Origin: Mesorhizobium sp. B2-1-1
Lineage (GTDB): Bacteria; Pseudomonadota; Alphaproteobacteria; Rhizobiales; Rhizobiaceae
DNA: 64,000 nt
NCBI RefSeq assembly: GCF_006442975.2
Contig: NZ_CP083954.1
Location: forward strand, 1,929,501-1,993,500
Reading direction: 5' to 3'
Shown: piece by piece, positions 1 to 64,000 of the stretch
How the letters are laid out: every line of letters starts with the position of its first letter
How positions within the stretch are numbered: the first letter of the stretch is position 1
Translations under genes and position numbers: made by a program
Notes under the pieces: generated by a model
Databases searched by the model: none
Seen by the model: the letters and a program-made list of their open reading frames with translations, nothing else
Told to the model about the DNA's origin: nothing

Positions 1-649
1 TGAGGACCTGCACGTCGGCGCGGTCGTAGAAGATCTCCTGTGTGCCGTTGCCGTGATGATAGTCGACATCGAGGATCGAGATGCGGCTGGCCCCCTGGTC
101 GCGGAACCACTGCGCGGCAACGGCCGCGTTGTTGATGTAGCAATAGCCGCCCATGAAGCCGGCTCCGGCATGGTGGCCGGGCGGACGGCAGAGCGCGAAG
201 GCGGAGGCTTCGCCGGCCTTGACCAGGCCCGCGGCGGTCAGCGCGACGTCGTAGGAGGACTTGATCGCATCCCATGTTCCTTCGACGAAGGTGGCGCCGC
301 CGTCGAAGGAATAATAGCCGAGCAGGGCGTCGACGCGCTTGGGCGGCACGTCGCCGCGCAGGCCGCGTGTCGGCCAGGTGAAGGGCATGGCTGTGCCTGT
401 GTGGCCCTCGGCGATCCATTGCGGCCAGACCGTCGGCAGGAAATCGACGTAGTCGGCCCTGTGGATGCGCTTGGCGGCGGCAAGATCATGCTCGGCCGGC
501 GCGATGATCGGCCCGAGTTTCTCGCTGTCGACCCGCGCCTTGATGAACTCGGCGCGCGAGGGTTTTTCGAAACCCGGCACGATCGCCGATGTGACCAGTT
601 CCATCTGGCCGGCGTGGCCGGCGTGAAGCGGCGAATAGACAGTCTTCAT
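1..649 (-). CDS. Acetylpolyamine amidohydrolase / histone-deacetylase family protein (C-terminus cut by window edge)
   Basis: The first 216 residues are visible. Members of this zinc-dependent family remove acetyl groups from acetylated polyamines or other small acetylated amines in the cytoplasm. The sequence shows RPPGHHAGAGF with the paired histidines near residues 159-160, and DVDYHHGNGTQ near 193-203, which supplies zinc ligands. The remaining ligand region lies outside the window. The start is the ATG at 649, preceded by AGAGGAA at good spacing. It follows the TetR gene by 23 bases, so the two are probably co-transcribed. The polyamine-type ABC importer on the other side of the shared control region supports an acetylpolyamine substrate. 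Assignment to the superfamily is firm; the exact substrate is inferred. Confidence 0.9.
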   Translation of the reverse strand, partial: MKTVYSPLHAGHAGQMELVTSAIVPGFEKPSRAEFIKARVDSEKLGPIIAPAEHDLAAAKRIHRADYVDFLPTVWPQWIAEGHTGTAMPFTWPTRGLRGDVPPKRVDALLGYYSFDGGATFVEGTWDAIKSSYDVALTAAGLVKAGEASAFALCRPPGHHAGAGFMGGYCYINNAAVAAQWFRDQGASRISILDVDYHHGNGTQEIFYDRADVQVL

Positions 650-672
650 AAAATTCCTCTCGAAATGCGAAA

Positions 673-1362
673 TCAGTCAAGGTTGAGGTAGGGGGTCACC
701 AGAGCGAGCCACATGGTTTCGACATCGTCCTCGATGAGGTCGTATGTCCGGCGATCCCTTTTCAGGCCGACAAGACGGCAGGCGTGTCCGACCTCCATCA
801 TCAGCACGCCGAGCCGGTTGGCGACCTTGTCTTCGAGAGCCGGGTTCACGTGCCGCAGCCACGCCGCATAGAGGGCGATGATCTGGTCGTCATACTCGTT
901 CTGGATCGGTCTCAGGTCGGCGTTGCCTGAAATCGCCTCGATCACCGGCATCAGGCTGGCATTGTCGAGATAAAGCCTGGAGGTATCGGTGAAGAGCCTG
1001 CGCACCTCCCGCCGAAACTCCTCGCGGTTGGTGGGCGGATCGACCCTGATGCGCCTCGCGATCACTTCGGGAAAGGATGACAGCCAGCGCCGGGCGAGGT
1101 CCAGGAGAATGGCTTCCTTGTTGGGAAAGTATTGGTAGACCGAACCGACCGACAGGCCCGCGCGCTGCGCTATGGCGAGCGTCGTCGGCGTCCTTGTCCC
1201 TTGCTCGCGGGTCAGGATCAGCGCCGCGTCGAGAATCCGGTCCACCACCTTGCTCGACCGTTGTTGCCGCGGCTGCTTGCGCGGTTCGAGCGCTATCCTG
1301 GTTTTGCGATCGAGATTGCGCTTCACGGCTTGATGTCCTCGTTCCCCGCCCGGTCCCAACAT
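673..1362 (-). CDS. TetR family transcriptional regulator
   Basis: A one-domain repressor of about 229 residues. The N-terminal helix-turn-helix is clear: an AALILTREQG helix, then TLAIAQRAGLSVGSVYQYF and NKEAIL, the classic TetR DNA-binding signature. The C-terminal two thirds is helical, as expected of a ligand-binding domain, and does not identify the ligand. The frame stays open up to 1401, but that start would leave almost no leader next to the candidate promoter, so the ATG at 1362 is preferred; the GTG near 1328 is also possible. The gene lies between the amidohydrolase it probably shares a transcript with and a divergent amidohydrolase-transporter unit. A polyamine-related effector is an inference from these neighbours. 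Confidence 0.88.
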   Translation of the reverse strand: MLGPGGERGHQAVKRNLDRKTRIALEPRKQPRQQRSSKVVDRILDAALILTREQGTRTPTTLAIAQRAGLSVGSVYQYFPNKEAILLDLARRWLSSFPEVIARRIRVDPPTNREEFRREVRRLFTDTSRLYLDNASLMPVIEAISGNADLRPIQNEYDDQIIALYAAWLRHVNPALEDKVANRLGVLMMEVGHACRLVGLKRDRRTYDLIEDDVETMWLALVTPYLNLD

Positions 1363-1402
1363 CGGGGCGGGGTTATCCACAATACATTGCAAATTCCGCA
1401 TG

Positions 1403-1431
1403 TTGACAAACGCGAATGATTAGTCGCATTC
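1403..1431. promoter_or_regulatory. Candidate promoter with TetR operator
   Basis: TTGACA at 1403-1408 is a good -35 box. An inverted repeat GAATG-N8-CATTC spans 1414-1431, where a -10 region would fall. It lies in the divergent control region between the TetR gene and the rightward amidohydrolase, so it is the natural autoregulatory operator. No experimental consensus for this particular regulator is known to me. Confidence 0.45.
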
Positions 1432-1570
1432 TTTTATCCACGCTGCCTTGGGGATAACAAGGGGAATTTCGAAGACAGCGCGCCGGCATCATCTTTTCCC
1501 ATCGCCCCTCCCGCGGAGCGGCAGCTCGTGGGCAGTGGTTGTCGGTCTCAGTCAAAAGCGCGGAGTCGCG

Positions 1571-3250
1571 ATGTCTGTCATGGGTGCGGGTCACAAGGCG
1601 GATCTGATCGTCATCAATGGTCGTGTGTTGACCATGGACGATGACAATCCGACCGCCGAAGCCGTTGCCGTCAAGGATGGCGCCATCGTCGCTCTCGGCA
1701 GCCAAGCCTCCATCGAAGAGTTCAAGGGCCCGGCCACCAGGGTCATCGACGCCAGGGGCGGTTCGGTGATCCCGGGTTTCATCGAAGCCCACATGCATCT
1801 GTTTTCAGGCGCGGCCGAGCTTGCGCATCTGCAGCTGTCGGGCGTCCACGGTTTCGAGGCGCTGCAAAAGGCGATCCGCGACTACGCGTCGACGCACCCC
1901 GATGCCAAGATGCTGGTCGGACAGGGCGTCGACTACACCGTGCTCGATGACGAGCGAGTGACGCGCCATCATCTCGATGCGATCCTGCCGGACCGGCCCT
2001 TCGTCATGGCCGCGCCCGATCACCATACGATGTGGGCCAACAGCAGGGCGCTGGACATGGCCGGCATCCTGAATGGGCGCGCGCTTGGCCCCGGCAATGA
2101 GATCGTCATGGGCGACGACGGCCTGGCCAATGGCGAACTGCGCGAGGGCGAGGCTTTCGGCCCGGTTCTCGATCTTGCCGGTGAGAGCCGGGTGCGGCTC
2201 GGGCTGGCGACAGGCGGCGAACCGGACCCGATGCCATCGGCGGAAGAGCGCGCCGCCGACCGCGACATCATGCGGCGCGGGCTCGCCTGGTGCGCGCGCC
2301 ACGGCATCACCTCGATCCAGAACATGGACGGCAATCTCTACCAGCTCGAATTGCTGGCCGAGATCGAGGCCGAGGAGGGTCTGTCCTGCCGGGTGCAGAT
2401 ACCCTTCCACTACAAGAATTTCATGACGCTCGACATACTCGACAAGGCCTCGGCGATGGCCGAGCGCTACAATGGCGAGTGGCTGTCGTCAGGCATGGTC
2501 AAGGTGTTCTACGACGGCGTGCTCGATTCCTGGACGGCCGTCATGATCGAGCCCTATGCCGACCGTCCCGACTGGGTGGGTGAACCACTGTTCACGCCCC
2601 AGCAATTCATCGATCTCGCCGTCGCCGTCGACAGGCGCGGCCTGCAGATCGCCGTGCATTCGATCGGCGACGGCGCGGTGCGCGCCGTGCTCGACGGCTA
2701 CGAGGCGGCGCAAAAGGCCAATGGCAAGCGCGACAGCCGGCATCGTGTCGAACATATAGAGGTCATCGCTGCATCTGATGTGCCGCGTTTCGCCGAACTC
2801 GGCGTCATCGCCTCCATGCAGCCGCCGCATCCGCCCGGCGCCATGGATTTTCCGCTGGAGCCGACCGTCTCGCGCATCGGGCCGGCGCGCTGGCCGCTGA
2901 GCTATGCCTGGCGCACCCTGAAGAATGCCGGCGCGCATGTCGTGTTCGCGTCGGACTGGCCGGTGTCGCCGATCGATCCGATCCTGGGCATCCAGGCGGC
3001 AGTAATGCGCAAACCATGGGCATCAAGCGATCCGGACCAGAGCTTCTCGCTGCGTGAATCGCTCGCCGCCTACACGGTCGAGGGCGCCTATGCCGAATTC
3101 GCCGAGCACCGCAAGGGCACGCTGAAGCCAGGCTATATGGCCGATCTGGTGGTTTTGTCGGCCGACATCGAAAAAACGGCACCGGCCGACCTGCACAAGG
3201 TGCGCCCGGTAACGACGATCTGCGGCGGCAAAGTCACCTACCAGGCCTGA
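1571..3250 (+). CDS. YtcJ-type amidohydrolase (metal-dependent hydrolase)
   Basis: A 559-residue member of the amidohydrolase superfamily, YtcJ-like branch. It begins with the usual beta-sandwich strand (ADLIVINGRVLTMD), followed by GFIEAHMHLF with the HxH metal motif near residue 75. IAVHSIGDGAV and HRVEHIEV carry the later metal histidines, and VFASDWPVSPIDP carries the conserved aspartate. Family members hydrolyse amide bonds of small molecules; the substrate cannot be read from sequence. The ATG at 1571 is chosen because a GGAG lies upstream; the frame opens earlier only with a TTG. Its position ahead of the polyamine-type importer suggests that it acts on an imported amide. Confidence 0.88.
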   Translation: MSVMGAGHKADLIVINGRVLTMDDDNPTAEAVAVKDGAIVALGSQASIEEFKGPATRVIDARGGSVIPGFIEAHMHLFSGAAELAHLQLSGVHGFEALQKAIRDYASTHPDAKMLVGQGVDYTVLDDERVTRHHLDAILPDRPFVMAAPDHHTMWANSRALDMAGILNGRALGPGNEIVMGDDGLANGELREGEAFGPVLDLAGESRVRLGLATGGEPDPMPSAEERAADRDIMRRGLAWCARHGITSIQNMDGNLYQLELLAEIEAEEGLSCRVQIPFHYKNFMTLDILDKASAMAERYNGEWLSSGMVKVFYDGVLDSWTAVMIEPYADRPDWVGEPLFTPQQFIDLAVAVDRRGLQIAVHSIGDGAVRAVLDGYEAAQKANGKRDSRHRVEHIEVIAASDVPRFAELGVIASMQPPHPPGAMDFPLEPTVSRIGPARWPLSYAWRTLKNAGAHVVFASDWPVSPIDPILGIQAAVMRKPWASSDPDQSFSLRESLAAYTVEGAYAEFAEHRKGTLKPGYMADLVVLSADIEKTAPADLHKVRPVTTICGGKVTYQA

Positions 3251-3403
3251 CATGGCATGCGGCCTGCCTGCTGAAATGGCGGACTGAAATGACCGACTGA
3301 ACTGTGATTCAATGCCGGACTTGCCAACCCACCGGCCGTGTGGTCACATCCAATAGGGGAAAAGCTCCGCCAGCAAGAGCGGGGTCAACAGTGAGGCGTA
3401 ATC

Positions 3404-4498
3404 GTGCCGGACAAACCGGATCGGAATGCGATTGAAGTAGTAAACGTCAGCAAAATTTTCGGATCGGGTGAGGGGCAGGTCGCTGCCCTCGACACAGTCT
3501 CGGTATCCATCCGCGAGAACGAATTCTTCACACTGCTGGGACCATCCGGCTGCGGCAAGACCACCTTGCTGCGGCTGATCGCCGGCTTCGACTTTCCAAC
3601 CGCCGGCGAAATCCTGCTTTACGGCCAGGACATCGCGCCATTGCCGCCCTTCAAGCGGCCGGTCAACACCGTCTTCCAGTCCTATGCGCTGTTCCCGCAC
3701 ATGACGGTGGCAGACAATATCGGCTTCGGCCTGGAGATGCTGGGCAAGCCCAAGGCGCAGATCAAGGCGCGCGTTGCCGAGATGCTGAAGCTGGTCAAGA
3801 TGGAGGCGCTGGCGGGCCGGCGCACCGGCCAGATTTCCGGCGGCCAGCAGCAGCGCGTGGCGCTGGCCCGGGCGCTCGCGCCGCAACCGAAGGTGCTGCT
3901 GCTCGACGAACCGCTCTCCGCCCTCGACTACAAGCTGCGCAAGGAGATGCAAATCGAGTTGAAGCGGCTGCAGCACGAGACCGGCATAACCTTCATCTTC
4001 GTCACCCATGACCAGGAAGAAGCGCTGACGATGTCGGACCGCATCGCCGTGATGTCGTCGGGCAAGATCCTGCAGGTCGGCTCGCCCTGGGATATCTACG
4101 ACAAGCCTGCCGAACGCTTCGTCGCCGACTTCATCGGCGAGACCAACTTTCTCACCGCGGCCATATCGGGCACCGGCAACGGCAAGGCGCGCGCGACGCT
4201 CAAATCCGGCACCACCATCGAGGCGACCGTCGCCGAAGGTTTCCAGCCGAAGGACAACGCCACCGTGGTGGTGAGGCCGGAGCATGCCAAGCTGACCAAG
4301 AGCAAGGGCGACCTGGCGGGCACGGTCGACAACATCGTCTATTTCGGCACCGACACGCATATCCATGTCCAGCTCGACAGCGGCGAAGCCTTCACCGTGC
4401 GCCAGCAGAACACGCGCAGCGCCGGCTGCGGTTTCGAGCGCGGCGACAAGGTCGGCATCCTGATCGGCAACGACGCCGCGCAAGTGCTGAGGGACTGA
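3404..4498 (+). CDS. potA: Spermidine/putrescine-type ABC transporter, ATP-binding protein
   Basis: A 364-residue ATPase of the PotA class that powers import through the two permeases downstream. Walker A is [11 protein letters not shown], the signature is [15 protein letters not shown], Walker B is [12 protein letters not shown], and the H-loop is [10 protein letters not shown]. The C-terminal third, from about residue 245, is the TOBE regulatory domain. The start is a GTG at 3404. The stop shares one base with the next ATG, which indicates translational coupling. Neighbouring permeases and a binding protein complete a four-gene importer. Polyamine specificity comes from family resemblance and the nearby acetylpolyamine amidohydrolase. 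Confidence 0.92.
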
Positions 4499-5418
4499 TG
4501 GCCACCGCCGAAGAAGTCGCCAAGGCAGCGGAGCGGCGCGACGTCCGCGCCCGCTGGTTGCTGTCAGCGCCGGCGCTGCTGGTCATTCTGCTCGCCGCGA
4601 CCGGCCCGTTGCTAATCGTGCTCGTCTATTCGTTCCTGACGCCCGGCGCCTATGGCGACGTGAAGTGGCAATTTTCGCCGGAAGCCTGGGTGTCGGTGTT
4701 CATGGAACGCGACATTTTCGACGACACGCTGTCGCTGGCGGCCGCCCACGTCACCATCTTCCTGCGCTCGATCAAGCTCGCGGTGGTGACGACGCTGGCG
4801 ACTTTGGCGCTCGGCTTCCCGACCGCCTATTTCATGGCGACGCGCAGTGAAAAGACCAGGGATCTCTGGCTGTTCCTGATCACCATCCCGTTCTGGACCA
4901 ACCTTCTGATCCGCACTTTCGCTGTTCTGCAGATCATCCGCAACGAAGGCATCGTCAATACCATCCTTCTGAAGCTCGGCATCGTCTCGGCGCCGGTGCA
5001 GATCCTCTACACCGACACGGCGATCCTGATCGGCATGGCCTATGTCTACCTGCCGCTGATGGTGCTGCCGATCTATGCCAGCATGGAAAAACTCGATTTC
5101 CGGCTGGTCGAGGCCGGCTACGATCTCTACGCGACACGCTTCAAGGTGCTGCGCAAGATCATTTTCCCGCTGGTCAAACCCGGCGTCATCGCCGGCTCCA
5201 TCCTGGTCTTCATTCCGGCCCTCGGCGCCTATGTGACGCCGAGCGTGCTTGGCGGCGGCAAGAACATGATGCTGTCCAACCTGATCGAATTGCAGTTCGG
5301 ACAGGGCCGCAACTGGCCGCTTGGCTCGGCGCTGTCGATCACGGTCATGATCATCGTCATGGTGGCGCTGCTGGCCTATGTGCGCAACGCCGGCAAGTCG
5401 GGGGTGCGTCATGGCTAG
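4498..5418 (+). CDS. potB: Polyamine-type ABC transporter permease (PotB-like)
   Basis: A 306-residue inner-membrane permease. A first hydrophobic helix near residues 20-45 (LLVILLAATGPLLIVLVYSF) is followed by about five more segments. The coupling loop to the ATPase carries the usual EAGYDLYATRFKVLRKII motif, near residues 202-222. It overlaps the preceding ATPase gene by one base and the next permease by eight, so the three are a translationally coupled unit. The length and loop motif fit the PotB/PotH family. Confidence 0.92.
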   Translation: MATAEEVAKAAERRDVRARWLLSAPALLVILLAATGPLLIVLVYSFLTPGAYGDVKWQFSPEAWVSVFMERDIFDDTLSLAAAHVTIFLRSIKLAVVTTLATLALGFPTAYFMATRSEKTRDLWLFLITIPFWTNLLIRTFAVLQIIRNEGIVNTILLKLGIVSAPVQILYTDTAILIGMAYVYLPLMVLPIYASMEKLDFRLVEAGYDLYATRFKVLRKIIFPLVKPGVIAGSILVFIPALGAYVTPSVLGGGKNMMLSNLIELQFGQGRNWPLGSALSITVMIIVMVALLAYVRNAGKSGVRHG

Positions 5419-6211
5419 CAATTTCTCCATCAAGCACCAGCCTGGCTTCACCGCCATCGCGGCAACCTGTTTCGTCGTGCTCTATTTGCCGATCATCGTG
5501 CTGGTCATCTACGCCTTCAACGCGGCGAGCTCGACCTCGGAATGGGGCGGGTTTTCGCTCAAATGGTTCCAGTCGGCCTGGCAGAACACGCAGGTCATCG
5601 ATGCGACGATGCGTTCCTTCCAGATCGGCGCCATAGCGGCGGCCCTTGCCACCATCTTCGCCACCATGGCCGCGCTCGCCACCACGCGCACACCGCCCTA
5701 TCCCGGGCTGACCTTCAAATACGCGGCCATCAACCAGCCGCTGATGGTGCCCGAAATCGTCACCGGCGTGGCGCTGCTGATCTTCTTCTCGCGCATCAAG
5801 ATCTTCACCGGCTATTCCGGCCTTGGCTACCTGATCGCCGCGCATACGGCGTTCTGCATCCCGTTTGCCTACCTGCCGATCCGGGCGCGGCTGGAGAATA
5901 TGGACCTGACGCTGGAACGCGCCGCCGCCGACCTCTATGCGACGCCGTGGAAGACCTTCCGCCGCATCACGCTGCCGCTTTTGTGGCCCGGCATCCTCGC
6001 CGGCCTGATGCTGGCTTTCGTCATCTCGCTCGATGACGTCGTCATCACCGAATTCGTCAAGTCGGGCGGCCAGGACACGCTGCCCACCTACATGCTCGGC
6101 CAGATCCGCCGCGGCATCACACCCGAGATCAACGCGATATCGACCGCCTTCCTGCTGCTTTCGGTCGCGATCGTCACGTTGTTTTTCTTTGTCAGCAGGA
6201 AACGAGACTGA
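5411..6211 (+). CDS. potC: Polyamine-type ABC transporter permease (PotC-like)
   Basis: The second permease of the importer, 266 residues. The start at 5411 (MASNFSIKHQ) lies inside the end of the previous gene, an eight-base overlap; an earlier in-frame start would lengthen the overlap and is less likely. A first membrane helix near residues 14-40 is followed by further helices. The ATPase-contact motif ERAAADLYATPWKTFRRI lies near residues 168-185. Length and motif match PotC/PotI. It pairs with the PotB-like protein to form the channel. Confidence 0.92.
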   Translation: MASNFSIKHQPGFTAIAATCFVVLYLPIIVLVIYAFNAASSTSEWGGFSLKWFQSAWQNTQVIDATMRSFQIGAIAAALATIFATMAALATTRTPPYPGLTFKYAAINQPLMVPEIVTGVALLIFFSRIKIFTGYSGLGYLIAAHTAFCIPFAYLPIRARLENMDLTLERAAADLYATPWKTFRRITLPLLWPGILAGLMLAFVISLDDVVITEFVKSGGQDTLPTYMLGQIRRGITPEINAISTAFLLLSVAIVTLFFFVSRKRD

Positions 6212-6234
6212 AACCGATAATGGGAGTTAATACG

Positions 6235-7269
6235 ATGAACTGGAAGACAACGGCGTCCGCCATGGGGTTGGCGTTGCTCGCTTCGACGGGCCTTGCCCGC
6301 GCCGACGGCGTGCTCAACATCTACAATTGGGGCAATTACACCAGCCCCGACGTGATCAAGAAGTTCGAAGCCAAATACAACGTCAAGGTGACCATCACCG
6401 ACTACGATTCCAACGATACCGCGCTTGCCAAGGTGCGCCAGGGCGGCACCGGTTTCGACATTGCCGTGCCTTCGCAGACCTATGTACCGATCTGGATCAA
6501 GGAAGGCCTCGTTCAGGAAACCGATCCGGGCAAGATGGAGAACTTCAAAAACGTGGCGCCGGAATGGGCCAATCCTGAGTTCGATCCGGGCCGCAAATAC
6601 ACGGTTCCGTGGGCCTGGGGCACGATCGGCGTCGTCGTCAACACCGACGCCTACAAGGGCCCGGCCAACACGTGGGGCATCATCTTCAACACGCCCGACG
6701 AGTTGAAGGGTAAGGTCAACGTCGTACCGGAGATGGGCGACGTGATGTTCGCCGCGATCAAATATGTCGGCGGCCAGCAATGCACCAACGACAAGACGGT
6801 GCTGAAGAAAGTACGTGACCTGCTGGTGGCGGCGAAGCCGAACTGGATCGCCATGGAATACAACACCATAGAGAAGATGGGCGCCGGCGACTTCAAGGCA
6901 ACCAGCGACTGGAATGGCTCGGCTTTGCGTCAGCGCCTCGCCAACCCGGCCATCCACTTCAATTATCCGAAGGAAGGCTATGGCCTGTGGAGCGACAACG
7001 TCGTCGTCCTGAAAGAGGCCAAGAACGTCGAGAACGCCAAGCTGTTCCAGAACTTCATCATGGATCCGGAAAACGCGGCCGGCCTCTCGGCCTTCCATCG
7101 TTACGCCAATGCCATCGCCGGTTCGGACAAATACATGCCGGCCGACATGAAGGACGCGCCGGAAGTCGTCATTCCGGCCGACGCCAAGCCGCTTGGCGAA
7201 CTGCAGCAGATGTGCGCGCCAGAGACGCAGGAACTTTACACCAAGATCTGGACCGAACTGCAGAAGTAA
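6235..7269 (+). CDS. potD: Periplasmic polyamine-type substrate-binding protein (PotD-like)
   Basis: A 344-residue secreted receptor that delivers substrate to the two permeases. The N-terminal signal peptide is MNWKTTASAMGLALLASTGL with probable cleavage after ARA. The mature protein opens with VLNIYNWGNYTSPDVIKKF, the hallmark of the PotD/PotF family. The start at 6235 is chosen because it gives a normal signal peptide; an upstream in-frame start would add five residues. A strong hairpin terminator follows the stop, ending the transporter operon. Polyamine specificity is inferred from family and context. Confidence 0.92.
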   Translation: MNWKTTASAMGLALLASTGLARADGVLNIYNWGNYTSPDVIKKFEAKYNVKVTITDYDSNDTALAKVRQGGTGFDIAVPSQTYVPIWIKEGLVQETDPGKMENFKNVAPEWANPEFDPGRKYTVPWAWGTIGVVVNTDAYKGPANTWGIIFNTPDELKGKVNVVPEMGDVMFAAIKYVGGQQCTNDKTVLKKVRDLLVAAKPNWIAMEYNTIEKMGAGDFKATSDWNGSALRQRLANPAIHFNYPKEGYGLWSDNVVVLKEAKNVENAKLFQNFIMDPENAAGLSAFHRYANAIAGSDKYMPADMKDAPEVVIPADAKPLGELQQMCAPETQELYTKIWTELQK

Positions 7270-7282
7270 TCGCCGCATGACG

Positions 7283-7312
7283 GACCCGGCGGCACATGCC
7301 GCCGGGTCTTTT
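7283..7312 (+). terminator. Rho-independent terminator after the polyamine importer
   Basis: A perfect 11-bp GC-rich stem (GACCCGGCGGC / GCCGCCGGGTC) with an ACAT loop spans 7283-7308 and runs into TTTT. It begins 14 bases after the binding-protein stop codon and separates the transporter operon from the serine hydrolases. Confidence 0.85.
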
Positions 7313-7333
7313 CCGTTTCCGGGAATAGCTTTC

Positions 7334-8530
7334 ATGGACTCCTATCGCAACAGCGATCCGCGGCCGCCGATCATGCAGGGCTCGCCGCCCGCCATGGTGC
7401 CACCAAGGCTCGACTGGGACAGGCCGCCCTGGAACCGCTGGGCTTTCCAGCACATCAGGGAAATTCTGCCGACCGTCGAAGTCTGGCGCGGCAACGGCCA
7501 CCGTCACCGCCTCGAACGCGCCGAGGTCGATCTCGACGGGCTGCCGGTCGAGGACAGCACGGGACGGAAGACGACGCTCGCGGGCCTGCTGGACGAGACC
7601 TATACGGATGGCTTCCTGGTGCTCAAGGACGGCAAGATAGCCTTTGAGCGCTACTTCAACGGCATGGACGAGCGCACGCTGCATCTGTCGCAGTCGATGG
7701 CCAAGTCGGTCACCGGCTCGGTGTTCGGCATACTGGCCGGGCGCGGGCTGGTCGATCCGGCGAGGCCGGTGACGGACTACCTGCCGGAATTGAAGGCAAC
7801 CGGGTGGGCCGGCGCCAGAGTCCAGCACGTGCTCGACATGACGACGGGCGTGTGTTTCTCGGAGGAATATAACGACCGTTATTCCGACATAGGCCAGGTC
7901 GATGTCGCCACCGGCTGGAAGCCGGTGCCGCCGGGCAGCGACCCGGACTTTCGCTGGCCCGCGCACATGTTCGAGCTGATCCTGGGCTTGACGGAGACGG
8001 TCCGGCCACATGGGGCGGCATTCGAGTACCGCTCGGTCGAAACCGATGTGCTCGCGTTCATCCTGGAGCGGGTGACCGGCAAGCGGCTGGCGCAACTGGT
8101 CTCGGAAGAACTCTGGCAAAAGCTCGGCGCCGATGAAAGCGCCTGCTTCACCGTCGACAGCGCCGGCTACGCGCTGGCCGATGGCGGCTTCAACGCGACG
8201 CTGCGCGATTATGCCCGCTTCGGCCAGCTGATCCTCGATAATGGCGGCGGCATCGTGCCGGCCGATTGGATCGAGGCGACGCGCAGCGGCAGCCACGGGC
8301 CGGGCTTTAGTCCGAGCCTGCCAGAGGGCAGCTATCGCAACCAGTTCTGGATCGAGAATCCACATTCGCGGGCGCTGATGTGCCGGGGCGTGTTCGGGCA
8401 GATGATCCACATCGACTGGAATACGCGGATGGTCGTGGTCAAGCTTTCGAGCTGGCCGGATTTCAGCAACGTCGCCTATTCCATGGCGACGCTGAAGGCC
8501 GTGCATGCCATCGCCGCCGCGCTGAGCTGA
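7334..8530 (+). CDS. Beta-lactamase-fold serine hydrolase (class C / NylB-like), copy 1
   Basis: A 398-residue member of the penicillin-binding-protein-like hydrolase family. The catalytic SxxK is seen in SQSMAKSVTG, near residues 119-128. A probable Tyr motif lies in FEYRSVETDV. No signal peptide is visible, so it is likely cytoplasmic. Such proteins include esterases, 6-aminohexanoate-dimer hydrolases and peptidases; the beta-lactamase name refers to fold only. The ATG at 7334 lies after the transporter terminator, so the gene probably has its own promoter. It is followed by a clear paralogue. With the upstream amidohydrolase, it may hydrolyse imported amides; that is inference. Confidence 0.85.
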   Translation: MDSYRNSDPRPPIMQGSPPAMVPPRLDWDRPPWNRWAFQHIREILPTVEVWRGNGHRHRLERAEVDLDGLPVEDSTGRKTTLAGLLDETYTDGFLVLKDGKIAFERYFNGMDERTLHLSQSMAKSVTGSVFGILAGRGLVDPARPVTDYLPELKATGWAGARVQHVLDMTTGVCFSEEYNDRYSDIGQVDVATGWKPVPPGSDPDFRWPAHMFELILGLTETVRPHGAAFEYRSVETDVLAFILERVTGKRLAQLVSEELWQKLGADESACFTVDSAGYALADGGFNATLRDYARFGQLILDNGGGIVPADWIEATRSGSHGPGFSPSLPEGSYRNQFWIENPHSRALMCRGVFGQMIHIDWNTRMVVVKLSSWPDFSNVAYSMATLKAVHAIAAALS

Positions 8531-8563
8531 ACCCCCACAAGACACGACCTGGAAGGAAATGCC

Positions 8564-9742
8564 ATGACCGGCAAGACCGCGTTCGAGACCCGTTACGGCT
8601 TCCGCCGCAACCAGGTGCTGCTCGCCAACTGGCGGGAAAATCCGTTCAACCGATGGTCATTCCAGAACGTCGGCGAGCTGGTGCCGAGCGCGCGTGTCGC
8701 CGCCCTGCCGGTCAACGAGGCGCCGGCCGAGGATTTCGGCGGATTGCTCGACGAAAAGATCGCGGTGGCGAGCACGCCGGAAACCGTCGCGGCTTTTCTC
8801 AGCCGCTCGCACACGGATGCGCTGACCGTCATGAGAGGCGGCAGGATCGTCGGCGACTGGTTTGCGCCGCATATGGATTTCGACGCCCGCCACATCATCT
8901 TTTCGATCAGCAAGTCGGTGACCGCGATCATGGCCGGCATATTGGAAGGCGAGGGCGTGTTCGATCCGGAAGCCCCGGTGACGGCCTACATGCCGGAAGC
9001 CGGCGATTCGGCCTATGGCGAGGCTACCGTGCGGCATGTGCTCGATATGAGTGTCAGCCTCGATTTCGAGGAGGCCTACCTCGATCCCGAAAGCGCCTTT
9101 GCTCGTTACCGTCGCGCCACCTTGTGGAACCCGGGCGGCGGCACGGAAAGCCTGCGTGAATTCCTCCTGACGCTGCAGCGTCTCGCCGAGCCGCAGGGCC
9201 AGACCTTCCGTTACCGGTCGCCCAATTCCGACCTGCTTGGCCTGCTGCTCGAACGGGCGTCCGGCCAGCGCTTCGCCGACCTGATGTGCGAGAAACTGTG
9301 GCTGCCGCTGGGCGCCGCCAGCGAAGCTTCGGTGGCGGTCGACATGGAGGGCACGGCGCGCACTGCCGGCGGCATCTCGGTGACGCCGCGCGATCTGGCG
9401 CGCGTCGGCGAGATGATGCGGCAAGGAGGCACTGCGAATGGCCGCCGCATCGTGCCCGAGGCCTGGGTGCGCGACACCACGGTAACCGGCGGCAGTTCTG
9501 AAGCCTGGCAGCGTGGCGCCATGCTGCCGCTGTTTCCCAAGGGCCGCTACCGCAACAAATGGTACCAGACAGGACATGAGAACGGGGCCTATTGCGGCAT
9601 CGGGATCCATGGCCAGTGGCTCTATGTCGAACCCCGGACGGAAGTGGTGATCGCCAAGATGTCGTCGCAGCCCGAGCCGGTCGACGATCCTCTCGATCTC
9701 GAGATCGTCGCATTCTTCGAAGCGCTGAGCCGGATGGTCTGA
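8564..9742 (+). CDS. Beta-lactamase-fold serine hydrolase (class C / NylB-like), copy 2
   Basis: A 392-residue paralogue of the preceding gene, 33 bases downstream and probably in the same transcript (GGAAGG precedes the ATG). The catalytic motif is SISKSVTAIM near residue 113, and FRYRSPNSDLLG holds the probable Tyr. Both copies share the N-terminal phrase NPFNRW/PPWNRW plus WSFQN/WAFQH, and a C-terminal YRN(K/Q)-W segment, which supports tandem duplication followed by divergence. No signal peptide is visible. The substrate is unknown. Confidence 0.85.
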   Translation: MTGKTAFETRYGFRRNQVLLANWRENPFNRWSFQNVGELVPSARVAALPVNEAPAEDFGGLLDEKIAVASTPETVAAFLSRSHTDALTVMRGGRIVGDWFAPHMDFDARHIIFSISKSVTAIMAGILEGEGVFDPEAPVTAYMPEAGDSAYGEATVRHVLDMSVSLDFEEAYLDPESAFARYRRATLWNPGGGTESLREFLLTLQRLAEPQGQTFRYRSPNSDLLGLLLERASGQRFADLMCEKLWLPLGAASEASVAVDMEGTARTAGGISVTPRDLARVGEMMRQGGTANGRRIVPEAWVRDTTVTGGSSEAWQRGAMLPLFPKGRYRNKWYQTGHENGAYCGIGIHGQWLYVEPRTEVVIAKMSSQPEPVDDPLDLEIVAFFEALSRMV

Positions 9743-9863
9743 GCGGCCGCAACATTAGGGCGCGCTTTCCTGTGGACCTCTGTCGCCGGCGAAACCGCGA
9801 AGGTTGGCGGGCAGGATATCTGCGCCTATGGTCGCCGCTCTTTTCGAGAAGAGCAGGAACGGC

Positions 9864-12182
9864 ATGGCATCCGACATCAAGCGCATCGCAGCCATTATCG
9901 CGACCGAGATTACAGCGCGGCCCGAACAGGCTGCCGCTGCCATCGGGCTGCTCGACGAAGGCGCGACCGTGCCGTTCGTGGCGCGCTACCGCAAAGAGGT
10001 GACGGGCGGGCTCGACGACACGCAACTGCGCCTGCTGTCGGAGCGTCTTGCCTATCTGCGCGAGCTCGACGCGCGGCGTGACACCATCCTTGGCTCGATC
10101 CGGGAGCAGGGCAAGCTGACCGACGAACTTGAAACCAAGCTCGCCGCCGCCGTCACCAAGGCCGAGCTGGAGGACATCTACCTGCCCTACAAGCCCAAGC
10201 GCCGCACCAGGGCGGAGATCGCCCGGGAGCGTGGGCTGGGACCCCTGGCGGAAGCCATCCTGGCCGACCGTTCGCTGGTGCCGGCGGAACTCGCACTGGC
10301 CTATCTGACCGAGGACGTGGCCGACGCCAAGGCGGCACTTGAGGGCGCGCGTGACATAATGTCGGAGCAGTTCGCCGAGAATGCCGACCTGGTCGGCAAG
10401 CTGCGAAGCTACATGAAGGAACGCGCCTTCATGCGCGCCAGGGTGGTCGACGGCAAGCAGCAGGCGGGTGCGAAATTCTCCGATTATTTCGACCATGTCG
10501 AGCGCTGGGCCACCGTGCCGAGTCACCGCGCGCTGGCGATGCTGCGCGGCCGCAACGAGGAGGTGCTGTCGCTCGACATCGAGGTCGATGCCGACGACTC
10601 TTCGCCGGTGAAGCCGGTAGAGCGGATGATCGCCAATGCCTACGCCATCGGCGGCAGCCTGCCGGGCGATCGCTGGCTGATGGAGGTCGCAGGCCGGACC
10701 TGGCGCATAAAACTATCCCTGCACCTGACGCTCGATCTGATGCGCGACCTGCGCGAACGGGCCGAGGAAGAGGCGATCCACGTCTTCGCCCGCAATTTGA
10801 AGGATCTGCTGCTCGCCGCCCCCGCCGGATCGCGGCCGACGATGGGGCTCGACCCTGGCATCCGCACCGGCGTCAAGGTCGCGGTGGTCGACGGCACCGG
10901 CAAGCTGGTGGCGACGACAACGGTCTATCCGTTCCCGCCCAGGAACGATGTGCGTGGCACGCAGGCGGAGCTCGCCAAGCTCGTTCGCCTGCACAAGGTC
11001 GAGCTGATCTCGATCGGCAATGGCACCGGCAGCCGCGAAACCGAGAAGCTGGTGGCCGACATGCTGTCCGACATGCCTTCCGGCGGGCCGAAGCCGCTCA
11101 AGGTGATCGTCAGCGAGGCCGGCGCTTCGGTCTATTCGGCTTCGGCGACGGCGGCTGCGGAATTCCCCGGTCTCGACGTATCATTGCGCGGTGCGGTGTC
11201 GATCGCGCGCCGCTTGCAGGATCCGCTGGCCGAACTGGTCAAGATCGAGCCGAAATCGATCGGCGTCGGCCAGTATCAGCACGATGTCGACCAGTACCGG
11301 CTTGGCCGCTCGCTGGAGGCGGTGGTCGAGGACGCCGTCAACGCGGTTGGCGTCGATCTCAACACGGCTTCGGCGCCGCTTCTGGCGCGGGTTTCAGGGC
11401 TCGGGGCGTCGCTCGCAGACGCCATCGTCGCGCATCGCGATGCCACCGGCCCGTTCGCCAGCCGCAAGGATTTGCTCAAGGTCTCCCGCCTCGGGCCGCG
11501 TGCGTTCGAGCAATGCGCCGGCTTCCTGCGCATCCCGAACGGCTCCGAGCCGCTCGACGCCTCGGCCGTGCATCCGGAAGCCTACGGCGTGGCCAAAAAG
11601 ATCGTCGCCGCCTGCGGGCGCGATGTGCGTTCGCTGATGGGCGACAGTGCGGCGCTGAAGGCGCTCGATCCGCGCGTTTTCGTGGACGAGCGGTTCGGCC
11701 TGCCGACGGTGCGCGACATTTTGGCTGAGCTGGAAAAGCCCGGCCGCGATCCGCGCCCCGGCTTCAAGACGGCAACCTTCGCCGACGGCATCGACGACAT
11801 CAAGGATCTGAAGCCCGGCATGCTGCTGGAAGGCACCGTCACCAATGTCGCCGCCTTCGGCGCCTTCGTCGACATCGGCGTCCACCAGGACGGGCTGGTG
11901 CACGTTTCGCAACTGGCCGACCGTTTCATCAAGGACGCGCATGAGGTGGTCAAGGCCGGCGACGTGGTCAAGGTGCGGGTCGTCGATGTCGACATCAAGC
12001 GCAAGCGGATCGCGCTTTCCATGCGCAGGGATGGTGGCGAGGGCGGCGCATCGCGCGGCCCGCGCGACAATGGCGGCGGCAGGCCGGCGCCACGCTCGCC
12101 CGCGCCGCAGCGCCAGCCGGAGCGACCGGCGCAGCAAGGTGCGTTCGGCGCGGCGTTGGCGGATGCGTTGAAGCGGAAGTAG
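9864..12182 (+). CDS. tex: Tex family RNA-binding transcription accessory protein
   Basis: A 772-residue Tex protein, the usual family length. The order is an N-terminal helical Tex domain, a YqgF/RNase H-like domain with [19 protein letters not shown] near residue 330, tandem helix-hairpin-helix segments ([20 protein letters not shown]), and a C-terminal S1 domain beginning near [20 protein letters not shown] at about residue 650. A basic, Pro/Arg-rich tail follows. Tex binds nucleic acid and affects transcription and, in some species, virulence gene expression. The ATG at 9864 follows an AGGA; TTG and ATG codons upstream in frame are less likely. Confidence 0.94.
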
Positions 12183-13094
12183 CTACCACGCCAGAACAGC
12201 CGGGTCCTTTTCAACCTGGCTCGTCAGCCAATCTCGAAAACTCGCGACCGGCGGATGGCCGCGCTTGTCGTGCGGGACGACTAGATAATAGGCGCTGCGG
12301 CTGTGCATAGGCTGGCCGGGCGCGGGCACCAGCTGGCCGCGCTGCAACTCGCCTGAGATGAGGATTTGCGGCAGCAGAGCCACGCCCAGACCCGCCATGC
12401 AGGCCTGGGCGGCGGTGCCGAACTGTTCGAACTGCATACCCGGTCCGGTCGGCGCGCTCAGGCCCTGATGCTCAAACCATTCTGTCCAGGCGCCAGGCCG
12501 CGTCGCCATGTGCAGCAGCGGCAGACGGCCGATGTCGGCCGGCGTGGCGATGGAGCGCTCGGCGAGAAATTCGGGCGACACCACCGGGGCCACCACCTCC
12601 CGCACCAGCAGCGTCGAGTCTGCCTCGGGCCAGTCCGGCAGGCCATAATGGATGGCGGCGTCCAGCCGCTCTCTGGCGAAGTCGAAGCGGCCGACGCGGG
12701 TGACGAAGTTGATGGTGATGTCGGGATTGTTGTCGACGAAGTCTGGGATCATCGGCATCAGCCAGCGCGTGCCGAAGGTCGGCAGGATTGCGAGGTTCAG
12801 GATGCCGCTATGCCGATTACTCATCAATCCAAGCGCTGCGTCGCGCAATTGGCCAAGTGCCGAACGGACCACTTCGGCGTAGGTTTCGCCCGCCGCCGAC
12901 AGCCGGACATTACGGCTGTCGCGCTCGAACAGCCGGCGGCCAAACTGGTCCTCGATCAGCCTGATCTGCCGACTGACGGCGCCCTGGGTTAAATCCAGCT
13001 CCTGGGCTGCAGCGGTGAAACTGCCAAGCCGGGCCACCGCTTCGAAGGCGGCAAGCGCGTTGATGTTAGGCAAAAGACGACGTTGGACGCTCAT
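12183..13094 (-). CDS. LysR family regulator, GcvA-like
   Basis: A 303-residue LysR protein. The N-terminal winged helix carries LNALAAFEAVARLGSFTAAA and ELDLTQGAVSRQIRLIE, the GcvA-type variant. The effector-binding domain starts around residue 95. It is divergent from the glutaryl-CoA dehydrogenase gene with about 100 bases between starts, the arrangement in which LysR proteins activate the neighbouring gene, so it is probably the gcdH regulator. Its stop abuts the tex stop, tail to tail. The inducer, perhaps glutarate or a lysine catabolite, is inference. Confidence 0.9.
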   Translation of the reverse strand: MSVQRRLLPNINALAAFEAVARLGSFTAAAQELDLTQGAVSRQIRLIEDQFGRRLFERDSRNVRLSAAGETYAEVVRSALGQLRDAALGLMSNRHSGILNLAILPTFGTRWLMPMIPDFVDNNPDITINFVTRVGRFDFARERLDAAIHYGLPDWPEADSTLLVREVVAPVVSPEFLAERSIATPADIGRLPLLHMATRPGAWTEWFEHQGLSAPTGPGMQFEQFGTAAQACMAGLGVALLPQILISGELQRGQLVPAPGQPMHSRSAYYLVVPHDKRGHPPVASFRDWLTSQVEKDPAVLAW

Positions 13095-13198
13095 GATCTA
13101 TTCCTAACGCTCATTGATCGGTGAAGCAATTTCGTTTGATTTTTTCAGGCCGTGGGCCGATAAGCCGGGCTTCACCCGTTTTTAAGGATCGAGACGCC

Positions 13199-14395
13199 AT
13201 GGCTGCCGACAAGAATGCATTCGTCTGGGAAGACCCGTTCCTGATCGAGGACCAGCTTTCGGAAGACGAGCGCATGGTGCGGGACGGGGCGGCGGCCTTC
13301 GCCGCCGACAAGCTCGCGCCGCGCATCGAGGAGGCCTATCTCAACGAAACCTTCGACACGGCGATTTTTCGCGAGATGGGCGAGGCCGGCCTGCTCGGCA
13401 TCAACATTCCGGAAGAATTCGGCGGCCTCGGCGCCAACTATGTCACCTACGGCCTGGTCGCCCGCGAAGTGGAGCGCGTCGATTCCGGCTATCGTTCGAT
13501 GATGTCGGTGCAGTCGTCGCTGGTGATGTATCCCATTTATGCCTATGGCTCGGACGAACAGCGCAGGAAGTATCTACCCAAGCTCGCCAGCGGCGAGTGG
13601 ATAGGCTGTTTCGGCCTGACCGAACCGGATGCCGGCTCCGACCCCGGCGGCATGAAGACGCGCGCCGAGAAGACCGCCAATGGTTACAAGCTTACCGGCT
13701 CCAAGATGTGGATCTCCAATGCGCCCGTCGCCGACGTGTTCGTCGTCTGGGCGAAGCTGAAGGGCGAGAACGGCAAGGATGAGATCCGTGGCTTCGTCCT
13801 GGAAAAGGGCATGAAGGGGCTTTCGGCGCCGAAGATCGGCGGCAAGCTGTCGCTGCGGGCGTCGATCACCGGCGAGGTGGTTATGGAAGGCGTCGAGGTC
13901 GGCGAGGATGCTCTGCTGCCCAACGTGTCGGGGCTGAAGGGGCCGTTCGGCTGCCTCAACCGGGCTCGCTACGGCATTTCCTGGGGCTCGATGGGCGCGG
14001 CCGAAGATTGCTGGCATCGCGCGCGCCAGTATGGCCTCGACCGCAAGCAGTTCGGCAAGCCGCTGGCCAGCACGCAGCTCTACCAGAAGAAGCTCGCCGA
14101 CATGCAGACCGAGATCGCGCTCGGGCTGCAGGCCTCGTTGCGCGTCGGGCGGCTGCTCGACGAAGGCAAGATGGCGCCGGAGATGATCTCGATCGTCAAG
14201 CGCAACAATTGCGGCAAGGCGCTCGACATCGCCCGCCAGGCGCGCGACATGCATGGCGGCAACGGCATCCAGATCGGCTATCACGTGATGCGCCATGCGC
14301 AGAATCTGGAGACGGTCAACACCTATGAGGGCACGCATGACGTGCACGCGCTGATCCTGGGACGGGCGCAGACGGGGATCCAAGCGTTTTTCTGA
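13199..14395 (+). CDS. gcdH: Glutaryl-CoA dehydrogenase
   Basis: A 398-residue flavoprotein of the acyl-CoA dehydrogenase superfamily that oxidises and decarboxylates glutaryl-CoA to crotonyl-CoA, a late step of lysine, tryptophan and glutarate breakdown. [14 protein letters not shown] is the FAD/substrate signature. [17 protein letters not shown] holds the catalytic Glu in the form typical of glutaryl-CoA dehydrogenases. The start at 13199 ([10 protein letters not shown]) gives the normal length; the frame opens 78 bases earlier. A LysR gene is divergent. The aldehyde dehydrogenase at 24.3 kb may serve the same lysine route. Confidence 0.92.
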
Positions 14396-14499
14396 GGTTC
14401 GGTAGCCGTTTAAGTTAGGTGCAGCGCAACATCCGCTTGGAGAATGACGGCCAGATGTGTCAGGGTTCGGCCAGCTAAACGCCGATCTTCCGGGGCTCC

Positions 14500-17400
14500 A
14501 TGGCAATTCTGGCCGCCGTCTATCACCTGACCCATTACAAATACGACCGGCCGGTGGTTCTTGGTCCCCAGGTGATCAGGCTCCAGCCGGCGCCACATTC
14601 GCGCACCAAAGTGCTCAGCCATTCGTTGAAGGTCGAGCCGGCGAACCACTTCGTCAATCTCCAGCAGGACCCCTACGGCAATTTCCTCGCCCGTTTCGTC
14701 TTTCCCGACCCGGTGAGCGAACTCAAGATCGAGGTCGACCTCGTCGCCGACATGACGGTCTACAACCCGTTCGATTTCTTCGTCGAGGAGACGGCGGAAA
14801 ATTTCCCGTTCGAGTATCCGGAAGAGACACGCAACGACCTCGCCATCTATCGCACACCGGAACCGGCAGGCCCGCTGCTGTCGGCGTTCCTGAAAACCAT
14901 CGATACCAGCCCGAAAAACACGGTCAATTTTCTCGTCGACCTCAATGCCCGGCTGCAGCGCGAAATCGCCTATATCGTGCGCATGGAGACCGGCGTGTTC
15001 TCGCCGGAGGAAACGCTGGCGGCCGCCAAAGGGTCGTGCCGCGATTCGAGCTGGCTGCTGGTGCAGATCCTGCGCAATCTAGGCATCGCCGCGCGCTTTG
15101 TCTCGGGTTATCTGATCCAGCTCAAGCCCGACCTCGTCGCGCTCGATGGGCCGGCCGGTACATCCGTGGATTTCACTGACCTGCACGCCTGGTGCGAGGT
15201 CTATCTTCCCGGCGCTGGCTGGATCGGTTTCGACCCGACTTCGGGTCTGCTTACCGGCGAGAGCCATGTACCGCTTGCCGCCACCCCGCATTTTCGCAAT
15301 GCAGCGCCCATTTCCGGCATGGCGAGCTTTGCCAATGTCGAGTTCGGCTTCGACATGCGGGTCGACCGCATCGCGGAGCATCCGCGCATCACCAAGCCGT
15401 TCTCGGATGAAAGCTGGCATGCGCTTGATGCGCTCGGCAACAAGGTCGATGCGGCGCTGGCGGACGGGGATGTACGGCTGACCATGGGCGGCGAGCCGAC
15501 CTTCGTGTCGATCGACGATTTCGAGTCCGCCGAGTGGAACACCGCCGCCGTCGGCCCGACAAAACGCGAAAAGGCCGATGCGCTGATCCGGAGGCTGCGC
15601 GAGCGCTTCGCGCCTGGCGGCTTCCTCCATTATGGCCAAGGCAAATGGTACCCCGGCGAAAGCTTACCGCGCTGGACCTTTTCGCTCTACTGGCGCACCG
15701 ACGGCCAGCCGGTGTGGAGCGACCCGTCGCTGATCGCGCGGGAGAAAAGCGAAGCCGATATCGGTCCGAAGCAGGCCGAGAGCCTGCTGACCGCGATCGC
15801 CGGCGAGCTCGGCATCGAAACGTCCATGGTCAGCGAAGCCTATGAGGATCCGGCCGAGTGGCTGCTCAAGGAAGGCAAGCTGCCGGAGAATGTCGATCCG
15901 TCCAATTCGAAGCTGGAGGATCCCGAAGAGCGCAGCCGCATGGCGACGGTGTTCGAACGCGGGCTGACCAAGCCGTCGGGCTATGTGCTGCCGGTGCAGC
16001 GCTGGAACAGCCAGGCGTCGGGCCAGCGCTGGCGCTCGGAAAAATGGACGACGCGGCGCGGGCGGCTGTTCCTGGTGCCGGGCGATTCACCGGTCGGCTA
16101 CCGCCTGCCGCTCGGCACGCTGCCTCACGTGCCGCCGGAGCAGTTTCCCTATATCGTTCCGGTCGATCCTTCGCAGCCGCGCGGTGCGCTGCCCGTGCGG
16201 GAGGCGATCTTGCCCATGGCGGCTCCGGCCGAACCTCAGGGCGCCGATGAAATGGCACGCCGCCAGCAGGCGGCATCGTTCACGGCCGCGACCGCCCAGC
16301 AGGACCGGGTCGAGCAGGAGATCACCGAGATCGGCGGCGCGGTGCGTACCGCGCTTTCGGTCGAGCCGCGCGAGGGACGGCTCTGCGTGTTCATGCCGCC
16401 GGTCGAGGCGCTGGAGGATTATCTTGAGTTGGTGGCGGCAGCCGAGAACGCGGCCAAGGCGATCAGGTTGCCAGTGCATATCGAGGGCTACGGCCCGCCG
16501 CATGATCCGCGCCTCAACGTCATCCGCGTCGCGCCGGACCCTGGCGTCATCGAGGTCAACATCCACCCGGCTGCCAACTGGCAGGACTGCGTGGCGACGA
16601 CCACGGCGATCTACGAGGAGGCGCGGCAAACGCGGCTTGGCGCGGATAAATTCATGATCGACGGCCGCCACACCGGCACCGGCGGCGGCAACCATGTTGT
16701 GGTCGGCGGCGCGACGCCCAATGACAGCCCGTTTCTGCGCCGCCCCGATCTTTTGAAGAGCCTGGTGCTGCAATGGCAGCGGCATCCCTCGCTGTCTTAT
16801 CTCTTCTCCGGCCTGTTCATCGGCCCGACCAGCCAGGCGCCGCGCTTCGACGAGGCGCGCCACGATTCGCTCTACGAGCTTGAAATCGCCATGGCGCAGG
16901 TGCCGCGTCCGGACCAGGGCAACGTGCCTTTGCCATGGCTGGTCGACCGGCTGTTCCGCAACCTTTTGACCGACGTCACCGGGAATACGCATCGCTCGGA
17001 AATCTGCATCGACAAGCTGTTTTCGCCTGATGGACCGACCGGACGGCTGGGCCTGGTGGAATTCCGCGGCTTCGAGATGCCGCCCAATGCGCGCATGAGC
17101 CTGGCGCAGCAACTGCTGGTCAGGGCGATCATCGCTCGCGCCTGGAAGAACCCGCTCGACGGCCGTTTCGTGCGCTGGGGCACGTCGCTGCACGACCGCT
17201 TCATGCTGCCGCATCATGTCTGGGCGGATTTTCTCGACGTTCTCGACGACCTCAAGCTCAACGGTTTCACGTTCCGCCCCGAATGGTTCGACGCGCAGCT
17301 CGAGTTCCGCTTTCCCTTCTGCGGCGAGGTCCAATATGCGGGCGTCAAGCTGGAACTGCGGCAGGCCCTGGAGCCGTGGCATGTCATGGGCGAGCAGGGG

Positions 17401-17859
17401 GCTATCGGCGGCACCGTGCGCTTCGTCGATTCCTCGGTCGAAAGGTTGCAGGTCAAGACCGAAGGGCTCAATCCGGAGCGCCATGCCGTCGTCTGCAACG
17501 GCCGCATCGTGCCGATGAAGGTTACCGACAACAGGGAAGTCGCGGTGGCGGGCGTGCGCTTCAAGGCGTGGCAACCCGCTTCGGGCCTGCATCCGGCACT
17601 GCCGATCAATACGCCGCTGGTGTTCGATATCTACGACCGTTGGTCGGGTCGGGCGATTGGCGGCTGCGTCTATCATGTCGCGCATCCGGGCGGGCGCAGC
17701 TACGACACTTTTCCGGTCAACGGCAATGAGGCGGAAGCGCGCCGGCTCGCCCGCTTCGAGGCGCGCGGCCACACGCCGTCGACCTATGTGCTGCGCGAAG
17801 AACAACCCACGGAAGATTTCCCGGTGACGCTTGACCTTCGGCGTCCGCCAAGACTCTGA
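14500..17859 (+). CDS. Transglutaminase-like protein fused to DUF2126
   Basis: A 1119-residue two-part protein. Residues 1 to about 290 form a bacterial transglutaminase-like cysteine peptidase domain, with the catalytic Cys in [13 protein letters not shown] near residue 180, His in [12 protein letters not shown] near 229 and Asp in GFDPTSGL near 245. The rest, from about residue 320 ([17 protein letters not shown]), is the large DUF2126 domain of unknown function. The [13 protein letters not shown] motif near 727 resembles the amidoligase/glutamine-synthetase-like signature proposed for this family. It heads a three-gene operon with an ATP-grasp/alpha-E fusion seven bases downstream and a second transglutaminase. 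The reaction is unknown; peptide or amide ligation is a published prediction. Confidence 0.9.
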
Positions 17860-17865
17860 TCTGAC

Positions 17866-20277
17866 ATGGCAAAGGGGAATCACAAGCGGGTACGAGGCAA
17901 GGCGCAGATCCATCGCCTGCTGGAGCACTACCAGCCGATCGACGGCGTCGTCGACGAGATGGTCGACGCGTCGGGCAATCCCCGTCCGGCCTGGAAGCAT
18001 TTCATCGAGGCGCTCGATGATCTCGGCGCCGAAGAACTCGCCCAGCGTTTTGCGCGTGCCGACCAGTATCTGCGCGACGCCGGCGTCTATTACCGCGTCT
18101 ATGACAAGGCCGGCGCCAACGAGCGCGAATGGCCGCTGGCGCATGTTCCGGTGCTCATCGAGGACGCCGAGTGGGCAGCGATCAGCGCCGGCCTGGTGCA
18201 GCGCGCCGAGCTGTTCGAGGAGATCATCGCCGATATATACGGGCCGAACCGGCTGGTCGAGAAGGGCATCCTGCCGGCCGGACTGATCGCGGCGAGCCCC
18301 GAATATTTGCGGCCCGTGGTTGGCACTCGTCCGGCCGACGGCCATTTCCTGCATTTCTGCGCCTTCGAACTCGGCCGCGGGCCGGACGGCCGCTGGTGGG
18401 TGTTGGGCGACCGTACTCAGGCACCATCCGGCGCCGGTTTCGCTCTGGAGAACCGCGTCGCTACGACCCGCGCGCTGTCGGACATCTATGGCGAGATGCA
18501 TGTGCATCGCCTCGCCGGCTTCTTCCGGCGCTTTCGCGATGCGCTGATCGGCATGGCCAGGGAAGCTGACGGCCGCGTCGCCATATTGACGCCTGGGCCG
18601 CTCAACGAAACCTATTACGAACACGCCTATATCGCCCGCTATCTCGGCATCATGCTGCTCGAAGGCGAGGACCTGACCGTTTCCGGGGGCAGGCTGATGG
18701 TGCGCACCGTTTCCGGGCTGATGCCGATCAGCGTGCTGTGGCGACGGCTGGACGCGGCGTTCGCCGATCCGTTGGAACTGCGCTCGGAGTCGCAAATCGG
18801 TACGCCGGGCCTGGTCGAGGCGATCCGGCAAGGCAGCGTCTCCACCGTCAATGCGCTCGGCTCGGGCCTGATGGAAACGCGCGCGCTGCTTGCCTTCCTG
18901 CCCAAGATCGCGCGCGAATTGCGGGGCGAGGAACTCGAGCTGCCCACCGTCGCGACATGGTGGTGCGGTCAGGCATCCGACCGAGCGCATGTGCTCGCCA
19001 ATATCGACCGCATGGTGATCGGGCCGGCGCTGTCGACGAGGCTGGCCTTCGAGGACGACGACCAGACTAGGCTTGGCTCCGCGCTGTCGGCCGGGGAGCG
19101 GGCGGACCTGGTGGCGCGCATCGAACGCGACGGCGACGCTTTCGTCGGCCAGGAAGCGGTGACGCTTTCGACGACGCCCGTCTATGTCGGCGGCTGGCTG
19201 GAGCCGCGGCCGGCAAGCCTGCGTGTCTACCTGGCGCGCACGCCCGAGGGCTGGACGGTGATGCCGGGCGGGTTCGCCCGCGTCGGCCTGTCGCTCGATC
19301 CGACCGCGATCGCCATGCAGCGCGGCGGCCAGGCGGCCGATGTCTGGGTGGTCAGCGACCGGCCGGTGGAGCGCGAGACGCTGCTGCCACAAGAGGGCGA
19401 CAGCTTCAGCCGCACCAGGCCGGGCAGCCTGCCCAGCCGCGCAGCGGAAAACCTGACCTGGCTCGGCCGCTACATCGAACGCTCGGAAGACACGGTGCGC
19501 ATCCTGCGCGCCTATCATGTGCGGCTCGCCGAAACTTCCGATCCGGATATGCCGCTGCTGGCCGACATCAGGGATCATCTCGAACCGTTCGGCATCGATG
19601 TCGAAACAGCGATCCCATCGGGGCTGATCGGTACGCTGGACAGCGCGGTCTACAGCGCCGGCCAGATCCGCGACCGTTTCTCGCCGGACGGCTGGCTGGC
19701 GCTCAAGGACTTGTCGAAGACCATCCATCAGTTCGCGACGACGGTGGCGCCGGGGGATGACGCGACGCGGGCGATGACCGTCATCCTGCGCAAGCTCGCC
19801 GGTTTTTCCGGCCTGCTGCACGAGAACATGTACCGCTTCGCGGGCTGGCGGTTCCTGGAGATCGGCCGGCGGCTGGAACGCGGCATACAGATCGCCAGCA
19901 CGCTCGCCCGGCTGACCAGCGACAAGGCGCCGGACGGCGCGCTCGACATGATGCTGGAGATCGGCGACAGCGTCATGACGCACCGGCGGCAGTACCCTGT
20001 GCAAGCCGGCCGCCGCACGGTGATCGACCTTCTGGCGCTCGATCCGCTCAATCCGCGTTCCATCCTGTTCCAGCTCGAACGGCTGAAGGCCGAGATCGGG
20101 CTGCTGCCGGCGATCGGCGGCGAGGGGCACATGTCGCCTGCGGCCAAGGAAATCCTGCAGCTCAACACAGCCATCGCCATCAAGGAGCCAGCGGACATGA
20201 CTGTGAAGGCGCTGAACGATCTCGCCGGCGAGATAGGCGGGCTCTACAGCAGCCTCGCCAAGGCCTATTTCGGTTAA
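17866..20277 (+). CDS. Circularly permuted ATP-grasp protein fused to alpha-E domain
   Basis: An 803-residue fusion of two usually separate proteins. Residues 1 to about 500 are a circularly permuted ATP-grasp ligase (DUF404/407 type). ADIYGPNRLVEKGILP and LGDRTQAPSGAGFALENR near residue 188 are signatures of this branch, and ILTPGPLNETYYEHAYIARY is also typical. From about residue 521, SRAAENLTWLGRYIERSE begins the all-helical alpha-E domain. Separate genes for these two parts are common elsewhere. The fusion, placed between two transglutaminase genes, argues that ligase and helical partner act together, probably joining an amino group to a peptide or protein. The substrate is not known. Confidence 0.9.
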   Translation: MAKGNHKRVRGKAQIHRLLEHYQPIDGVVDEMVDASGNPRPAWKHFIEALDDLGAEELAQRFARADQYLRDAGVYYRVYDKAGANEREWPLAHVPVLIEDAEWAAISAGLVQRAELFEEIIADIYGPNRLVEKGILPAGLIAASPEYLRPVVGTRPADGHFLHFCAFELGRGPDGRWWVLGDRTQAPSGAGFALENRVATTRALSDIYGEMHVHRLAGFFRRFRDALIGMAREADGRVAILTPGPLNETYYEHAYIARYLGIMLLEGEDLTVSGGRLMVRTVSGLMPISVLWRRLDAAFADPLELRSESQIGTPGLVEAIRQGSVSTVNALGSGLMETRALLAFLPKIARELRGEELELPTVATWWCGQASDRAHVLANIDRMVIGPALSTRLAFEDDDQTRLGSALSAGERADLVARIERDGDAFVGQEAVTLSTTPVYVGGWLEPRPASLRVYLARTPEGWTVMPGGFARVGLSLDPTAIAMQRGGQAADVWVVSDRPVERETLLPQEGDSFSRTRPGSLPSRAAENLTWLGRYIERSEDTVRILRAYHVRLAETSDPDMPLLADIRDHLEPFGIDVETAIPSGLIGTLDSAVYSAGQIRDRFSPDGWLALKDLSKTIHQFATTVAPGDDATRAMTVILRKLAGFSGLLHENMYRFAGWRFLEIGRRLERGIQIASTLARLTSDKAPDGALDMMLEIGDSVMTHRRQYPVQAGRRTVIDLLALDPLNPRSILFQLERLKAEIGLLPAIGGEGHMSPAAKEILQLNTAIAIKEPADMTVKALNDLAGEIGGLYSSLAKAYFG

Positions 20278-20291
20278 GGCGGCGCTCCGGC

Positions 20292-21176
20292 ATGCTCTAC
20301 GACATCAGGCTTCACCTTCACTACGACTACGCCGCCGTCGCCGGCGGCGGCCGTCACCAGGTCCGCGTGTTGCCGCCGACCATCGACGGCGTGCAGCGCG
20401 TCGTCGCAGCGTCGCTATCCTTCGCGCCGGCGCCAAACGAACGCTCGGATTTTTCCGATTTCTTCGGCAACAACGTCACCTCGATCGCCTTCCGCGACGC
20501 GCATGACGCGCTCGACATCAGGATGAGCGCGCGCGTGGCGGTGTCGCGACCGGAACTCGGGCTCGACGTGTCGCCCGATCTTAGCCGGCTGCGTCAGGAG
20601 CTCGCCGCCATGCGCTCCCTGGCGCCGGATACACCGCACCATTTCCTGGCCGCCAGCGGTCACGCCGGCATCGATGCGGCGATCACCGCCTATGCGCGCG
20701 ATAGCGTCGGCGGCTCGGCCGCCGGTACGGCGATGAACCTCTGCAATCGCATCCACCGCGATTTCACCTATGATGGCGAGGCGACAACCGTGCGGACCCT
20801 GGCTGGCGACGCATTCCGGCTGAAGCGCGGGGTGTGCCAGGATTTCTCGCATATCATGATCGCCGGCCTGCGCGGGCTTGGCATACCGGCCGGCTATGTC
20901 AGCGGCTTCCTGCGCACCATTCCGCCCAAGGGCAAGGCCAGGCTGGAGGGCGCCGACGCCATGCATGCATGGGTCAAGGTGTGGTGCGGGCGCGATGCCG
21001 GCTGGCAGGAGTTCGACCCGACCAACGGCATGCGGGCCTCCAACGATCACATCACCGTCGGCTATGGCCGTGACTATTCGGATGTCGCGCCGATCGTCGG
21101 CGTTCTCAAGACCACCGGCGGACAGGTCGGAGAGCAAGCCGTCGACGTTATTCCGGTGGTGCTGGAGAAGACCTGA
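20292..21176 (+). CDS. Transglutaminase family cysteine peptidase-like protein
   Basis: A 294-residue stand-alone transglutaminase-like protein. The N-terminal beta-rich region (YDIRLHLHYDYAAVAGGGRH) is the bacterial transglutaminase N-domain. The catalytic Cys lies in RGVCQDFSHIMI near residue 182, His in DAMHAWVKVW near 222 and Asp in EFDPTNG. No signal peptide is visible. It follows the ATP-grasp fusion by 14 bases and ends the operon. The paired hydrolase-like and ligase-like activities could make and then cleave the same linkage; that is inference. Confidence 0.9.
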   Translation: MLYDIRLHLHYDYAAVAGGGRHQVRVLPPTIDGVQRVVAASLSFAPAPNERSDFSDFFGNNVTSIAFRDAHDALDIRMSARVAVSRPELGLDVSPDLSRLRQELAAMRSLAPDTPHHFLAASGHAGIDAAITAYARDSVGGSAAGTAMNLCNRIHRDFTYDGEATTVRTLAGDAFRLKRGVCQDFSHIMIAGLRGLGIPAGYVSGFLRTIPPKGKARLEGADAMHAWVKVWCGRDAGWQEFDPTNGMRASNDHITVGYGRDYSDVAPIVGVLKTTGGQVGEQAVDVIPVVLEKT

Positions 21177-21305
21177 CGTCAGGCCTGCTTGCGCAAAGCG
21201 CCTTGCAGGGTTCCGCCCGACGTGGGTGGCCGCCGACTTTTCGGACAGGAATGGAACCAGTGCTCGGCCCAGAGGCTTATCTACGGGTGTTTCCGTGGGG
21301 CCAGC

Positions 21306-22409
21306 ATGCTGCAGAAATCCGGATTGACTATCGACGGCGAGGCCGCACCAAAGAACGGCGCTCAGATCTCTGCCGAGGATGCCGCACTGATCTATGTCAG
21401 CGATACCGAGCCCGGTATCCGCCGACTGAAAGCGGGCAAGGGATTTTCCTACAGGGGACCTGACGGAAGGCCGGTCTCGGATGCCACCCGAGCGCGCATC
21501 GAGGCGATCGTTATCCCGCCGGCCTGGACGGATGTGTGGATCTCGCCCGAGGCGGACGGCCATATCCAGGCAACCGGCAGGGATCAGCGCGGGCGCAAGC
21601 AATATCGCTACCATCCGCGTTGGGCCGAGGAACGCGACAGCGCCAAATATTCGAGCCTTGTCGCTTTCGCCGAAAGCCTGCCGGAGCTTCGGCGCAGGAT
21701 CGACAGCGACCTGCGCCGCCATGGCCTGCCGCTCGAACGCGTCGTCGCCGCGATCGTCTGGCTGCTCGACAACACCATGATCCGAGTCGGCAACGCCGCT
21801 TACGCCCGCGACAACAAGAGCTTCGGCCTGACGACGCTGCGGGACCGCCATGTCGACATCAAGGGATCGAGCCTGCGGTTCGCCTTCAAGGGCAAATCGG
21901 GCAAGGAATGGAAATTGAAGCTGGTCGATCGCCGCATCGCGCGAATCGTGCGGGGCGCGCAGGACCTGCCGGGCCAAAAGCTGTTCCAGTATCTCGATGA
22001 GGACGGCAACAGACACCCGGTGCGCTCCGAGGACGTCAACCGCTACATCCGCGAGGCCATCGGCGATGCATTCAGCTCGAAACATTTCCGTACATGGGGC
22101 GGCACCATTCACGCCGCGTCGCTGTTCGCGCAAACGGTGCTGCCCGACAGCCAGGCACAGCAGAAACGGGCGATGAACAGCGTCATCGACAGGGTCGCCG
22201 AGCGGCTGGGCAACACGCGCGCCGTCTGCCGCCAATGCTATATCCATCCGCAAGTCTTCGAAGCATGGCTGCAGGGACGGCTGCTTGCCGAAATGGCGGA
22301 AGCCAACAAGCGCAAACGGTCGATAGACGGTCTCGATGACGAGGAAGCGCTCGTGCTGCGATGGCTGAAGACGCACGAAAGCGGACCCGCGGCAACCACC
22401 GGCCGCTGA
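21306..22409 (+). CDS. DNA topoisomerase IB (poxvirus type)
   Basis: A 367-residue type IB topoisomerase, which relaxes supercoils through a 3'-phosphotyrosyl nick without ATP. The catalytic set is complete: Arg in RVGNAAYARDNKSFGLTTL, Lys in FKGKSGKEWKL, Arg in SKHFRTWGGT, and the nucleophilic Tyr in CRQCYIHPQVF near residue 316. The ATG at 21306 is preferred over an earlier in-frame start because the family N-terminus begins with the following GLTID strand and ISAEDAALIYVSD. The 129-base gap upstream shows no other gene. Bacterial copies of this enzyme are common in rhizobia. Confidence 0.92.
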   Translation: MLQKSGLTIDGEAAPKNGAQISAEDAALIYVSDTEPGIRRLKAGKGFSYRGPDGRPVSDATRARIEAIVIPPAWTDVWISPEADGHIQATGRDQRGRKQYRYHPRWAEERDSAKYSSLVAFAESLPELRRRIDSDLRRHGLPLERVVAAIVWLLDNTMIRVGNAAYARDNKSFGLTTLRDRHVDIKGSSLRFAFKGKSGKEWKLKLVDRRIARIVRGAQDLPGQKLFQYLDEDGNRHPVRSEDVNRYIREAIGDAFSSKHFRTWGGTIHAASLFAQTVLPDSQAQQKRAMNSVIDRVAERLGNTRAVCRQCYIHPQVFEAWLQGRLLAEMAEANKRKRSIDGLDDEEALVLRWLKTHESGPAATTGR

Positions 22410-22412
22410 ATC

Positions 22413-22444
22413 CACGGCGCCTCGATTTTTTTATCGACGCCGTG
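22413..22444 (+). repeat. Long imperfect hairpin between the topoisomerase and the DGPF gene
   Basis: CACGGCG at the left pairs with CGCCGTG at the right, and TCGAT with ATCGA, with a two-base bulge and a T-rich loop. It starts four bases after the topoisomerase stop. There is no T-run after the stem, so it is not a standard terminator. It touches the candidate ECF42 promoter. Confidence 0.5.
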
Positions 22445-22469
22445 TCGGGATCGGTCCTAGTGTTTCGTC
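22443..22469 (+). promoter_or_regulatory. Candidate ECF42-type promoter
   Basis: TGTCGG at 22443-22448 and CGTC at 22466-22469 are 17 bases apart, close to the TGTCGA and CGTC elements I recall for ECF42 target promoters. It ends 24 bases before the DGPF start, so the sigma factor would drive its own operon. The match is by eye. Confidence 0.4.
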
Positions 22470-22493
22470 CTTTGACACAGAAGAGGACAAACC

Positions 22494-22868
22494 ATGCTCT
22501 ACGCGATCTTGTGCTATGCTTCCGAAGACGTCGTCTGCTCCTGGAGCAAAGAACAGGACGACAAGGTCATGGCCAACATTCTCGATGTCCAGCAGAAATA
22601 CGCGGACGCCGGCCGGCTTGGCCCGGTGGCGCGGCTTTTGCCGACGACGGCGGCGACGACGCTGAGGAAGGTCAAGGGCGAATCGATCGTCATCGACGGG
22701 CCGTTCGCCGAGACCAAGGAACAGTTCCTCGGCTTCTACACGCTCGAATGCGCCGATCTCGACGAGGCGGTGGAGTTCGCGCGCGAACTTTCCGAGGTCA
22801 ATCCGAGCGGCGGCTCCTACGAAATCCGGCCGGTATCCATCTTCAATCCCACTAGGGTCGCCGTATGA
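22494..22868 (+). CDS. DGPF/YciI-like domain protein, partner of ECF42 sigma factor
   Basis: A 124-residue YciI-like dimeric alpha-beta protein of the DGPF type. The name-giving motif appears as VIDGPFAETKEQFLGFYTLE around residues 65-84. These proteins are encoded beside ECF42 sigma factors across bacteria, and the pair here overlaps by four bases (ATGA). The biochemical role is unknown; the family is suspected to sense a ligand or to be the target gene of the sigma factor. The ATG at 22494 is preceded by AGAGGACA. Confidence 0.88.
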   Translation: MLYAILCYASEDVVCSWSKEQDDKVMANILDVQQKYADAGRLGPVARLLPTTAATTLRKVKGESIVIDGPFAETKEQFLGFYTLECADLDEAVEFARELSEVNPSGGSYEIRPVSIFNPTRVAV

Positions 22869-24127
22869 CCGAACTTGCCTGGATCAGCTCAGCGATCAGC
22901 GCCGCCCGCCCGCAGGCGATGGGTGCGCTGCTGCGCTATTTCCGCGACCTCGATACGGCGGAGGAAGCTTTCCAGGACGCTTGCCTCAGGGCGCTGAAGA
23001 ACTGGCCGCAGAACGGTCCGCCGCGCGATCCGGCGGCCTGGCTGATCTTCGTCGGACGCAACAGCGGCATCGACGCGGTGCGCAAGCGCGCCAAGCAGGC
23101 GCCGATGCCGGAAGAGGACCAGATATCTGATCTCGAGGACGCAGAGAGCGACATCGCCGAGCGGCTCGATGGCGCGCACTACCGCGACGACATATTGCGA
23201 CTGCTGTTCATCTGCTGCCATCCCGACCTGCCGGCAACGCAGCAGATCGCGGTGGCGCTGCGCATTGTCTCCGGCCTTACGGTCAAGCAGATCGCGCGCG
23301 CCTTCCTGGTCGGCGAAAGCGCCATGGAGCAGCGCATCACCCGCGCCAAGGCACGTATCGCCGACGCCGGCGTGCCGTTCGAGACGCCGGGCGCGGTGGA
23401 GCGCTCGGAGCGGCTCGCCGCAGTCGCAGCCATGGTCTACCTGATCTTCAACGAGGGCTATTCGATCAACAGCGGCGAGGCGCCAGCCCGCGCGCCGCTG
23501 TGCGAGGAGGCGATCCGGCTGGCCCGGCTGCTGCTCAGGCTGTTCCAGACCGAGCCGGAGATCATGGGGCTGACGGCGCTGCTGCTTCTCCAGCATGCGC
23601 GCGCACCGGCCCGCTTCGATGCGGACGGAGAGATCGTTCTGCTCGAGGATCAGGACCGCAGCCTGTGGAGCCGCAAGATGATCGATGAGGGGCTGGCGCT
23701 GGTCGACAAGGCGCTGCGCCACCGAAAGCCCGGCCCTTACCAGGTGCAGGCGGCGATTGCCGCGCTGCATGCGCGGGCTGAAAAGGCCGAGGACACGGAC
23801 TGGGTGGAGATCGACCTGCTCTACGGCCTGCTCGAACAAATGCAGCCGTCGCCTGTCGTCACCCTCAACCGTGCGGTTGCGGTCTCCAAGGTGCGTGGCC
23901 CGGAGGCCGCGCTCGCCATGATCGAGCCGCTGGAGCAGAGGCTTTCCGGCTATTTCCACTTCTTCGGCCTCAAGGGCGGGCTTTTGATGCAACTCGACCG
24001 GGGCGAGGAGGCGCGGGTCGCCTTCGATCGCGCCATCGCGCTTGCCAACACCGCGGCGGAAGCGGCCCATATACGCATGCACATCGACCGGCTGATGAAG
24101 GACAGCGCAGCGCGCACCGCAAGCTGA
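22865..24127 (+). CDS. ECF42-type RNA polymerase sigma factor with C-terminal TPR-like domain
   Basis: A 420-residue sigma factor, far longer than ordinary ECF proteins. Region 2 is near residues 15-85 (FRDLDTAEEAFQDACLRALK, then AAWLIFVGRNSGIDAVRKR). Region 4 is near 125-160 (TVKQIARAFLVGESAMEQRI). The extra C-terminal 230 residues are helical, with TPR-like repeats and the VTLNRAVAVSKVRGPEAAL block typical of the group. In ECF42 the extension, rather than an anti-sigma factor, controls activity, and no anti-sigma gene is present here. The start overlaps the DGPF stop. The ligand or stress that activates it is not evident. Confidence 0.9.
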   Translation: MTELAWISSAISAARPQAMGALLRYFRDLDTAEEAFQDACLRALKNWPQNGPPRDPAAWLIFVGRNSGIDAVRKRAKQAPMPEEDQISDLEDAESDIAERLDGAHYRDDILRLLFICCHPDLPATQQIAVALRIVSGLTVKQIARAFLVGESAMEQRITRAKARIADAGVPFETPGAVERSERLAAVAAMVYLIFNEGYSINSGEAPARAPLCEEAIRLARLLLRLFQTEPEIMGLTALLLLQHARAPARFDADGEIVLLEDQDRSLWSRKMIDEGLALVDKALRHRKPGPYQVQAAIAALHARAEKAEDTDWVEIDLLYGLLEQMQPSPVVTLNRAVAVSKVRGPEAALAMIEPLEQRLSGYFHFFGLKGGLLMQLDRGEEARVAFDRAIALANTAAEAAHIRMHIDRLMKDSAARTAS

Positions 24128-24298
24128 CCCTGGTTCAATGGTCTGGCCCGAGCTTGGACCATGCCGGGGTGGCGATTTTTTCCTGAAACCGCTATTGGCA
24201 CGCCAAGACAGCGCCACCCTGCGCCTGACCGCATAGGGAATGCACGGCGCAATGCTTTGACCACGCCACATGAATGGCGGGATCTGAAAGGGACAGAC

Positions 24299-25813
24299 AT
24301 GACGATAGCGAAGGAAACCGCCGAGCTGCTGGCGAAACTGGGTGTTGCCAAGGAGGCGCTTGTCGGCGGCGACCTGATCGTGCGCAGCCCGGTCACGGGC
24401 GAGCAGATCGCGGCATTGAGCACGATCTCGCCGACCGATGCGGCCAGGACCATCGATGCCGCGCACAAGGCGTTTCAGGCCTGGCGGCTGGTACCGGGCC
24501 CGAAGCGCGGCGAGCTGGTGCGGCTGCTCGGCGAGGAATTGCGCGCGCACAAGGCCGAACTTGGCCGGCTGGTGTCGATCGAGGTCGGCAAGATCCCCTC
24601 GGAAGGGCTCGGCGAAGTGCAGGAGATGATCGACATCTGCGACTTCGCCGTCGGTCTTTCCAGGCAATTGTACGGACTGACCATCGCCACCGAGCGCCCA
24701 GGACACCGCATGATGGAAACCTGGCATCCGCTCGGCGTGGTCGGCGTCATCTCCGCCTTCAACTTCCCAGTCGCGGTGTGGTCGTGGAATGCGGCGCTGG
24801 CGCTGGTCTGCGGCGACGCGGTGGTATGGAAGCCTTCCGAAAAAACGCCGCTGACGGCGCTTGCCTGCGAGGCGATCTTCAAGCGCGCCGTCAAGCGCTT
24901 CGGCACTGATGCGCCGGAAGGGCTCGCGTCGGTGCTGATCGGCGACCGCGCCGTCGGCGAGATTCTGGTGGATCATCCCAAGGTGCCGCTGGTCTCCGCC
25001 ACCGGCTCGACCCGCATGGGCCGCGACGTCGGCCCGCGCCTGGCCAAGCGTTTTGCACGCGCGGTGCTGGAGCTCGGCGGCAACAATGCCGGCATCGTCT
25101 GCCCGACCGCCGATCTCGACATGGCGTTGCGCGCGATTGCCTTTGGCGCGATGGGCACGGCGGGCCAGCGCTGCACGACGCTGAGGCGCCTGTTCGTGCA
25201 TGACAGCGTCTACGACGCCTTGGTACCGCGGCTGAAGAAGGCCTATCAGAGCGTCTCTGTCGGCAATCCGCTGGAGACGTCGGCGCTCGTTGGGCCGCTG
25301 ATCGACAAGGCAGCCTACGAAGCCATGCGGAAGGCGCTGCAGGAAGCGTCCGCCCACGGCGGCAAGGTGACCGGCGGCACGCGGGTCGAGAATGGCCATC
25401 CGGACGCCTACTACGTGCATCCGGCGCTAGTCGAAATGCCCAGCCAAGTGTCGCCGGTGACCGAAGAGACGTTCGCGCCGATCCTCTATGTGATGAAGTA
25501 TTCCGATTTCGACGCCGTGCTTGACGAGCACAATGCGGTGGGAGCGGGGCTGTCGTCGTCGATCTTCACCCGCGACCTGCAGGAGTCCGAGCGCTTTCTC
25601 GGCGTCGACGGCTCGGACTGCGGCATCGCCAATGTCAATATCGGCACGTCGGGCGCCGAGATCGGCGGCGCCTTCGGTGGTGAAAAGGAAACCGGGGGCG
25701 GCCGCGAGAGCGGCTCCGATGCGTGGAAAGCCTATATGCGCCGCGCCACCAACACGGTGAACTATTCCAAGGCGCTGCCGCTCGCCCAGGGTGTCTCCTT
25801 CGACATCGAGTGA
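24299..25813 (+). CDS. Aldehyde dehydrogenase, ALDH7 / aminoadipate-semialdehyde type
   Basis: A 504-residue NAD(P)-dependent aldehyde dehydrogenase. The catalytic Cys lies in GTAGQRCTTLRRLF near residue 288 and the catalytic Glu in VLELGGNNAGIV near 256. GSTRMGRDV is the NAD-binding turn. The GGNNAG form and MMETWHPLGVVGVISAFNFP are typical of the antiquitin/piperideine-6-carboxylate dehydrogenase branch, which converts 2-aminoadipate semialdehyde to aminoadipate in lysine breakdown. The ATG at 24299 follows AAAGGGACAGAC; the frame opens earlier without a good ribosome site. gcdH at 13.2 kb could act in the same pathway. The branch is likely, not certain. Confidence 0.88.
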   Translation: MTIAKETAELLAKLGVAKEALVGGDLIVRSPVTGEQIAALSTISPTDAARTIDAAHKAFQAWRLVPGPKRGELVRLLGEELRAHKAELGRLVSIEVGKIPSEGLGEVQEMIDICDFAVGLSRQLYGLTIATERPGHRMMETWHPLGVVGVISAFNFPVAVWSWNAALALVCGDAVVWKPSEKTPLTALACEAIFKRAVKRFGTDAPEGLASVLIGDRAVGEILVDHPKVPLVSATGSTRMGRDVGPRLAKRFARAVLELGGNNAGIVCPTADLDMALRAIAFGAMGTAGQRCTTLRRLFVHDSVYDALVPRLKKAYQSVSVGNPLETSALVGPLIDKAAYEAMRKALQEASAHGGKVTGGTRVENGHPDAYYVHPALVEMPSQVSPVTEETFAPILYVMKYSDFDAVLDEHNAVGAGLSSSIFTRDLQESERFLGVDGSDCGIANVNIGTSGAEIGGAFGGEKETGGGRESGSDAWKAYMRRATNTVNYSKALPLAQGVSFDIE

Positions 25814-25920
25814 CATTGCGGGTTCCGGCTCGGGTGACCTTGCGCACCCGGGCCGTTCTGCGGCCTGAGGTTCACTGCTGAGGGCAGTTATGCTGTCATT
25901 CTTCGTATGGTGCTGACGTC

Positions 25921-25942
25921 CCGCCGCCGAGGCGGTTTTTTT
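25921..25942 (+). terminator. Rho-independent terminator
   Basis: CCGCC-gccga-GGCGG is followed by seven T residues. It lies about 108 bases after the aldehyde dehydrogenase stop and before the tail of a convergent gene. The stem is short but the T-run is strong. Confidence 0.65.
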
Positions 25943-26001
25943 GTTTCAAAGGATACACAGCGGCACGGACCGCCTTCATAGCCTGGGCAGCGGCGAGTCT
26001 C

Positions 26002-26856
26002 TCAGTGGTCGGTGGAAAAGCATGCTGCGAAGGCGGCATCCACGATGGCCAGCTTGGCGGCCTGGACGGTCATGTATTCCTGAAAGAAGCGGTGCGAGAC
26101 CCACATCACGGAATTGCCGCGCTGGCCCAGCCAGCCGATGCTGCCGAGCGCCTCGGCATCGCGTAGTTTTCGGGCGAGGTGGGTGCGCGACAGTTTGAGC
26201 CAACTGGCGAATTCCGCCACCGAGACCACGCTGGTCGGAATCCGATCTAGGCCGGCATGGTCGGGGTCGATGCCGGACATGAGCCGATCCATGACGATGC
26301 CGCCATTGTTGAGCCAGATGAACAGGGAAAAGGTCTGGTTGGGTTCGCGCACCGGTTTGGACGAAAGCAGGCCGTCGGCCACGAGGGGCTGCAGGGCGGC
26401 GAGCATATCGGGCCGCTCCAGGTATCTCGCCAGCCGGTCCGCGCCGTCGAGTCGGTCAAGGGTCCGTAGATGTGCGTGCACCCATCCGGTGAATGTCCGC
26501 ACCGTGTCCGCTGTCGGCTGCAACGGGTGGGTGCGCCCGTCTCCGCCCGCGACGTATTCGGCGATGCGGTAATTCAGCATCTCCTTGATGAAAGCGTCGG
26601 CGGTGTTGCGGCTGGCGACCTTGTGCTGATGCACGAACTCGATGAAGCGCGACACCGTCAACGCGGTGCGACGGTCGCCCGGGTCGCGCCTGAAATGCAT
26701 GGCAAGGCCGACATGGCCCATCAGCCAGCGCTGCTGCGTGGCGAATATGGAAGCGAGCCGCGGGCTGGCTTCGTAGATGTGGATCAGCGCCAGCGACTGC
26801 TCCTGGACGTGGCGGTGCAGATCGGGATGAGCGGCTATGTCCTCGATGTCCAGCAT
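26002..26856 (-). CDS. Unassigned protein with a C-terminal helix-turn-helix-like segment
   Basis: A 284-residue, mostly helical protein that I cannot place in a named family. Near residues 207-232, SVAEFASWLKLSRTHLARKL looks like a helix-turn-helix, so a transcription regulator is likely. The N-terminal 120 residues are helical and His-rich (DLHRHVQEQSLALIHIYEAS). No signal peptide or membrane segment is visible. It stands alone between a terminator and a repeat-rich gap and shares no operon. The start at 26856 has only a weak upstream AGGAGG. Function unknown. Confidence 0.7.
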   Translation of the reverse strand: MLDIEDIAAHPDLHRHVQEQSLALIHIYEASPRLASIFATQQRWLMGHVGLAMHFRRDPGDRRTALTVSRFIEFVHQHKVASRNTADAFIKEMLNYRIAEYVAGGDGRTHPLQPTADTVRTFTGWVHAHLRTLDRLDGADRLARYLERPDMLAALQPLVADGLLSSKPVREPNQTFSLFIWLNNGGIVMDRLMSGIDPDHAGLDRIPTSVVSVAEFASWLKLSRTHLARKLRDAEALGSIGWLGQRGNSVMWVSHRFFQEYMTVQAAKLAIVDAAFAACFSTDH

Positions 26857-27238
26857 CCGCCTCCTTCTGGTTGGCCAAGCTTACTGCGCTCCAAGAGCGG
26901 GTCGCGTCGAAGCGGATTCATGCGACGCGCTTTTGGCTTTTTTCGTGCATGTCGTCCTCCCAAAACCGAGGTTACTTTTGGGCGACATGCATTAAGACAT
27001 TTTCAGCCTTGCGCTTTTGTGTCCAGATGAGACAGCTCGGACTAAAGTCCAGTTCTGTAGCCAATGATGGCGGCGAGACGTCGGCGGCAACCCACACGGC
27101 GGCAAGTACGGCGCGCTTAGCGATCTGGACAACCGCAGCTACGCCCCGGGTGTCGTTCTGCCGCCCGGCTATGATGGGCTGACGCGGGGTCCGCCGGCGC
27201 ATACGCATCGGGAGGCCGCCGATGGCGGGTTCTGCCGC
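26857..27238. other. Gene-free interval of 382 bases
   Basis: This interval separates the unassigned regulator (leftward, starting at 26856) from the 3' end of nasA. It holds the palindromic repeat at 26901-26991. The rest shows no convincing gene, terminator or promoter; short open frames on both strands have no recognisable product. Confidence 0.6.
26901..26991. repeat. Rhizobial intergenic palindromic repeat (two hairpins)
   Basis: The first hairpin pairs GCGTCG (26904-26909) with CGACGC (26923-26928) and is followed by T-rich sequence. The second is TGCATGTCG (26946-26954) with CGACATGCA (26983-26991), with CCCAAAA/TTTTGGG inside. I recognise the second as a very frequent intergenic repeat of Mesorhizobium and related genera. 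It sits in a gene-free gap, and only one copy is seen in this window. Confidence 0.7.
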
Positions 27239-30130
27239 CTACTCGGCCGCCTGAACGCGATGTGCCTGGATGATGGCGCGGATCTCAGAGCGGCAGGAGC
27301 CGCAATTGGTGCCTGCCTTCAGCGCGGCGCCGATGGCTTCCACGTTCGTGCAGCCGGAAGCCACCGCCGCCGTGATCTGCTTGATCCCGACGTTGAAACA
27401 GGAGCAGACGGTCGCGCCGGCATCGGGCCGTTCGGCACCGGCGCGGCCGGCGACGATGCGGAAGCGCTCGCGTTGGCTGGCATGGGCCTCTTCGAGCTGC
27501 TGCGTTGCCCATCCGCGCGACACGGCGACCGGGCCGGGAGCGACGAACAGGGCGCCCGCGAGCTGTACGCCATCGAAGGCGGCGATGCGATGCTGGCCGG
27601 CATCGCGGTCGTGATAGGCGAGTATTTCGGCATCGGTCGAGGCGCCGAACAGGGATTGGGCAAAAGTCGTCCAGTCGATTTTGTCGTCTGCAAAGGCGAG
27701 CTCGACCCGCCAGCCATCCCTGCAGCGGGCCACGGCCCAATAGTCGCCGGCGACCGCTTCGGGCCTTTGTCGGGTCACGGCGAAGCCGAACGCCATCGCG
27801 GCGAATTTCTCGATGTGCACCGCGACGTGCTTCAGTGCCGGCTGGCCGGAAACCGGGTCGGTGAGCGGCGCCGTGAGCGTGTCGAGTCGGCCCTTGGCGG
27901 CGAACTGGTCCGTCCAGTGCATCGGCGCAAAAACGCTGCCCCGGCGCTGGCGGGACGTGATCAGCGCGCGCACGAGCACGGCGCCGCGCGGGCTGGAAAC
28001 GCGCGCGATGTCGGCGTCGCCGATGCCGTATCGCGCGGCGTCGTCGGGATGAATCTCGACGAAGGGTTCGGCGATGTGCTGCGACAGACGCGGGCTTTTG
28101 CCGGTGCGTGTCATGGTGTGCCAATGGTCGCGGACACGGCCGGTGTTGAGGATGAGGGGGAATTTCTCGTCCGTGCGGGTTTCCGTGACAGGGCGGACGG
28201 CGATGAAGCGCGCCTTGCGGTCGGGCGTGTAGAAATTGCCGTCGGCGAAGAAGCGGGTGTTCGGTGGCCCTGCTTTATCGTTCTCCGGTTGGGGCTCAGC
28301 TTGAACGTTCCCCTCCGAGAGATGTCGAGCCCAGGCGCCCCCCTCTGTCCTGCCGGACATCTCCCCCTCTAGGGGGGAGATCGGCAGTTTTGTCGACGGC
28401 GCTCGTCCTGCGGTATCGGCGATTGGCGAAGGCCGTCGTGGCATCCAATCTCCCCCCTTGAGGGGGAGATGGCCGGCAGGCCAGAGGGGGGCGCCTGGGC
28501 TCGGCGCCGGCCATTGGAATGGCGCAAGCGCTTCGTAAGCTTTCTCATCGACACCGGCATACCAACCAATATCGAAATCGCGCGCGCCATCATTCTCGAA
28601 GCCCGACAGCGCCGCGTGCTCGGCGAATATCCCGGCCGGCGCGTCATAGGAAAACGCCTCGCCAAACCCCATCCGCCGCGCCACTTCCGCAATGATCCAC
28701 CAATCTGGCCGCGCCTCGCCGGGCGCGGCCAGGAACGGGCGCTGGCGCGAGATGCGGCGCTCGGAATTGGTAACGGTGCCGTCCTTCTCGCCCCAGGCGG
28801 TGGCCGGCAGCCGGACATGGGCATGGCGCACCGTGTCTGTGTCGGCCTGCACGTCCGACACCACCACAAACGGGCAGGCCTTGATCGCTGCTTCGACGGC
28901 GTCGGCATCGGGCATCGAATCGACAGGATTGGTGGCGAGGATCCACAGCGCCTTGATCCGCCCGTCGGCGACCGCCCGGAACATGTCGACCGCTTTCAGG
29001 CCGGGCTTTTGCGCGATGTCAGGTGCATTCCAGAAGCGCTTCACGCGTTCGCGATGCCCCGAATTTTCAATCTCCATATGCGCGGCCAGCATGTTGGCCA
29101 TGCCGCCGACCTCGCGTCCGCCCATGGCGTTGGGCTGGCCGGTGACCGAGAACGGCCCGGCGCCGGGCCTGCCGATGCGACCGGTGGCGAGGTGGCAATT
29201 GATGATGGCGTTGACCTTGTCGGTGCCGGACGACGACTGGTTCACGCCCTGGCTGTAGACCGTGACAGTCTTGGCGGTCGCGGCGAACAGGCCGTAGAAG
29301 CGGGCGAGCTCGTCCTCGCTCAGGCCCGTGGCGGCAGCGATGCCGGCAAGGTCGAGTGCCGAGGCGGCGAAAAGGGCTTGTCCGAAGCCGGTCGTGTGCG
29401 CCGTGATGTAGGCGCGGTCGAGCGCATTGTGCTGGCCGAGCCAGGCGAGCAGGCCGGTGAACAGGGCGACGTCGCCATCGGGCGCGATCGCCAGGTGCAT
29501 GTCGGCGATATCGGATGTCATGGTGCGGCGCGGGTCCACCAGCACGATTTTCATCTCCGAGCGCTTCTCACGCGCGGCAGCTATGCGCTGGTAGAGCACG
29601 GGATGGCACCAGGCGAGATTCGAGCCGACCAGCACGATGAGATCGGCAAGCTCCAGATCCTCGTAGGTTCCGGGCACCGTGTCGGAGCCGAAGGCGCGGC
29701 GATGGCCGGCGACCGAGGAGGCCATGCAGAGGCGCGAATTGGTGTCGATATTGGCCGAGCCGATGAACCCCTTCATCAATTTGTTGGCGAGATAATAGTC
29801 CTCGATCAGCAACTGGCCGGAGACATATAAGGCGACCGCATCCGGCCCATGTTCGGCAATGGTTTGCGAGAAGGTCGACGCGACAAGATCGAGTGCCTCA
29901 TTCCAGGAGGCGCGGCGGCCGTGGATCTCGGGGTGGAGCAGCCTGCCGTCGAGGCCGATGGTCTCGGCAAGAGCAGAGCCCTTGGAGCAGAGCCGGCCGA
30001 GATTCGCGGGATGGTCGGGGTCGCCGCGGACCGACACCTGTCCGTCCGCGGCGACCTTCGCCAGCACGCCGCAGCCTACCCCGCAATAGGGGCAAGTGGT
30101 CCTCACCTCGCGTGCTTCGCCAATCTGCAT
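27239..30130 (-). CDS. nasA: Assimilatory nitrate reductase, catalytic subunit, with in-frame repeat insertion
   Basis: A 963-residue cytoplasmic molybdenum enzyme that reduces nitrate to nitrite. The N-terminal 4Fe-4S motif is CPYCGVGCGVL plus GRLCSKGSAL near residue 50, followed by the bis-MGD cofactor domains (NIDTNSRLCMASSVAGHRR). At the C-terminus a BFD-like 2Fe-2S domain carries CSCFNVGIKQI and NCGSCRSEI. Residues 543-602 (GAPLWPAGHLPLKGG to GEMSGRTEGGAWA) are encoded by a palindromic repeat inserted without breaking the frame, and the protein is about 60 residues longer than usual. It follows nirD by three bases and ends the nitrate operon. In other species the gene is also called nasC. 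Confidence 0.93.
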   Translation of the reverse strand: MQIGEAREVRTTCPYCGVGCGVLAKVAADGQVSVRGDPDHPANLGRLCSKGSALAETIGLDGRLLHPEIHGRRASWNEALDLVASTFSQTIAEHGPDAVALYVSGQLLIEDYYLANKLMKGFIGSANIDTNSRLCMASSVAGHRRAFGSDTVPGTYEDLELADLIVLVGSNLAWCHPVLYQRIAAAREKRSEMKIVLVDPRRTMTSDIADMHLAIAPDGDVALFTGLLAWLGQHNALDRAYITAHTTGFGQALFAASALDLAGIAAATGLSEDELARFYGLFAATAKTVTVYSQGVNQSSSGTDKVNAIINCHLATGRIGRPGAGPFSVTGQPNAMGGREVGGMANMLAAHMEIENSGHRERVKRFWNAPDIAQKPGLKAVDMFRAVADGRIKALWILATNPVDSMPDADAVEAAIKACPFVVVSDVQADTDTVRHAHVRLPATAWGEKDGTVTNSERRISRQRPFLAAPGEARPDWWIIAEVARRMGFGEAFSYDAPAGIFAEHAALSGFENDGARDFDIGWYAGVDEKAYEALAPFQWPAPSPGAPLWPAGHLPLKGGDWMPRRPSPIADTAGRAPSTKLPISPLEGEMSGRTEGGAWARHLSEGNVQAEPQPENDKAGPPNTRFFADGNFYTPDRKARFIAVRPVTETRTDEKFPLILNTGRVRDHWHTMTRTGKSPRLSQHIAEPFVEIHPDDAARYGIGDADIARVSSPRGAVLVRALITSRQRRGSVFAPMHWTDQFAAKGRLDTLTAPLTDPVSGQPALKHVAVHIEKFAAMAFGFAVTRQRPEAVAGDYWAVARCRDGWRVELAFADDKIDWTTFAQSLFGASTDAEILAYHDRDAGQHRIAAFDGVQLAGALFVAPGPVAVSRGWATQQLEEAHASQRERFRIVAGRAGAERPDAGATVCSCFNVGIKQITAAVASGCTNVEAIGAALKAGTNCGSCRSEIRAIIQAHRVQAAE
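28326..28503. repeat. Rhizobial palindromic element inserted in frame within nasA
   Basis: A 178-base element bounded by a perfect 22-bp inverted repeat (28326-28347 and 28482-28503). Inside it, ATCTCCCCCTC and GAGGGGGAGAT form further stems around a less conserved core. The same unit recurs at 30491-30655. It is read in frame as NasA residues 543-602. Confidence 0.88.
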
Positions 30131-30133
30131 GGG

Positions 30134-30463
30134 TCAGGCCGCGCGGCTTGCCAGCGCTTCGAGCGCGATGAACAAACGCTCGCCCTCGATCTTCACCGGA
30201 ATGGTGCGCACCGCGCCCTCGTCGGCGCCGAGCGCCTTGCCGGTCTCCAGCGAGATGACCCAATTGTGCAGGGGGCAGGTGACCGCCGCGCCATGCACGA
30301 TGCCCTGGCTCAGCGGCCCGCCTCTGTGCGGGCAATGATCGTCGATGGCGAAGACCTGGTCCTCGGCGGTGCGGAAGATAGCGATCTTGCCCTGCGGCGT
30401 GGCAACACAGCGCGCGCCCCGGCGGGGGATGTCGGACAGGGAGCCGATCGGTGTCCAGGTCAT
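30134..30463 (-). CDS. nirD: Nitrite reductase [NAD(P)H] small subunit (Rieske type)
   Basis: A 109-residue protein with one Rieske 2Fe-2S domain: CPHRGGPL near residue 44 and CPLHNWVISLETG near 63. It partners NirB in the six-electron reduction of nitrite to ammonium. Length and motif order match NirD. It lies between nirB and nasA: the nirB gap is filled by a palindromic repeat, and nasA starts three bases after its stop. Confidence 0.93.
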   Translation of the reverse strand: MTWTPIGSLSDIPRRGARCVATPQGKIAIFRTAEDQVFAIDDHCPHRGGPLSQGIVHGAAVTCPLHNWVISLETGKALGADEGAVRTIPVKIEGERLFIALEALASRAA

Positions 30464-30490
30464 TGGGTCGCCTTTATTTGATACGAATGC

Positions 30491-30655
30491 GCCCAGGCGC
30501 CCCCCTCTGTCCTGCCGGACATCTCCCCCTCAAGGGGGGAGATCGGTAGTTTTGCTGATGGCGTCCGTTCTGCGAAGTTGGCGATTGGCAAAGGCCGTTG
30601 TGGCATCCAATCTCCCCCCTTGAGGGGGAGATGGCCGGCGGGACAGAGGGTGGCT
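30491..30655. repeat. Second copy of the rhizobial palindromic element, in the nirB-nirD gap
   Basis: About 165 bases, closely matching the element inside nasA: GCCCAGGCGCCCCCCTCTG at the left, CATCTCCCCCTC and GAGGGGGAGATGGCC internally, and a degenerate CAGAGGGTGG right end. The core differs at many positions. It fills most of the 208-base gap between nirB and nirD and could shape the intercistronic mRNA. It is not translated here as part of either neighbour. Confidence 0.85.
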
Positions 30656-30671
30656 CGCGCGAACATCTCCA

Positions 30672-33122
30672 TCACTCCGCCGCCTCCGCGAACCCGACCG
30701 AGGCCATCGGCCGGAACTCGTGCTTGTCCTTGCCTGACACGCGTTCCGACCACGGATCGACCTGGGCGAATTTCTGGGAAAAGACGAAGCGGTCGTAGAA
30801 GGCCTTGCGCTTGTCGCCATCGTCCATGATCTGGCGCTTGATCTCGGCGATGCCGACGCGCTTGGCCCATTTGTAGATGCGTTCGAGATAGCGGGCCTGC
30901 TCGCGGTACATCTGCGTCAGCGCCACGATATGCTCCAGCGCTTCGTCCTCGGTCTTGACCAGGCCAAGCACTTCGGTGCCCTTGATGTCGAGGCCTGCCG
31001 CACCCGCGAAGTGGATCTCGTAGCCACTGTCGACGCAGATGACGCCGACGTCTTTGCAGGTCGCCTCGGCGCAGTTCCTCGGACAACCCGACACCGCCAT
31101 CTTGACCTTGGCCGGCGTCCACGAGCCCCACATGAATTTCTCGATGCGGATGCCGAGACCGGTGGAATCCTGCGTGCCGAAGCGGCACCAGTCGGAACCG
31201 ACGCAGGTCTTCACCGTGCGCAGTCCCTTGGCATAGGCGTGGCCGGAGACGAAGCCGGCCTGGCCGAGGTCGGCCCACACCGCCGGCAGGTCTTCCTTGC
31301 GGATGCCCAGCATGTCGATGCGCTGGCCGCCGGTGACCTTGACCATCGGGATATCGAACTTATCGACGACATCGGCGATGGCGCGCAGTTCGGCGGCATT
31401 GGTGACGCCGCCCCACATGCGCGGCACCACCGAATAGGTGCCGTCCTTCTGGATGTTGGCGTGGACGCGCTCGTTGATGAAGCGTGACTGGTAGTCGTCC
31501 GCGTATTCGTCCGGCCAGTCGCAGACGAGATAATAGTTGAGTGCCGGCCGGCATTTGGCGCAGCCGCAGGAGGTTTTCCATTCCAGTTCCTGCATGATCG
31601 CGGGAATGGTCTTCAGCGCCTTGGCCTTGATCAGCCGGCGCACCTCGTCATGGCCGAGCGTCGTGCAGGAGCACATGGGCTGTACGGCGGCCGGGTTGTA
31701 CTTGTCGCCGATGGTCAGCACCATCAGTTTTTCGACCAGCCCGGTGCAGGAGCCGCATGAGGCCGACGCCTTGGTGTGCGCGCGCACGTCGTCGAGCGAA
31801 GTCAGCCCCTTGGCCGCGATCGCGCCCGTGATCTTGCCCTTGCAGACGCCGTTGCAGCCGCAGATTTCCGCATCATCCGGCAAGGCTGCAACGGCCGCCA
31901 TAGGGTCCAGTGGGGCACCCCCCTGGTAGGACTGGCCGAAGATCAACGTATCGCGCATTTGCGATATGTCTGTTTGCTTCTTCTTGAGGTCGTTGAACCA
32001 GGCGCCGTCCGCGGTCTCGCCGTAGAGCACGGTGCCGATGATGCGGTCGTCCTTGAGCACGAGGCGCTTGTAGACGCCGGCCGCCGCGTCGCGCAGCACG
32101 ATCTCCTGGCGGTCCTCGCCCTCTGCGAAGTCGCCGAGCGAGAACAGGTCGATGCCGGTGACCTTGAGCTTGGTCGGCGTGTCCATGTGGACAAAACCGG
32201 CCGCCTCGTCGCCGGCGAGCTGGCGGGCGGCGACGCGGGCCATCTCGTATAGGGGGGCGACCAGCCCATAGATCTGGCCGTTCACCTCGGCGCATTCGCC
32301 GAGCGCGTAGATGTCCGGGTCGTTGCTGCGCATGCCGGCATCGACGACGATGCCTCTGTTGACGGCGATGCCCGCCTCCTTCGCCAGCGCTGCGTTCGGC
32401 CGGATACCGACGGCCATCACCACCAGCGTCGCGGGGATGACGGTGCCGTCGACGAGTTCGACCTGCTCGACCTTGCCGTTGCCCGTGATCGCCTTTGTAT
32501 TGGCCTTGGTGACAACCTTGATCCCGCGCTGCTCGACGGCGCGCTGTAACAGATAGCCTGCCGCCGGATCGAGCTGGCGCTCCATCAGCGTCGGCATGAC
32601 ATGCAGCACGGTGACGTCCATGCCTTGCGCGTTGAGGCCCGCTGCTGCTTCCAGTCCGAGCAGTCCGCCGCCGATGACCACAGCCTTGGCGCGCGACTGG
32701 GCCGCGAGCATCATCGCCTGGACGTCGTCGAGGTCGCGATAGGTGAGAACGCCGGGCAGGTTGTGGCCGGGCACCGGGATGATGAACGGCACCGAGCCGG
32801 TGGCGATGACGAGCTTATCGTAGGGTTCGGTGACGCCGTGGTCCGACGTGACGGTCTTCGCTGCGCGGTCGATGGCGACGATCTTGTGGCCCTTGTAGAG
32901 GGTGATGTTGTTGGCGATGTACCAGCCGTCGCCATGGATGATGATTTCTTCGTAGGCCTTCTCGCCCGAGAGGACCGGCGACAGCATGATGCGGTCGTAA
33001 TTGACGCGCGGTTCGGCGTTGAAGATGGTGACGCTGTAGCGGTCCGGCGCCTGTTCCAGCAGGTGCTCCAGCATGCGCCCGGGGGCCATGCCGTTGCCGA
33101 TGATGACGAGTTTTTGGGTCAT
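30672..33122 (-). CDS. nirB: Nitrite reductase [NAD(P)H] large subunit
   Basis: An 816-residue cytoplasmic enzyme reducing nitrite to ammonium with NirD. It opens with the FAD-binding KLVIIGNGMAPGRMLEHL and has the NADH-binding VVIGGGLLGLEAAAGL near residue 150. Two BFD-like 2Fe-2S domains follow (CGCNGVCKGK with CGSCTGL, and CSCTTLG with CGCAKCRP). The siroheme/4Fe-4S domain has TCVGSDWCRFG and SGCPRNCAEATC near residues 650-690. The start at 33122 (MTQKLVIIG) is chosen for the family N-terminus; the same frame stays open much further upstream inside the transporter gene, where it is antisense-free but off frame. Confidence 0.93.
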   Translation of the reverse strand: MTQKLVIIGNGMAPGRMLEHLLEQAPDRYSVTIFNAEPRVNYDRIMLSPVLSGEKAYEEIIIHGDGWYIANNITLYKGHKIVAIDRAAKTVTSDHGVTEPYDKLVIATGSVPFIIPVPGHNLPGVLTYRDLDDVQAMMLAAQSRAKAVVIGGGLLGLEAAAGLNAQGMDVTVLHVMPTLMERQLDPAAGYLLQRAVEQRGIKVVTKANTKAITGNGKVEQVELVDGTVIPATLVVMAVGIRPNAALAKEAGIAVNRGIVVDAGMRSNDPDIYALGECAEVNGQIYGLVAPLYEMARVAARQLAGDEAAGFVHMDTPTKLKVTGIDLFSLGDFAEGEDRQEIVLRDAAAGVYKRLVLKDDRIIGTVLYGETADGAWFNDLKKKQTDISQMRDTLIFGQSYQGGAPLDPMAAVAALPDDAEICGCNGVCKGKITGAIAAKGLTSLDDVRAHTKASASCGSCTGLVEKLMVLTIGDKYNPAAVQPMCSCTTLGHDEVRRLIKAKALKTIPAIMQELEWKTSCGCAKCRPALNYYLVCDWPDEYADDYQSRFINERVHANIQKDGTYSVVPRMWGGVTNAAELRAIADVVDKFDIPMVKVTGGQRIDMLGIRKEDLPAVWADLGQAGFVSGHAYAKGLRTVKTCVGSDWCRFGTQDSTGLGIRIEKFMWGSWTPAKVKMAVSGCPRNCAEATCKDVGVICVDSGYEIHFAGAAGLDIKGTEVLGLVKTEDEALEHIVALTQMYREQARYLERIYKWAKRVGIAEIKRQIMDDGDKRKAFYDRFVFSQKFAQVDPWSERVSGKDKHEFRPMASVGFAEAAE

Positions 33123-33142
33123 GTTCCTAATCCGCTCCGGTG

Positions 33143-34444
33143 TCACTCTGCAGCATAGGAAAGGGTCGACGCCTTGGTTGATGCGGCCCGCCCCATCCGC
33201 CTGACGCTGACATGCATCCAGGCAAAGCAGGCGACGACGAGGACGAAGAGCAGCATGAAGCAACTCGACCAGACGCCGGTGAGATCGTTCAGCGCGCCAA
33301 AGGCGATCGGCAGGATGAAGCCGCCAAGGCCGCCGATCATGCCCACGACGCCGCCAACGGTCCCGACGCTCTGCGGATAGTAAGCCGGGATATGTTTGTA
33401 GACGGCGGCCTTGCCGAGGCTCATGAAGAAGCCGAGCACGCAGGCGACGGCGATGAAGGCGAGCGGGCCGATCTCGAAATGGAAGGCGATCGGCCCGCTG
33501 ATGCCGCGCACCACATAGTCTGCCGAGGGGAGAGACAGCACCAAGGTCGCGACGGCACAAACGGAGAAGGTCCAGTAGAGTACGGTACGAGCGCCGACGC
33601 GGTCGGAAAGCACTCCGCCATAGGCGCGGAAGATGCTCGCGGGAATCGAATAGGCCGCGCCGATCATGCCGGCGGTCGCCAGCCCGAAGCCGTAAACGCC
33701 GATCAGGTAGCGCGGCAGCCACAGCGACAGCGCCACGAACGCACCGAAGGAGAAGAAGTAATAGAAGGCGAAGCGCCAGACCTGCGGGTTCTTCAGCGGC
33801 GCGAATTCCTGCCAGAAGCTCCTCGCAGGCGTGGTCTTGCCGGCGCGGCGCTCGCGAATCACGGGATCGTCGCCGGTCGTGAACCAGAAGATGGCGGCCA
33901 TGATGACGAGTGCTGCCGCCCAGATCAGCGCGACCGATTGCCAGCCCCAGGCGAGAAGCACGAAAGGCGCCAGGAATTTGGTGACAGCGGCGCCGACATT
34001 GCCGACACCGAAGATGCCGAGCGCCGTGCCCTGCCTGCCCGCCGGGAAGAAGCGCGAGACATAGGCGACGCCAACGGCGAAGGAGCCGCCGGCAAGCCCG
34101 ACGCCGAGTGCAGCGATCAGCATCTGTCCGTAAGTGTGCGCAAAAGCGAGCAGGAAGGTCGCTACCGCCGCAGCGAGCATGGTGGCGGTGTAAACCAGCC
34201 GTCCGCCATAGCGGTCGGTCCAGACGCCGAGCACCATGCGCACGAGGGAGCCGGTGAGGATCGGCGTGCCGACGAGCAGGCCGAACTCCGTCTCGTTCAG
34301 CCCAAGTTCCTGCTTTATGCGCACGCCGATGATGGAAAAGATCGTCCACACCGCAAAGCAGACTGTGAACGCGATGGTGGACATCACGAGCGCCTGCCGG
34401 GGGGCATTGTCCTGGCTGGGCGCGGCTGGGAGGATTGCGGTCAT
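33143..34444 (-). CDS. narK: Nitrate/nitrite transporter, MFS NarK/NasA family
   Basis: A 433-residue major facilitator with about twelve membrane helices. The family signatures are present: TPILTGSLVRMVLGVWTDR in the first half with the substrate Arg, and GIFGVGNVGAAVTKFLAPF as a Gly-rich nitrate signature. It imports nitrate for the reductases encoded downstream. The ATG at 34444 (MTAILPAAPS) has a GGAG eight bases upstream; a GTG ten codons earlier is possible. nirB starts 20 bases after its stop. Confidence 0.92.
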   Translation of the reverse strand: MTAILPAAPSQDNAPRQALVMSTIAFTVCFAVWTIFSIIGVRIKQELGLNETEFGLLVGTPILTGSLVRMVLGVWTDRYGGRLVYTATMLAAAVATFLLAFAHTYGQMLIAALGVGLAGGSFAVGVAYVSRFFPAGRQGTALGIFGVGNVGAAVTKFLAPFVLLAWGWQSVALIWAAALVIMAAIFWFTTGDDPVIRERRAGKTTPARSFWQEFAPLKNPQVWRFAFYYFFSFGAFVALSLWLPRYLIGVYGFGLATAGMIGAAYSIPASIFRAYGGVLSDRVGARTVLYWTFSVCAVATLVLSLPSADYVVRGISGPIAFHFEIGPLAFIAVACVLGFFMSLGKAAVYKHIPAYYPQSVGTVGGVVGMIGGLGGFILPIAFGALNDLTGVWSSCFMLLFVLVVACFAWMHVSVRRMGRAASTKASTLSYAAE

Positions 34445-34512
34445 GTTAGGCTCCGGTTTGCGATGGAGAAGCACCGCGCGTGTTTTCTTGATCGATGGTC
34501 AGCGGCGCGGCA

Positions 34513-34686
34513 TCAGCGCGGCGAGCTTGGCGCGTTCACTTGGGCACCTTTGCCCTCGGCCACGGCGCCAACCGGGAACAGCATCTTCGCTGCGACGAAC
34601 AGCGCCGCCGCCAGCGCGCTGCTGGCGACAAAATCGCGGCGCGTGAAATCCTTGAGGGTTGTTCCAGTTCCGATCCGTTTCGTCAT
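34513..34686 (-). CDS. Small protein with twin-arginine-type signal
   Basis: A 57-residue protein: a short polar head, then the Tat-like TRRDFVASSALAAALFVAAK hydrophobic segment, an AVA that could be a signal peptidase site, and a tail of only about 14 residues (EGKGAQVNAPSSPR). GGAG lies nine bases before the ATG at 34686. It is the first gene after the attenuated leader and precedes the nitrate transporter by 68 bases. With almost no mature part, it may be a membrane-anchored peptide or a remnant of a longer exported protein. Function unknown. Confidence 0.65.
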   Translation of the reverse strand: MTKRIGTGTTLKDFTRRDFVASSALAAALFVAAKMLFPVGAVAEGKGAQVNAPSSPR

Positions 34687-34746
34687 CGTCGTCTCCGGTT
34701 GGGCGCTGCCTGGGACCAGCACCGTCGATTGCGTGTTCGGCCAAAC

Positions 34747-34813
34747 AAAAAAGCCGCCGGCCAGGTCTTCGCGTCCGGGAATCCGGATCGCGTCTTGACC
34801 TGAGCGGCAGCTT
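34747..34813 (-). terminator. Attenuator terminator in the nitrate operon leader
   Basis: On the minus strand a long stem pairs GCTGCCG with CGGCGGC and CAGGTC with GACCTG around a GC-rich loop, followed at once by TTTTTT (34752-34747). It lies about 60 bases before the first coding gene and after the promoter, so transcription would stop here unless prevented. This is the expected target of NasT antitermination. Confidence 0.8.
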
Positions 34814-34822
34814 TGCCTGTGG

Positions 34823-34864
34823 GCGCCCGCCATTGGACGCCTGTTCCGTGACCCACTAAGGGTC
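34823..34864 (-). ncRNA. Leader RNA double hairpin, candidate ANTAR (NasT) binding site
   Basis: Two stem-loops just before the attenuator. The one at 34823-34840 has a six-pair stem GCGTCC/GGGCGC closing a hexaloop AATGGC, with A at position 1 and G at position 4, as required for ANTAR-domain binding. The upstream one (34850-34864, GACCC-TTAGT-GGGTC) has a five-base loop and does not follow the rule. NasT, encoded nearby, is an ANTAR protein. Confidence 0.65.
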
Positions 34865-34876
34865 CGGTTATTTCAA

Positions 34877-34892
34877 TGCAGGAACCGTGCCA
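34877..34892 (-). promoter_or_regulatory. Sigma-54 (RpoN) promoter of the nitrate operon
   Basis: On the minus strand TGGCACG-GTTC-CTGCA matches the -24/-12 consensus TGGCACG-N4-TTGCW with one difference and correct GG to GC spacing. The predicted transcript starts near 34866, immediately before the leader hairpins. This implies nitrogen control through an NtrC-type activator. Confidence 0.72.
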
Positions 34893-35011
34893 GTCTCGCC
34901 TTAGAAAGGAATTTCGAATGAATTCAGCTGAATAGCCGATTCACGGGCAGATCCGGCCACCAGGTGACAAGGCCAAACATTGGTCAGCTATGCGATCAGT
35001 CCGCATAAATT

Positions 35012-35026
35012 TTGTGCAATGCACAA
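35012..35026. promoter_or_regulatory. Palindrome upstream of the nitrate operon promoter
   Basis: A perfect TTGTGC-AAT-GCACAA palindrome lies about 125 bases upstream of the sigma-54 promoter, a typical enhancer distance. The same TTGTGCAATGC core recurs upstream of nasT at 36904-36914. It is not an exact NtrC consensus. Confidence 0.4.
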
Positions 35027-35043
35027 GAACGGCGCGGAAATGA

Positions 35044-36276
35044 TCACCCTGGCCGCTGCGCCCCGATATAAGCGTCGATCTGGTCCGGATCGAAGATGCG
35101 GCCGTCGAAGAAACCGTCGGGGCCGAGCACCAGGCTTGCCCCGGCCGAGCCGACGGGCGTTGCGATCTTCAACGCCCCCTCGACCTTGGCATTGGCGCCC
35201 GGCAGCGCCACGCCGAGCGGCTTCAGCGCCGCCCGATAGAGGTCGGGCCGGTAGCAGTCGCGGGCGACGGCGAGGTTTTCAGGCGTGTGCGCGATATCGC
35301 CCCAGCGCACCATCTGGGTGTAGAACCACAGCGCATGGCTCTTCCAGGGAAAGTTCGCCGCCTTGTCGAACGGAACGAAGAAGTCCTCGACGTTCCGCTC
35401 GGCGCCGCTGCCGAGGCGGAGATGTCCGGTCAGGACCGGCATCTGGATCTCGGTGGACTGGCCCAGGAAGCCGGGCTGCGCCATCAATGCCGCCAGTTCG
35501 CCTCGATTGGCCGGGTCCTGGCACCAGCGGGCGGAGTGGTGCAATGCCCTGAGCAGCGCCGCCAGCGCCTCCGGCTGCGCTTCGGCCCAAGCCTTGCGCG
35601 CGCCGATTACCTTTTCGGGGCTGTTGCGCCACAGCAGCGCCTTGACGGTGACGATATGGCCGGTGCCGGCCGAGACGGAGGCGCTGTTCCAGGGCTCGCC
35701 GACGCAATAGCCGTCGATGCGGCCGGCGGCCAGCGCGTCGGCCATGAAGGGCGGCGGCACGATGACGATCTCGATCTCACCGTCGGGGTCAATGCCGCAG
35801 GCGGCGAGCCAATAGCGCAGTTCGTAATTGTGCCCGGAATGCGGATGCACGACGGCGAAGCGCAGCGGGTCGCGGCCGGCCGCCGCGCGTTCGCGGATAA
35901 ACGCGCCGAGCGCCGTGCCGGCGCGGGCCGGATCGAGATCCGATACGGCGCCATGCGCCGCCATGCCTTCCCAGACGGCGTTGGAGATGGTGACGCAATT
36001 GCCGCCGAGGCCGAGCGAAAAGGGCACGATCGTCTCGGATGCCAGCGGCGTGAGCCCGAGGTTGCAGGCGAGCGGCATCGGCCCAAGCATATGGGCAAGG
36101 TCGAAATGGCCTATGGCGATGCGGTCGCGGATGTTGGCCCAGGAGGTCTCGCGGTGGAGGACGAGATCGACGCCTTCGCGCGCGGCAAAGCCCATTTCGC
36201 CGGCCGCGACCAGCACGGCGCTGTCGAACAGGGGCATGAAGCCGGCGGTGATCTGATGCGCAGCTGTCATGCTCAT
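35044..36276 (-). CDS. nasS: Nitrate/nitrite sensor NasS (cytoplasmic NrtA-like protein)
   Basis: A 410-residue protein with the fold of NrtA-type nitrate-binding proteins (ITAGFMPLFDSAVLVAAGEM, ELRYWLAACGIDPDGEI, GRIDGYCVGEPWNS) but with no signal peptide, which places it in the cytoplasm. In the known NasS-NasT pair it holds NasT inactive until nitrate or nitrite binds. It overlaps nasT by four bases and is transcribed after it. No nrtBC permease genes are nearby, which favours sensing over transport. Confidence 0.88.
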   Translation of the reverse strand: MSMTAAHQITAGFMPLFDSAVLVAAGEMGFAAREGVDLVLHRETSWANIRDRIAIGHFDLAHMLGPMPLACNLGLTPLASETIVPFSLGLGGNCVTISNAVWEGMAAHGAVSDLDPARAGTALGAFIRERAAAGRDPLRFAVVHPHSGHNYELRYWLAACGIDPDGEIEIVIVPPPFMADALAAGRIDGYCVGEPWNSASVSAGTGHIVTVKALLWRNSPEKVIGARKAWAEAQPEALAALLRALHHSARWCQDPANRGELAALMAQPGFLGQSTEIQMPVLTGHLRLGSGAERNVEDFFVPFDKAANFPWKSHALWFYTQMVRWGDIAHTPENLAVARDCYRPDLYRAALKPLGVALPGANAKVEGALKIATPVGSAGASLVLGPDGFFDGRIFDPDQIDAYIGAQRPG

Positions 36277-36875
36277 TCATCCTCCAGCGGCCCGAGCAGC
36301 CCGGCTGTCGTCACCAGGCTATGGGCGATGTCGCTGATCTTGCGGTTCTGGTTCATCGCCGTCTTGCGCAGCAGCGTGTAGGCCGCGTCTTCGCTCAGAC
36401 CCCGCGATTTCATCAATATCCCCTTGGCGCGGTCGATGACCTTGCGGTTCTCGAGTTCGCTGCGCGCTTCCTCCAGTTCGCGTGCCATGCGCGAAAAGGC
36501 GTTGAAGCGGCTGACGGCCATGTCGAGGATCGGTTTCACGCGTTCCTGCCTGAGGCCATCGACGACATAGGCGGACACGCCGGCATCGACCGCGGCCTCG
36601 ATAGAGGCCTGGTCGGAACGGTCGACGAACATGGCGATCGGGCGCTTCACCGCGCGCGACAGCTGGAACATGTTCTCCAGCATGTCGCGGTTGGGGTTTT
36701 CGAGGTCGATGACAATCACGTCGGGTTGGATCTCGGCGATGCGGCGCGCAATGCCCGCCACGTCATGGACGACGGTCACCCGCTGATGGCCGGCCTCGCG
36801 CAGTCCCGCCTCGATGATCGAGGCGCGGATACGGTTTTCGTCGATCACCAGGACGGCTAGGGAGGATAGGACCAT
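36273..36875 (-). CDS. nasT: NasT-type ANTAR antitermination regulator
   Basis: A 200-residue two-domain protein: an N-terminal receiver-like domain (LAVLVIDENRIRASIIEAGL, with DVIVIDLENPNRDMLENM holding the central Asp) and a C-terminal ANTAR RNA-binding domain (AKGILMKSRGLSEDAAYTLL) near residues 140-190. NasT binds paired hairpins in leader RNA and stops termination. The ATG at 36875 (MVLSSLAVLV) follows GCGGGGC; one three codons earlier is possible. It is coupled to nasS, and its likely target hairpins lie just beyond nasS. Confidence 0.9.
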   Translation of the reverse strand: MVLSSLAVLVIDENRIRASIIEAGLREAGHQRVTVVHDVAGIARRIAEIQPDVIVIDLENPNRDMLENMFQLSRAVKRPIAMFVDRSDQASIEAAVDAGVSAYVVDGLRQERVKPILDMAVSRFNAFSRMARELEEARSELENRKVIDRAKGILMKSRGLSEDAAYTLLRKTAMNQNRKISDIAHSLVTTAGLLGPLEDE

Positions 36876-36903
36876 GCCCCGCATTGTGGGCAAGGTCACG
36901 GAA

Positions 36904-36914
36904 TTGTGCAATGC
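36904..36914. promoter_or_regulatory. Repeated TTGTGCAATGC motif upstream of nasT
   Basis: The 11-base core of the palindrome at 35012-35026 recurs here, 29 bases upstream of the nasT start, without the second arm. A shared regulator of the two transcripts is possible. Confidence 0.3.
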
Positions 36915-37000
36915 GGCATAACCAGTGCAGCGGAAGGGGCGTGGCCGCAGCTTACCGCATTGCAATCAGGCCACGCAGATGCACTTCAGCGATCCTCGGG

Positions 37001-37333
37001 TCAGGTGCAGACACGAACCTCTTCGATCACCCTGTGATGGTGGCGCCAGTGTTTCACCAACTCGATGTGGCAGCGGTGGTGACGATGGTAGCGGCGGTAT
37101 TCGCGGTCGCTGTAACGAACATCGCTGTCCTCGTCGTCGTTATAGCGATTGTCGATATAACGCTGGCGATCGTGATGGCGGCGCACGACGACCTCGCCAT
37201 TGTCATAGTCGTCGTCGGGCGAATACTGGGGCTCGTCGCCGGACTGGATGGTGACGCTCGCGGCCTGCGTCGGCGCAATGACGGAAGCCGAAGCGGCCAA
37301 CGCCATCATCGAGGCCAGGAAAAAGCTTCTCAT
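37001..37333 (-). CDS. Secreted His/Tyr/Arg-rich small protein
   Basis: A 110-residue protein with a clear signal peptide (MRSFFLASMMALAASASVIA, cleavage near TQAAS). The mature part is dominated by Arg, His, Tyr and Asp (RHHDRQRYIDNRYNDD, RYHRHHRCHIEL) and has two Cys, one in CHIEL and one three residues from the end (RVCT). Such composition suggests metal binding or envelope association, but no named family is recognised. The ATG at 37333 is chosen because it begins the signal peptide; the frame opens 39 bases earlier. A candidate EcfG promoter lies 31 bases upstream. Confidence 0.7.
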   Translation of the reverse strand: MRSFFLASMMALAASASVIAPTQAASVTIQSGDEPQYSPDDDYDNGEVVVRRHHDRQRYIDNRYNDDEDSDVRYSDREYRRYHRHHRCHIELVKHWRHHHRVIEEVRVCT

Positions 37334-37363
37334 GTCTCGTCCTCCTGTTGTCCAAGCCATATC

Positions 37364-37388
37364 AACTCGCAAAAGGAGCCGCCGTTCC
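37364..37388 (-). promoter_or_regulatory. Possible EcfG-type stress promoter (one mismatch)
   Basis: On the minus strand GGAAC, 16 bases, then AGTT; the EcfG consensus is GGAAC-N16/17-CGTT. It is 31 bases before the secreted His-rich protein. Confidence 0.35.
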
Positions 37389-37445
37389 GATACCGCCCTA
37401 CACGCTTTCCAACGCGGTCGACATCAAGGCGTTATCGGCGCGTGG

Positions 37446-38282
37446 CTACAGGCGGACAAAGGCGGTCAGCGGCAGATGGTCGGAGGCGACCCGCGACAGC
37501 GGCGTGTCATGCGCTTCGACGGCCGCGATCATTCCGTGCCGGTTGGCCATGATGCGGTCGAGCGCCAGCAGCGGCAGGTTCGAGGGGAAGGTGGGAACAG
37601 CCGGAGGCAGCGGTCCAAACGTCAGATGCAGCGTGTTCAGCGCGGAGCGGTTTCCGAGGCGCCATTCGTTAAGGTCGCCGAGCAGCAGCGTCGGCTTCTC
37701 GTCGGGGCTGTTCATGATATCCAGGACGACCTGTGCCTGCTGCGACCGCGAACGGCGCAGCAGGCCCAAATGCGCCGCGATGACGCGCAGGGACTGGCTT
37801 CCGTCGAGGTCGATTTCCGCCACCAGAGCGCCACGCGGTTCCAGCCCGGGAAGCCTGATCTGATGCACGTCGCGCACGACGCCCTTTTTGAAAAGCAAGA
37901 CGTTGCCGTGCCAGCCATGGCCCTTGCCGGTCGCCGAAATCGGCACCGGCACCAAGCCGGTTTCCAGTTCGAGCCGGGACAGGTCGAGAAGTCCGGTCCG
38001 GTCGCCGAAACGGTTGTCCGCTTCCTGCAGGGCGATGACATCCGGGTCGATCTCGCGGATGACGCGGCTGGTGCGGTCGGGATCGAACTTGCGGTCGACG
38101 CCGATGCATTTGTGGACATTGTAGGAGGCGACCAGCGTTCCGGTGGCGTCCGCCTTGTTGGTCGACGTGGCATTGGCCTTCCGCATCCGCTTGTCGCGAA
38201 TGGACAAAAGCATGCTTGCCGGCAGGCTGCGCCCGTTCACCCGCATCGTTTGCCCGCCATTCCTGCTGCTTGCACCATGCAC
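37446..38282 (-). CDS. Endonuclease/exonuclease/phosphatase family protein
   Basis: A 278-residue protein with the EEP fold. VASYNVHKCIGVDRKFDPDR holds the catalytic Asn; DVIALQEAD holds the Glu metal ligand; LLLGDLNEWR holds the Asp-x-Asn; and VASDHLPLTAFVRL is the terminal Asp-His motif. Members cleave phosphodiesters in nucleic acids or lipids; this branch often sits beside phospholipase D-type genes in rhizobia, as here (72 bases downstream of one). GAGG lies just before the ATG at 38282. The substrate is undetermined. Confidence 0.87.
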   Translation of the reverse strand: MHGASSRNGGQTMRVNGRSLPASMLLSIRDKRMRKANATSTNKADATGTLVASYNVHKCIGVDRKFDPDRTSRVIREIDPDVIALQEADNRFGDRTGLLDLSRLELETGLVPVPISATGKGHGWHGNVLLFKKGVVRDVHQIRLPGLEPRGALVAEIDLDGSQSLRVIAAHLGLLRRSRSQQAQVVLDIMNSPDEKPTLLLGDLNEWRLGNRSALNTLHLTFGPLPPAVPTFPSNLPLLALDRIMANRHGMIAAVEAHDTPLSRVASDHLPLTAFVRL

Positions 38283-38353
38283 CTCAAAAAATAGAACCTT
38301 TCGGCATCTGTTCCATCATCGATTTCAAGCTATCTGGCAAACACGTCCTTTTG

Positions 38354-39817
38354 TTAAAGATAGGGCGAGCCCAGCCACAGGATGCGATCGAACAGACGGA
38401 TGACGAATGGCCGCGCCCGCAATGCTTCCAGCGTGACAGGGACGGCCGTCTCGATCGCCGCCGCGATCCGCTTTTCGACCTCGCTGGCGAAGCCGGCGTC
38501 GAGTACCTCCAGGTCGATCTCGAAATTGAGCCGTAGCGACCTGGCGTCAAGGTTGGAAGACCCGATATAGGCCCATGCGCCATCGATCGAAAGCAGCTTC
38601 GAATGGTCGAAAGGTCCTTCCGTGCGCCAGACGCGGCAATAGTGCTTCAGAACCTGGTCGAATTGCGCCGTCATCGCACGGTCGACAAGGAAAAGATTGT
38701 TCACCGCCGGCACCACGATATCGATTTCGACACCGCGTCTTGCCGCGGTCGTCAGGGCGCTGATCAGTTCGCGGTCCGGCAGGAAATAGGGCGACATGAG
38801 GCGGATCGATTTGCGCGCGACGGAGAAGGCGCCGATCAGCAGCTTGTGATTGGTCTCGACGCTGGCGTCCGGGCCGGACGCGACCGCCCGCACCAGCATG
38901 GGCGTGGCGGGCGCCGGCGACAGCGGGGCAATTCGCCAGGCATCGCCCTTCAGCGCCTCGTTGCTGGCGAAACGCCAATCTTCGGCGGCAACCGAAAAGA
39001 GGTCGGCTACCACTGGACCGGTCACGCGAAAATGCGTGTCCCTGGAACTGTTGGAGCCGGCAAACTCGGCGGAAAAGCCCTTGCGAATGTTCATGCCGCC
39101 GGTAAAGGCAACCGTGCCGTCGACCACCAGGATCTTCCGGTGGGTCCTCAGATTGGCATAGGGCAGGTGCAGGCCCATGACGATGTTGCCGTTGAAGAGC
39201 CCGGCGGTGATGTCGGCGCCGCGCAGGTGGCCCAATATGCTGGGCACGGAATAGCGGGCGCCCACGGCGTCGATCAACACGCGCACGCTGACGCCGCGCC
39301 GGACGGCCCGGGCAAGGGATTCCACGAAGAGCAGGCCGACGGGGTCATTGTCGAAAATATAGGTTTCGAGCAGGACGCTGCGTTCGGCGCCGTCGATGGC
39401 CGCGCACATCGCAGTATAGGCTTCGTCGCCTGTTTCCAGGACCGTGATGGCGTTTCCCGGATGAAGCGCGCGCCGCGCGACCCTGTCGCCCAGCGTCCTG
39501 AGGCCGATGAAGCGCGGCCCGTATCGTTCGATGATCAGGGCCTCCTCGGCGGCAATGTCGCGGTCGTGCCTGGCGGACGCCAGATCGCCGGCAAGCGAGC
39601 GCTGTGCGCTGATCGAGGCGCGCCGGATGCGGTTGATGCCGGCCACGGCATAGATCAGCACGCCCAGGATCGGCGACAGCACCATCACGCCGACCCAGCC
39701 GGTGGCGGCCCGGACGTCCTCCTTGGTCATGACGGCATGGGCAATGCCAACGCTGGCGATCATCACCGAGATGATCGCCAGGATTTGAGGCCAGTGAGTC
39801 GTCAGGCTCTGCAGCAT
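38354..39817 (-). CDS. Cardiolipin synthase / phospholipase D-type membrane protein
   Basis: A 487-residue protein with two N-terminal membrane helices (near residues 7-27 and 40-60) and two phospholipase D HKD motifs: HRKILVVDGTVAFTGGMN near residue 218 and FDHSKLLSIDGAWAYIGSSN near 395. This architecture is that of bacterial cardiolipin synthase, joining two phosphatidylglycerols in the inner membrane. The start at 39817 (MLQSLTTHWP) is preferred because the hydrophobic anchor then begins at once. The EEP gene follows in the same direction. Confidence 0.88.
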   Translation of the reverse strand: MLQSLTTHWPQILAIISVMIASVGIAHAVMTKEDVRAATGWVGVMVLSPILGVLIYAVAGINRIRRASISAQRSLAGDLASARHDRDIAAEEALIIERYGPRFIGLRTLGDRVARRALHPGNAITVLETGDEAYTAMCAAIDGAERSVLLETYIFDNDPVGLLFVESLARAVRRGVSVRVLIDAVGARYSVPSILGHLRGADITAGLFNGNIVMGLHLPYANLRTHRKILVVDGTVAFTGGMNIRKGFSAEFAGSNSSRDTHFRVTGPVVADLFSVAAEDWRFASNEALKGDAWRIAPLSPAPATPMLVRAVASGPDASVETNHKLLIGAFSVARKSIRLMSPYFLPDRELISALTTAARRGVEIDIVVPAVNNLFLVDRAMTAQFDQVLKHYCRVWRTEGPFDHSKLLSIDGAWAYIGSSNLDARSLRLNFEIDLEVLDAGFASEVEKRIAAAIETAVPVTLEALRARPFVIRLFDRILWLGSPYL

Positions 39818-39937
39818 GGCCGGAACTATCCAGCGAGCGGGTACAGAAGGCAATGCGGCGGGTCATTCGCCCGTTCTCATGCTTCCGCGGGTTATCGCGT
39901 CCGCACGCCGGCTACGCGCTGGCCATTCCTGATCGCG

Positions 39938-40963
<1,026 letters not shown>

Positions 40964-40971
40964 GACTCCCC

Positions 40972-41814
40972 TTATCCCTTGACGCCGGAGAGGGCGAAGC
41001 TCTCGATGATCTGGCGCTGGGCGATCAGATAGATGATGAGGATGGGAACCACGGCCAGGCTCGTCGCCGCCAATTGCAGGTTCCACAAGGGCAGGCCGTA
41101 ACTGTCGTTGAAGTTGGACAGCGCCAGCGGCAGCGTGAATTTTTCAAGCGAACTGAGGAAGATCAGCGGTTCGAGGAACAGGTTCCACGAATGCAGGAAG
41201 GTGATGATCGCAACCGCCGCAAGCGCCGGCCGCGCCATGGGCAGGGCGATCTTCAACCAGACGCCGAAGCGCGAGAGGCCGTCCATCTTGCCGGCCTCTT
41301 CGAGTTCCCTGGGCAGCGCGAGGAAGAACTGACGCATCAGGAAGGTCGCCACGACGCCCTGCGGGCCGAAGACCGGCAGAAGGATGAGCGGCCAGTGCGT
41401 GTCGATCAGGCCCATGGCGCGGATCAGGAAGAAATTAGGGATGATGGTGACCTCTTCCGGCACCATCAGTGCCATCATCAGGAACAGCATCAACAGCCCG
41501 GCGCCGGCAAAGCGGATGCGCGCCAGCGCGTAGCCCGCGAGCGAGGCGATGAACAAGGTCAGCACCGTCACCGTCGCGGCGATGTAGAGCGAGTTGAAAT
41601 ACTGCCGCGCGAAGGGCTGATAGGTGAACACTTCCGCGAAGTTCTCGAAGCGCCAGACGCGGGGAATCAAGGTCGGCGCGCCGAAGATTTCGGTGGTGCT
41701 CTTGAAGCCGCCGGAAATCATCCACAGGAACGGGAACACGAAGGGCACGGCCAAAAGCAGCAGCGCCATGGTCCAGCAGATGCGATAGAGAATCTCGGTC
41801 CGGCGCTGGGTCAC
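40972..41814 (-). CDS. CUT1 sugar ABC transporter permease 2
   Basis: A 280-residue inner-membrane permease with six predicted helices and the ATPase-contact motif EEAGKMDGLSRFGVWLKIAL near residues 190-209. A GTG start is chosen because it overlaps the previous stop as GTGA and has GGAAGGAG at good spacing; an ATG nearby is out of frame. It pairs with the next permease. Confidence 0.9.
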   Translation of the reverse strand: MTQRRTEILYRICWTMALLLLAVPFVFPFLWMISGGFKSTTEIFGAPTLIPRVWRFENFAEVFTYQPFARQYFNSLYIAATVTVLTLFIASLAGYALARIRFAGAGLLMLFLMMALMVPEEVTIIPNFFLIRAMGLIDTHWPLILLPVFGPQGVVATFLMRQFFLALPRELEEAGKMDGLSRFGVWLKIALPMARPALAAVAIITFLHSWNLFLEPLIFLSSLEKFTLPLALSNFNDSYGLPLWNLQLAATSLAVVPILIIYLIAQRQIIESFALSGVKG

Positions 41815-42740
41815 TCCATCTCCTTCCGCCGCAACATCACCTGCACGAGGGTGAGCGCCATCACGATGACGAACATGATCAGGGCCAGCGCGGCCGCGTA
41901 GCCGACGTTGAAGAATTTGAAGCCTTGCTGATAGATGTAGAAGGCCAGCACCAGGGTGCCGTTTTCCGGGCCGCCGCCGGTCATCTGGTAGATGTGGTCG
42001 AACACCTTGAACGAGCCGATCGTCGTCAGAACCATGATGACCAGCGTCGTCGGCGCGAGCAGCGGCCAGGTGATCATGCGAAAGACCTGCCAGCGCGAGG
42101 CGCCTTCCAGCGCCGCTGCCTCCTCGTAGTCGCGCGGTATCGATTGGAGCGCGGCGATGTAGAGGATCATGTTCAGGCCGACCATCTTGATGACTCGGGT
42201 GACGATGACGGCCGCCATCGCCCAGTTGGGCTCGCGCAACCAATTCGGGCCATCGATGCCGATCCAGGCGAGCATCTGGTTCACGGCGCCGCCTTCGCCC
42301 TGCAGCATGAATTTCCAGACGATGGCCCAGGCGATTGCCGATGTGACCACCGGCGCGAAGAAGACCGTGCGAAAGAAGACGACACCGAAGAACGGCCGCG
42401 AAAGCGCCAGCGCGAGGGAGAGCGCCAGCGCCATGTTCAGGGGAACGAGCCCCAGCGCGAAGATCACGGAATTGCGCACGACATGCCAGAAGTCGGGGTT
42501 CTCCAGCAGCGCATTCTGGAAATTGCGAAGCCCGACGAAGGTCGCCTGCTGGCTGAGCAGGTTCCACTCGGTCGTCGAATAATAGAAGATGGCGACCAGC
42601 GGCCCAAGGAAGAAGACCAGGAAGCCGATCAAGGTCGGGCTGACGAACAGCCATGCCTCCAGCATCTCCCTGGCCTTCAAGCTCAGCCACGGCGCGCTGG
42701 CAGGGCGCGCCGCATTGTCCCGGGATGCCATGCCGGCCAT
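41811..42740 (-). CDS. CUT1 sugar ABC transporter permease 1
   Basis: A 309-residue permease, with LFVSPTLIGFLVFFLGPLVA as the first helix and the EEAAALEGASRWQVFRMITW coupling motif near residues 206-225. It matches the UgpA/MalF-like partner of the CUT1 family. The ATG at 42740 gives a standard length; a second ATG is three codons later. The binding-protein gene ends 14 bases upstream, and four bases overlap the next permease. Confidence 0.92.
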   Translation of the reverse strand: MAGMASRDNAARPASAPWLSLKAREMLEAWLFVSPTLIGFLVFFLGPLVAIFYYSTTEWNLLSQQATFVGLRNFQNALLENPDFWHVVRNSVIFALGLVPLNMALALSLALALSRPFFGVVFFRTVFFAPVVTSAIAWAIVWKFMLQGEGGAVNQMLAWIGIDGPNWLREPNWAMAAVIVTRVIKMVGLNMILYIAALQSIPRDYEEAAALEGASRWQVFRMITWPLLAPTTLVIMVLTTIGSFKVFDHIYQMTGGGPENGTLVLAFYIYQQGFKFFNVGYAAALALIMFVIVMALTLVQVMLRRKEME

Positions 42741-42754
42741 GAACCGAAATCCTG

Positions 42755-43999
42755 TCAGAGCAATGGCTGAATGGCGGCGCAGACGCCCTTCAGCGCCTCT
42801 TCGACATTGGCGTCGGCCCGCCACAGCGCGTCGACGCGCGGCGCCATCGCGGCGAATATCTGCGGCACATGCTCATGCGAAGGGTGAACGCGGCCGTTGA
42901 CGATCGCTGCGGCGACGCTTTTCATCTGCTCGGGCGGGATCAGCTTGTTGGAGTTGACGAAGGCGTCGCTCTCCAGGACGCTCTTGCGGGCCGGCGGAAA
43001 GAACTGGGCCATGACAGCCACATTGTCCTTGCTGGTCATGTCGGCCACGAGTTGCGCGGCAAGCTCCTTGTTCTTGCCGGACGCAAAGACTGTCAGCGCG
43101 GCCTGGCCGATGACCGGAGCTTCGCCGGCGGGTCCCGAAGGCAAGGGGGCGATGCCCCATTTGAAGCCTGCCTCGGGCATCTTCGAGGCTCGCGAGATCT
43201 GGTTCACGGTCATCGCCGAATTGCCGGAGAAGTAGTCGCCCTGCTCTCCCGGCGGCACGATCGACCTGTCCTTGAACACCATATCATGGAGCTGCTTGAT
43301 GGCAGCCACCGCTTCAGGCTTGTCGAGGCCGCACTGGCCGTCGGCCCACAGATCGCCGCCGTAAGCGCGCACGGGCGGCAGCAAGGCGTGCGTCATACGC
43401 GATGCGTAACCTTCGCCATCCTTGAATTCGAAGCCCCATTTGCCGGGATTAGCCTCGGTGATCTTCTTGGCGACCTCCTGGAATTTCTGCATGTTCCACT
43501 CGCCCTTCGCGGCGAGCTGGTTGGGATCTTCGACACCTGCTTTGTCGAACATGTCCTTGTTGTAGTAGATCAGGAAAGGCGAGGTGGAGAAGGGCACGCC
43601 GTAGACCTTGCCGTCCTTCTGCCAGAGCGCCATGGCGGGCTGGGAGAAATCGTCGAAATTGTATCCCTCGGTCGCCTTGAGCGTCGGGCCGATGTCCATC
43701 AGCAGCCCGGCGTTCTCGAAAGCGGGTGCGGCATCCTCCATCATCCAGGCGATGTCGGGGGCGTTGCCCCCGGCGACCTGGAAAGTGAGCTTCTGCGTGT
43801 AGTCGGCGACCGGGACGGTCTCGAATTTCACCGTGACGCCCGGATGCTTGGCGATGAAGCCCTGGGCGATGCCGTTCAGCATCTTGAGGTGGGCCTCGCT
43901 GCCCGTCCACACGGTCACTCGGAGTTCCTGGGCCAGCGAGTGCGCCGACAGGGCGCACAGCGCCAAGGTCGATAGTGCAAGTTTGATTGCGGTCTTCAT
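42755..43999 (-). CDS. Periplasmic sugar-binding protein of the CUT1 importer
   Basis: A 414-residue solute-binding protein, family 1 type. The signal peptide is MKTAIKLALSTLALCALSAH with cleavage near SLAQ. ELRVTVWTGSEAHLKMLNGI opens the mature protein, and MMEDAAPAFENAGLLMDIGP and GGDLWADGQCG are typical segments. GGAGG precedes the ATG at 43999. It is the receptor for the two permeases and ATPase downstream. Ligand unknown; the neighbouring dehydratase and dehydrogenases suggest a sugar acid or aldose. Confidence 0.9.
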   Translation of the reverse strand: MKTAIKLALSTLALCALSAHSLAQELRVTVWTGSEAHLKMLNGIAQGFIAKHPGVTVKFETVPVADYTQKLTFQVAGGNAPDIAWMMEDAAPAFENAGLLMDIGPTLKATEGYNFDDFSQPAMALWQKDGKVYGVPFSTSPFLIYYNKDMFDKAGVEDPNQLAAKGEWNMQKFQEVAKKITEANPGKWGFEFKDGEGYASRMTHALLPPVRAYGGDLWADGQCGLDKPEAVAAIKQLHDMVFKDRSIVPPGEQGDYFSGNSAMTVNQISRASKMPEAGFKWGIAPLPSGPAGEAPVIGQAALTVFASGKNKELAAQLVADMTSKDNVAVMAQFFPPARKSVLESDAFVNSNKLIPPEQMKSVAAAIVNGRVHPSHEHVPQIFAAMAPRVDALWRADANVEEALKGVCAAIQPLL

Positions 44000-44078
44000 G
44001 GTTTCCTCCCGAAACGCCGATGGTCCAATCAACAACTGCGGGCGCGCAACGAACGGGCCGGCAGGCGGCGGCGACTTG

Positions 44079-44867
44079 TCATGCTGTTGTCCCCGGCAGC
44101 GCGCTGGGCGCGTCGCCGATCGTCCAGCCGCCGTCGACGGGCAGGTCAGCCCCGGTGACGTAGCGGGCGGCGTCGCTGCACAGAAAAACGAAGGCGCCGA
44201 CGAGGTCGTCGGCCTGGCCGTGGCGGCCGGCGGGAATCTTCGCCGCGACCGCTTGGCGGAAGGCTGCGTCCCGGTAGCGCTCGGCGGTTGCCTCCGTCTC
44301 GATCGCGCCGGGCGATACCACATTCATGGTGACGCCATGCGGCGCAACCTCGCGTGCCATGGCGCGCACCGCCGTAAGTTGCGCCGCCTTCAGCGAAGCA
44401 TAGACGATCGTTTCCGCGCGCGGACGCCTCGCCATCACGCTGCCGGTCGCGACCACGCGTCCCCATCCGCGCTTGGCCATGGCGGGAACGAGCCGCGTGG
44501 CCAGGGTAAGCAGGGCCGTGAAGTTTGCCGCCACATGGGCCTGGATATGCGCTTCGTCGATCTCGCTCCATGCACGGCGCCGCTCGATCGCGCCGTTCGA
44601 GACGAGGATGTCGATGGGCCCGGCGCCGGCGGCTTCATCGGTAAAGGCCGACATTGACTTGCTATCGGTGAAATCGGCCTCGAGAACCGCGGTGCCCGGG
44701 CCGATAGCGGCAGCCGTTTCGCGCGCGCCGGCGGCGTCACCGAAGTGATGCAGCGCGACGCTGGCGCCATGCTGCGCCAGGGCGATCGCAACCGCGCGCC
44801 CGATGCCGGAGCTGGCGCCGGTCACCAGCGCCCGCCGTCCGGCAAGGGAAAAACGGTCCTTGCTCAC
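44079..44867 (-). CDS. Short-chain dehydrogenase/reductase, copy A
   Basis: A 262-residue NAD(P)-dependent oxidoreductase. TGASSGIGRAVAIAL is the cofactor loop, GSVMARRPRAETIVYASLKA holds the catalytic Ser, Tyr and Lys, and the C-terminus has the usual DLPVDGGWTIG. The conserved NNAG is altered to SNGA. The GTG start at 44867 overlaps the GntR stop as GTGA, so the two are coupled. With the importer and divergent dehydratase it probably oxidises the imported sugar or its product. Confidence 0.88.
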   Translation of the reverse strand: MSKDRFSLAGRRALVTGASSGIGRAVAIALAQHGASVALHHFGDAAGARETAAAIGPGTAVLEADFTDSKSMSAFTDEAAGAGPIDILVSNGAIERRRAWSEIDEAHIQAHVAANFTALLTLATRLVPAMAKRGWGRVVATGSVMARRPRAETIVYASLKAAQLTAVRAMAREVAPHGVTMNVVSPGAIETEATAERYRDAAFRQAVAAKIPAGRHGQADDLVGAFVFLCSDAARYVTGADLPVDGGWTIGDAPSALPGTTA

Positions 44868-45622
44868 GGCGACGGCTCCCCGAGCTTGCCGGCCACCTCG
44901 AACGAGGCGATGTCGGCCGCGTCGAAATGCTCGTGAATGCGCCGGTCCGCGAGATCGGTGTCGCCCGCCATGATCGCGTCGTAGATCGCCTGGTGCCGTT
45001 CGACGGTGGCCCTCCAATCCGCTTCCGTGCGGTTGGAGCGCTGGGAGAACAGTTCCGAAACCTCGCGTTGGACAGACCGCATCCCTTCCATCTGAATACG
45101 GATCATGGAGTTGCCCGTGGCCGTCGCGAGGCCGAGGTGGAACAGAATGTCGGCTTGCGTGAAATCGCCAGGCCTCCCGATGCCGGCGTGCATGTCGAGC
45201 ACGGCCTGGCGCATCATTTCCAGGCCGCGCGGATCGCGGCGCTCGGCGGCCAGCCTGGCTATGCCAACCTCGATGACGCGGCGCATCTCGTTGGCTTCCT
45301 GAAGCCGCGTCAGGCTCGAACGGACCGCATAGGCGTAGATGCGCTCCATCGGCTCGCCGCTAAGTGCCTTGGCGCGGGCAACTTTTCCTTGCTGGGTCGA
45401 AACGAGGCCGGCGCTGGTCAACTGGCGCAGCGCCTCGCGTGCGATGGGCTTGGAGACGCCGAATTCCCGGGCGATCTCGCCTTCCGGCGGCAGCGCTTCG
45501 CCAGGCGCGATGCGTCCGTCGAACAACGCCGCGGCGATCGCATCCGAGACGCCGTCCGCGAGGCGGGAAGGGCTCGCGAGTTTCGCGGAGAAAATCGGCT
45601 TGCGTGCTTCGTCCAGGGGCAT
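44864..45622 (-). CDS. GntR family regulator, FadR subfamily
   Basis: A 252-residue regulator. Residues 20-90 form the winged helix (ALPPEGEIAREFGVSKPIAR, then EALRQLTSAGLVSTQQGKV). The C-terminal FCD effector domain starts around residue 100 and contains helices with FHLGLATATGNSMIRIQ and HQAIYDAIMAGDTDLADRRI. It heads the leftward transport operon and is divergent from a dehydratase operon, with an inverted repeat between them, so it likely represses both until a sugar-acid effector binds. Confidence 0.9.
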   Translation of the reverse strand: MPLDEARKPIFSAKLASPSRLADGVSDAIAAALFDGRIAPGEALPPEGEIAREFGVSKPIAREALRQLTSAGLVSTQQGKVARAKALSGEPMERIYAYAVRSSLTRLQEANEMRRVIEVGIARLAAERRDPRGLEMMRQAVLDMHAGIGRPGDFTQADILFHLGLATATGNSMIRIQMEGMRSVQREVSELFSQRSNRTEADWRATVERHQAIYDAIMAGDTDLADRRIHEHFDAADIASFEVAGKLGEPSP

Positions 45623-45664
45623 TCGGAATCCTTTCCGAGCTCACTAGCACGGTTTTCCCGAACA

Positions 45665-45689
45665 TAGCAACTAAGTTTTTTGGTTGCTA
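45665..45689. promoter_or_regulatory. Candidate GntR operator in a divergent control region
   Basis: TAGCAAC (45665-45671) and GTTGCTA (45683-45689) form a perfect inverted repeat around an A/T-rich centre. It lies between the two divergent starts at 45622 and about 45750, the natural place for autoregulation by the GntR protein. Confidence 0.6.
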
Positions 45690-45749
45690 AGTTTACAAGT
45701 GAAAGCTATGAAGGCGGTGCGAGAGGACCAAGGGAGAAATCTGGAGCCG

Positions 45750-46895
45750 ATGCACGTGAGCGATCCAATCGCGGCGGGGCCGCTGAAGATTGCCGAGGTG
45801 ATTGCCCATCCCCTCAGCCAGACATTGCCCCGGCCCACGGTCACGTCCTGGGGCGTCTATGAAAAGGTCTCGCTGGTCCTGGTCGAAGTGCGCACGAGCG
45901 AGGGCATTGTCGGCGTAGGCGAAACCCTGGCGCGGTTCTCGCCCAAGGCTTATGTCGAGCTGATCGAAAGCTCGCTCAAGCCGCGCCTGCTCGGCCAGGA
46001 CGCGCGCAACATCGGCGCCCTATGGCAGTCCATGCGCCGCGCGCTTTCGGGCAGGGCGGGCGGCGTGCTGATCGAGGCCATCGCCGGCGTGGACATCGCG
46101 CTATGGGATATATTGGGCAAGGCGACCGGGCAGCCGATCGCGAAGCTTCTCGGCGGTGTCGGACGCGACCGCATCGACGTCTATGCCGCCGCGGTCAACT
46201 GGGTCGACGACGATGCCGCCGACGCTGAACTCGATCGTTATCTCGGCGAGGGCTTTACGCGCATCAAGGTTAAGATGGCGCGGCCCGTGCGCGAAGCCTG
46301 CAAACGGATCGAGCGCATCCGCAAGCGCGCCGGCGATGCGATCGGGCTCTGCGTCGATGCGAACTGGGCCTACAATCTGGACGAGGCGGTCGAGGTAGGT
46401 CGTGCGCTTTCGGCAAACGGCTATTTCTGGTTCGAGGAGCCGCTGCAACCGGAAAACGAGCAGGGTTATGAGGAACTGCGCCGGCGCTGCGACGTGCCGC
46501 TGGCCGCGGGCGAGAGCAATTTCACGTTGGACCAGGCGCAGCGCCTGATCGCCAACCGGACGTTGTCCGTGCTGCAGCCCGACGTGGCGCGCGCGGGCGG
46601 CATCTCCGAGACGCGTCGCATGGCCGACTACGCCGCGGCGCATGATGTCCGCTACGCGCCGCATATCGGCATGTCGGGCATCGTCTGCGAGACCGCAAGC
46701 GTCCATCTGGCAGCCGCGATGCCGAATTTCGGCGTCATGGAGTGCGAGTGCGACGCCAGCCCGTTCAAGACCAGTCTGGCCGATCTCGCGCCCGGTTGCG
46801 TCAGGCAGAAGAACGGCACGCTGGACGTCCCGCAGAAACCGGGGCTCGGCATAGAGATCGACTGGGATGCCGTCAAGAAACTGAAAGCCGGATGA
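45750..46895 (+). CDS. Mandelate racemase / muconate lactonizing enzyme family protein
   Basis: A 381-residue enolase-superfamily enzyme. The KxK catalytic motif is in RIKVKMARPV near residue 175. The metal ligands are in CVDANWAYN, WFEEPLQPEN and AAGESNFT, and APHIGMSG supplies the likely acid/base His. Such proteins dehydrate sugar acids or racemise hydroxy acids; the subgroup is not resolved. The ATG at 45750 follows GGAG at short spacing; an ATG at 45708 is in frame but poorly placed. It starts the rightward operon, so a sugar-acid dehydratase role is most likely. Confidence 0.88.
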   Translation: MHVSDPIAAGPLKIAEVIAHPLSQTLPRPTVTSWGVYEKVSLVLVEVRTSEGIVGVGETLARFSPKAYVELIESSLKPRLLGQDARNIGALWQSMRRALSGRAGGVLIEAIAGVDIALWDILGKATGQPIAKLLGGVGRDRIDVYAAAVNWVDDDAADAELDRYLGEGFTRIKVKMARPVREACKRIERIRKRAGDAIGLCVDANWAYNLDEAVEVGRALSANGYFWFEEPLQPENEQGYEELRRRCDVPLAAGESNFTLDQAQRLIANRTLSVLQPDVARAGGISETRRMADYAAAHDVRYAPHIGMSGIVCETASVHLAAAMPNFGVMECECDASPFKTSLADLAPGCVRQKNGTLDVPQKPGLGIEIDWDAVKKLKAG

Positions 46896-46902
46896 GGCCG
46901 AG

Positions 46903-47814
46903 ATGAAGAACCAGGTTCCAAACCAGGGCGCTGACCTCGCCGAGGCGATGCGGCTGGCGTTGTTGCGCGCGGACCCCGCGCTCAGCCGCTTCGACCCGCT
47001 GCCGCGGATATTGTCGTTCGACGATTTCGCGCGCGGCCATTGCGGCTGGTCGCAGCTTGTCGGCAACTATGAGGACGATCTGGACACCATGCTGCCGGGC
47101 TACGCGCAACATACCAGCGCCATGCTGTCGACGCTCGCGCACTGGGACGCCGGCTCACACGGGGGGATGGATTCATCCTATGCGTTGAAGGTTGCGACAC
47201 GTCCCGCGCCGGGAGCCCGCAACGTCGCCATCAAACGCCACACATTCAGGAAGCGCGGACCGATCCGCTTCGAGATGTATTTCACCTTCAAGCCCGAAGC
47301 CAATGCGCTGAAGCTGTCCGAAACCGATGTGCGCTCCGTCGGCTTCCTGTTCGACCTGCAGGGCGGAGACCAGGATGGCAACAGCGATCGGGTCATGCCG
47401 CATCTGCGCTTTTTGAACGCGCTCGACGGCCAGCACTTGCAAAAATGGCAATACAAGCGCGAGACCGAGAAGATCATCCCGATCGGCAGCGACGACAAGA
47501 CGATCAGCCACTATCACCTGTCGCCGGAGGGATGGCTCGACCTTCCCGGCGGATCGCAGCGCCTGTGCTACAACGAGATCCCAACCAAGGTGAACTGGAC
47601 TTATCTGTGCTTCGATTTCGATCTGGAATCGATGACGGCGCTCGGGCTGCGCTGCAACGATCGCAGCTTCGATCTCTCGGGATTCGATTCGATCCGCATT
47701 CCGGCGATGAAGAACCTGTGGTGCATGCTCAATTTCGGCCTCTTCGCTGAAACCGACGTTGCCAAACGGGCCTTCCTCTATGTCGATTCCATCTGCATTT
47801 CCGGAGACTTCTGA
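46903..47814 (+). CDS. Uncharacterised protein (resembles DUF6772 family)
   Basis: A 303-residue protein without signal peptide or membrane helices. It is rich in predicted beta strands and aromatic residues (IRFEMYFTFKPEANALKLSE, GFLFDLQGGDQDGNSDRVMP, TYLCFDFDLESMTALGLRC), suggesting a jelly-roll or concanavalin-like fold. I believe it belongs to the family filed as DUF6772, but this recall is not certain. It starts seven bases after the dehydratase and overlaps the next gene by one base. Its place in a sugar-uptake locus suggests carbohydrate binding or catalysis. Confidence 0.7.
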   Translation: MKNQVPNQGADLAEAMRLALLRADPALSRFDPLPRILSFDDFARGHCGWSQLVGNYEDDLDTMLPGYAQHTSAMLSTLAHWDAGSHGGMDSSYALKVATRPAPGARNVAIKRHTFRKRGPIRFEMYFTFKPEANALKLSETDVRSVGFLFDLQGGDQDGNSDRVMPHLRFLNALDGQHLQKWQYKRETEKIIPIGSDDKTISHYHLSPEGWLDLPGGSQRLCYNEIPTKVNWTYLCFDFDLESMTALGLRCNDRSFDLSGFDSIRIPAMKNLWCMLNFGLFAETDVAKRAFLYVDSICISGDF

Positions 47815-48149
47815 TGCTGCCCGAGAACATCACCGCGGTCGTCTCGCGCAACGAGCGCTGGCGCGGCGAGGCCGCCAGCGAGCCTTACGAGGCAGGATGG
47901 GCGCGCGAGGCGATCTTCTTCGTGCGCGCGTTGAAGCAACCTGTCGGCCCTGCGGCAACGGCGTGGATCGAGATCTCGCCGGATGGAATGCACTGGCTGC
48001 GCGAAGGCACCGAGTTTGTCATGCCGGCCGAGCGCGACGGCATGGCAATGGCGCGGCTTAGCCATTTTGGCAACTGGCTGCGCGTCGCGGCGCGTTTCGA
48101 CAGCGGCGCGGAATGCAGCGTGCTCGTGACACTGCACCTGAAGGCCTGA
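47814..48149 (+). CDS. Uncharacterised small beta-rich protein
   Basis: A 111-residue protein with alternating strands: AREAIFFVRALKQPVG, ATAWIEISPDGMHWLREGTE, and LRVAARFDSGAECSVLVTLH. No signal peptide. The pattern resembles a small single-sheet accessory or carbohydrate-binding module. It overlaps the preceding gene by one base, so the two are probably co-translated and may form a complex. No family name is recognised. Confidence 0.65.
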   Translation: MLPENITAVVSRNERWRGEAASEPYEAGWAREAIFFVRALKQPVGPAATAWIEISPDGMHWLREGTEFVMPAERDGMAMARLSHFGNWLRVAARFDSGAECSVLVTLHLKA

Positions 48150-48203
48150 ACACGCCGTGCCAAACCTTGCCGCCGGCCAACCCTTACTGTTCACGGAGAC
48201 ATC

Positions 48204-48992
48204 ATGATCGATCCCTATCCGACGTTTGCCCAGGACAGTTTTGCCGGCAAGAGCGTGCTGGTGACCGGTGCCGCGAGCGGCATGGGTTTCGAGACCGCCC
48301 GTGCCTTTCTCTCCAAGGGCGCCGAGGTCGTGATGTGCGACCGCGATACCGAGGGGTTGGCGAAGCGCCATGACGAATTGAGCGGAACGGCCGGGACACC
48401 ACCGCACAAGGTGGTGGCCGACATGGGCGACCCCGACAGCATCGCGCGCATGTTCGACTATTGCGACGCCAGGCTGGCGCGGCTCGACAACGTCGTGACC
48501 TGCGCGGCGATCATCACTGCCAAGAGAATCGCGGAGCAGGATTGGGCGCACTGGCAGCGCGTCCTCGGCGTCAATCTGCTGGGCACCTTCTTCACCGTCC
48601 AGGGGGCGGTGCAGCGCATGCAAGGCAATGCCGGCGGGGGGAATATCGTGTGCGTGGCCTCCGACGCCGGTGTGCATGGCGGCGGCGGGCTCATCGCCGA
48701 CACCGCCTATGCGGCGTCCAAGGCCGGCACGCTGTCGCTGGTGAAGTCGGTTGCGCGCGAATTGGCGGGAAAGAAGGTGCGCATCAACGCCCTCAATCCG
48801 GGGCCGACCGATTCGCCGATGCATTCCCATATCGACCAGGCTCTCAAGGACCGCATCGCGGCCAATTTGCCGATGCGCCGCATGGGCCGGCCCGACGACA
48901 TGGCCGCCGCGATCCTATTCCTTTGCTCGGACGCCGCGAGCTTCGTCTATGGCGCGGCGCTCGACGTTGATGGCGGCTCGATGTTCCGCTGA
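48204..48992 (+). CDS. Short-chain dehydrogenase/reductase, copy B
   Basis: A 262-residue SDR. TGAASGMGFETARAF is the NAD(P) loop, ASDAGVHGGGGLIADTAYAA plus SKAGTLSLVK carries Ser-Tyr-Lys, and the end is AALDVDGGSMFR. The usual NNAG is replaced by TCAA. GGAGACATC lies before the ATG at 48204. It closes the rightward operon. With copy A in the divergent operon, the locus has two dehydrogenases, perhaps acting on successive steps. Confidence 0.88.
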   Translation: MIDPYPTFAQDSFAGKSVLVTGAASGMGFETARAFLSKGAEVVMCDRDTEGLAKRHDELSGTAGTPPHKVVADMGDPDSIARMFDYCDARLARLDNVVTCAAIITAKRIAEQDWAHWQRVLGVNLLGTFFTVQGAVQRMQGNAGGGNIVCVASDAGVHGGGGLIADTAYAASKAGTLSLVKSVARELAGKKVRINALNPGPTDSPMHSHIDQALKDRIAANLPMRRMGRPDDMAAAILFLCSDAASFVYGAALDVDGGSMFR

Positions 48993-49009
48993 CCGGCACC
49001 GCCAAGCAT

Positions 49010-49035
49010 GGTGACCGGCGTTAGCACCGGTCACC
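49010..49035. repeat. Perfect hairpin after the sugar-acid operon
   Basis: GGTGACCGG and CCGGTCACC form a nine-pair stem with an eight-base loop, 18 bases after the SDR stop and between convergent genes. No T-run follows on either strand, so it may act as an mRNA end stabiliser rather than a terminator. Confidence 0.5.
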
Positions 49036-49133
49036 GCGCCCTGCCGGCGGCACGACCTACGGAATTAGGCGCTCTCCATGACTTTGCTCGGAACCTGACA
49101 TACTTGAAACCGAAGGTTCGGCGAACGTTCTCC

Positions 49134-49436
49134 TCAGGCGGAAATGCCGCCTCTGCCCGTCTTGATCCCCGCCATCCAGGGTATGGAGGTCGAGACGTCT
49201 TCAAGGATCCTGGCCGAGCGCGCAAAGCCGGCAAAAGCATCGCGTGCCAGCGAGGCTGGGACATGGCCGTCATAGGCGCGTTGACACGCGCGCAGGGCGG
49301 TTTCGAAAATCGGGCCTCTGCGGTTCCGGGGCCAATTCTGCAGAAACTCGAATGCATCTTCGAGGCACGCTACTTCCTCGATCATGAAATCCCCGTTCTT
49401 CACCAGAACAGGCTGCTCGAACATTTTGTCATTCAT
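49134..49436 (-). CDS. DUF982 domain protein
   Basis: A 100-residue member of DUF982, a small family almost confined to rhizobia. The typical order is seen: a strand segment (FEQPVLVKNGDFMIEEVACL), EDAFEFLQNWPRNRRGPIFE, and then a helix (ALRACQRAYDGHVPASLARD). The ATG at 49436 is preferred; an upstream in-frame start adds an unusual 22 residues. Function unknown. It is the leftmost gene of the stress island. Confidence 0.82.
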   Translation of the reverse strand: MNDKMFEQPVLVKNGDFMIEEVACLEDAFEFLQNWPRNRRGPIFETALRACQRAYDGHVPASLARDAFAGFARSARILEDVSTSIPWMAGIKTGRGGISA

Positions 49437-49588
49437 GAACTTCCTCCATTGGCTGGATGCTTTTGAGGGGTTGGCCCCAACCCCTTCATTGGGGCAGTTC
49501 ATCGTTTCACGAGACGCCGAACTGCTCTAACTGTTTGTTTCCACGTAATTTCCAGGGAAAAAGCGGTATGCGCTTTCCCGGGATTGCT

Positions 49589-50053
49589 CTAGGCTGCTTC
49601 AGGTTCCGGCAGGGAAAATGCCCCGCCACCGCCTGCCCTCGGGATCGCCGCGCAGACCGGGCTCGGAGGTGGATCGTCATCATCGTCTTCACCTCGGATG
49701 CCCGCGATCCAGCGGGACCAACTCCCTCGACGGAAGCGGCCGAAAGAACGCCGCTGGGACCGAGACGCCGCCCTGTGCGGCGGATGCCCTTGCTCGCGCT
49801 CATCCAGTGCCTTCAGCGCGCGAAGGATCTCATCCACATTCATGACCGAGCCGTCATCCAGCCTGCGCAGCGACGGAGCGTCGTCAACCGCATGCGCGTC
49901 CGAGGCCCATGAGGCAAGCAAGGCACGCTTCGCCTCAAGGCTCATGGTTGAGCAGTTGAGAACGTCGCCGGGGTTTTTCGGCACCGGCGAGACGTCGATG
50001 CGGGTCGGTTTTCTTGTGCCGGCTTGAAGAAAGATATCAGCTTCGCTTCTCAT
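49589..50053 (-). CDS. Conserved hypothetical protein, rhizobial type
   Basis: A 154-residue protein. The first half is conserved in style with proteins seen in rhizobial stress regions: NPGDVLNCSTMSLEAKRALL, WASDAHAVDDAPSLRRLDDG and VDEILRALKALDE. The tail is low-complexity (Arg/Ser-rich, then DDDDD and Pro/Gly-rich). No membrane or signal segment. It starts 66 bases after the Hsp20 stop in the same direction and is probably in its transcript. Function unknown. Confidence 0.72.
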   Translation of the reverse strand: MRSEADIFLQAGTRKPTRIDVSPVPKNPGDVLNCSTMSLEAKRALLASWASDAHAVDDAPSLRRLDDGSVMNVDEILRALKALDEREQGHPPHRAASRSQRRSFGRFRRGSWSRWIAGIRGEDDDDDPPPSPVCAAIPRAGGGGAFSLPEPEAA

Positions 50054-50119
50054 CTCCGTTCTCCGCAATCTTGGCTTCCCGGCGTTGCCGGGAGGCGGAC
50101 CGCAGGTTGTTGCGACATT

Positions 50120-50584
50120 CTAGGCCGCCTTGCGCGACACATCCTGGCTTATCGACTTCGTTGTATTTTCAGGGTCGCGGACGCCAATCTCGATGCGACG
50201 CGGCTTGAGTTCCTCGGGCACCTCACGCACGAGCTCGATGGCGAGCAAACCGCAGTTCAGCGTCGCAGCCTTCACCCTTAGGTGGTCGGCCAGCCTGAAG
50301 GCCTGTCTGAAATTACCTGTCGCAAGGCCTTGGTGGAGAACTTGCCGCTGCTCTGGATCGGGCTTCTTGCGTCCGGTAACGCACAGTTCGGCGCCGTTCT
50401 GCACGAGTTCGAGCTCGTCTAGGTCGTAGCCTGCTACCGCCATGGTGATGCGGTAATTGTTCTCATTCTTCTTTTCAATGTTGTAGGGAGGCCAGTCCGA
50501 GCGAATGCTGCTGTCGAGCATGTCGAAAAGACGGTCGAAGCCGACCGTCGTGCGGTAAAGGGGTGCAAAATCCACGCTTCTCAT
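50120..50584 (-). CDS. Small heat-shock protein (Hsp20, IbpA class)
   Basis: A 154-residue alpha-crystallin-type chaperone. The conserved core runs from YNIEKKNENNYRITMAVAGY to about residue 130, with LCVTGRKKPD and FRQAFRLADHLRVKAATLNC, and GLLAIELVREVPEELKPRRI at the end of the domain. It holds unfolding proteins during heat stress. Two ATGs are in frame six bases apart. The second (50584) is preferred because it leaves seven bases after GGAGGA, whereas the first leaves one. A ROSE-like RNA thermometer covers the start. Confidence 0.92.
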   Translation of the reverse strand: MRSVDFAPLYRTTVGFDRLFDMLDSSIRSDWPPYNIEKKNENNYRITMAVAGYDLDELELVQNGAELCVTGRKKPDPEQRQVLHQGLATGNFRQAFRLADHLRVKAATLNCGLLAIELVREVPEELKPRRIEIGVRDPENTTKSISQDVSRKAA

Positions 50585-50665
50585 ATCCATATCCTCCGAA
50601 AAGCAACATGGGACGCCGCAGGTGTCGCGACGCCTTTTTCATCGAGCCGAAGCCTCGACGCGAAA
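50585..50665 (-). promoter_or_regulatory. ROSE-type RNA thermometer in the hsp20 leader
   Basis: In the minus-strand transcript the final hairpin (50587-50611) pairs CCATG-TTGCT with the GGAGGA ribosome site and the first ATG, leaving one G unpaired. This is the UUGCU/AGGA arrangement of ROSE elements. An upstream stem with a TTCG tetraloop lies near 50642-50658. Heating would melt the last stem and expose the ribosome site. Confidence 0.72.
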
Positions 50666-50938
50666 CGATCTGGGAACGGCCAGAAATCTCTTCAAGAGGG
50701 GTCCCAAAAATTTTTTGATGCTAAGTTGCCATGCAAGACCAGTGGCTTGCGGTAGTTCTGCCGCACGACCCTTTCACTCTTGCAACAGCAGGATCTGCCC
50801 CGAAGCGGTACATGGCCCGAGACTTCCGCGATGGTCGGGGCGCCGATACCGATCCCACGGACTCGGTAGAAGTATCCCTATGCAGTGTCGCCGCGCACGT
50901 CGCCATCCGTCGCGGACGTGGGGCGAGATCGGCTGTGC
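50591..50938. other. Interval of 348 bases upstream of hsp20
   Basis: Contains the ROSE leader and, further right, a possible heat-shock -35 (CTTGAA on the minus strand at 50696-50691) with a weak CCCAGAT about 16 bases on. From about 50700 to 50938 I see no gene or clear signal. Confidence 0.5.
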
Positions 50939-52708
50939 CTACGCTTCCTCGGAAACTTCGTTCATCATGGACTTCAGCGGCTCCTCGCCGACATTGTCCT
51001 CGATCTGGTCGTGTCCAGGCGTGTCCGGCAGCGCCTTGCGGAAATTCCTCGCATAATCCGGCGGCATCCTGGGCGGCATCATTGGCTCATAGGCGTCCAC
51101 GACGGCCTCGATGATCACCGGTCCCTGCGTGGCGAAGGCCGCCTCAAGCACGCCCTCGACCTCTTCCGGCCGCGAGACGCTGTAGCCGATGCCGCCCATG
51201 GCTTCGGCGGCCATGGCGAAATCGATGGGCTGCAGCTCGCAGCCGAATTGCGGATTGCCAAGGAACATCATCTGCTCCCAGGCGATCTGGTTCAGCATGC
51301 CGTTCTTGAGCACGAGGACCTTGAGGGGAATGCCGTGCCGTACCGCAGTCGAGAATTCGCCGAGTTGCATGGCAAGCCCACCATCCCCAACCACTGCGAA
51401 GATAGGGCGCCCCGGAAAGGCAATGCCGGCGGCAATCGCATAGGGAAGGCCGCAGGCCATCGAGGCGAGCGCTCCAGAAACCCCGAACGCCTGTCCGGTC
51501 TTCATGTCGATGTGCCTGGCAGCCATCTCGGTATTCTGTCCTGAATCGGCTGCCAGGATCGCGTTCTCGGGCATACGCCTGCCGAACGCCTTGACCACGA
51601 GTTGCGGCTTCAGCGGCACGTCCGGCTTGGCTTCGGACAATGCCATCGCGTTGCGCCAGCGGGTCATTTCCTGCCGCGCCTTTTCCAGGAAGGAGCGGTC
51701 GCTCTTGCGCTCGAGGCGTTCGTTGAGAAGGCGCAAGGTTTCGGCGGTATCGCCTACAAGCCCCGCCTCGACGGGATAGCGCAGGCCGATCCTCTGCGCG
51801 TCACGGTCGATCTGGACGCCGCGCGCCTTGCCGGGTTCAGGATAGTATTCGATGTAGGGGAAGGTCGATCCGACGATCAGCAGGGCGTCGCATTTGCTCA
51901 GCGCATCCTGCGAGGCGCGGGTGCCGAGAATGCCGATGCCGCCGGTCGTATTCGGATGGTCGTCGGGCAGCACGGCTTTGCCGAGCAGCGCCTTGGCGAC
52001 GGGCGCCGCCAGCAGGTCCGACGCGCGTTCAAGTTCTTCGCGCGCGCCGAGTGCGCCGCGCCCGGCCAGGATAGCGACTTTTTTCGCTGCATTGAGAATC
52101 TCAACCGCCTGGTCGAGCTGGTCGGCAGCCGGAAGCCGGCTGCCTTCGAACCATCGATCGGGGGTGTGCGAGGGCCGGTTTCGCTTCGAGCGGTCCGCCT
52201 CGGGCAACTCGTTTTCCTGTACATCGCTGGCAATCGACAGATGGGCGACGCCGCGCCGGGCAAGGGCCGAGCGGCAGGCGAGACCGGCCAGGTTTTCCAT
52301 ATGGGCGGCATCGGAGACCTGTGCGTTGAAGATCGCTACGTCGTTGAAGGCGCGGGTCAGGTCGACGTCCTGCTGCGTAAAAGTCTCGATAAGGTCGTGG
52401 AACTGCATGCCGGTGATGGCAAGCACGGGAGCCTGGTCGAGCTTGGCGTCATAGAGCCCGGTAAGGAGGTGTGTGCCCCCCGGTCCCAAGGTGGCCAGGC
52501 AGACGCCCAGCCTGCCGGTCCATTTGGCATAGGCGCACGCCATGAAGGCGGCAGATTCCTCGTGCCTGACCTGGACGAACCGGATGCGGTCCTGACGGGT
52601 GCGCAACGCCTCCATGATGCCGTTTATGCCGTCGCCCGGCAGGCCGAAGACGACCTCCACTTTCCAGTTGATCAGCGTGTCGACGAGGATTTCGGCGGCA
52701 TTGGGCAT
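50939..52708 (-). CDS. Pyruvate oxidase-like thiamine-diphosphate enzyme (PoxB class)
   Basis: A 589-residue three-domain ThDP enzyme. VRHEESAAFMACAYAKWTG holds the catalytic Glu near residue 50, and VGDGGLAMQLGEFSTAVRHG with LKVLVLKN is the ThDP/Mg motif near 440. The middle domain (VAILAGRGALGAREEL) is of the FAD/ADP-binding type. The closest named group is pyruvate:quinone oxidase, which makes acetate from pyruvate; related decarboxylases cannot be excluded. It follows the DUF2267 gene and lies near xfp-ackA, so acetate-generating metabolism under stress is plausible. Confidence 0.85.
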   Translation of the reverse strand: MPNAAEILVDTLINWKVEVVFGLPGDGINGIMEALRTRQDRIRFVQVRHEESAAFMACAYAKWTGRLGVCLATLGPGGTHLLTGLYDAKLDQAPVLAITGMQFHDLIETFTQQDVDLTRAFNDVAIFNAQVSDAAHMENLAGLACRSALARRGVAHLSIASDVQENELPEADRSKRNRPSHTPDRWFEGSRLPAADQLDQAVEILNAAKKVAILAGRGALGAREELERASDLLAAPVAKALLGKAVLPDDHPNTTGGIGILGTRASQDALSKCDALLIVGSTFPYIEYYPEPGKARGVQIDRDAQRIGLRYPVEAGLVGDTAETLRLLNERLERKSDRSFLEKARQEMTRWRNAMALSEAKPDVPLKPQLVVKAFGRRMPENAILAADSGQNTEMAARHIDMKTGQAFGVSGALASMACGLPYAIAAGIAFPGRPIFAVVGDGGLAMQLGEFSTAVRHGIPLKVLVLKNGMLNQIAWEQMMFLGNPQFGCELQPIDFAMAAEAMGGIGYSVSRPEEVEGVLEAAFATQGPVIIEAVVDAYEPMMPPRMPPDYARNFRKALPDTPGHDQIEDNVGEEPLKSMMNEVSEEA

Positions 52709-52757
52709 GGCGGATTTCCTTTATTGAGCACGCCGGCCTCTCGAACCGGGAGGAGGT

Positions 52758-53198
52758 TCAGTGTTTCGTATCGGGATCGGGACAGAGCTGCCGTACGTCC
52801 TCAGGCAGCGAGGCGCGGACCTTTCTGATCTGGCCGGGGTCGATATGGTGAAAGAGGACCTTGAAGACCGATTGAACCGCGGCTTTCGGGTCGACGGGAC
52901 GCGTATCGTCCATGCCCTGCTCAACGGGGCCGAGAAACTCTTCCAGGGAACGGCTCTTTTGCGGCATGCGTGACGGCTCGAACTGCTCATAGTAGGTGCC
53001 GCGCACGAGCAGCGGCAACTGCGCTCCAAGATGCGAAGCCATGTCGACCGGAAGCCGGTCCCTGACGGTGCGCAAGACGACGCCGAGCAGGTGCCAAGCG
53101 AACTGGCGATCCTGTCCGTGGTCGGCCATGATCTCGTCCAGCCAGACATTGGTGGTTTGGGTGGTCTTGTCGAAAATCTCGAGTCCGGTAGCGCTCAT
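52758..53198 (-). CDS. DUF2267 domain protein
   Basis: A 146-residue protein matching DUF2267: TTQTTNVWLDEIMADHGQD, FAWHLLGVVLRTVRDRLPVD and AAQLGAQLPLLVRG-like segments, with GTYYEQFEP as a hallmark. It is helical and cytoplasmic, of unknown function, and frequently found in stress-linked loci. The ATG at 53198 has a strong GAGGAGG; an upstream in-frame start would add 11 residues. It is 49 bases ahead of the pyruvate-oxidase-like gene and probably co-transcribed with it. Confidence 0.85.
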   Translation of the reverse strand: MSATGLEIFDKTTQTTNVWLDEIMADHGQDRQFAWHLLGVVLRTVRDRLPVDMASHLGAQLPLLVRGTYYEQFEPSRMPQKSRSLEEFLGPVEQGMDDTRPVDPKAAVQSVFKVLFHHIDPGQIRKVRASLPEDVRQLCPDPDTKH

Positions 53199-53345
53199 CG
53201 CCGCCTCCTCAATCGAATCGCTCACCCGCAAAACCCGTCGGCAAAACCATCGGTGGCAGGGAAAGTTTCATGCCCGGCCGAAATTTCTTCGCTTCGGCAG
53301 TTCACGCGAGATGCTGCACCGGCTGTCGCAGTCGCTGTCCGACAA

Positions 53346-53948
53346 TCACAACGGCCGGAGCGTCCGCAACGTGATCGAATAGCGATGCTCTTTCACCGGC
53401 GGTATGCTGTGCTCCCACTCGGTCCGCGAGGCGCCCGCCATCAGATATGCGGATCTCGGCTCGACCGTGACGGTTTCGCGGTCCCATTTCGCACCGTTCC
53501 TGCGGCGCAGGCGGAAACTGCACGCAGCCAACAGCGACACTCCGGCGACAATGCCGAAGTGCGGCTTGTCGCGATGCCATCCGATGCCGGCGCCCGGTCG
53601 ATATTCGTTGATCAGGACCTGCACGAAATTGGTGGCAGGCAGGCCGGCAAAGCCGGCTACCTTGTCCCTCAAGGGCAGCAAGAAACCTGGTATGGGCGGC
53701 GCCTCCATCACCTGGCGCCGCTCATAGTCGTAGCGCAGGCCGAAGCCTGCCACGCGCCTATTGGCGAGATAGCCGTGGAAATCGAATGGCTGGAAGGGCA
53801 GGCTCTCGAGCTCCCGCACCAGTTCAGCTTCCTGCGCCAGCGTGATCAGTTCGGGCCGGTAACGAAATCCTTCCGGCAAGCTGTCGGGCGCACCAAAGAG
53901 GTCGTCCTGGCGAGGGTCCGTGGGATTGCTGGATCCGGGCGATGGCAT
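53346..53948 (-). CDS. AlkB-like 2-oxoglutarate/Fe(II) oxygenase
   Basis: A 200-residue oxygenase of the AlkB branch. The iron site is HxD in GWHRDKPHFG near residue 124, with the distal His in WEHSIPPVKEHRYSITLRTL, which also ends with the Arg that holds 2-oxoglutarate. Family enzymes repair alkylated bases or act on nucleic acids and proteins; this sub-branch is uncharacterised. It is divergent from phosphoketolase, with about 155 bases between starts. Confidence 0.87.
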   Translation of the reverse strand: MPSPGSSNPTDPRQDDLFGAPDSLPEGFRYRPELITLAQEAELVRELESLPFQPFDFHGYLANRRVAGFGLRYDYERRQVMEAPPIPGFLLPLRDKVAGFAGLPATNFVQVLINEYRPGAGIGWHRDKPHFGIVAGVSLLAACSFRLRRRNGAKWDRETVTVEPRSAYLMAGASRTEWEHSIPPVKEHRYSITLRTLRPL

Positions 53949-54103
53949 CGCCCTTAGATGGTGAAATCCGCGGCTGAGGCAAGATTTACCCGGCCGCCCG
54001 CGTGGTGCGGCTCGCATTTCATGGGAACCTCGACTTCGCTGTCGGATTATTCAATGCGGGCGGGACGCATCGTATTTCAACCAGCTTTGCCAAGGAGAAA
54101 CTC

Positions 54104-56500
54104 GTGCGGGCAATGCGTAGCCGGCCTGAACAAGGAGAGCTCGATCTTATCGACCGTTATTGGCGGGCGGCGAATTTTCTGTCGGTCGGACAGATCTATC
54201 TGATCGACAACCCGCTGCTGAAGGAGCCGTTGCGGCCGGAGCACATCAAACCTCGCCTGCTTGGCCACTGGGGGACCACGCCTGGGCTGAATTTCATCTA
54301 CGTCCATCTCAATCGCATCATCAGGCAGCGTGATGCCGACGTAATCTACATTTGCGGCCCAGGCCATGGTGGACCGGGGATGGTCGCCAATACCTATCTC
54401 GAAGGGAGCTACAGCGAAATCTATCCCGAGGTCAGTCGCGACGAGGATGGGTTGCGCAAGCTCTTTCGCCAATTCTCCTTTCCGGGCGGCATCCCGAGCC
54501 ATGCCGCCGCGGAAACGCCGGGGTCGATCCATGAGGGCGGCGAACTCGGCTATGCGCTGGCTCACGCCTATGGCGCCGCGTTTGACAACCCGGACCTCGT
54601 CGTGGCCTGCGTGATCGGCGACGGCGAGGCGGAAACGGGCGCGCTGGCAGCCTCCTGGCATTCGAACAAATTCCTCAATCCGGTCCATGACGGCGCTGTC
54701 CTGCCGATCCTTCATCTCAACGGCTACAAGATCGCGAATCCGACGGTGCTCGCCCGGATCGAGGTGCAAGAGTTGCGGAGCCTGCTGGCTGGATATGGCT
54801 ATGAACCTTTTTTCGTCGAAGGCGACGAACCGCGGGCGATGCACCGGCTGATGGCCGAAACGCTCGATACTGTCTTCGATCGGATCGATGAAATCCAGAA
54901 GGAAGCGCGCGAGACCGGCAGAGTGGATCATCGGCCCCGCTGGCCGATGATCGTGCTGAGAAGCCCGAAGGGCTGGACCGGCCCGAAGGAGCTGGATGGC
55001 AAGAAGGTCGAGGGTTTCTGGCGCGCGCACCAGGTGCCGATCACCGACCCGCGAAACGATGCAGGCCATCTCGCAGCTCTGGAAAATTGGATGCGCGGCT
55101 ATCGGCCCGAGACGCTTTTCGATGAAGCGGGCAGGTTTCGAAACGAGCTACAGGCCCTGGCGCCGGACGGCGAGCGGCGCATGGGCAGCAATCCACATGC
55201 CAATGGAGGGATGCTCAAGCAGGAGTTGCGATTGCCGGATTTCCGCCACTTCCGGGTCGCGGTCCCGAAACCCGGCGGCGCAAGGGCCGAGGCGACGAAG
55301 CTCATGGGAGCGTTCATCGAGGAGGTCATACGGCTGAATGCCGATGCCCGCAATTTCAGGCTCATGGGACCGGACGAGACATCGTCCAACAGGCTGGATG
55401 CGGTCTTCGACGCGACCGAGTGCGTCTGGATGGAAAAGATCGAGCTTTATGACGAGCATCTGGCGCGCGACGGCCGCGTCATGGAGGTGCTGAGCGAACA
55501 TCTTTGCCAAGGCTGGCTGGAAGGATACCTGCTGACCGGCCGGCACGGCCTCTTCTCATGCTACGAGGCGTTCATCCACATAGTCGATTCCATGTTCAAC
55601 CAGCACGCCAAATGGCTGAAGGTCTCGCGTGAACTTGTCTGGCGGCGGCCGATCGCGTCGCTCAACTATCTGTTGACCTCCCATGTGTGGAGGCAGGACC
55701 ACAATGGTTTCAGCCACCAGGATCCCGGCTTCGTCGATCTCGTCGCCAACAAGAAGGCGGACATCGTGCGCATCTACTTCCCGCCGGATGCCAATACGCT
55801 GCTCTGGGTCACGGATCACTGCCTGCGAACCTACAATCGGGTCAACGTGATCGTTGCCGGCAAGCAGCCGGCTTCCCAGTGGCTGCCGATGGACGACGCC
55901 ATACGTCATTGCGAGGCCGGCATCGGGATCTGGGATTGGGCGGGAACCGAGCGTGGAGGGGAGGATCCCGACGTGGTGATGGCCTGCGCGGGAGACGTGC
56001 CGACGCTGGAGACGCTCGCGGCTGTCGACCTTCTTCGCCAGGCGATACCGGATCTCGCCATACGCGTCGTCAACGTAATGGACCTGATGGCGCTGCAACC
56101 CAAGGAGCAGCACCCCCACGGCCTGGCGGACGCGGAATTCGACAGGCTGTTCACGACCGGCAGACCGGTGGTCTTCGCCTACCACGGCTATCCCTATCTC
56201 ATTCACCGGCTGACCTACAAACGGGCCAATCACGACAACTTCCACGTTCGCGGCTACAAAGAAGAGGGCACGACGACCACGCCCTTCGACATGGCGGTGC
56301 TCAACGAACTGGACCGTTTTCACCTAGCCATCGAGGCGATCGACCGGGTGCCGGGGCTGAGCGCCAGGGCAGCCGATGCGAGGGCCCGATTTGCCGACGG
56401 CCTGAACGAGCACACGCGCTATGTTCGCGAACATGGCGAGGACATGCCCGAGATCCGGAACTGGGCCTGGCGCGACAAAGCGGGCGCGGCGGATGGTTAA
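54104..56500 (+). CDS. xfp: Xylulose-5-phosphate/fructose-6-phosphate phosphoketolase
   Basis: A 798-residue ThDP enzyme that splits xylulose-5-phosphate or fructose-6-phosphate with phosphate to give acetyl phosphate and a smaller sugar phosphate. [55 protein letters not shown] and [10 protein letters not shown] are phosphoketolase signatures. A GTG start at 54104 is chosen for its AAGGAGAAACTC; an ATG three codons later is also possible, and the much earlier in-frame start is unlikely. ackA follows 27 bases downstream. Confidence 0.94.
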
Positions 56501-56527
56501 GGCTGTGCCCGCCGGGGAGTGCCGCTC

Positions 56528-57709
56528 GTGACCAGCGCAATACTCGCCCTCAATGCAGGCTCGTCCAGCCTGAAGTTCGGCCTGTTCGAAGCCGGATCAC
56601 AGGAGGGGCCGGTGCTCACGGTGAGCGGTGCGTGCGAAGACTTGGATGACGAGCCAAGCCTCGTCGCCAAGGACGCGTCGGGCAAATCCATCTTCAAACG
56701 CGCCGTCAAGCCCGCAAGCCCGCCCGTAGAGGTTCTCCTGCGGGACTTGTTCGATGTCCTCGATCCGTATCTTGCGCAGGCTCCGCTGAGCGCGGTCGGC
56801 CATCGCATCGTCCATGGTGGCAAGCGGTTTTCGACTCCGGTCCTGCTGACCGGCGAGATCGTCGAGGCGCTCGACGCGCTGACGCCGATGGCACCGCTCC
56901 ACCAGCCGGCCGGCCTGGCGCCGGTTCGTGCGATCTCCAAACTGCTGCCCGGCCTACCCCAGATCGGTTGCTTCGACACCGCCTTTCACCGCACGCTGGA
57001 GCCGCCCGTCAACCGCTATGCGCTGCCGCGCGAGTTCGAGGAAAGCGGGATCCGCCGTTACGGCTTCCACGGCCTTTCCTACGAATTCGTCGCAGGCCAG
57101 CTGCAGGCGCTTTCGCCCGGACTCCGGGGCAAGCGTTGCGTGGTCGCGCATCTCGGCAGCGGATGCAGCCTGTGCGCCATGCGCGAAGGCAGAAGTCTCG
57201 ACACCACCATGGGGTTCACCGCGCTTGACGGGTTGATGATGGCCACGCGGCCGGGCGCCATCGACCCCGGCGTGCTTCTCTACCTTCAGCAGGCGCGCGG
57301 CATGTCCGTGAAAGAGTTGGAGGCCTTGCTCTATCACAAGTCCGGCCTGCTCGGCGTTTCGGGAGTGTCGGCAGATGTGCGGACCTTGCTTGGCAGCAAG
57401 GATCCTCGCGCGGCAGAGGCGATCGATCTCTTCACGTTTCGGATCGCCCGCGAGATCGCGGCGATGGGAGCCACGCTCCAGGGTATCGAGGCGCTGGTGT
57501 TCACGGGAGGGATCGGAGAGCATTCCTGGCAGATCCGTGAAGCGGTTTGCGAGCGCCTGCGATGGCTGGACGTGTTGCTCGACGCGAATGCAAACCGGTC
57601 GGGAAAAGGGCGGATCACCGGCGAGGGCAGCGCGGTCGATGTTTACGCAATCGCCACTAACGAAGAATTGATCATCGCCCGCCAGGTGCTGGCGACCGTG
57701 CCGATCTGA
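56528..57709 (+). CDS. ackA: Acetate kinase
   Basis: A 393-residue enzyme that converts acetyl phosphate and ADP to acetate and ATP. ILALNAGSSSLKFGLFEAG is the N-terminal acetate kinase signature, RYGFHGLSYEFVAGQL the second, and FTGGIGEHSWQIREAVC the C-terminal block. A GTG at 56528 is chosen because GGGGAG lies eight bases upstream; a GTG three codons earlier is possible. It follows xfp, so the pair converts sugar phosphate to acetate with ATP gain. Confidence 0.94.
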   Translation: MTSAILALNAGSSSLKFGLFEAGSQEGPVLTVSGACEDLDDEPSLVAKDASGKSIFKRAVKPASPPVEVLLRDLFDVLDPYLAQAPLSAVGHRIVHGGKRFSTPVLLTGEIVEALDALTPMAPLHQPAGLAPVRAISKLLPGLPQIGCFDTAFHRTLEPPVNRYALPREFEESGIRRYGFHGLSYEFVAGQLQALSPGLRGKRCVVAHLGSGCSLCAMREGRSLDTTMGFTALDGLMMATRPGAIDPGVLLYLQQARGMSVKELEALLYHKSGLLGVSGVSADVRTLLGSKDPRAAEAIDLFTFRIAREIAAMGATLQGIEALVFTGGIGEHSWQIREAVCERLRWLDVLLDANANRSGKGRITGEGSAVDVYAIATNEELIIARQVLATVPI

Positions 57710-57752
57710 CCGCTGAACTCGGTCCGCGGCGACCCGCCGGGACCATTAGGCA

Positions 57753-57777
57753 GGAACCTCCGGCCTTGGGGATTGTT
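57753..57777 (+). promoter_or_regulatory. EcfG-type stress promoter candidate (one mismatch)
   Basis: GGAAC, 16 bases, TGTT; consensus GGAAC-N16/17-CGTT. It lies 38 bases before the DUF2231 gene. Confidence 0.5.
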
Positions 57778-57815
57778 TATGGGCCAGCCAAGAGTTGATA
57801 TGGAAGGACTTCCTC

Positions 57816-58274
57816 ATGGCAAGGGAGAATCCGGCTTCCACGGCCAGCATCGCCGGCCATCCCATCCATCCGATGCTCGTGCCCATTCCCATCGCCTGCT
57901 TCGTCGGCGCATTGCTGACGGACCTGAACTACTGGCGGACGGCGGAGATGATGTGGGCGAATTTCTCCGCCTGGCTGCTGACGGTCGGGGTGATCGTCGG
58001 CGTCCTAGCCGCCATTGCCGGCCTCACCGACTTCCTGGGCGATCGCCGGGTGCGCGCACATAAAACTGCGTGGCTGCACATGCTGGGCAATGCGCTGGCG
58101 GTCATACTCTCCTTCTTCAACATGCTCATACATACCCGTGATGCCTGGACCTCGGTCCTGCCGACAGGCCTGATCCTGTCGGCGCTGGTGGTACTCATCC
58201 TGATATTTACCGGCTGGCTGGGCTGGGCCCTTGTCTACCGCCACCACGTGGGAGTGGCCGATGAAACCGTTTGA
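57816..58274 (+). CDS. DUF2231 membrane protein
   Basis: A 152-residue inner-membrane protein with four hydrophobic segments. IAGHPIHPMLVPIPIACFVG near residues 12-31 is the DUF2231 hallmark (GHPIHPMLV). The next helices are around 50-70, 85-105 and 118-140. Function unknown. The ATG at 57816 follows AAGGACTTCCTC. Its last 14 bases overlap the sorbosone-dehydrogenase-like gene, so the two are coupled. Confidence 0.87.
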   Translation: MARENPASTASIAGHPIHPMLVPIPIACFVGALLTDLNYWRTAEMMWANFSAWLLTVGVIVGVLAAIAGLTDFLGDRRVRAHKTAWLHMLGNALAVILSFFNMLIHTRDAWTSVLPTGLILSALVVLILIFTGWLGWALVYRHHVGVADETV

Positions 58275-59607
58275 TCGATCCGGCAAGCGACGCGCTTATG
58301 GTACAGGGCTTGCGTTCCTTTGCTTTGCCACGCTCGGCGCCGCGGGCTGCAGCGACGACGCCGCCGACCCAAGCACTCAGATCGGCCCCAACCCGAATTT
58401 GCCGGAGATAAAGCAATATCTGTTCCCGCCGATGCATCTTGCATCCGTCGTCGGTTGGAAGAAGGACGAAACGCCGACGGTAGCGCAGGGCCTGCAGATC
58501 CATGCGCTGGCGACCGGGCTTCAGCATCCGCGCTCGCTCTACATCCTGCCGAACGGCGATGTGCTGGTCGTCGAATCGAAGGCCCCGCCGGAACCGCCAG
58601 CCAAACGGCCGAAGGATATCGTGATGGGCCTGATCGAATCGCTTGTCACCTCGGGCGGCGATACGGGACCGAGCAACCGCATCACCTTGCTGCGTGACAG
58701 CAATGGCGACGGCGTGCCTGACGTCCGGGATGTGTTCCTCGATCACCTGAATTCGCCCTTCGGCGTCGCCCTGGTGGGAAACGACCTCTATGTTGCCAAC
58801 ACCGACGCGATCATGCGCTACCCCTACAAACCAGGCGACACCAAGATCACCGCGCCGGGTGTCAGGTTGACGGAATTGCCGGGCGGTCCGATCGATCATC
58901 ATTGGACCAAAAGCCTCGTCGCCAGCCCGGACGGTTCGTTGCTCTATGTCGGCGTCGGTTCGAACAGCAACATTACCGAAAACGGCATCGGCGCGGAAAA
59001 GGACCGCGCCGCGATCTGGCAGGTGGACAGGGCCACCGGGCGATCGCGCATTTTTGCCAGCGGATTGCGCAATCCGAACGGCTTGAGCTTCGAGCCGCAG
59101 ACCGGAGCACTCTGGACTGTCGTCAACGAGCGCGATGAACTTGGGCCAAATCTGGTTCCAGACTACATGACATCGGTGAAGGATGGCGGCTTCTACGGCT
59201 GGCCGTACAGCTATTACGGCCAGCATGTCGATCCCCGGGTAATGCCGCAGCGCCCCGATCTGGTCGCCAAGGCGATCGTTCCCGACTATGCGCTGAGCTC
59301 GCATGTGGCACCGTTGGGCATGGCCTTCTACACCGGAACCAGCCTGCCGCAGACGTATCGAGGCGGCGCCTTTGTCGGCGAGCACGGCAGCTGGGACCGT
59401 CCCGGGCTGAATGGCTACAAAGTCGTCTTCGTGCCATTCAGCGGTGGCCGTCCCAGCGGCATGGCTCAAGACGTCGTCACAGGTTTCCTCAACGACCAGG
59501 AGGAGGCGCGTGGTCGGCCGGTCGGCGTTGCCATCGACAAAACCGGAGCGCTGCTGATCGCGGACGATGTCGGAAACACAGTGTGGCGCGTCACACCCTC
59601 GGGGTGA
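58261..59607 (+). CDS. Sorbosone dehydrogenase-like PQQ-type beta-propeller lipoprotein
   Basis: A 448-residue secreted protein. The signal peptide ends in a lipobox, LGAAGC, near residue 30, so it is probably a lipoprotein. The mature part is a beta-propeller of the glucose/sorbosone dehydrogenase family: QHPRSLYILPNGDVLVVESK, SPFGVALVGNDLYVANTDAI, GLRNPNGLSFEP and FVGEHGSWDRPGLNGYKVVF. Members use PQQ to oxidise sugars or aldehydes in the periplasm; PQQ use here is inferred from family. It overlaps the DUF2231 gene. Confidence 0.87.
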   Translation: MKPFDRSGKRRAYGTGLAFLCFATLGAAGCSDDAADPSTQIGPNPNLPEIKQYLFPPMHLASVVGWKKDETPTVAQGLQIHALATGLQHPRSLYILPNGDVLVVESKAPPEPPAKRPKDIVMGLIESLVTSGGDTGPSNRITLLRDSNGDGVPDVRDVFLDHLNSPFGVALVGNDLYVANTDAIMRYPYKPGDTKITAPGVRLTELPGGPIDHHWTKSLVASPDGSLLYVGVGSNSNITENGIGAEKDRAAIWQVDRATGRSRIFASGLRNPNGLSFEPQTGALWTVVNERDELGPNLVPDYMTSVKDGGFYGWPYSYYGQHVDPRVMPQRPDLVAKAIVPDYALSSHVAPLGMAFYTGTSLPQTYRGGAFVGEHGSWDRPGLNGYKVVFVPFSGGRPSGMAQDVVTGFLNDQEEARGRPVGVAIDKTGALLIADDVGNTVWRVTPSG

Positions 59608-59703
59608 TGATCGCTGGTTCAGGCATGTCGCTCTCCCGCGGGTCGGCATCAAGCTCGGTCCGCCTTTGTCCCTTTGGCAGGATGTCACGAAATATTACGT
59701 GAG

Positions 59704-59729
59704 GGAACGTCGGCGCCGAAATCTGCATT
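59704..59729 (+). promoter_or_regulatory. EcfG-type stress promoter candidate (one mismatch)
   Basis: GGAAC, 17 bases, CATT, 51 bases before the small repeat protein. Consensus is GGAAC-N16/17-CGTT. Confidence 0.45.
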
Positions 59730-59737
59730 CTCCGGGG

Positions 59738-59754
59738 GAGACGACCGTCGTCTC
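59738..59754. promoter_or_regulatory. Perfect palindrome downstream of a candidate stress promoter
   Basis: GAGACGAC-C-GTCGTCTC, eight-base arms and one central base, 27 bases before the start codon of the small repeat protein. It could be an operator or an mRNA hairpin covering the leader. Confidence 0.4.
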
Positions 59755-59780
59755 GAAGTTGGATTGAAAGGAGAATTACC

Positions 59781-59978
59781 ATGCCCAATCAAGGTGGTAG
59801 CCACGAGCAACATGTGAAGGCGGGCCAGCAGAGCCACAAGAACACGGAAAACAAGAACCGCCAGCAGCAACAGGCCGCAGGCAACAATGAGCGGCAACAG
59901 GGCGACGGCTCCAACATGCGGGGCGGCTCGCACGAACAACATGTAAGAGCGGGCCAACAGAGCCACAAAAACCGCTAG
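59781..59978 (+). CDS. Small hydrophilic protein with internal 17-residue duplication
   Basis: A 65-residue, very polar protein. A unit beginning GGSHEQHVKAGQQSHKN occurs at residues 5-21 and again at 48-64 with one change (K to R), separated by a Gln/Asn-rich spacer (NKNRQQQQAAGNNERQQ). No hydrophobic core is visible, suggesting a disordered or KGG-like stress protein; the KAGQQSHKN segments resemble that repeat loosely. AAAGGAG precedes the ATG at 59781. Function unknown. Confidence 0.78.
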   Translation: MPNQGGSHEQHVKAGQQSHKNTENKNRQQQQAAGNNERQQGDGSNMRGGSHEQHVRAGQQSHKNR

Positions 59979-60032
59979 GGCATTTCAGCCAGGCGCGCTG
60001 ACGCTCGCTCCGTATCATGACATGAGAAAGGT

Positions 60033-60054
60033 CCATCCCGAGGAATCGGGATGG
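60033..60054. terminator. Hairpin between convergent genes, possible bidirectional terminator
   Basis: CCATCCCGA and TCGGGATGG form a perfect nine-pair stem with a GGAA loop. It lies 55 bases after the small repeat protein and 25 bases before the end of the HAD-ATPase gene. T-runs are weak on both strands. Confidence 0.5.
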
Positions 60055-60078
60055 GCTTGTGTCTACCCCGGCTCAAGG

Positions 60079-61782
60079 TCAGTCCGCGGGAGCAGTGTAA
60101 CGGCGGCCAATGGCCTCGGCGATGGCCGCGCGGCTCTCCTGCATGTCCGTGCCGGTATCCGTTTCTATGTCCGCCACCTCGTCGGCGAGGTTCTTGTCCT
60201 TGATCTTGCTGCGGAACCATTTCGAATAGTCGCCGGCGCGCAGGTGATGTTCCCAGGTGCGATCGTCGATGCCTTCTGCGATGTGAAGGAACATCATCAG
60301 GTTCTGCGCTTTCAGGTTAAGCGCTCCGTCCGGCCCCCGGAAATAGAAGCTGTTGTCGCCAAGGTCGCCCTCGGCATATTTGCGCATGTGCCGCTTGCGA
60401 ACCTGGCGGGGCCGTTCGACCTTGACCGTCCTGATCGGCTCGCCCGATGATCGGTTCCAAAACAGGACTTCGTCCTTTGGCGGCGGCACGGCGCCGTCGG
60501 GAACGTCTATGCCGGTGGCGGCACAGAAGCTTGCGACGATCTTGTCGGCTTCCGGTCCAAGCGCCAGAACGGTTTCGACGCCAGCCAGGACGTCGCGCGA
60601 AACCAGATCGGGGTGCACGGTGATCAGGATGGTCGCGGGGAGGCTCTTGGGCAGCGCGAAAGACGCGCCGTCCCGGGCCTGAGGCAAAAGATGATGCGCC
60701 TCATCGATGATCAGCCAATGCGGTCGGCCGGTGCGCGCTCGAATGCTGGCCATGTCCGGCAGCAGCTTGGCAAAATTGCCGGGCCGTTCGGCGGTCTTCA
60801 GCCCCAGCATGTTGACAGCGACATTGTTGGTTGGCTTGGACAGAAGATCGAAGACCTCACGCGAGATCGGCGGGGTCTTGGCGTCGCCAACCACCACCAC
60901 ATTCTCGAGTTCCTGATAGTCGCCTTCGGGGTCGAGAACGCAAAACTGAAACCCCTTCTCGACAAAGCGCTCGGTCAACGCGGTGGCAAGCGTGGATTTG
61001 CCGATCCCGGACGTGCCGGCCAGCAGCACCCCGCCGCTATGCGGTGAAAGGTGCACCTGCGCGCCCGCTATGTCGGTTCCCACTTCCACGTGTTGGCGAG
61101 CCGTCTCCACGAAGCCGGCATCGCGCGATATGAGCTGTTCGATCAGTTCCACCACGCCGGCACCTCGAGGGCTGGCTGTGACGAAATCCGCCGTCTCCTT
61201 AACGGTCGGCAATGCGTTGGCCACGGCGACGCCGAAGCCGACGGCGCGCAGGAATGCATGGTCGTTCTCGGCATCGCCGACGCCGACGACGTTGTGGGCG
61301 GAAAACCCCAATTCCTCGAGTGCGCAGGCAAGACCGGTGGCCTTGTTGACCCCGCTTGGCAGCACCATCACCGCGCCCTTGTTGAAGATGATCTCGAGCT
61401 CAAGTCCAAGCTCCTTGATCTCCGACAGCACGGCGGCTTCCTGTGGTTCCCAAGTGGCCACGACGCAGCGTCCGACCGACAGGGGCGCGACCCCGCGACG
61501 CTTCAGCCGGTCGACGAATTCAGCCGGAGGCGCCGGCGCCAAAAGCCGTTCCTTCTTCGAAGCGGGCGTATAGATCAACGCGCCGTTTTCGGCGACCACC
61601 CTGTCGAAGATGTCGAGTGCCGGAAAGACCCGCTCGAGATCGGCAAGCTCGCGGCCGGTCACCATGATCAGCTTGCGGCCCGTCTGCTTCAGCCGTTTGA
61701 GCGCAGCATAGGTCGCATCGGAGACGACCCCGTCTTCGGCGAGCGTGCCGTCATAGTCTGTCGCTAGGGCAAGAACATACAT
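60079..61782 (-). CDS. HAD-family phosphatase fused to a P-loop ATPase
   Basis: A 567-residue two-domain protein. Residues 1-220 are a Cof-type HAD phosphatase: DYDGTL at 9-14 with the nucleophilic Asp, VTGRE, the Lys in GVNKATGL, and VGVGDAENDHAFL at 167-179. Residues 240-440 are a P-loop ATPase with Walker A GTSGIGKST at 256-264 and Walker B WLIIDEAHHLLPQ at 356-368, similar to HerA/DUF853-type ATPases. The C-terminal 130 residues (HHLRAGDYSKWFRSKIKDKN) are unassigned. No signal peptide. It lies divergent from a nucleotidyltransferase-phosphoesterase pair and has an exact EcfG promoter. Confidence 0.85.
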   Translation of the reverse strand: MYVLALATDYDGTLAEDGVVSDATYAALKRLKQTGRKLIMVTGRELADLERVFPALDIFDRVVAENGALIYTPASKKERLLAPAPPAEFVDRLKRRGVAPLSVGRCVVATWEPQEAAVLSEIKELGLELEIIFNKGAVMVLPSGVNKATGLACALEELGFSAHNVVGVGDAENDHAFLRAVGFGVAVANALPTVKETADFVTASPRGAGVVELIEQLISRDAGFVETARQHVEVGTDIAGAQVHLSPHSGGVLLAGTSGIGKSTLATALTERFVEKGFQFCVLDPEGDYQELENVVVVGDAKTPPISREVFDLLSKPTNNVAVNMLGLKTAERPGNFAKLLPDMASIRARTGRPHWLIIDEAHHLLPQARDGASFALPKSLPATILITVHPDLVSRDVLAGVETVLALGPEADKIVASFCAATGIDVPDGAVPPPKDEVLFWNRSSGEPIRTVKVERPRQVRKRHMRKYAEGDLGDNSFYFRGPDGALNLKAQNLMMFLHIAEGIDDRTWEHHLRAGDYSKWFRSKIKDKNLADEVADIETDTGTDMQESRAAIAEAIGRRYTAPAD

Positions 61783-61850
61783 CCTGGATATCGTCTGCGC
61801 TTGAAACCAGACACCCCGATCGCCCGAAGGCAGCTTCGGCTGTTCGGGCT

Positions 61851-61875
61851 AACGATGCCCAATGGCGATGGTTCC
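61851..61875 (-). promoter_or_regulatory. EcfG-type stress promoter (exact consensus)
   Basis: On the minus strand GGAAC, 16 bases, CGTT, an exact match to GGAAC-N16/17-CGTT. It lies 69 bases before the HAD-ATPase start. Confidence 0.68.
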
Positions 61876-61976
61876 ATGCAGGGAAACGGCCCATGCAATC
61901 ATATTGAAACCCAGGACTCCGCGGGCAATTTTGCCCGTCGCGCCCGATTTCCCCCAGGCCGCGACGCGACCATGGC

Positions 61977-62001
61977 GGAACCAGGCAGGGTTCCCGCTGT
62001 T
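61977..62001 (+). promoter_or_regulatory. EcfG-type stress promoter candidate (one mismatch)
   Basis: GGAAC, 16 bases, TGTT, 41 bases before the nucleotidyltransferase start. Together with the leftward site at 61851 it would make this a divergent stress-controlled region. Confidence 0.52.
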
Positions 62002-62042
62002 AACAACGCGGGCGATCAATCGGTTGCCGAAGTGTGGGAGCC

Positions 62043-62861
62043 ATGCGTGCCATGATCAACGATCCGTTGCCGGGAACTGTTCCGGCATCCCTTCCCGCGA
62101 TCGACGCAAAGGCCGCCCCGACGCTCAAGAACGCCGAGGCGGAGGTGTTCTATACCGAAGCCATTCGCGAACTCGCCGCCACCGACATTCCTTTCCTTGT
62201 CGCCGGAACCTATGCGGTAAGCGCCTACACCGGCGTCATCCGTCAGACCAAGGATCTCGATATCTTCTGCAAGGCAGGCGACTTCTCGCGCATCCTGGCC
62301 CATTTCAAGCAGCTCGGCTACGCGGTCGAGATCGAGGACGACCGGTGGCTTGGGAAGGTCTTCAAGGGCACGCATTTCTTCGACATCATATTCGCCTCGG
62401 CGAATGGAACGATGCCCGTGAGCGACCAGTGGATGGAGCATGCCCGCCAAACCGAACTGCTGGGAAGCCGGGTGAGGATCGTCGGCCCGACCGAGCTCAT
62501 ATGGTCCAAATGCTTCATCCAGGACCGAGGGCGTCATGACGGGGCGGACATCGCCCATACGATCCTCAAGGCGCAGGACCAGATCGACTGGCACAGGCTG
62601 CTCTCCTACCTGGAAGTCCACTGGGAAGTGCTGCTGATGCAGATTCTCAGTTTCAGATGGATCTATCCGAGCGAGCGCGACCGCATCCCCACATGGCTGC
62701 TTGACGAACTGCTCGACCGCCTTGCCAAGCAGCGCCAATTGCCTTCCCCCAGAATGAAGATCTGCCGCGGGCGCCTGCTTTCGCAGACCGATTACGAAAT
62801 CGACGTCAAGGAATGGGGCTTCGCCGGCGTCGGCGGTACAGGAGAATTTCGTGATGGCTGA
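62043..62861 (+). CDS. Nucleotidyltransferase-fold protein
   Basis: A 272-residue protein of the polymerase-beta nucleotidyltransferase superfamily. VAGTYAVSAYTGVIRQTKDL holds a Gly-Thr turn and the DxD in KDLDIFC near residue 77. The third acidic residue is likely in HFFDIIFASANGT. The C-terminal half is helical (LLSYLEVHWEVLLMQILSFR). The family includes antitoxin-like and sugar- or nucleotide-modifying enzymes; this one is not assigned. The ATG at 62043 has GGGAG upstream. It overlaps the phosphoesterase gene by about eight bases. Confidence 0.82.
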   Translation: MRAMINDPLPGTVPASLPAIDAKAAPTLKNAEAEVFYTEAIRELAATDIPFLVAGTYAVSAYTGVIRQTKDLDIFCKAGDFSRILAHFKQLGYAVEIEDDRWLGKVFKGTHFFDIIFASANGTMPVSDQWMEHARQTELLGSRVRIVGPTELIWSKCFIQDRGRHDGADIAHTILKAQDQIDWHRLLSYLEVHWEVLLMQILSFRWIYPSERDRIPTWLLDELLDRLAKQRQLPSPRMKICRGRLLSQTDYEIDVKEWGFAGVGGTGEFRDG

Positions 62862-63603
62862 ACGGACCGAAGACGCTCCGGCGATGGAGGGCACCGCCAC
62901 GATCAAGGTGGCGGCCGTTGGCGACCTGCATGTGAAGGAGGACGCCCAGACATCGTATCGCGATCTCTTCGGCGAAATGTCGCGCGAGGCCGATATCCTC
63001 GTTCTTCCAGGCGATCTGACCAATCTGGGCAAGCCCCGCGAAGCCGAGATCCTCGCCGAAGACCTGCGCGCCTGCTCTATCCCGGTGGTCGGCGTGCTCG
63101 GCAACCATGATTATGAATCCGGTGCGGTCGAGGACGTCGCGGAAATCCTGCGTCAAGCGGGCGTCCATCTCCTCGACGGGCAGACGACCGAAATAGAGGA
63201 GGTCGGTTTTGTCGGCGTGAAAGGGTTCGTCGGGGGGTTCGGTTCACGCATGCTCGGCTCCTTCGGCGAGCCGGCCATCAAGTCGATGGTCGCCGAGAGC
63301 GTCAGCGAGGCCATGCGGCTTGAGAACGCGATGCGCCAGGTTCGCGCAAAACGCACGCTTGTCATTTTGCACTACGCTCCGATCGTCGAGACCATCGCCG
63401 GCGAACCCCTGGAGATATTTCCGTTTCTGGGCTCGTCGCGGCTGGCGGAAACGATCGACCGGTTCCAGGTCAGTGCTGTCGTGCACGGCCATGCGCATCG
63501 GGGAAGCTATGAGGGCCGCACGCCCGGCGGGGCGAGGGTCTACAACGTCGCCATGCACGTTTCCAAACCGACCGGCCGACCCTATGCCTTGCTTGAAATC
63601 TGA
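62854..63603 (+). CDS. Calcineurin-like metallophosphoesterase
   Basis: A 249-residue binuclear metallophosphoesterase. KVAAVGDLHVKE, VLPGDLTNLG, GVLGNHDYES, LVILHYAPI and VVHGHAHRGS supply the ordered Asp, His and Asn metal ligands. It may be soluble and act on cyclic nucleotides or nucleic acid ends. A GTG directly before the ATG at 62854 also has an AGGAG, so the start may be one codon earlier. It is coupled to the nucleotidyltransferase, suggesting that the pair makes and removes a phosphodiester or nucleotidyl mark. Confidence 0.88.
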   Translation: MAERTEDAPAMEGTATIKVAAVGDLHVKEDAQTSYRDLFGEMSREADILVLPGDLTNLGKPREAEILAEDLRACSIPVVGVLGNHDYESGAVEDVAEILRQAGVHLLDGQTTEIEEVGFVGVKGFVGGFGSRMLGSFGEPAIKSMVAESVSEAMRLENAMRQVRAKRTLVILHYAPIVETIAGEPLEIFPFLGSSRLAETIDRFQVSAVVHGHAHRGSYEGRTPGGARVYNVAMHVSKPTGRPYALLEI

Positions 63604-63628
63604 CGGAGTCGGGGCGCCGTCCCGACGG

Positions 63629-63814
63629 TCAGCTTACCGCTTTGATCGATTTTGCCAGTTCTTCGAGCTTGTGCGGATCGTTGCCGTGACGGCGCACGAG
63701 CTCGCGTGCCTGATTGGACGGCAGATCGGCTGTCGCCACCAGTTGCCGGACCTGTTCACTGTCGACCGCGACTTGGGGCAAGTTGCTGCCGGAAATTCTC
63801 TCGTCACCAGCCAT
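63629..63814 (-). CDS. DUF3606 domain protein
   Basis: A 61-residue protein matching DUF3606, small proteins abundant in rhizobia and often general-stress induced. The short order is NLPQVAVDSEQVRQLVATAD, LPSNQARELVRRHG and NDPHKLEELAKSIK. The ATG at 63814 is chosen because AGGAG lies just upstream; a start ten codons earlier is possible. Function unknown. An exact EcfG promoter lies 29 bases upstream. Confidence 0.8.
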   Translation of the reverse strand: MAGDERISGSNLPQVAVDSEQVRQLVATADLPSNQARELVRRHGNDPHKLEELAKSIKAVS

Positions 63815-63842
63815 CGTCTTTCTCCTCGATCGATGTCGAGAC

Positions 63843-63868
63843 AACGGATTGGAAAACCGTCCGGTTCC
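63843..63868 (-). promoter_or_regulatory. EcfG-type stress promoter (exact consensus)
   Basis: On the minus strand GGAAC, 17 bases, CGTT, an exact match to GGAAC-N16/17-CGTT, placed 29 bases before the DUF3606 start at 63814. Confidence 0.72.
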
Positions 63869-64000
63869 GAAAGACGGGGCTGAAGTCGACCGGCGGATCC
63901 GATCGGCAGCGCGCCGTCTCGATCCGTGGCGGCAAGGCCGGAGGCGACCGCGAATTGGCCATGGAACAAATGACGCCGGCCAGGAGTTGCGTCCCGAATG

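Follow-up and report, generated by a model that had tools for sequence, protein, structure and literature searches.

Palindromic repeats that lie in frame inside protein-coding genes are known as a kind. The RPEs of Rickettsia are described in PMC2229807 as elements of 105–146 bp that occur in 19 reading frames, and the insert-bearing gmk is still active. In several species, REP sequences of the GTAG and CGTC families form in-frame gene inserts of 20–30 aa, in some cases two per gene (PMC3733652). In rhizobia, repeated palindromic elements are represented by RIME (Rhizobium-specific intergenic mosaic elements; PMC2573895 and PMC2245857). Inversions within genes are also already known and are cited in PMC11868660 and PMC11892184.

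In this study, a palindromic element inside nasA of Mesorhizobium sp. B2-1-1 was investigated, together with its relatives elsewhere in the genome and the genus. The window is the whole stretch of DNA that was analysed (64,000 nucleotides of contig NZ_CP083954.1), and all positions given below refer to it unless stated otherwise. The element shares with the Rickettsia RPEs and their Wolbachia relatives a palindrome of 100–160 bp that lies between genes and in frame in conserved genes, with a host protein that is apparently functional, whereas synonymously frozen arms and spacer inversion, as seen in the Mesorhizobium element, were not found for RPEs in the available portion of PMC2229807. As expected of an RPE-like family, copies occur both between and inside genes (40 genomic places, the coding copies and a copy in the nirB–nirD gap), and the in-frame insert is missing from orthologues of a gene that is still under selection. 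The Mesorhizobium element differs in its host and in its much higher G+C, and the two are likened by description, not by sequence. The comparison with Rickettsia RPEs made in the initial annotation thus fits how the element works, but it did not foresee the frozen arms and the spacer inversion, and we know of neither for RPEs.

Hairpin units that are often inverted dimers and lie in frame within genes are also shared with REP/BIME (PMC3733652), a paper in which Mesorhizobium has no mention and the string "rhizob" appears twice, for a loop structure and for Bradyrhizobium. RIME differ in being described as intergenic, and the comparison is by description only. We would guess that the Mesorhizobium element is related to them. 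With intragenic invertons the element shares an invertible segment between inverted repeats within a gene, giving an alternative protein sequence; it differs in that what inverts is a spacer within a dispersed palindrome of REP type, carried by housekeeping enzymes, and the inversion is seen between species. Chanin (2024) is said to have described intragenic invertons and Milman (2023) gene-altering inversions. In-frame palindromes in enzymes of Mesorhizobium were not described in the literature examined, including PMC3733652, PMC2229807, PMC2267715, PMC1590033, PMC2573895, PMC2245857, PMC11868660 and PMC11892184, which is weak evidence of absence given the thin coverage of subscription journals. 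Likewise, no report joining in-frame palindromes with intragenic inversion was found in this literature. The variant with frozen arms and an invertible spacer appears to be new.

The palindromic element of nasA

The features of the locus are as follows.

27239–30130, minus strand: nasA, assimilatory nitrate reductase large subunit, 963 aa, an intact frame enclosing the element
28326–28503, no strand: palindromic element in the bounds of the initial annotation, NasA residues 543–602
28334–28495, no strand: core of the element family, 162 bp, of the spacer-length class found in most other copies
28326–28384, plus strand: arm 1, the downstream arm of nasA, reading ..LPISPLEGEMSGRTEGG..
28445–28503, minus strand: arm 2, the upstream arm of nasA, reading ..PLWPAGHLPLKGGD..
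28358–28381, plus strand: REP-like hairpin of arm 1, a hairpin-pattern match (genome C1:1957858–1957881)
28448–28471, minus strand: REP-like hairpin of arm 2, a hairpin-pattern match (genome C1:1957948–1957971)
28382–28447, no strand: variable spacer between the hairpins, of which a homologous piece is inverted in CobN, CobG and one nasA
30134–30463, minus strand: 109-aa frame between nasA and the second copy, which we take to be a nirD-like small subunit of Rieske type
30491–30654, no strand: second copy of the element, in the nirB–nirD gap, 90% identical over 164 nt

The outer 22 nt (28326–28347 and 28482–28503) are perfect reverse complements, which bears out the terminal inverted repeat claimed around NasA residues 543–602, and the full arms (59 nt each, separated by 60 nt) are 93% complementary. 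The nasA element therefore has the terminal inverted repeats by which a MITE is recognised. The near-palindrome of 178 bases exists as it was described, but the repeat family is about 162 bp long (28334–28495); many genomic matches span from about base 9–11 to base 165–171 of the query, which marks the final 8 bp at either end as an addition peculiar to this locus. The RNA fold computed for the 162-nt core has an energy of −129.8 kcal/mol (z −14.8), a value matched by 0 of 200 shuffles, and as DNA the core also folds far better than shuffles.

The NasA blocks on both sides were said to stay in frame, and the frame at 27239–30130 on the minus strand is indeed open for 963 aa, with the Pfam domains Fe4S4, molybdopterin, Molydop_binding and BFD. 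The element sits in a linker, the molybdopterin domain ending at residue 485 and Molydop_binding starting at residue 659. In the AlphaFold2 model of NasA (mean pLDDT 82.6), residues 551–623 score below 50, and the segment is predicted to be disordered. Among solved structures, the best-matching stretch ends at or before residue 526 in each of the 43 matches listed.

The gap copy had been called almost identical, a wording that is slightly strong for 90% over 164 nt. An element copy upstream of nasA was found in nine further loci of 30 (L140–L169), and the spacer of the gap copies was forward in nine of 11 and reversed in two. In six genomes, the spacer of the gap copy ranked 1, 3, 3, 4, 5 and 3 of 10 in closeness to the nasA spacer of the same genome. 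Conversion between the neighbouring nasA and gap copies as the sole source was rejected, since the own gap spacer is closest in the window's genome only.

A genome-wide family and its coding hosts

In the 6.18-Mb genome of this strain, at least 40 places match the element at E ≤ 0.001; these are the 40 scored of 113 first-look candidates, and the total may be larger. A third genomic copy is 86% identical to the nasA element. The inner hairpin pattern, searched with up to two mismatches, gave 54 + 51 = 105 genomic matches, compared with 0 + 0 for the reversed control pattern. Some genomic hairpin pairs are arranged in reverse order. Of 27 own-genome copies measured, 26 have a hairpin spacer of 64–66 nt, and of 34 nasA inserts measured, 33 have one of 65 nt; the length that keeps the frame in nasA is therefore the native length of the family. 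Each copy has 2 to 5 stop-free frames of six, compared with mostly 0 to 2 in base shuffles.

Thirty-one long frames around own-genome copies were translated, and 20 of these were checked against Pfam. By flanking or spanning domains, the coding hosts are the cobalamin (vitamin B12) enzymes CobN (two elements) and a CobG-like precorrin-3B synthase, and single hairpins lie in PDH-E2 (two, in its linkers), glycyl-tRNA synthetase beta (GlyS, two) and hydantoinase A (one). The element lies outside domains in three of the 20 frames (an alpha/beta hydrolase-like protein, an Xre/MbcA/ParS-like antitoxin and one on the N-terminal side only), and the 11 frames with no Pfam match are probably not genes. 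A search for the element inside other open frames, as the initial annotation had proposed, hence returned CobN, CobG, GlyS, PDH-E2 and hydantoinase A; the element in nasA is an in-frame member of a genome-wide palindromic family, and nasA is only one of the genes that hold such an insert. When the NasA segment served as a protein query, 64 proteins were found, sorted by Pfam and name into 48 NasA, 11 CobN, two acetate-CoA-ligase-like proteins and three singles (a CbiG/CobJ fusion, PBP1C and GlyS).

At all eight verified internal sites of this genome, one strand of the repeat encodes (I)SPLEGEMS..EG (p 0.008 against 1/2 and p 1.5e-4 against 1/3, under a rule set afterwards); four of the eight sites belong to a related subfamily and consist of a single hairpin. 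Protein searches with the two other phases returned five and four matches compared with 64, the length windows being different. In the five matches of the second phase the element is at the N terminus or joins two domains; among those of the third phase, one joins two domains and the remainder have no Pfam match. A bias in reading phase is likely but not proven.

In contrast to REP mobilised by RAYT, the genome holds no RAYT gene (Y1_Tnp, PF01797) in a search that was positive in five of 14 named genomes, and RAYT was therefore rejected as the mobiliser. An Rfam identity was also rejected, the four matches (E up to 1) all being below gathering scores. Three of them, to two miRNA families (E ~4e-4 to 8e-4), fall on the second copy and resemble matches to any strong hairpin; RIME is absent from these weak, below-gathering matches.

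Distribution of the element at nasA

A NasA match was found in 128 of 146 Mesorhizobium genomes. Ninety nasA loci were taken and 86 parsed, the others being dropped for contig-end cuts (two), a masked run (one) and a broken frame (genome G029). Group A comprises 79 parsed genes that are 79–100% identical to the nasA of the window, including a more distant second copy (L222). In the alignment of Mesorhizobium NasA, which the initial annotation had suggested as a check, 42 of the 79 group-A genes carry the element at one place, and in five of these a second repeat family lies immediately upstream of it; the others comprise eight in-frame remnants (assigned by pattern, L216 weakly), two genes with the second family alone and 27 with none. 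Where no second family accompanies the element (37 genes), it begins six residues past FQWP. None of the seven parsed group-B genes carries it, and many genomes have an empty NasA linker of 14 residues.

Most NasA proteins outside Mesorhizobium among 80 named nasA loci align without the segment, in agreement with the claim that some 60 added residues are absent elsewhere, and Xaviernesmea oryzae and Phyllobacterium phragmitis have a relative of the element at the same place. A set of close homologues all carrying the segment with no likeness to the intergenic repeat, which would have spoken against an insertion, was not found. On the core-gene tree, the element occurs in both lineages that arise from the earliest division within group A, and at least 16 presence changes are required. 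The pattern may be read as an early insertion that was lost in frame several times, with recurrent gain as the alternative. Rather than a recent event in this strain, the insertion appears to be of long standing in the genus, where it has often been lost without breaking the frame.

Selection on gene, arms and spacer

Across 21 independent pairs, pN/pS was 0.163 in the nasA core and 0.956 in the insert. The core had pS 0.281 and pN 0.046, the left arm pS 0.017 and pN 0.040, the right arm pS 0.103 and pN 0.073, and the spacer pS 0.360 and pN 0.368. In CobN (11 pairs), pS was 0.100 and 0.066 in the arms, 0.264 in the core and 0.624 in the spacer, the last being inflated by inversion. Low pS in the arms relative to the core, together with a spacer in which pS is about equal to pN, indicates that the arms are preserved at the DNA level and that the protein encoded by the spacer is free to change. 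By these substitution counts, nasA is under purifying selection and its insert behaves as neutral at the protein level. Evidence of a non-functional nasA allele, which had been named as a ground for doubt, was not found in this gene conserved by selection.

Concordance of the arms

The two arms agree with each other. In the own genome, the loop types of both arms are the same in 33 of 36 copies, compared with 14.3 expected, and the joint codon state in nasA is LE in 30, RA in nine, RE in two and LA in one (Fisher p 1e-6; 12 changes on the tree). In the covariation alignment, composed of the 36 of 42 nasA inserts that are 150 nt long, columns 29 and 122 were UA in 26 inserts and GC in nine, and the covariation score was above that of all 500 shuffles. 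Pairs in which both columns had changed numbered 4, compared with 3.2 in shuffles, the observed count being reached by 134 of the 500, and no covariation was found in the local hairpins. The covariation is carried mainly by one column pair.

Inversion of the spacer

CobN occurs in all 61 genomes and CobG in 60 of 61. Thirty CobN loci were taken, of which 25 had a parsed second site and 23 an element there by pattern (in L251 the element is present and failed the pattern; L258 holds another repeat); all 23 elements are exactly 51 codons long. For CobG, 26 of 30 loci were parsed; L272 was left out for a broken frame, L273 for its arms, L274 for its anchor and L278 because no frame was found. Inverted repeats flank an intragenic segment that occurs in both orientations across genomes, at 13 forward to 10 reversed in CobN, 18:8 in CobG and 41:1 in nasA, where L161 is reversed. 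Orientation requires at least eight changes in CobN (mean for shuffled labels 7.78) and seven in CobG (shuffled mean 7.06), and is without phylogenetic signal in either gene. No difference in orientation was seen within one species.

The spacers of CobN L240 and L241 are 93% identical when one is flipped and 58% unflipped, and those of CobG L263 and L265 are 90% and 52% identical, respectively, which shows inversion in place. The flipped spacer of L161 matches nasA best, at 0.76; a best match of this level leaves inversion and replacement indistinguishable in nasA. When spacers were flipped in silico, the frame remained open in 23 of 23 CobN, 23 of 26 CobG and eight of 36 nasA inserts. Of 33 own-genome copies, not counting those known to be coding, 14 had no stop in either orientation when read at the CobN offset and 10 when read at the nasA offset; the excess in CobN has a Fisher p of 2e-6, which is too small because the inserts are related.

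History of the insert and of its gene

Core windows of 150 nt track core distance (mean r 0.64, minimum 0.44), whereas the whole nasA insert does not (Mantel r 0.04, p 0.25), and the nasA spacer alone gives r 0.14 (p 0.011) compared with 0.66 (minimum 0.46) for equally diverged third-position windows. The inserts of L172 and L199 differ by 1.3%, the 60 nt upstream by 26.7% and the core by 12.5%. Between the NasA of the window and P0001, 23 of 963 residues differ, and 16 of these are in residues 494–533, just upstream of the insert.

The nasA inserts form a partly separate pool. The left arm is of type GC in 37 of 42 nasA inserts, the commonest own-genome class is TA/TA (17 of 40), and for 29 of 34 nasA spacers the closest spacer is another nasA spacer. 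Random replacement from the genomic pool was rejected, since the nasA inserts and the own-genome pool (one genome) differ in their arm types. The nasA inserts are not random draws from the copies of this genome, so exchange among nasA alleles must outweigh genome-wide conversion. Vertical descent is also present, as the identity of CobN spacers falls with core distance (r −0.39).

Discussion

The account that we consider likely is that of a REP-dimer/MITE-like guest in the nasA linker, which is maintained as DNA through its arms and whose inversion is filtered by the reading frame. A rhizobial palindrome of this type would have been inserted into the linker between two NasA domains, no later than in the ancestor of the Mesorhizobium group-A genes. 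It may have persisted because its length is close to a multiple of three, no stop interrupts the frame in which it is read, and it would be tolerated as a disordered surface loop. The frame is open, the insert is neutral as protein and disorder is predicted; tolerance of the segment in the living enzyme we infer. Upkeep would act at the DNA level rather than the protein level: two inverted arms, with many identical arms elsewhere, would constitute portable homology, and recombination or template switching could homogenise the arms, flip the spacer in place and swap it between alleles. Arm conservation, arm–arm concordance, inverted spacers and discordant histories are all observed, and the enzymatic mechanism proposed for them is a putative one. 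Selection would then retain only products with an open host frame. Such filtering by reading frame could explain why both orientations occur in CobN and CobG and hardly in nasA, since flipped spacers are almost always stop-free in the former and mostly stop-bearing in the latter.

Several other explanations were weighed. That the segment is an ordinary fast-evolving, lineage-specific NasA loop, resembling the repeat by compositional convergence, finds some footing in a linker length that varies in all NasA examined; it is hardly credible beside the identity to the nirB–nirD copy (90% over 164 nt) and to the third copy (86%), the frozen synonymous sites of the arms and the same sequence in unrelated enzymes, and is ruled out by the segment's identity to 40 copies in the genome. 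It is very improbable that nasA is dead or its frame wrong, as a pseudogene or assembly artefact. The frames of G029 are broken in nasA (inside the element), in CobG and apparently in CobN (split frames), but with three element-bearing genes interrupted in a single genome, an assembly error there is the probable cause; all other nasA genes with a parsed linker are open (86 of the 90 loci parsed), and the pN/pS of the core is 0.163.

Greater weight is due to two explanations that concern how the arms and spacers came to be as they are. Selection on a hairpin function of DNA or RNA (mRNA stability, gyrase or a recombination site) could hold the arms, with homogenisation secondary, in keeping with their synonymous conservation in two genes, the strong hairpin and the covarying arm pairs. 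Yet the element is freely lost, with at least 16 gain or loss changes on the nasA tree and many empty 14-residue linkers, and the covariation comes mainly from one column pair, changes on both sides numbering 4 against 3.2 in shuffles; we regard this explanation as unlikely. Alternatively, no spacer is inverted in place, and each change of orientation arises afresh when another copy takes the place of the entire element, through gene conversion or re-insertion. Symmetric arms would let a replacement copy enter either way round, the arms are near-identical among copies, the history of the nasA insert is decoupled from that of its gene, and the spacers of many orientation-discordant neighbours are no closer than those of unrelated copies (0.61 for CobN L243 and L244). 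What makes replacement quite unlikely is that the spacers of L240 and L241 in CobN, and of L261, L262 and L263 compared with L265 in CobG, are 87–93% identical flipped and 49–58% unflipped, whereas the best match among 27 own-genome spacers is 0.84.

A further possibility, tentative and on balance rather doubtful, is a self-maintaining coding inverton. The spacers of CobN and CobG would flip so often that orientation keeps no record of ancestry, selection would have purged stops from both strands, and two linker forms of the enzyme might be held at the same time; nasA would be a one-way version, in which most flips kill the frame and make a rare on/off lesion of nitrate assimilation.

The element would represent a route by which repeated extragenic DNA enters conserved enzymes, lasting and evolving freely there, in free-living high-GC bacteria and not solely in obligate intracellular ones. 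Two kinds of conservation are separated within one coding stretch, the arms being kept as DNA and the spacer being free as protein. The comparison of nasA with CobN and CobG may serve as a natural, replicated test of how selection on the reading frame filters mutational inversion. For annotation, segments of 50–60 residues that resemble PLWPAGHLPLKGG..ISPLEGEMSGRTEGG call for caution in proteins of rhizobia, as probable translated repeats.

Hairpin arrangements and the second copy

The second copy of the element, located in the nirB–nirD gap (window 30491-30655), received weak scores from Rfam miRNA models, which should be read with caution because such matches are drawn by strong bacterial hairpins. 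Certain hairpin pairs in the genome of strain B2-1-1 are ordered opposite to those of the element in nasA, for example at G000:C1:2783181-2783332 and 4646341-4646492, and these reverse-order pairs are a second arrangement of its hairpin unit.

The repeat in other predicted proteins and in a disrupted genome

A translated copy of the repeat links two unrelated domains in two of the predicted proteins retrieved with the translated element, P0065 and P0070 (LemA and TPM; QueG and epimerase), and these proteins are possibly fusion genes or mis-predictions. In one Mesorhizobium genome (G029), the nasA and CobG frames (loci L177 and L272) were both disrupted at the element and the CobN match was divided there, breaks that probably reflect an assembly problem in G/C runs.

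Sequence variation and additional repeats around the nasA insert

The window NasA was compared with a near-identical NasA (P0001), and 16 of the 23 amino-acid differences were found within residues 494-533, immediately upstream of the insert, a cluster resembling a recombination patch, as if one had ended at the element. An additional 27-residue piece, GEEWSAQRTESQLLGFPNDERPERQRRA-like, was nested within the element of nasA loci L175 and L176 (also in proteins P0037 and P0044), and its carriers include the genome named by the source as M. japonicum MAFF 303099. Short imperfect repeats of the QAGRxPEG type were expanded beside the element on the right flank of the insert (e.g. L146 and L186).

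At loci L046 and L049, one from an alphaproteobacterial MAG and the other from Phyllobacterium leguminum, different repeat-like peptides (SPRVRGEGRDEG; PLARTPSPQGGG) were observed in the nasA linker, the interdomain stretch that elsewhere holds the element. The linker also houses a second, unrelated-looking repeat family (PSPLRGGSARALSEAKQAGRGGV..) at loci L185, L188, L199, L203, L210, L218, L219 and L221, in five of which it adjoins the palindrome on its upstream side. The nasA linker thus looks like a shared landing zone for repeats.
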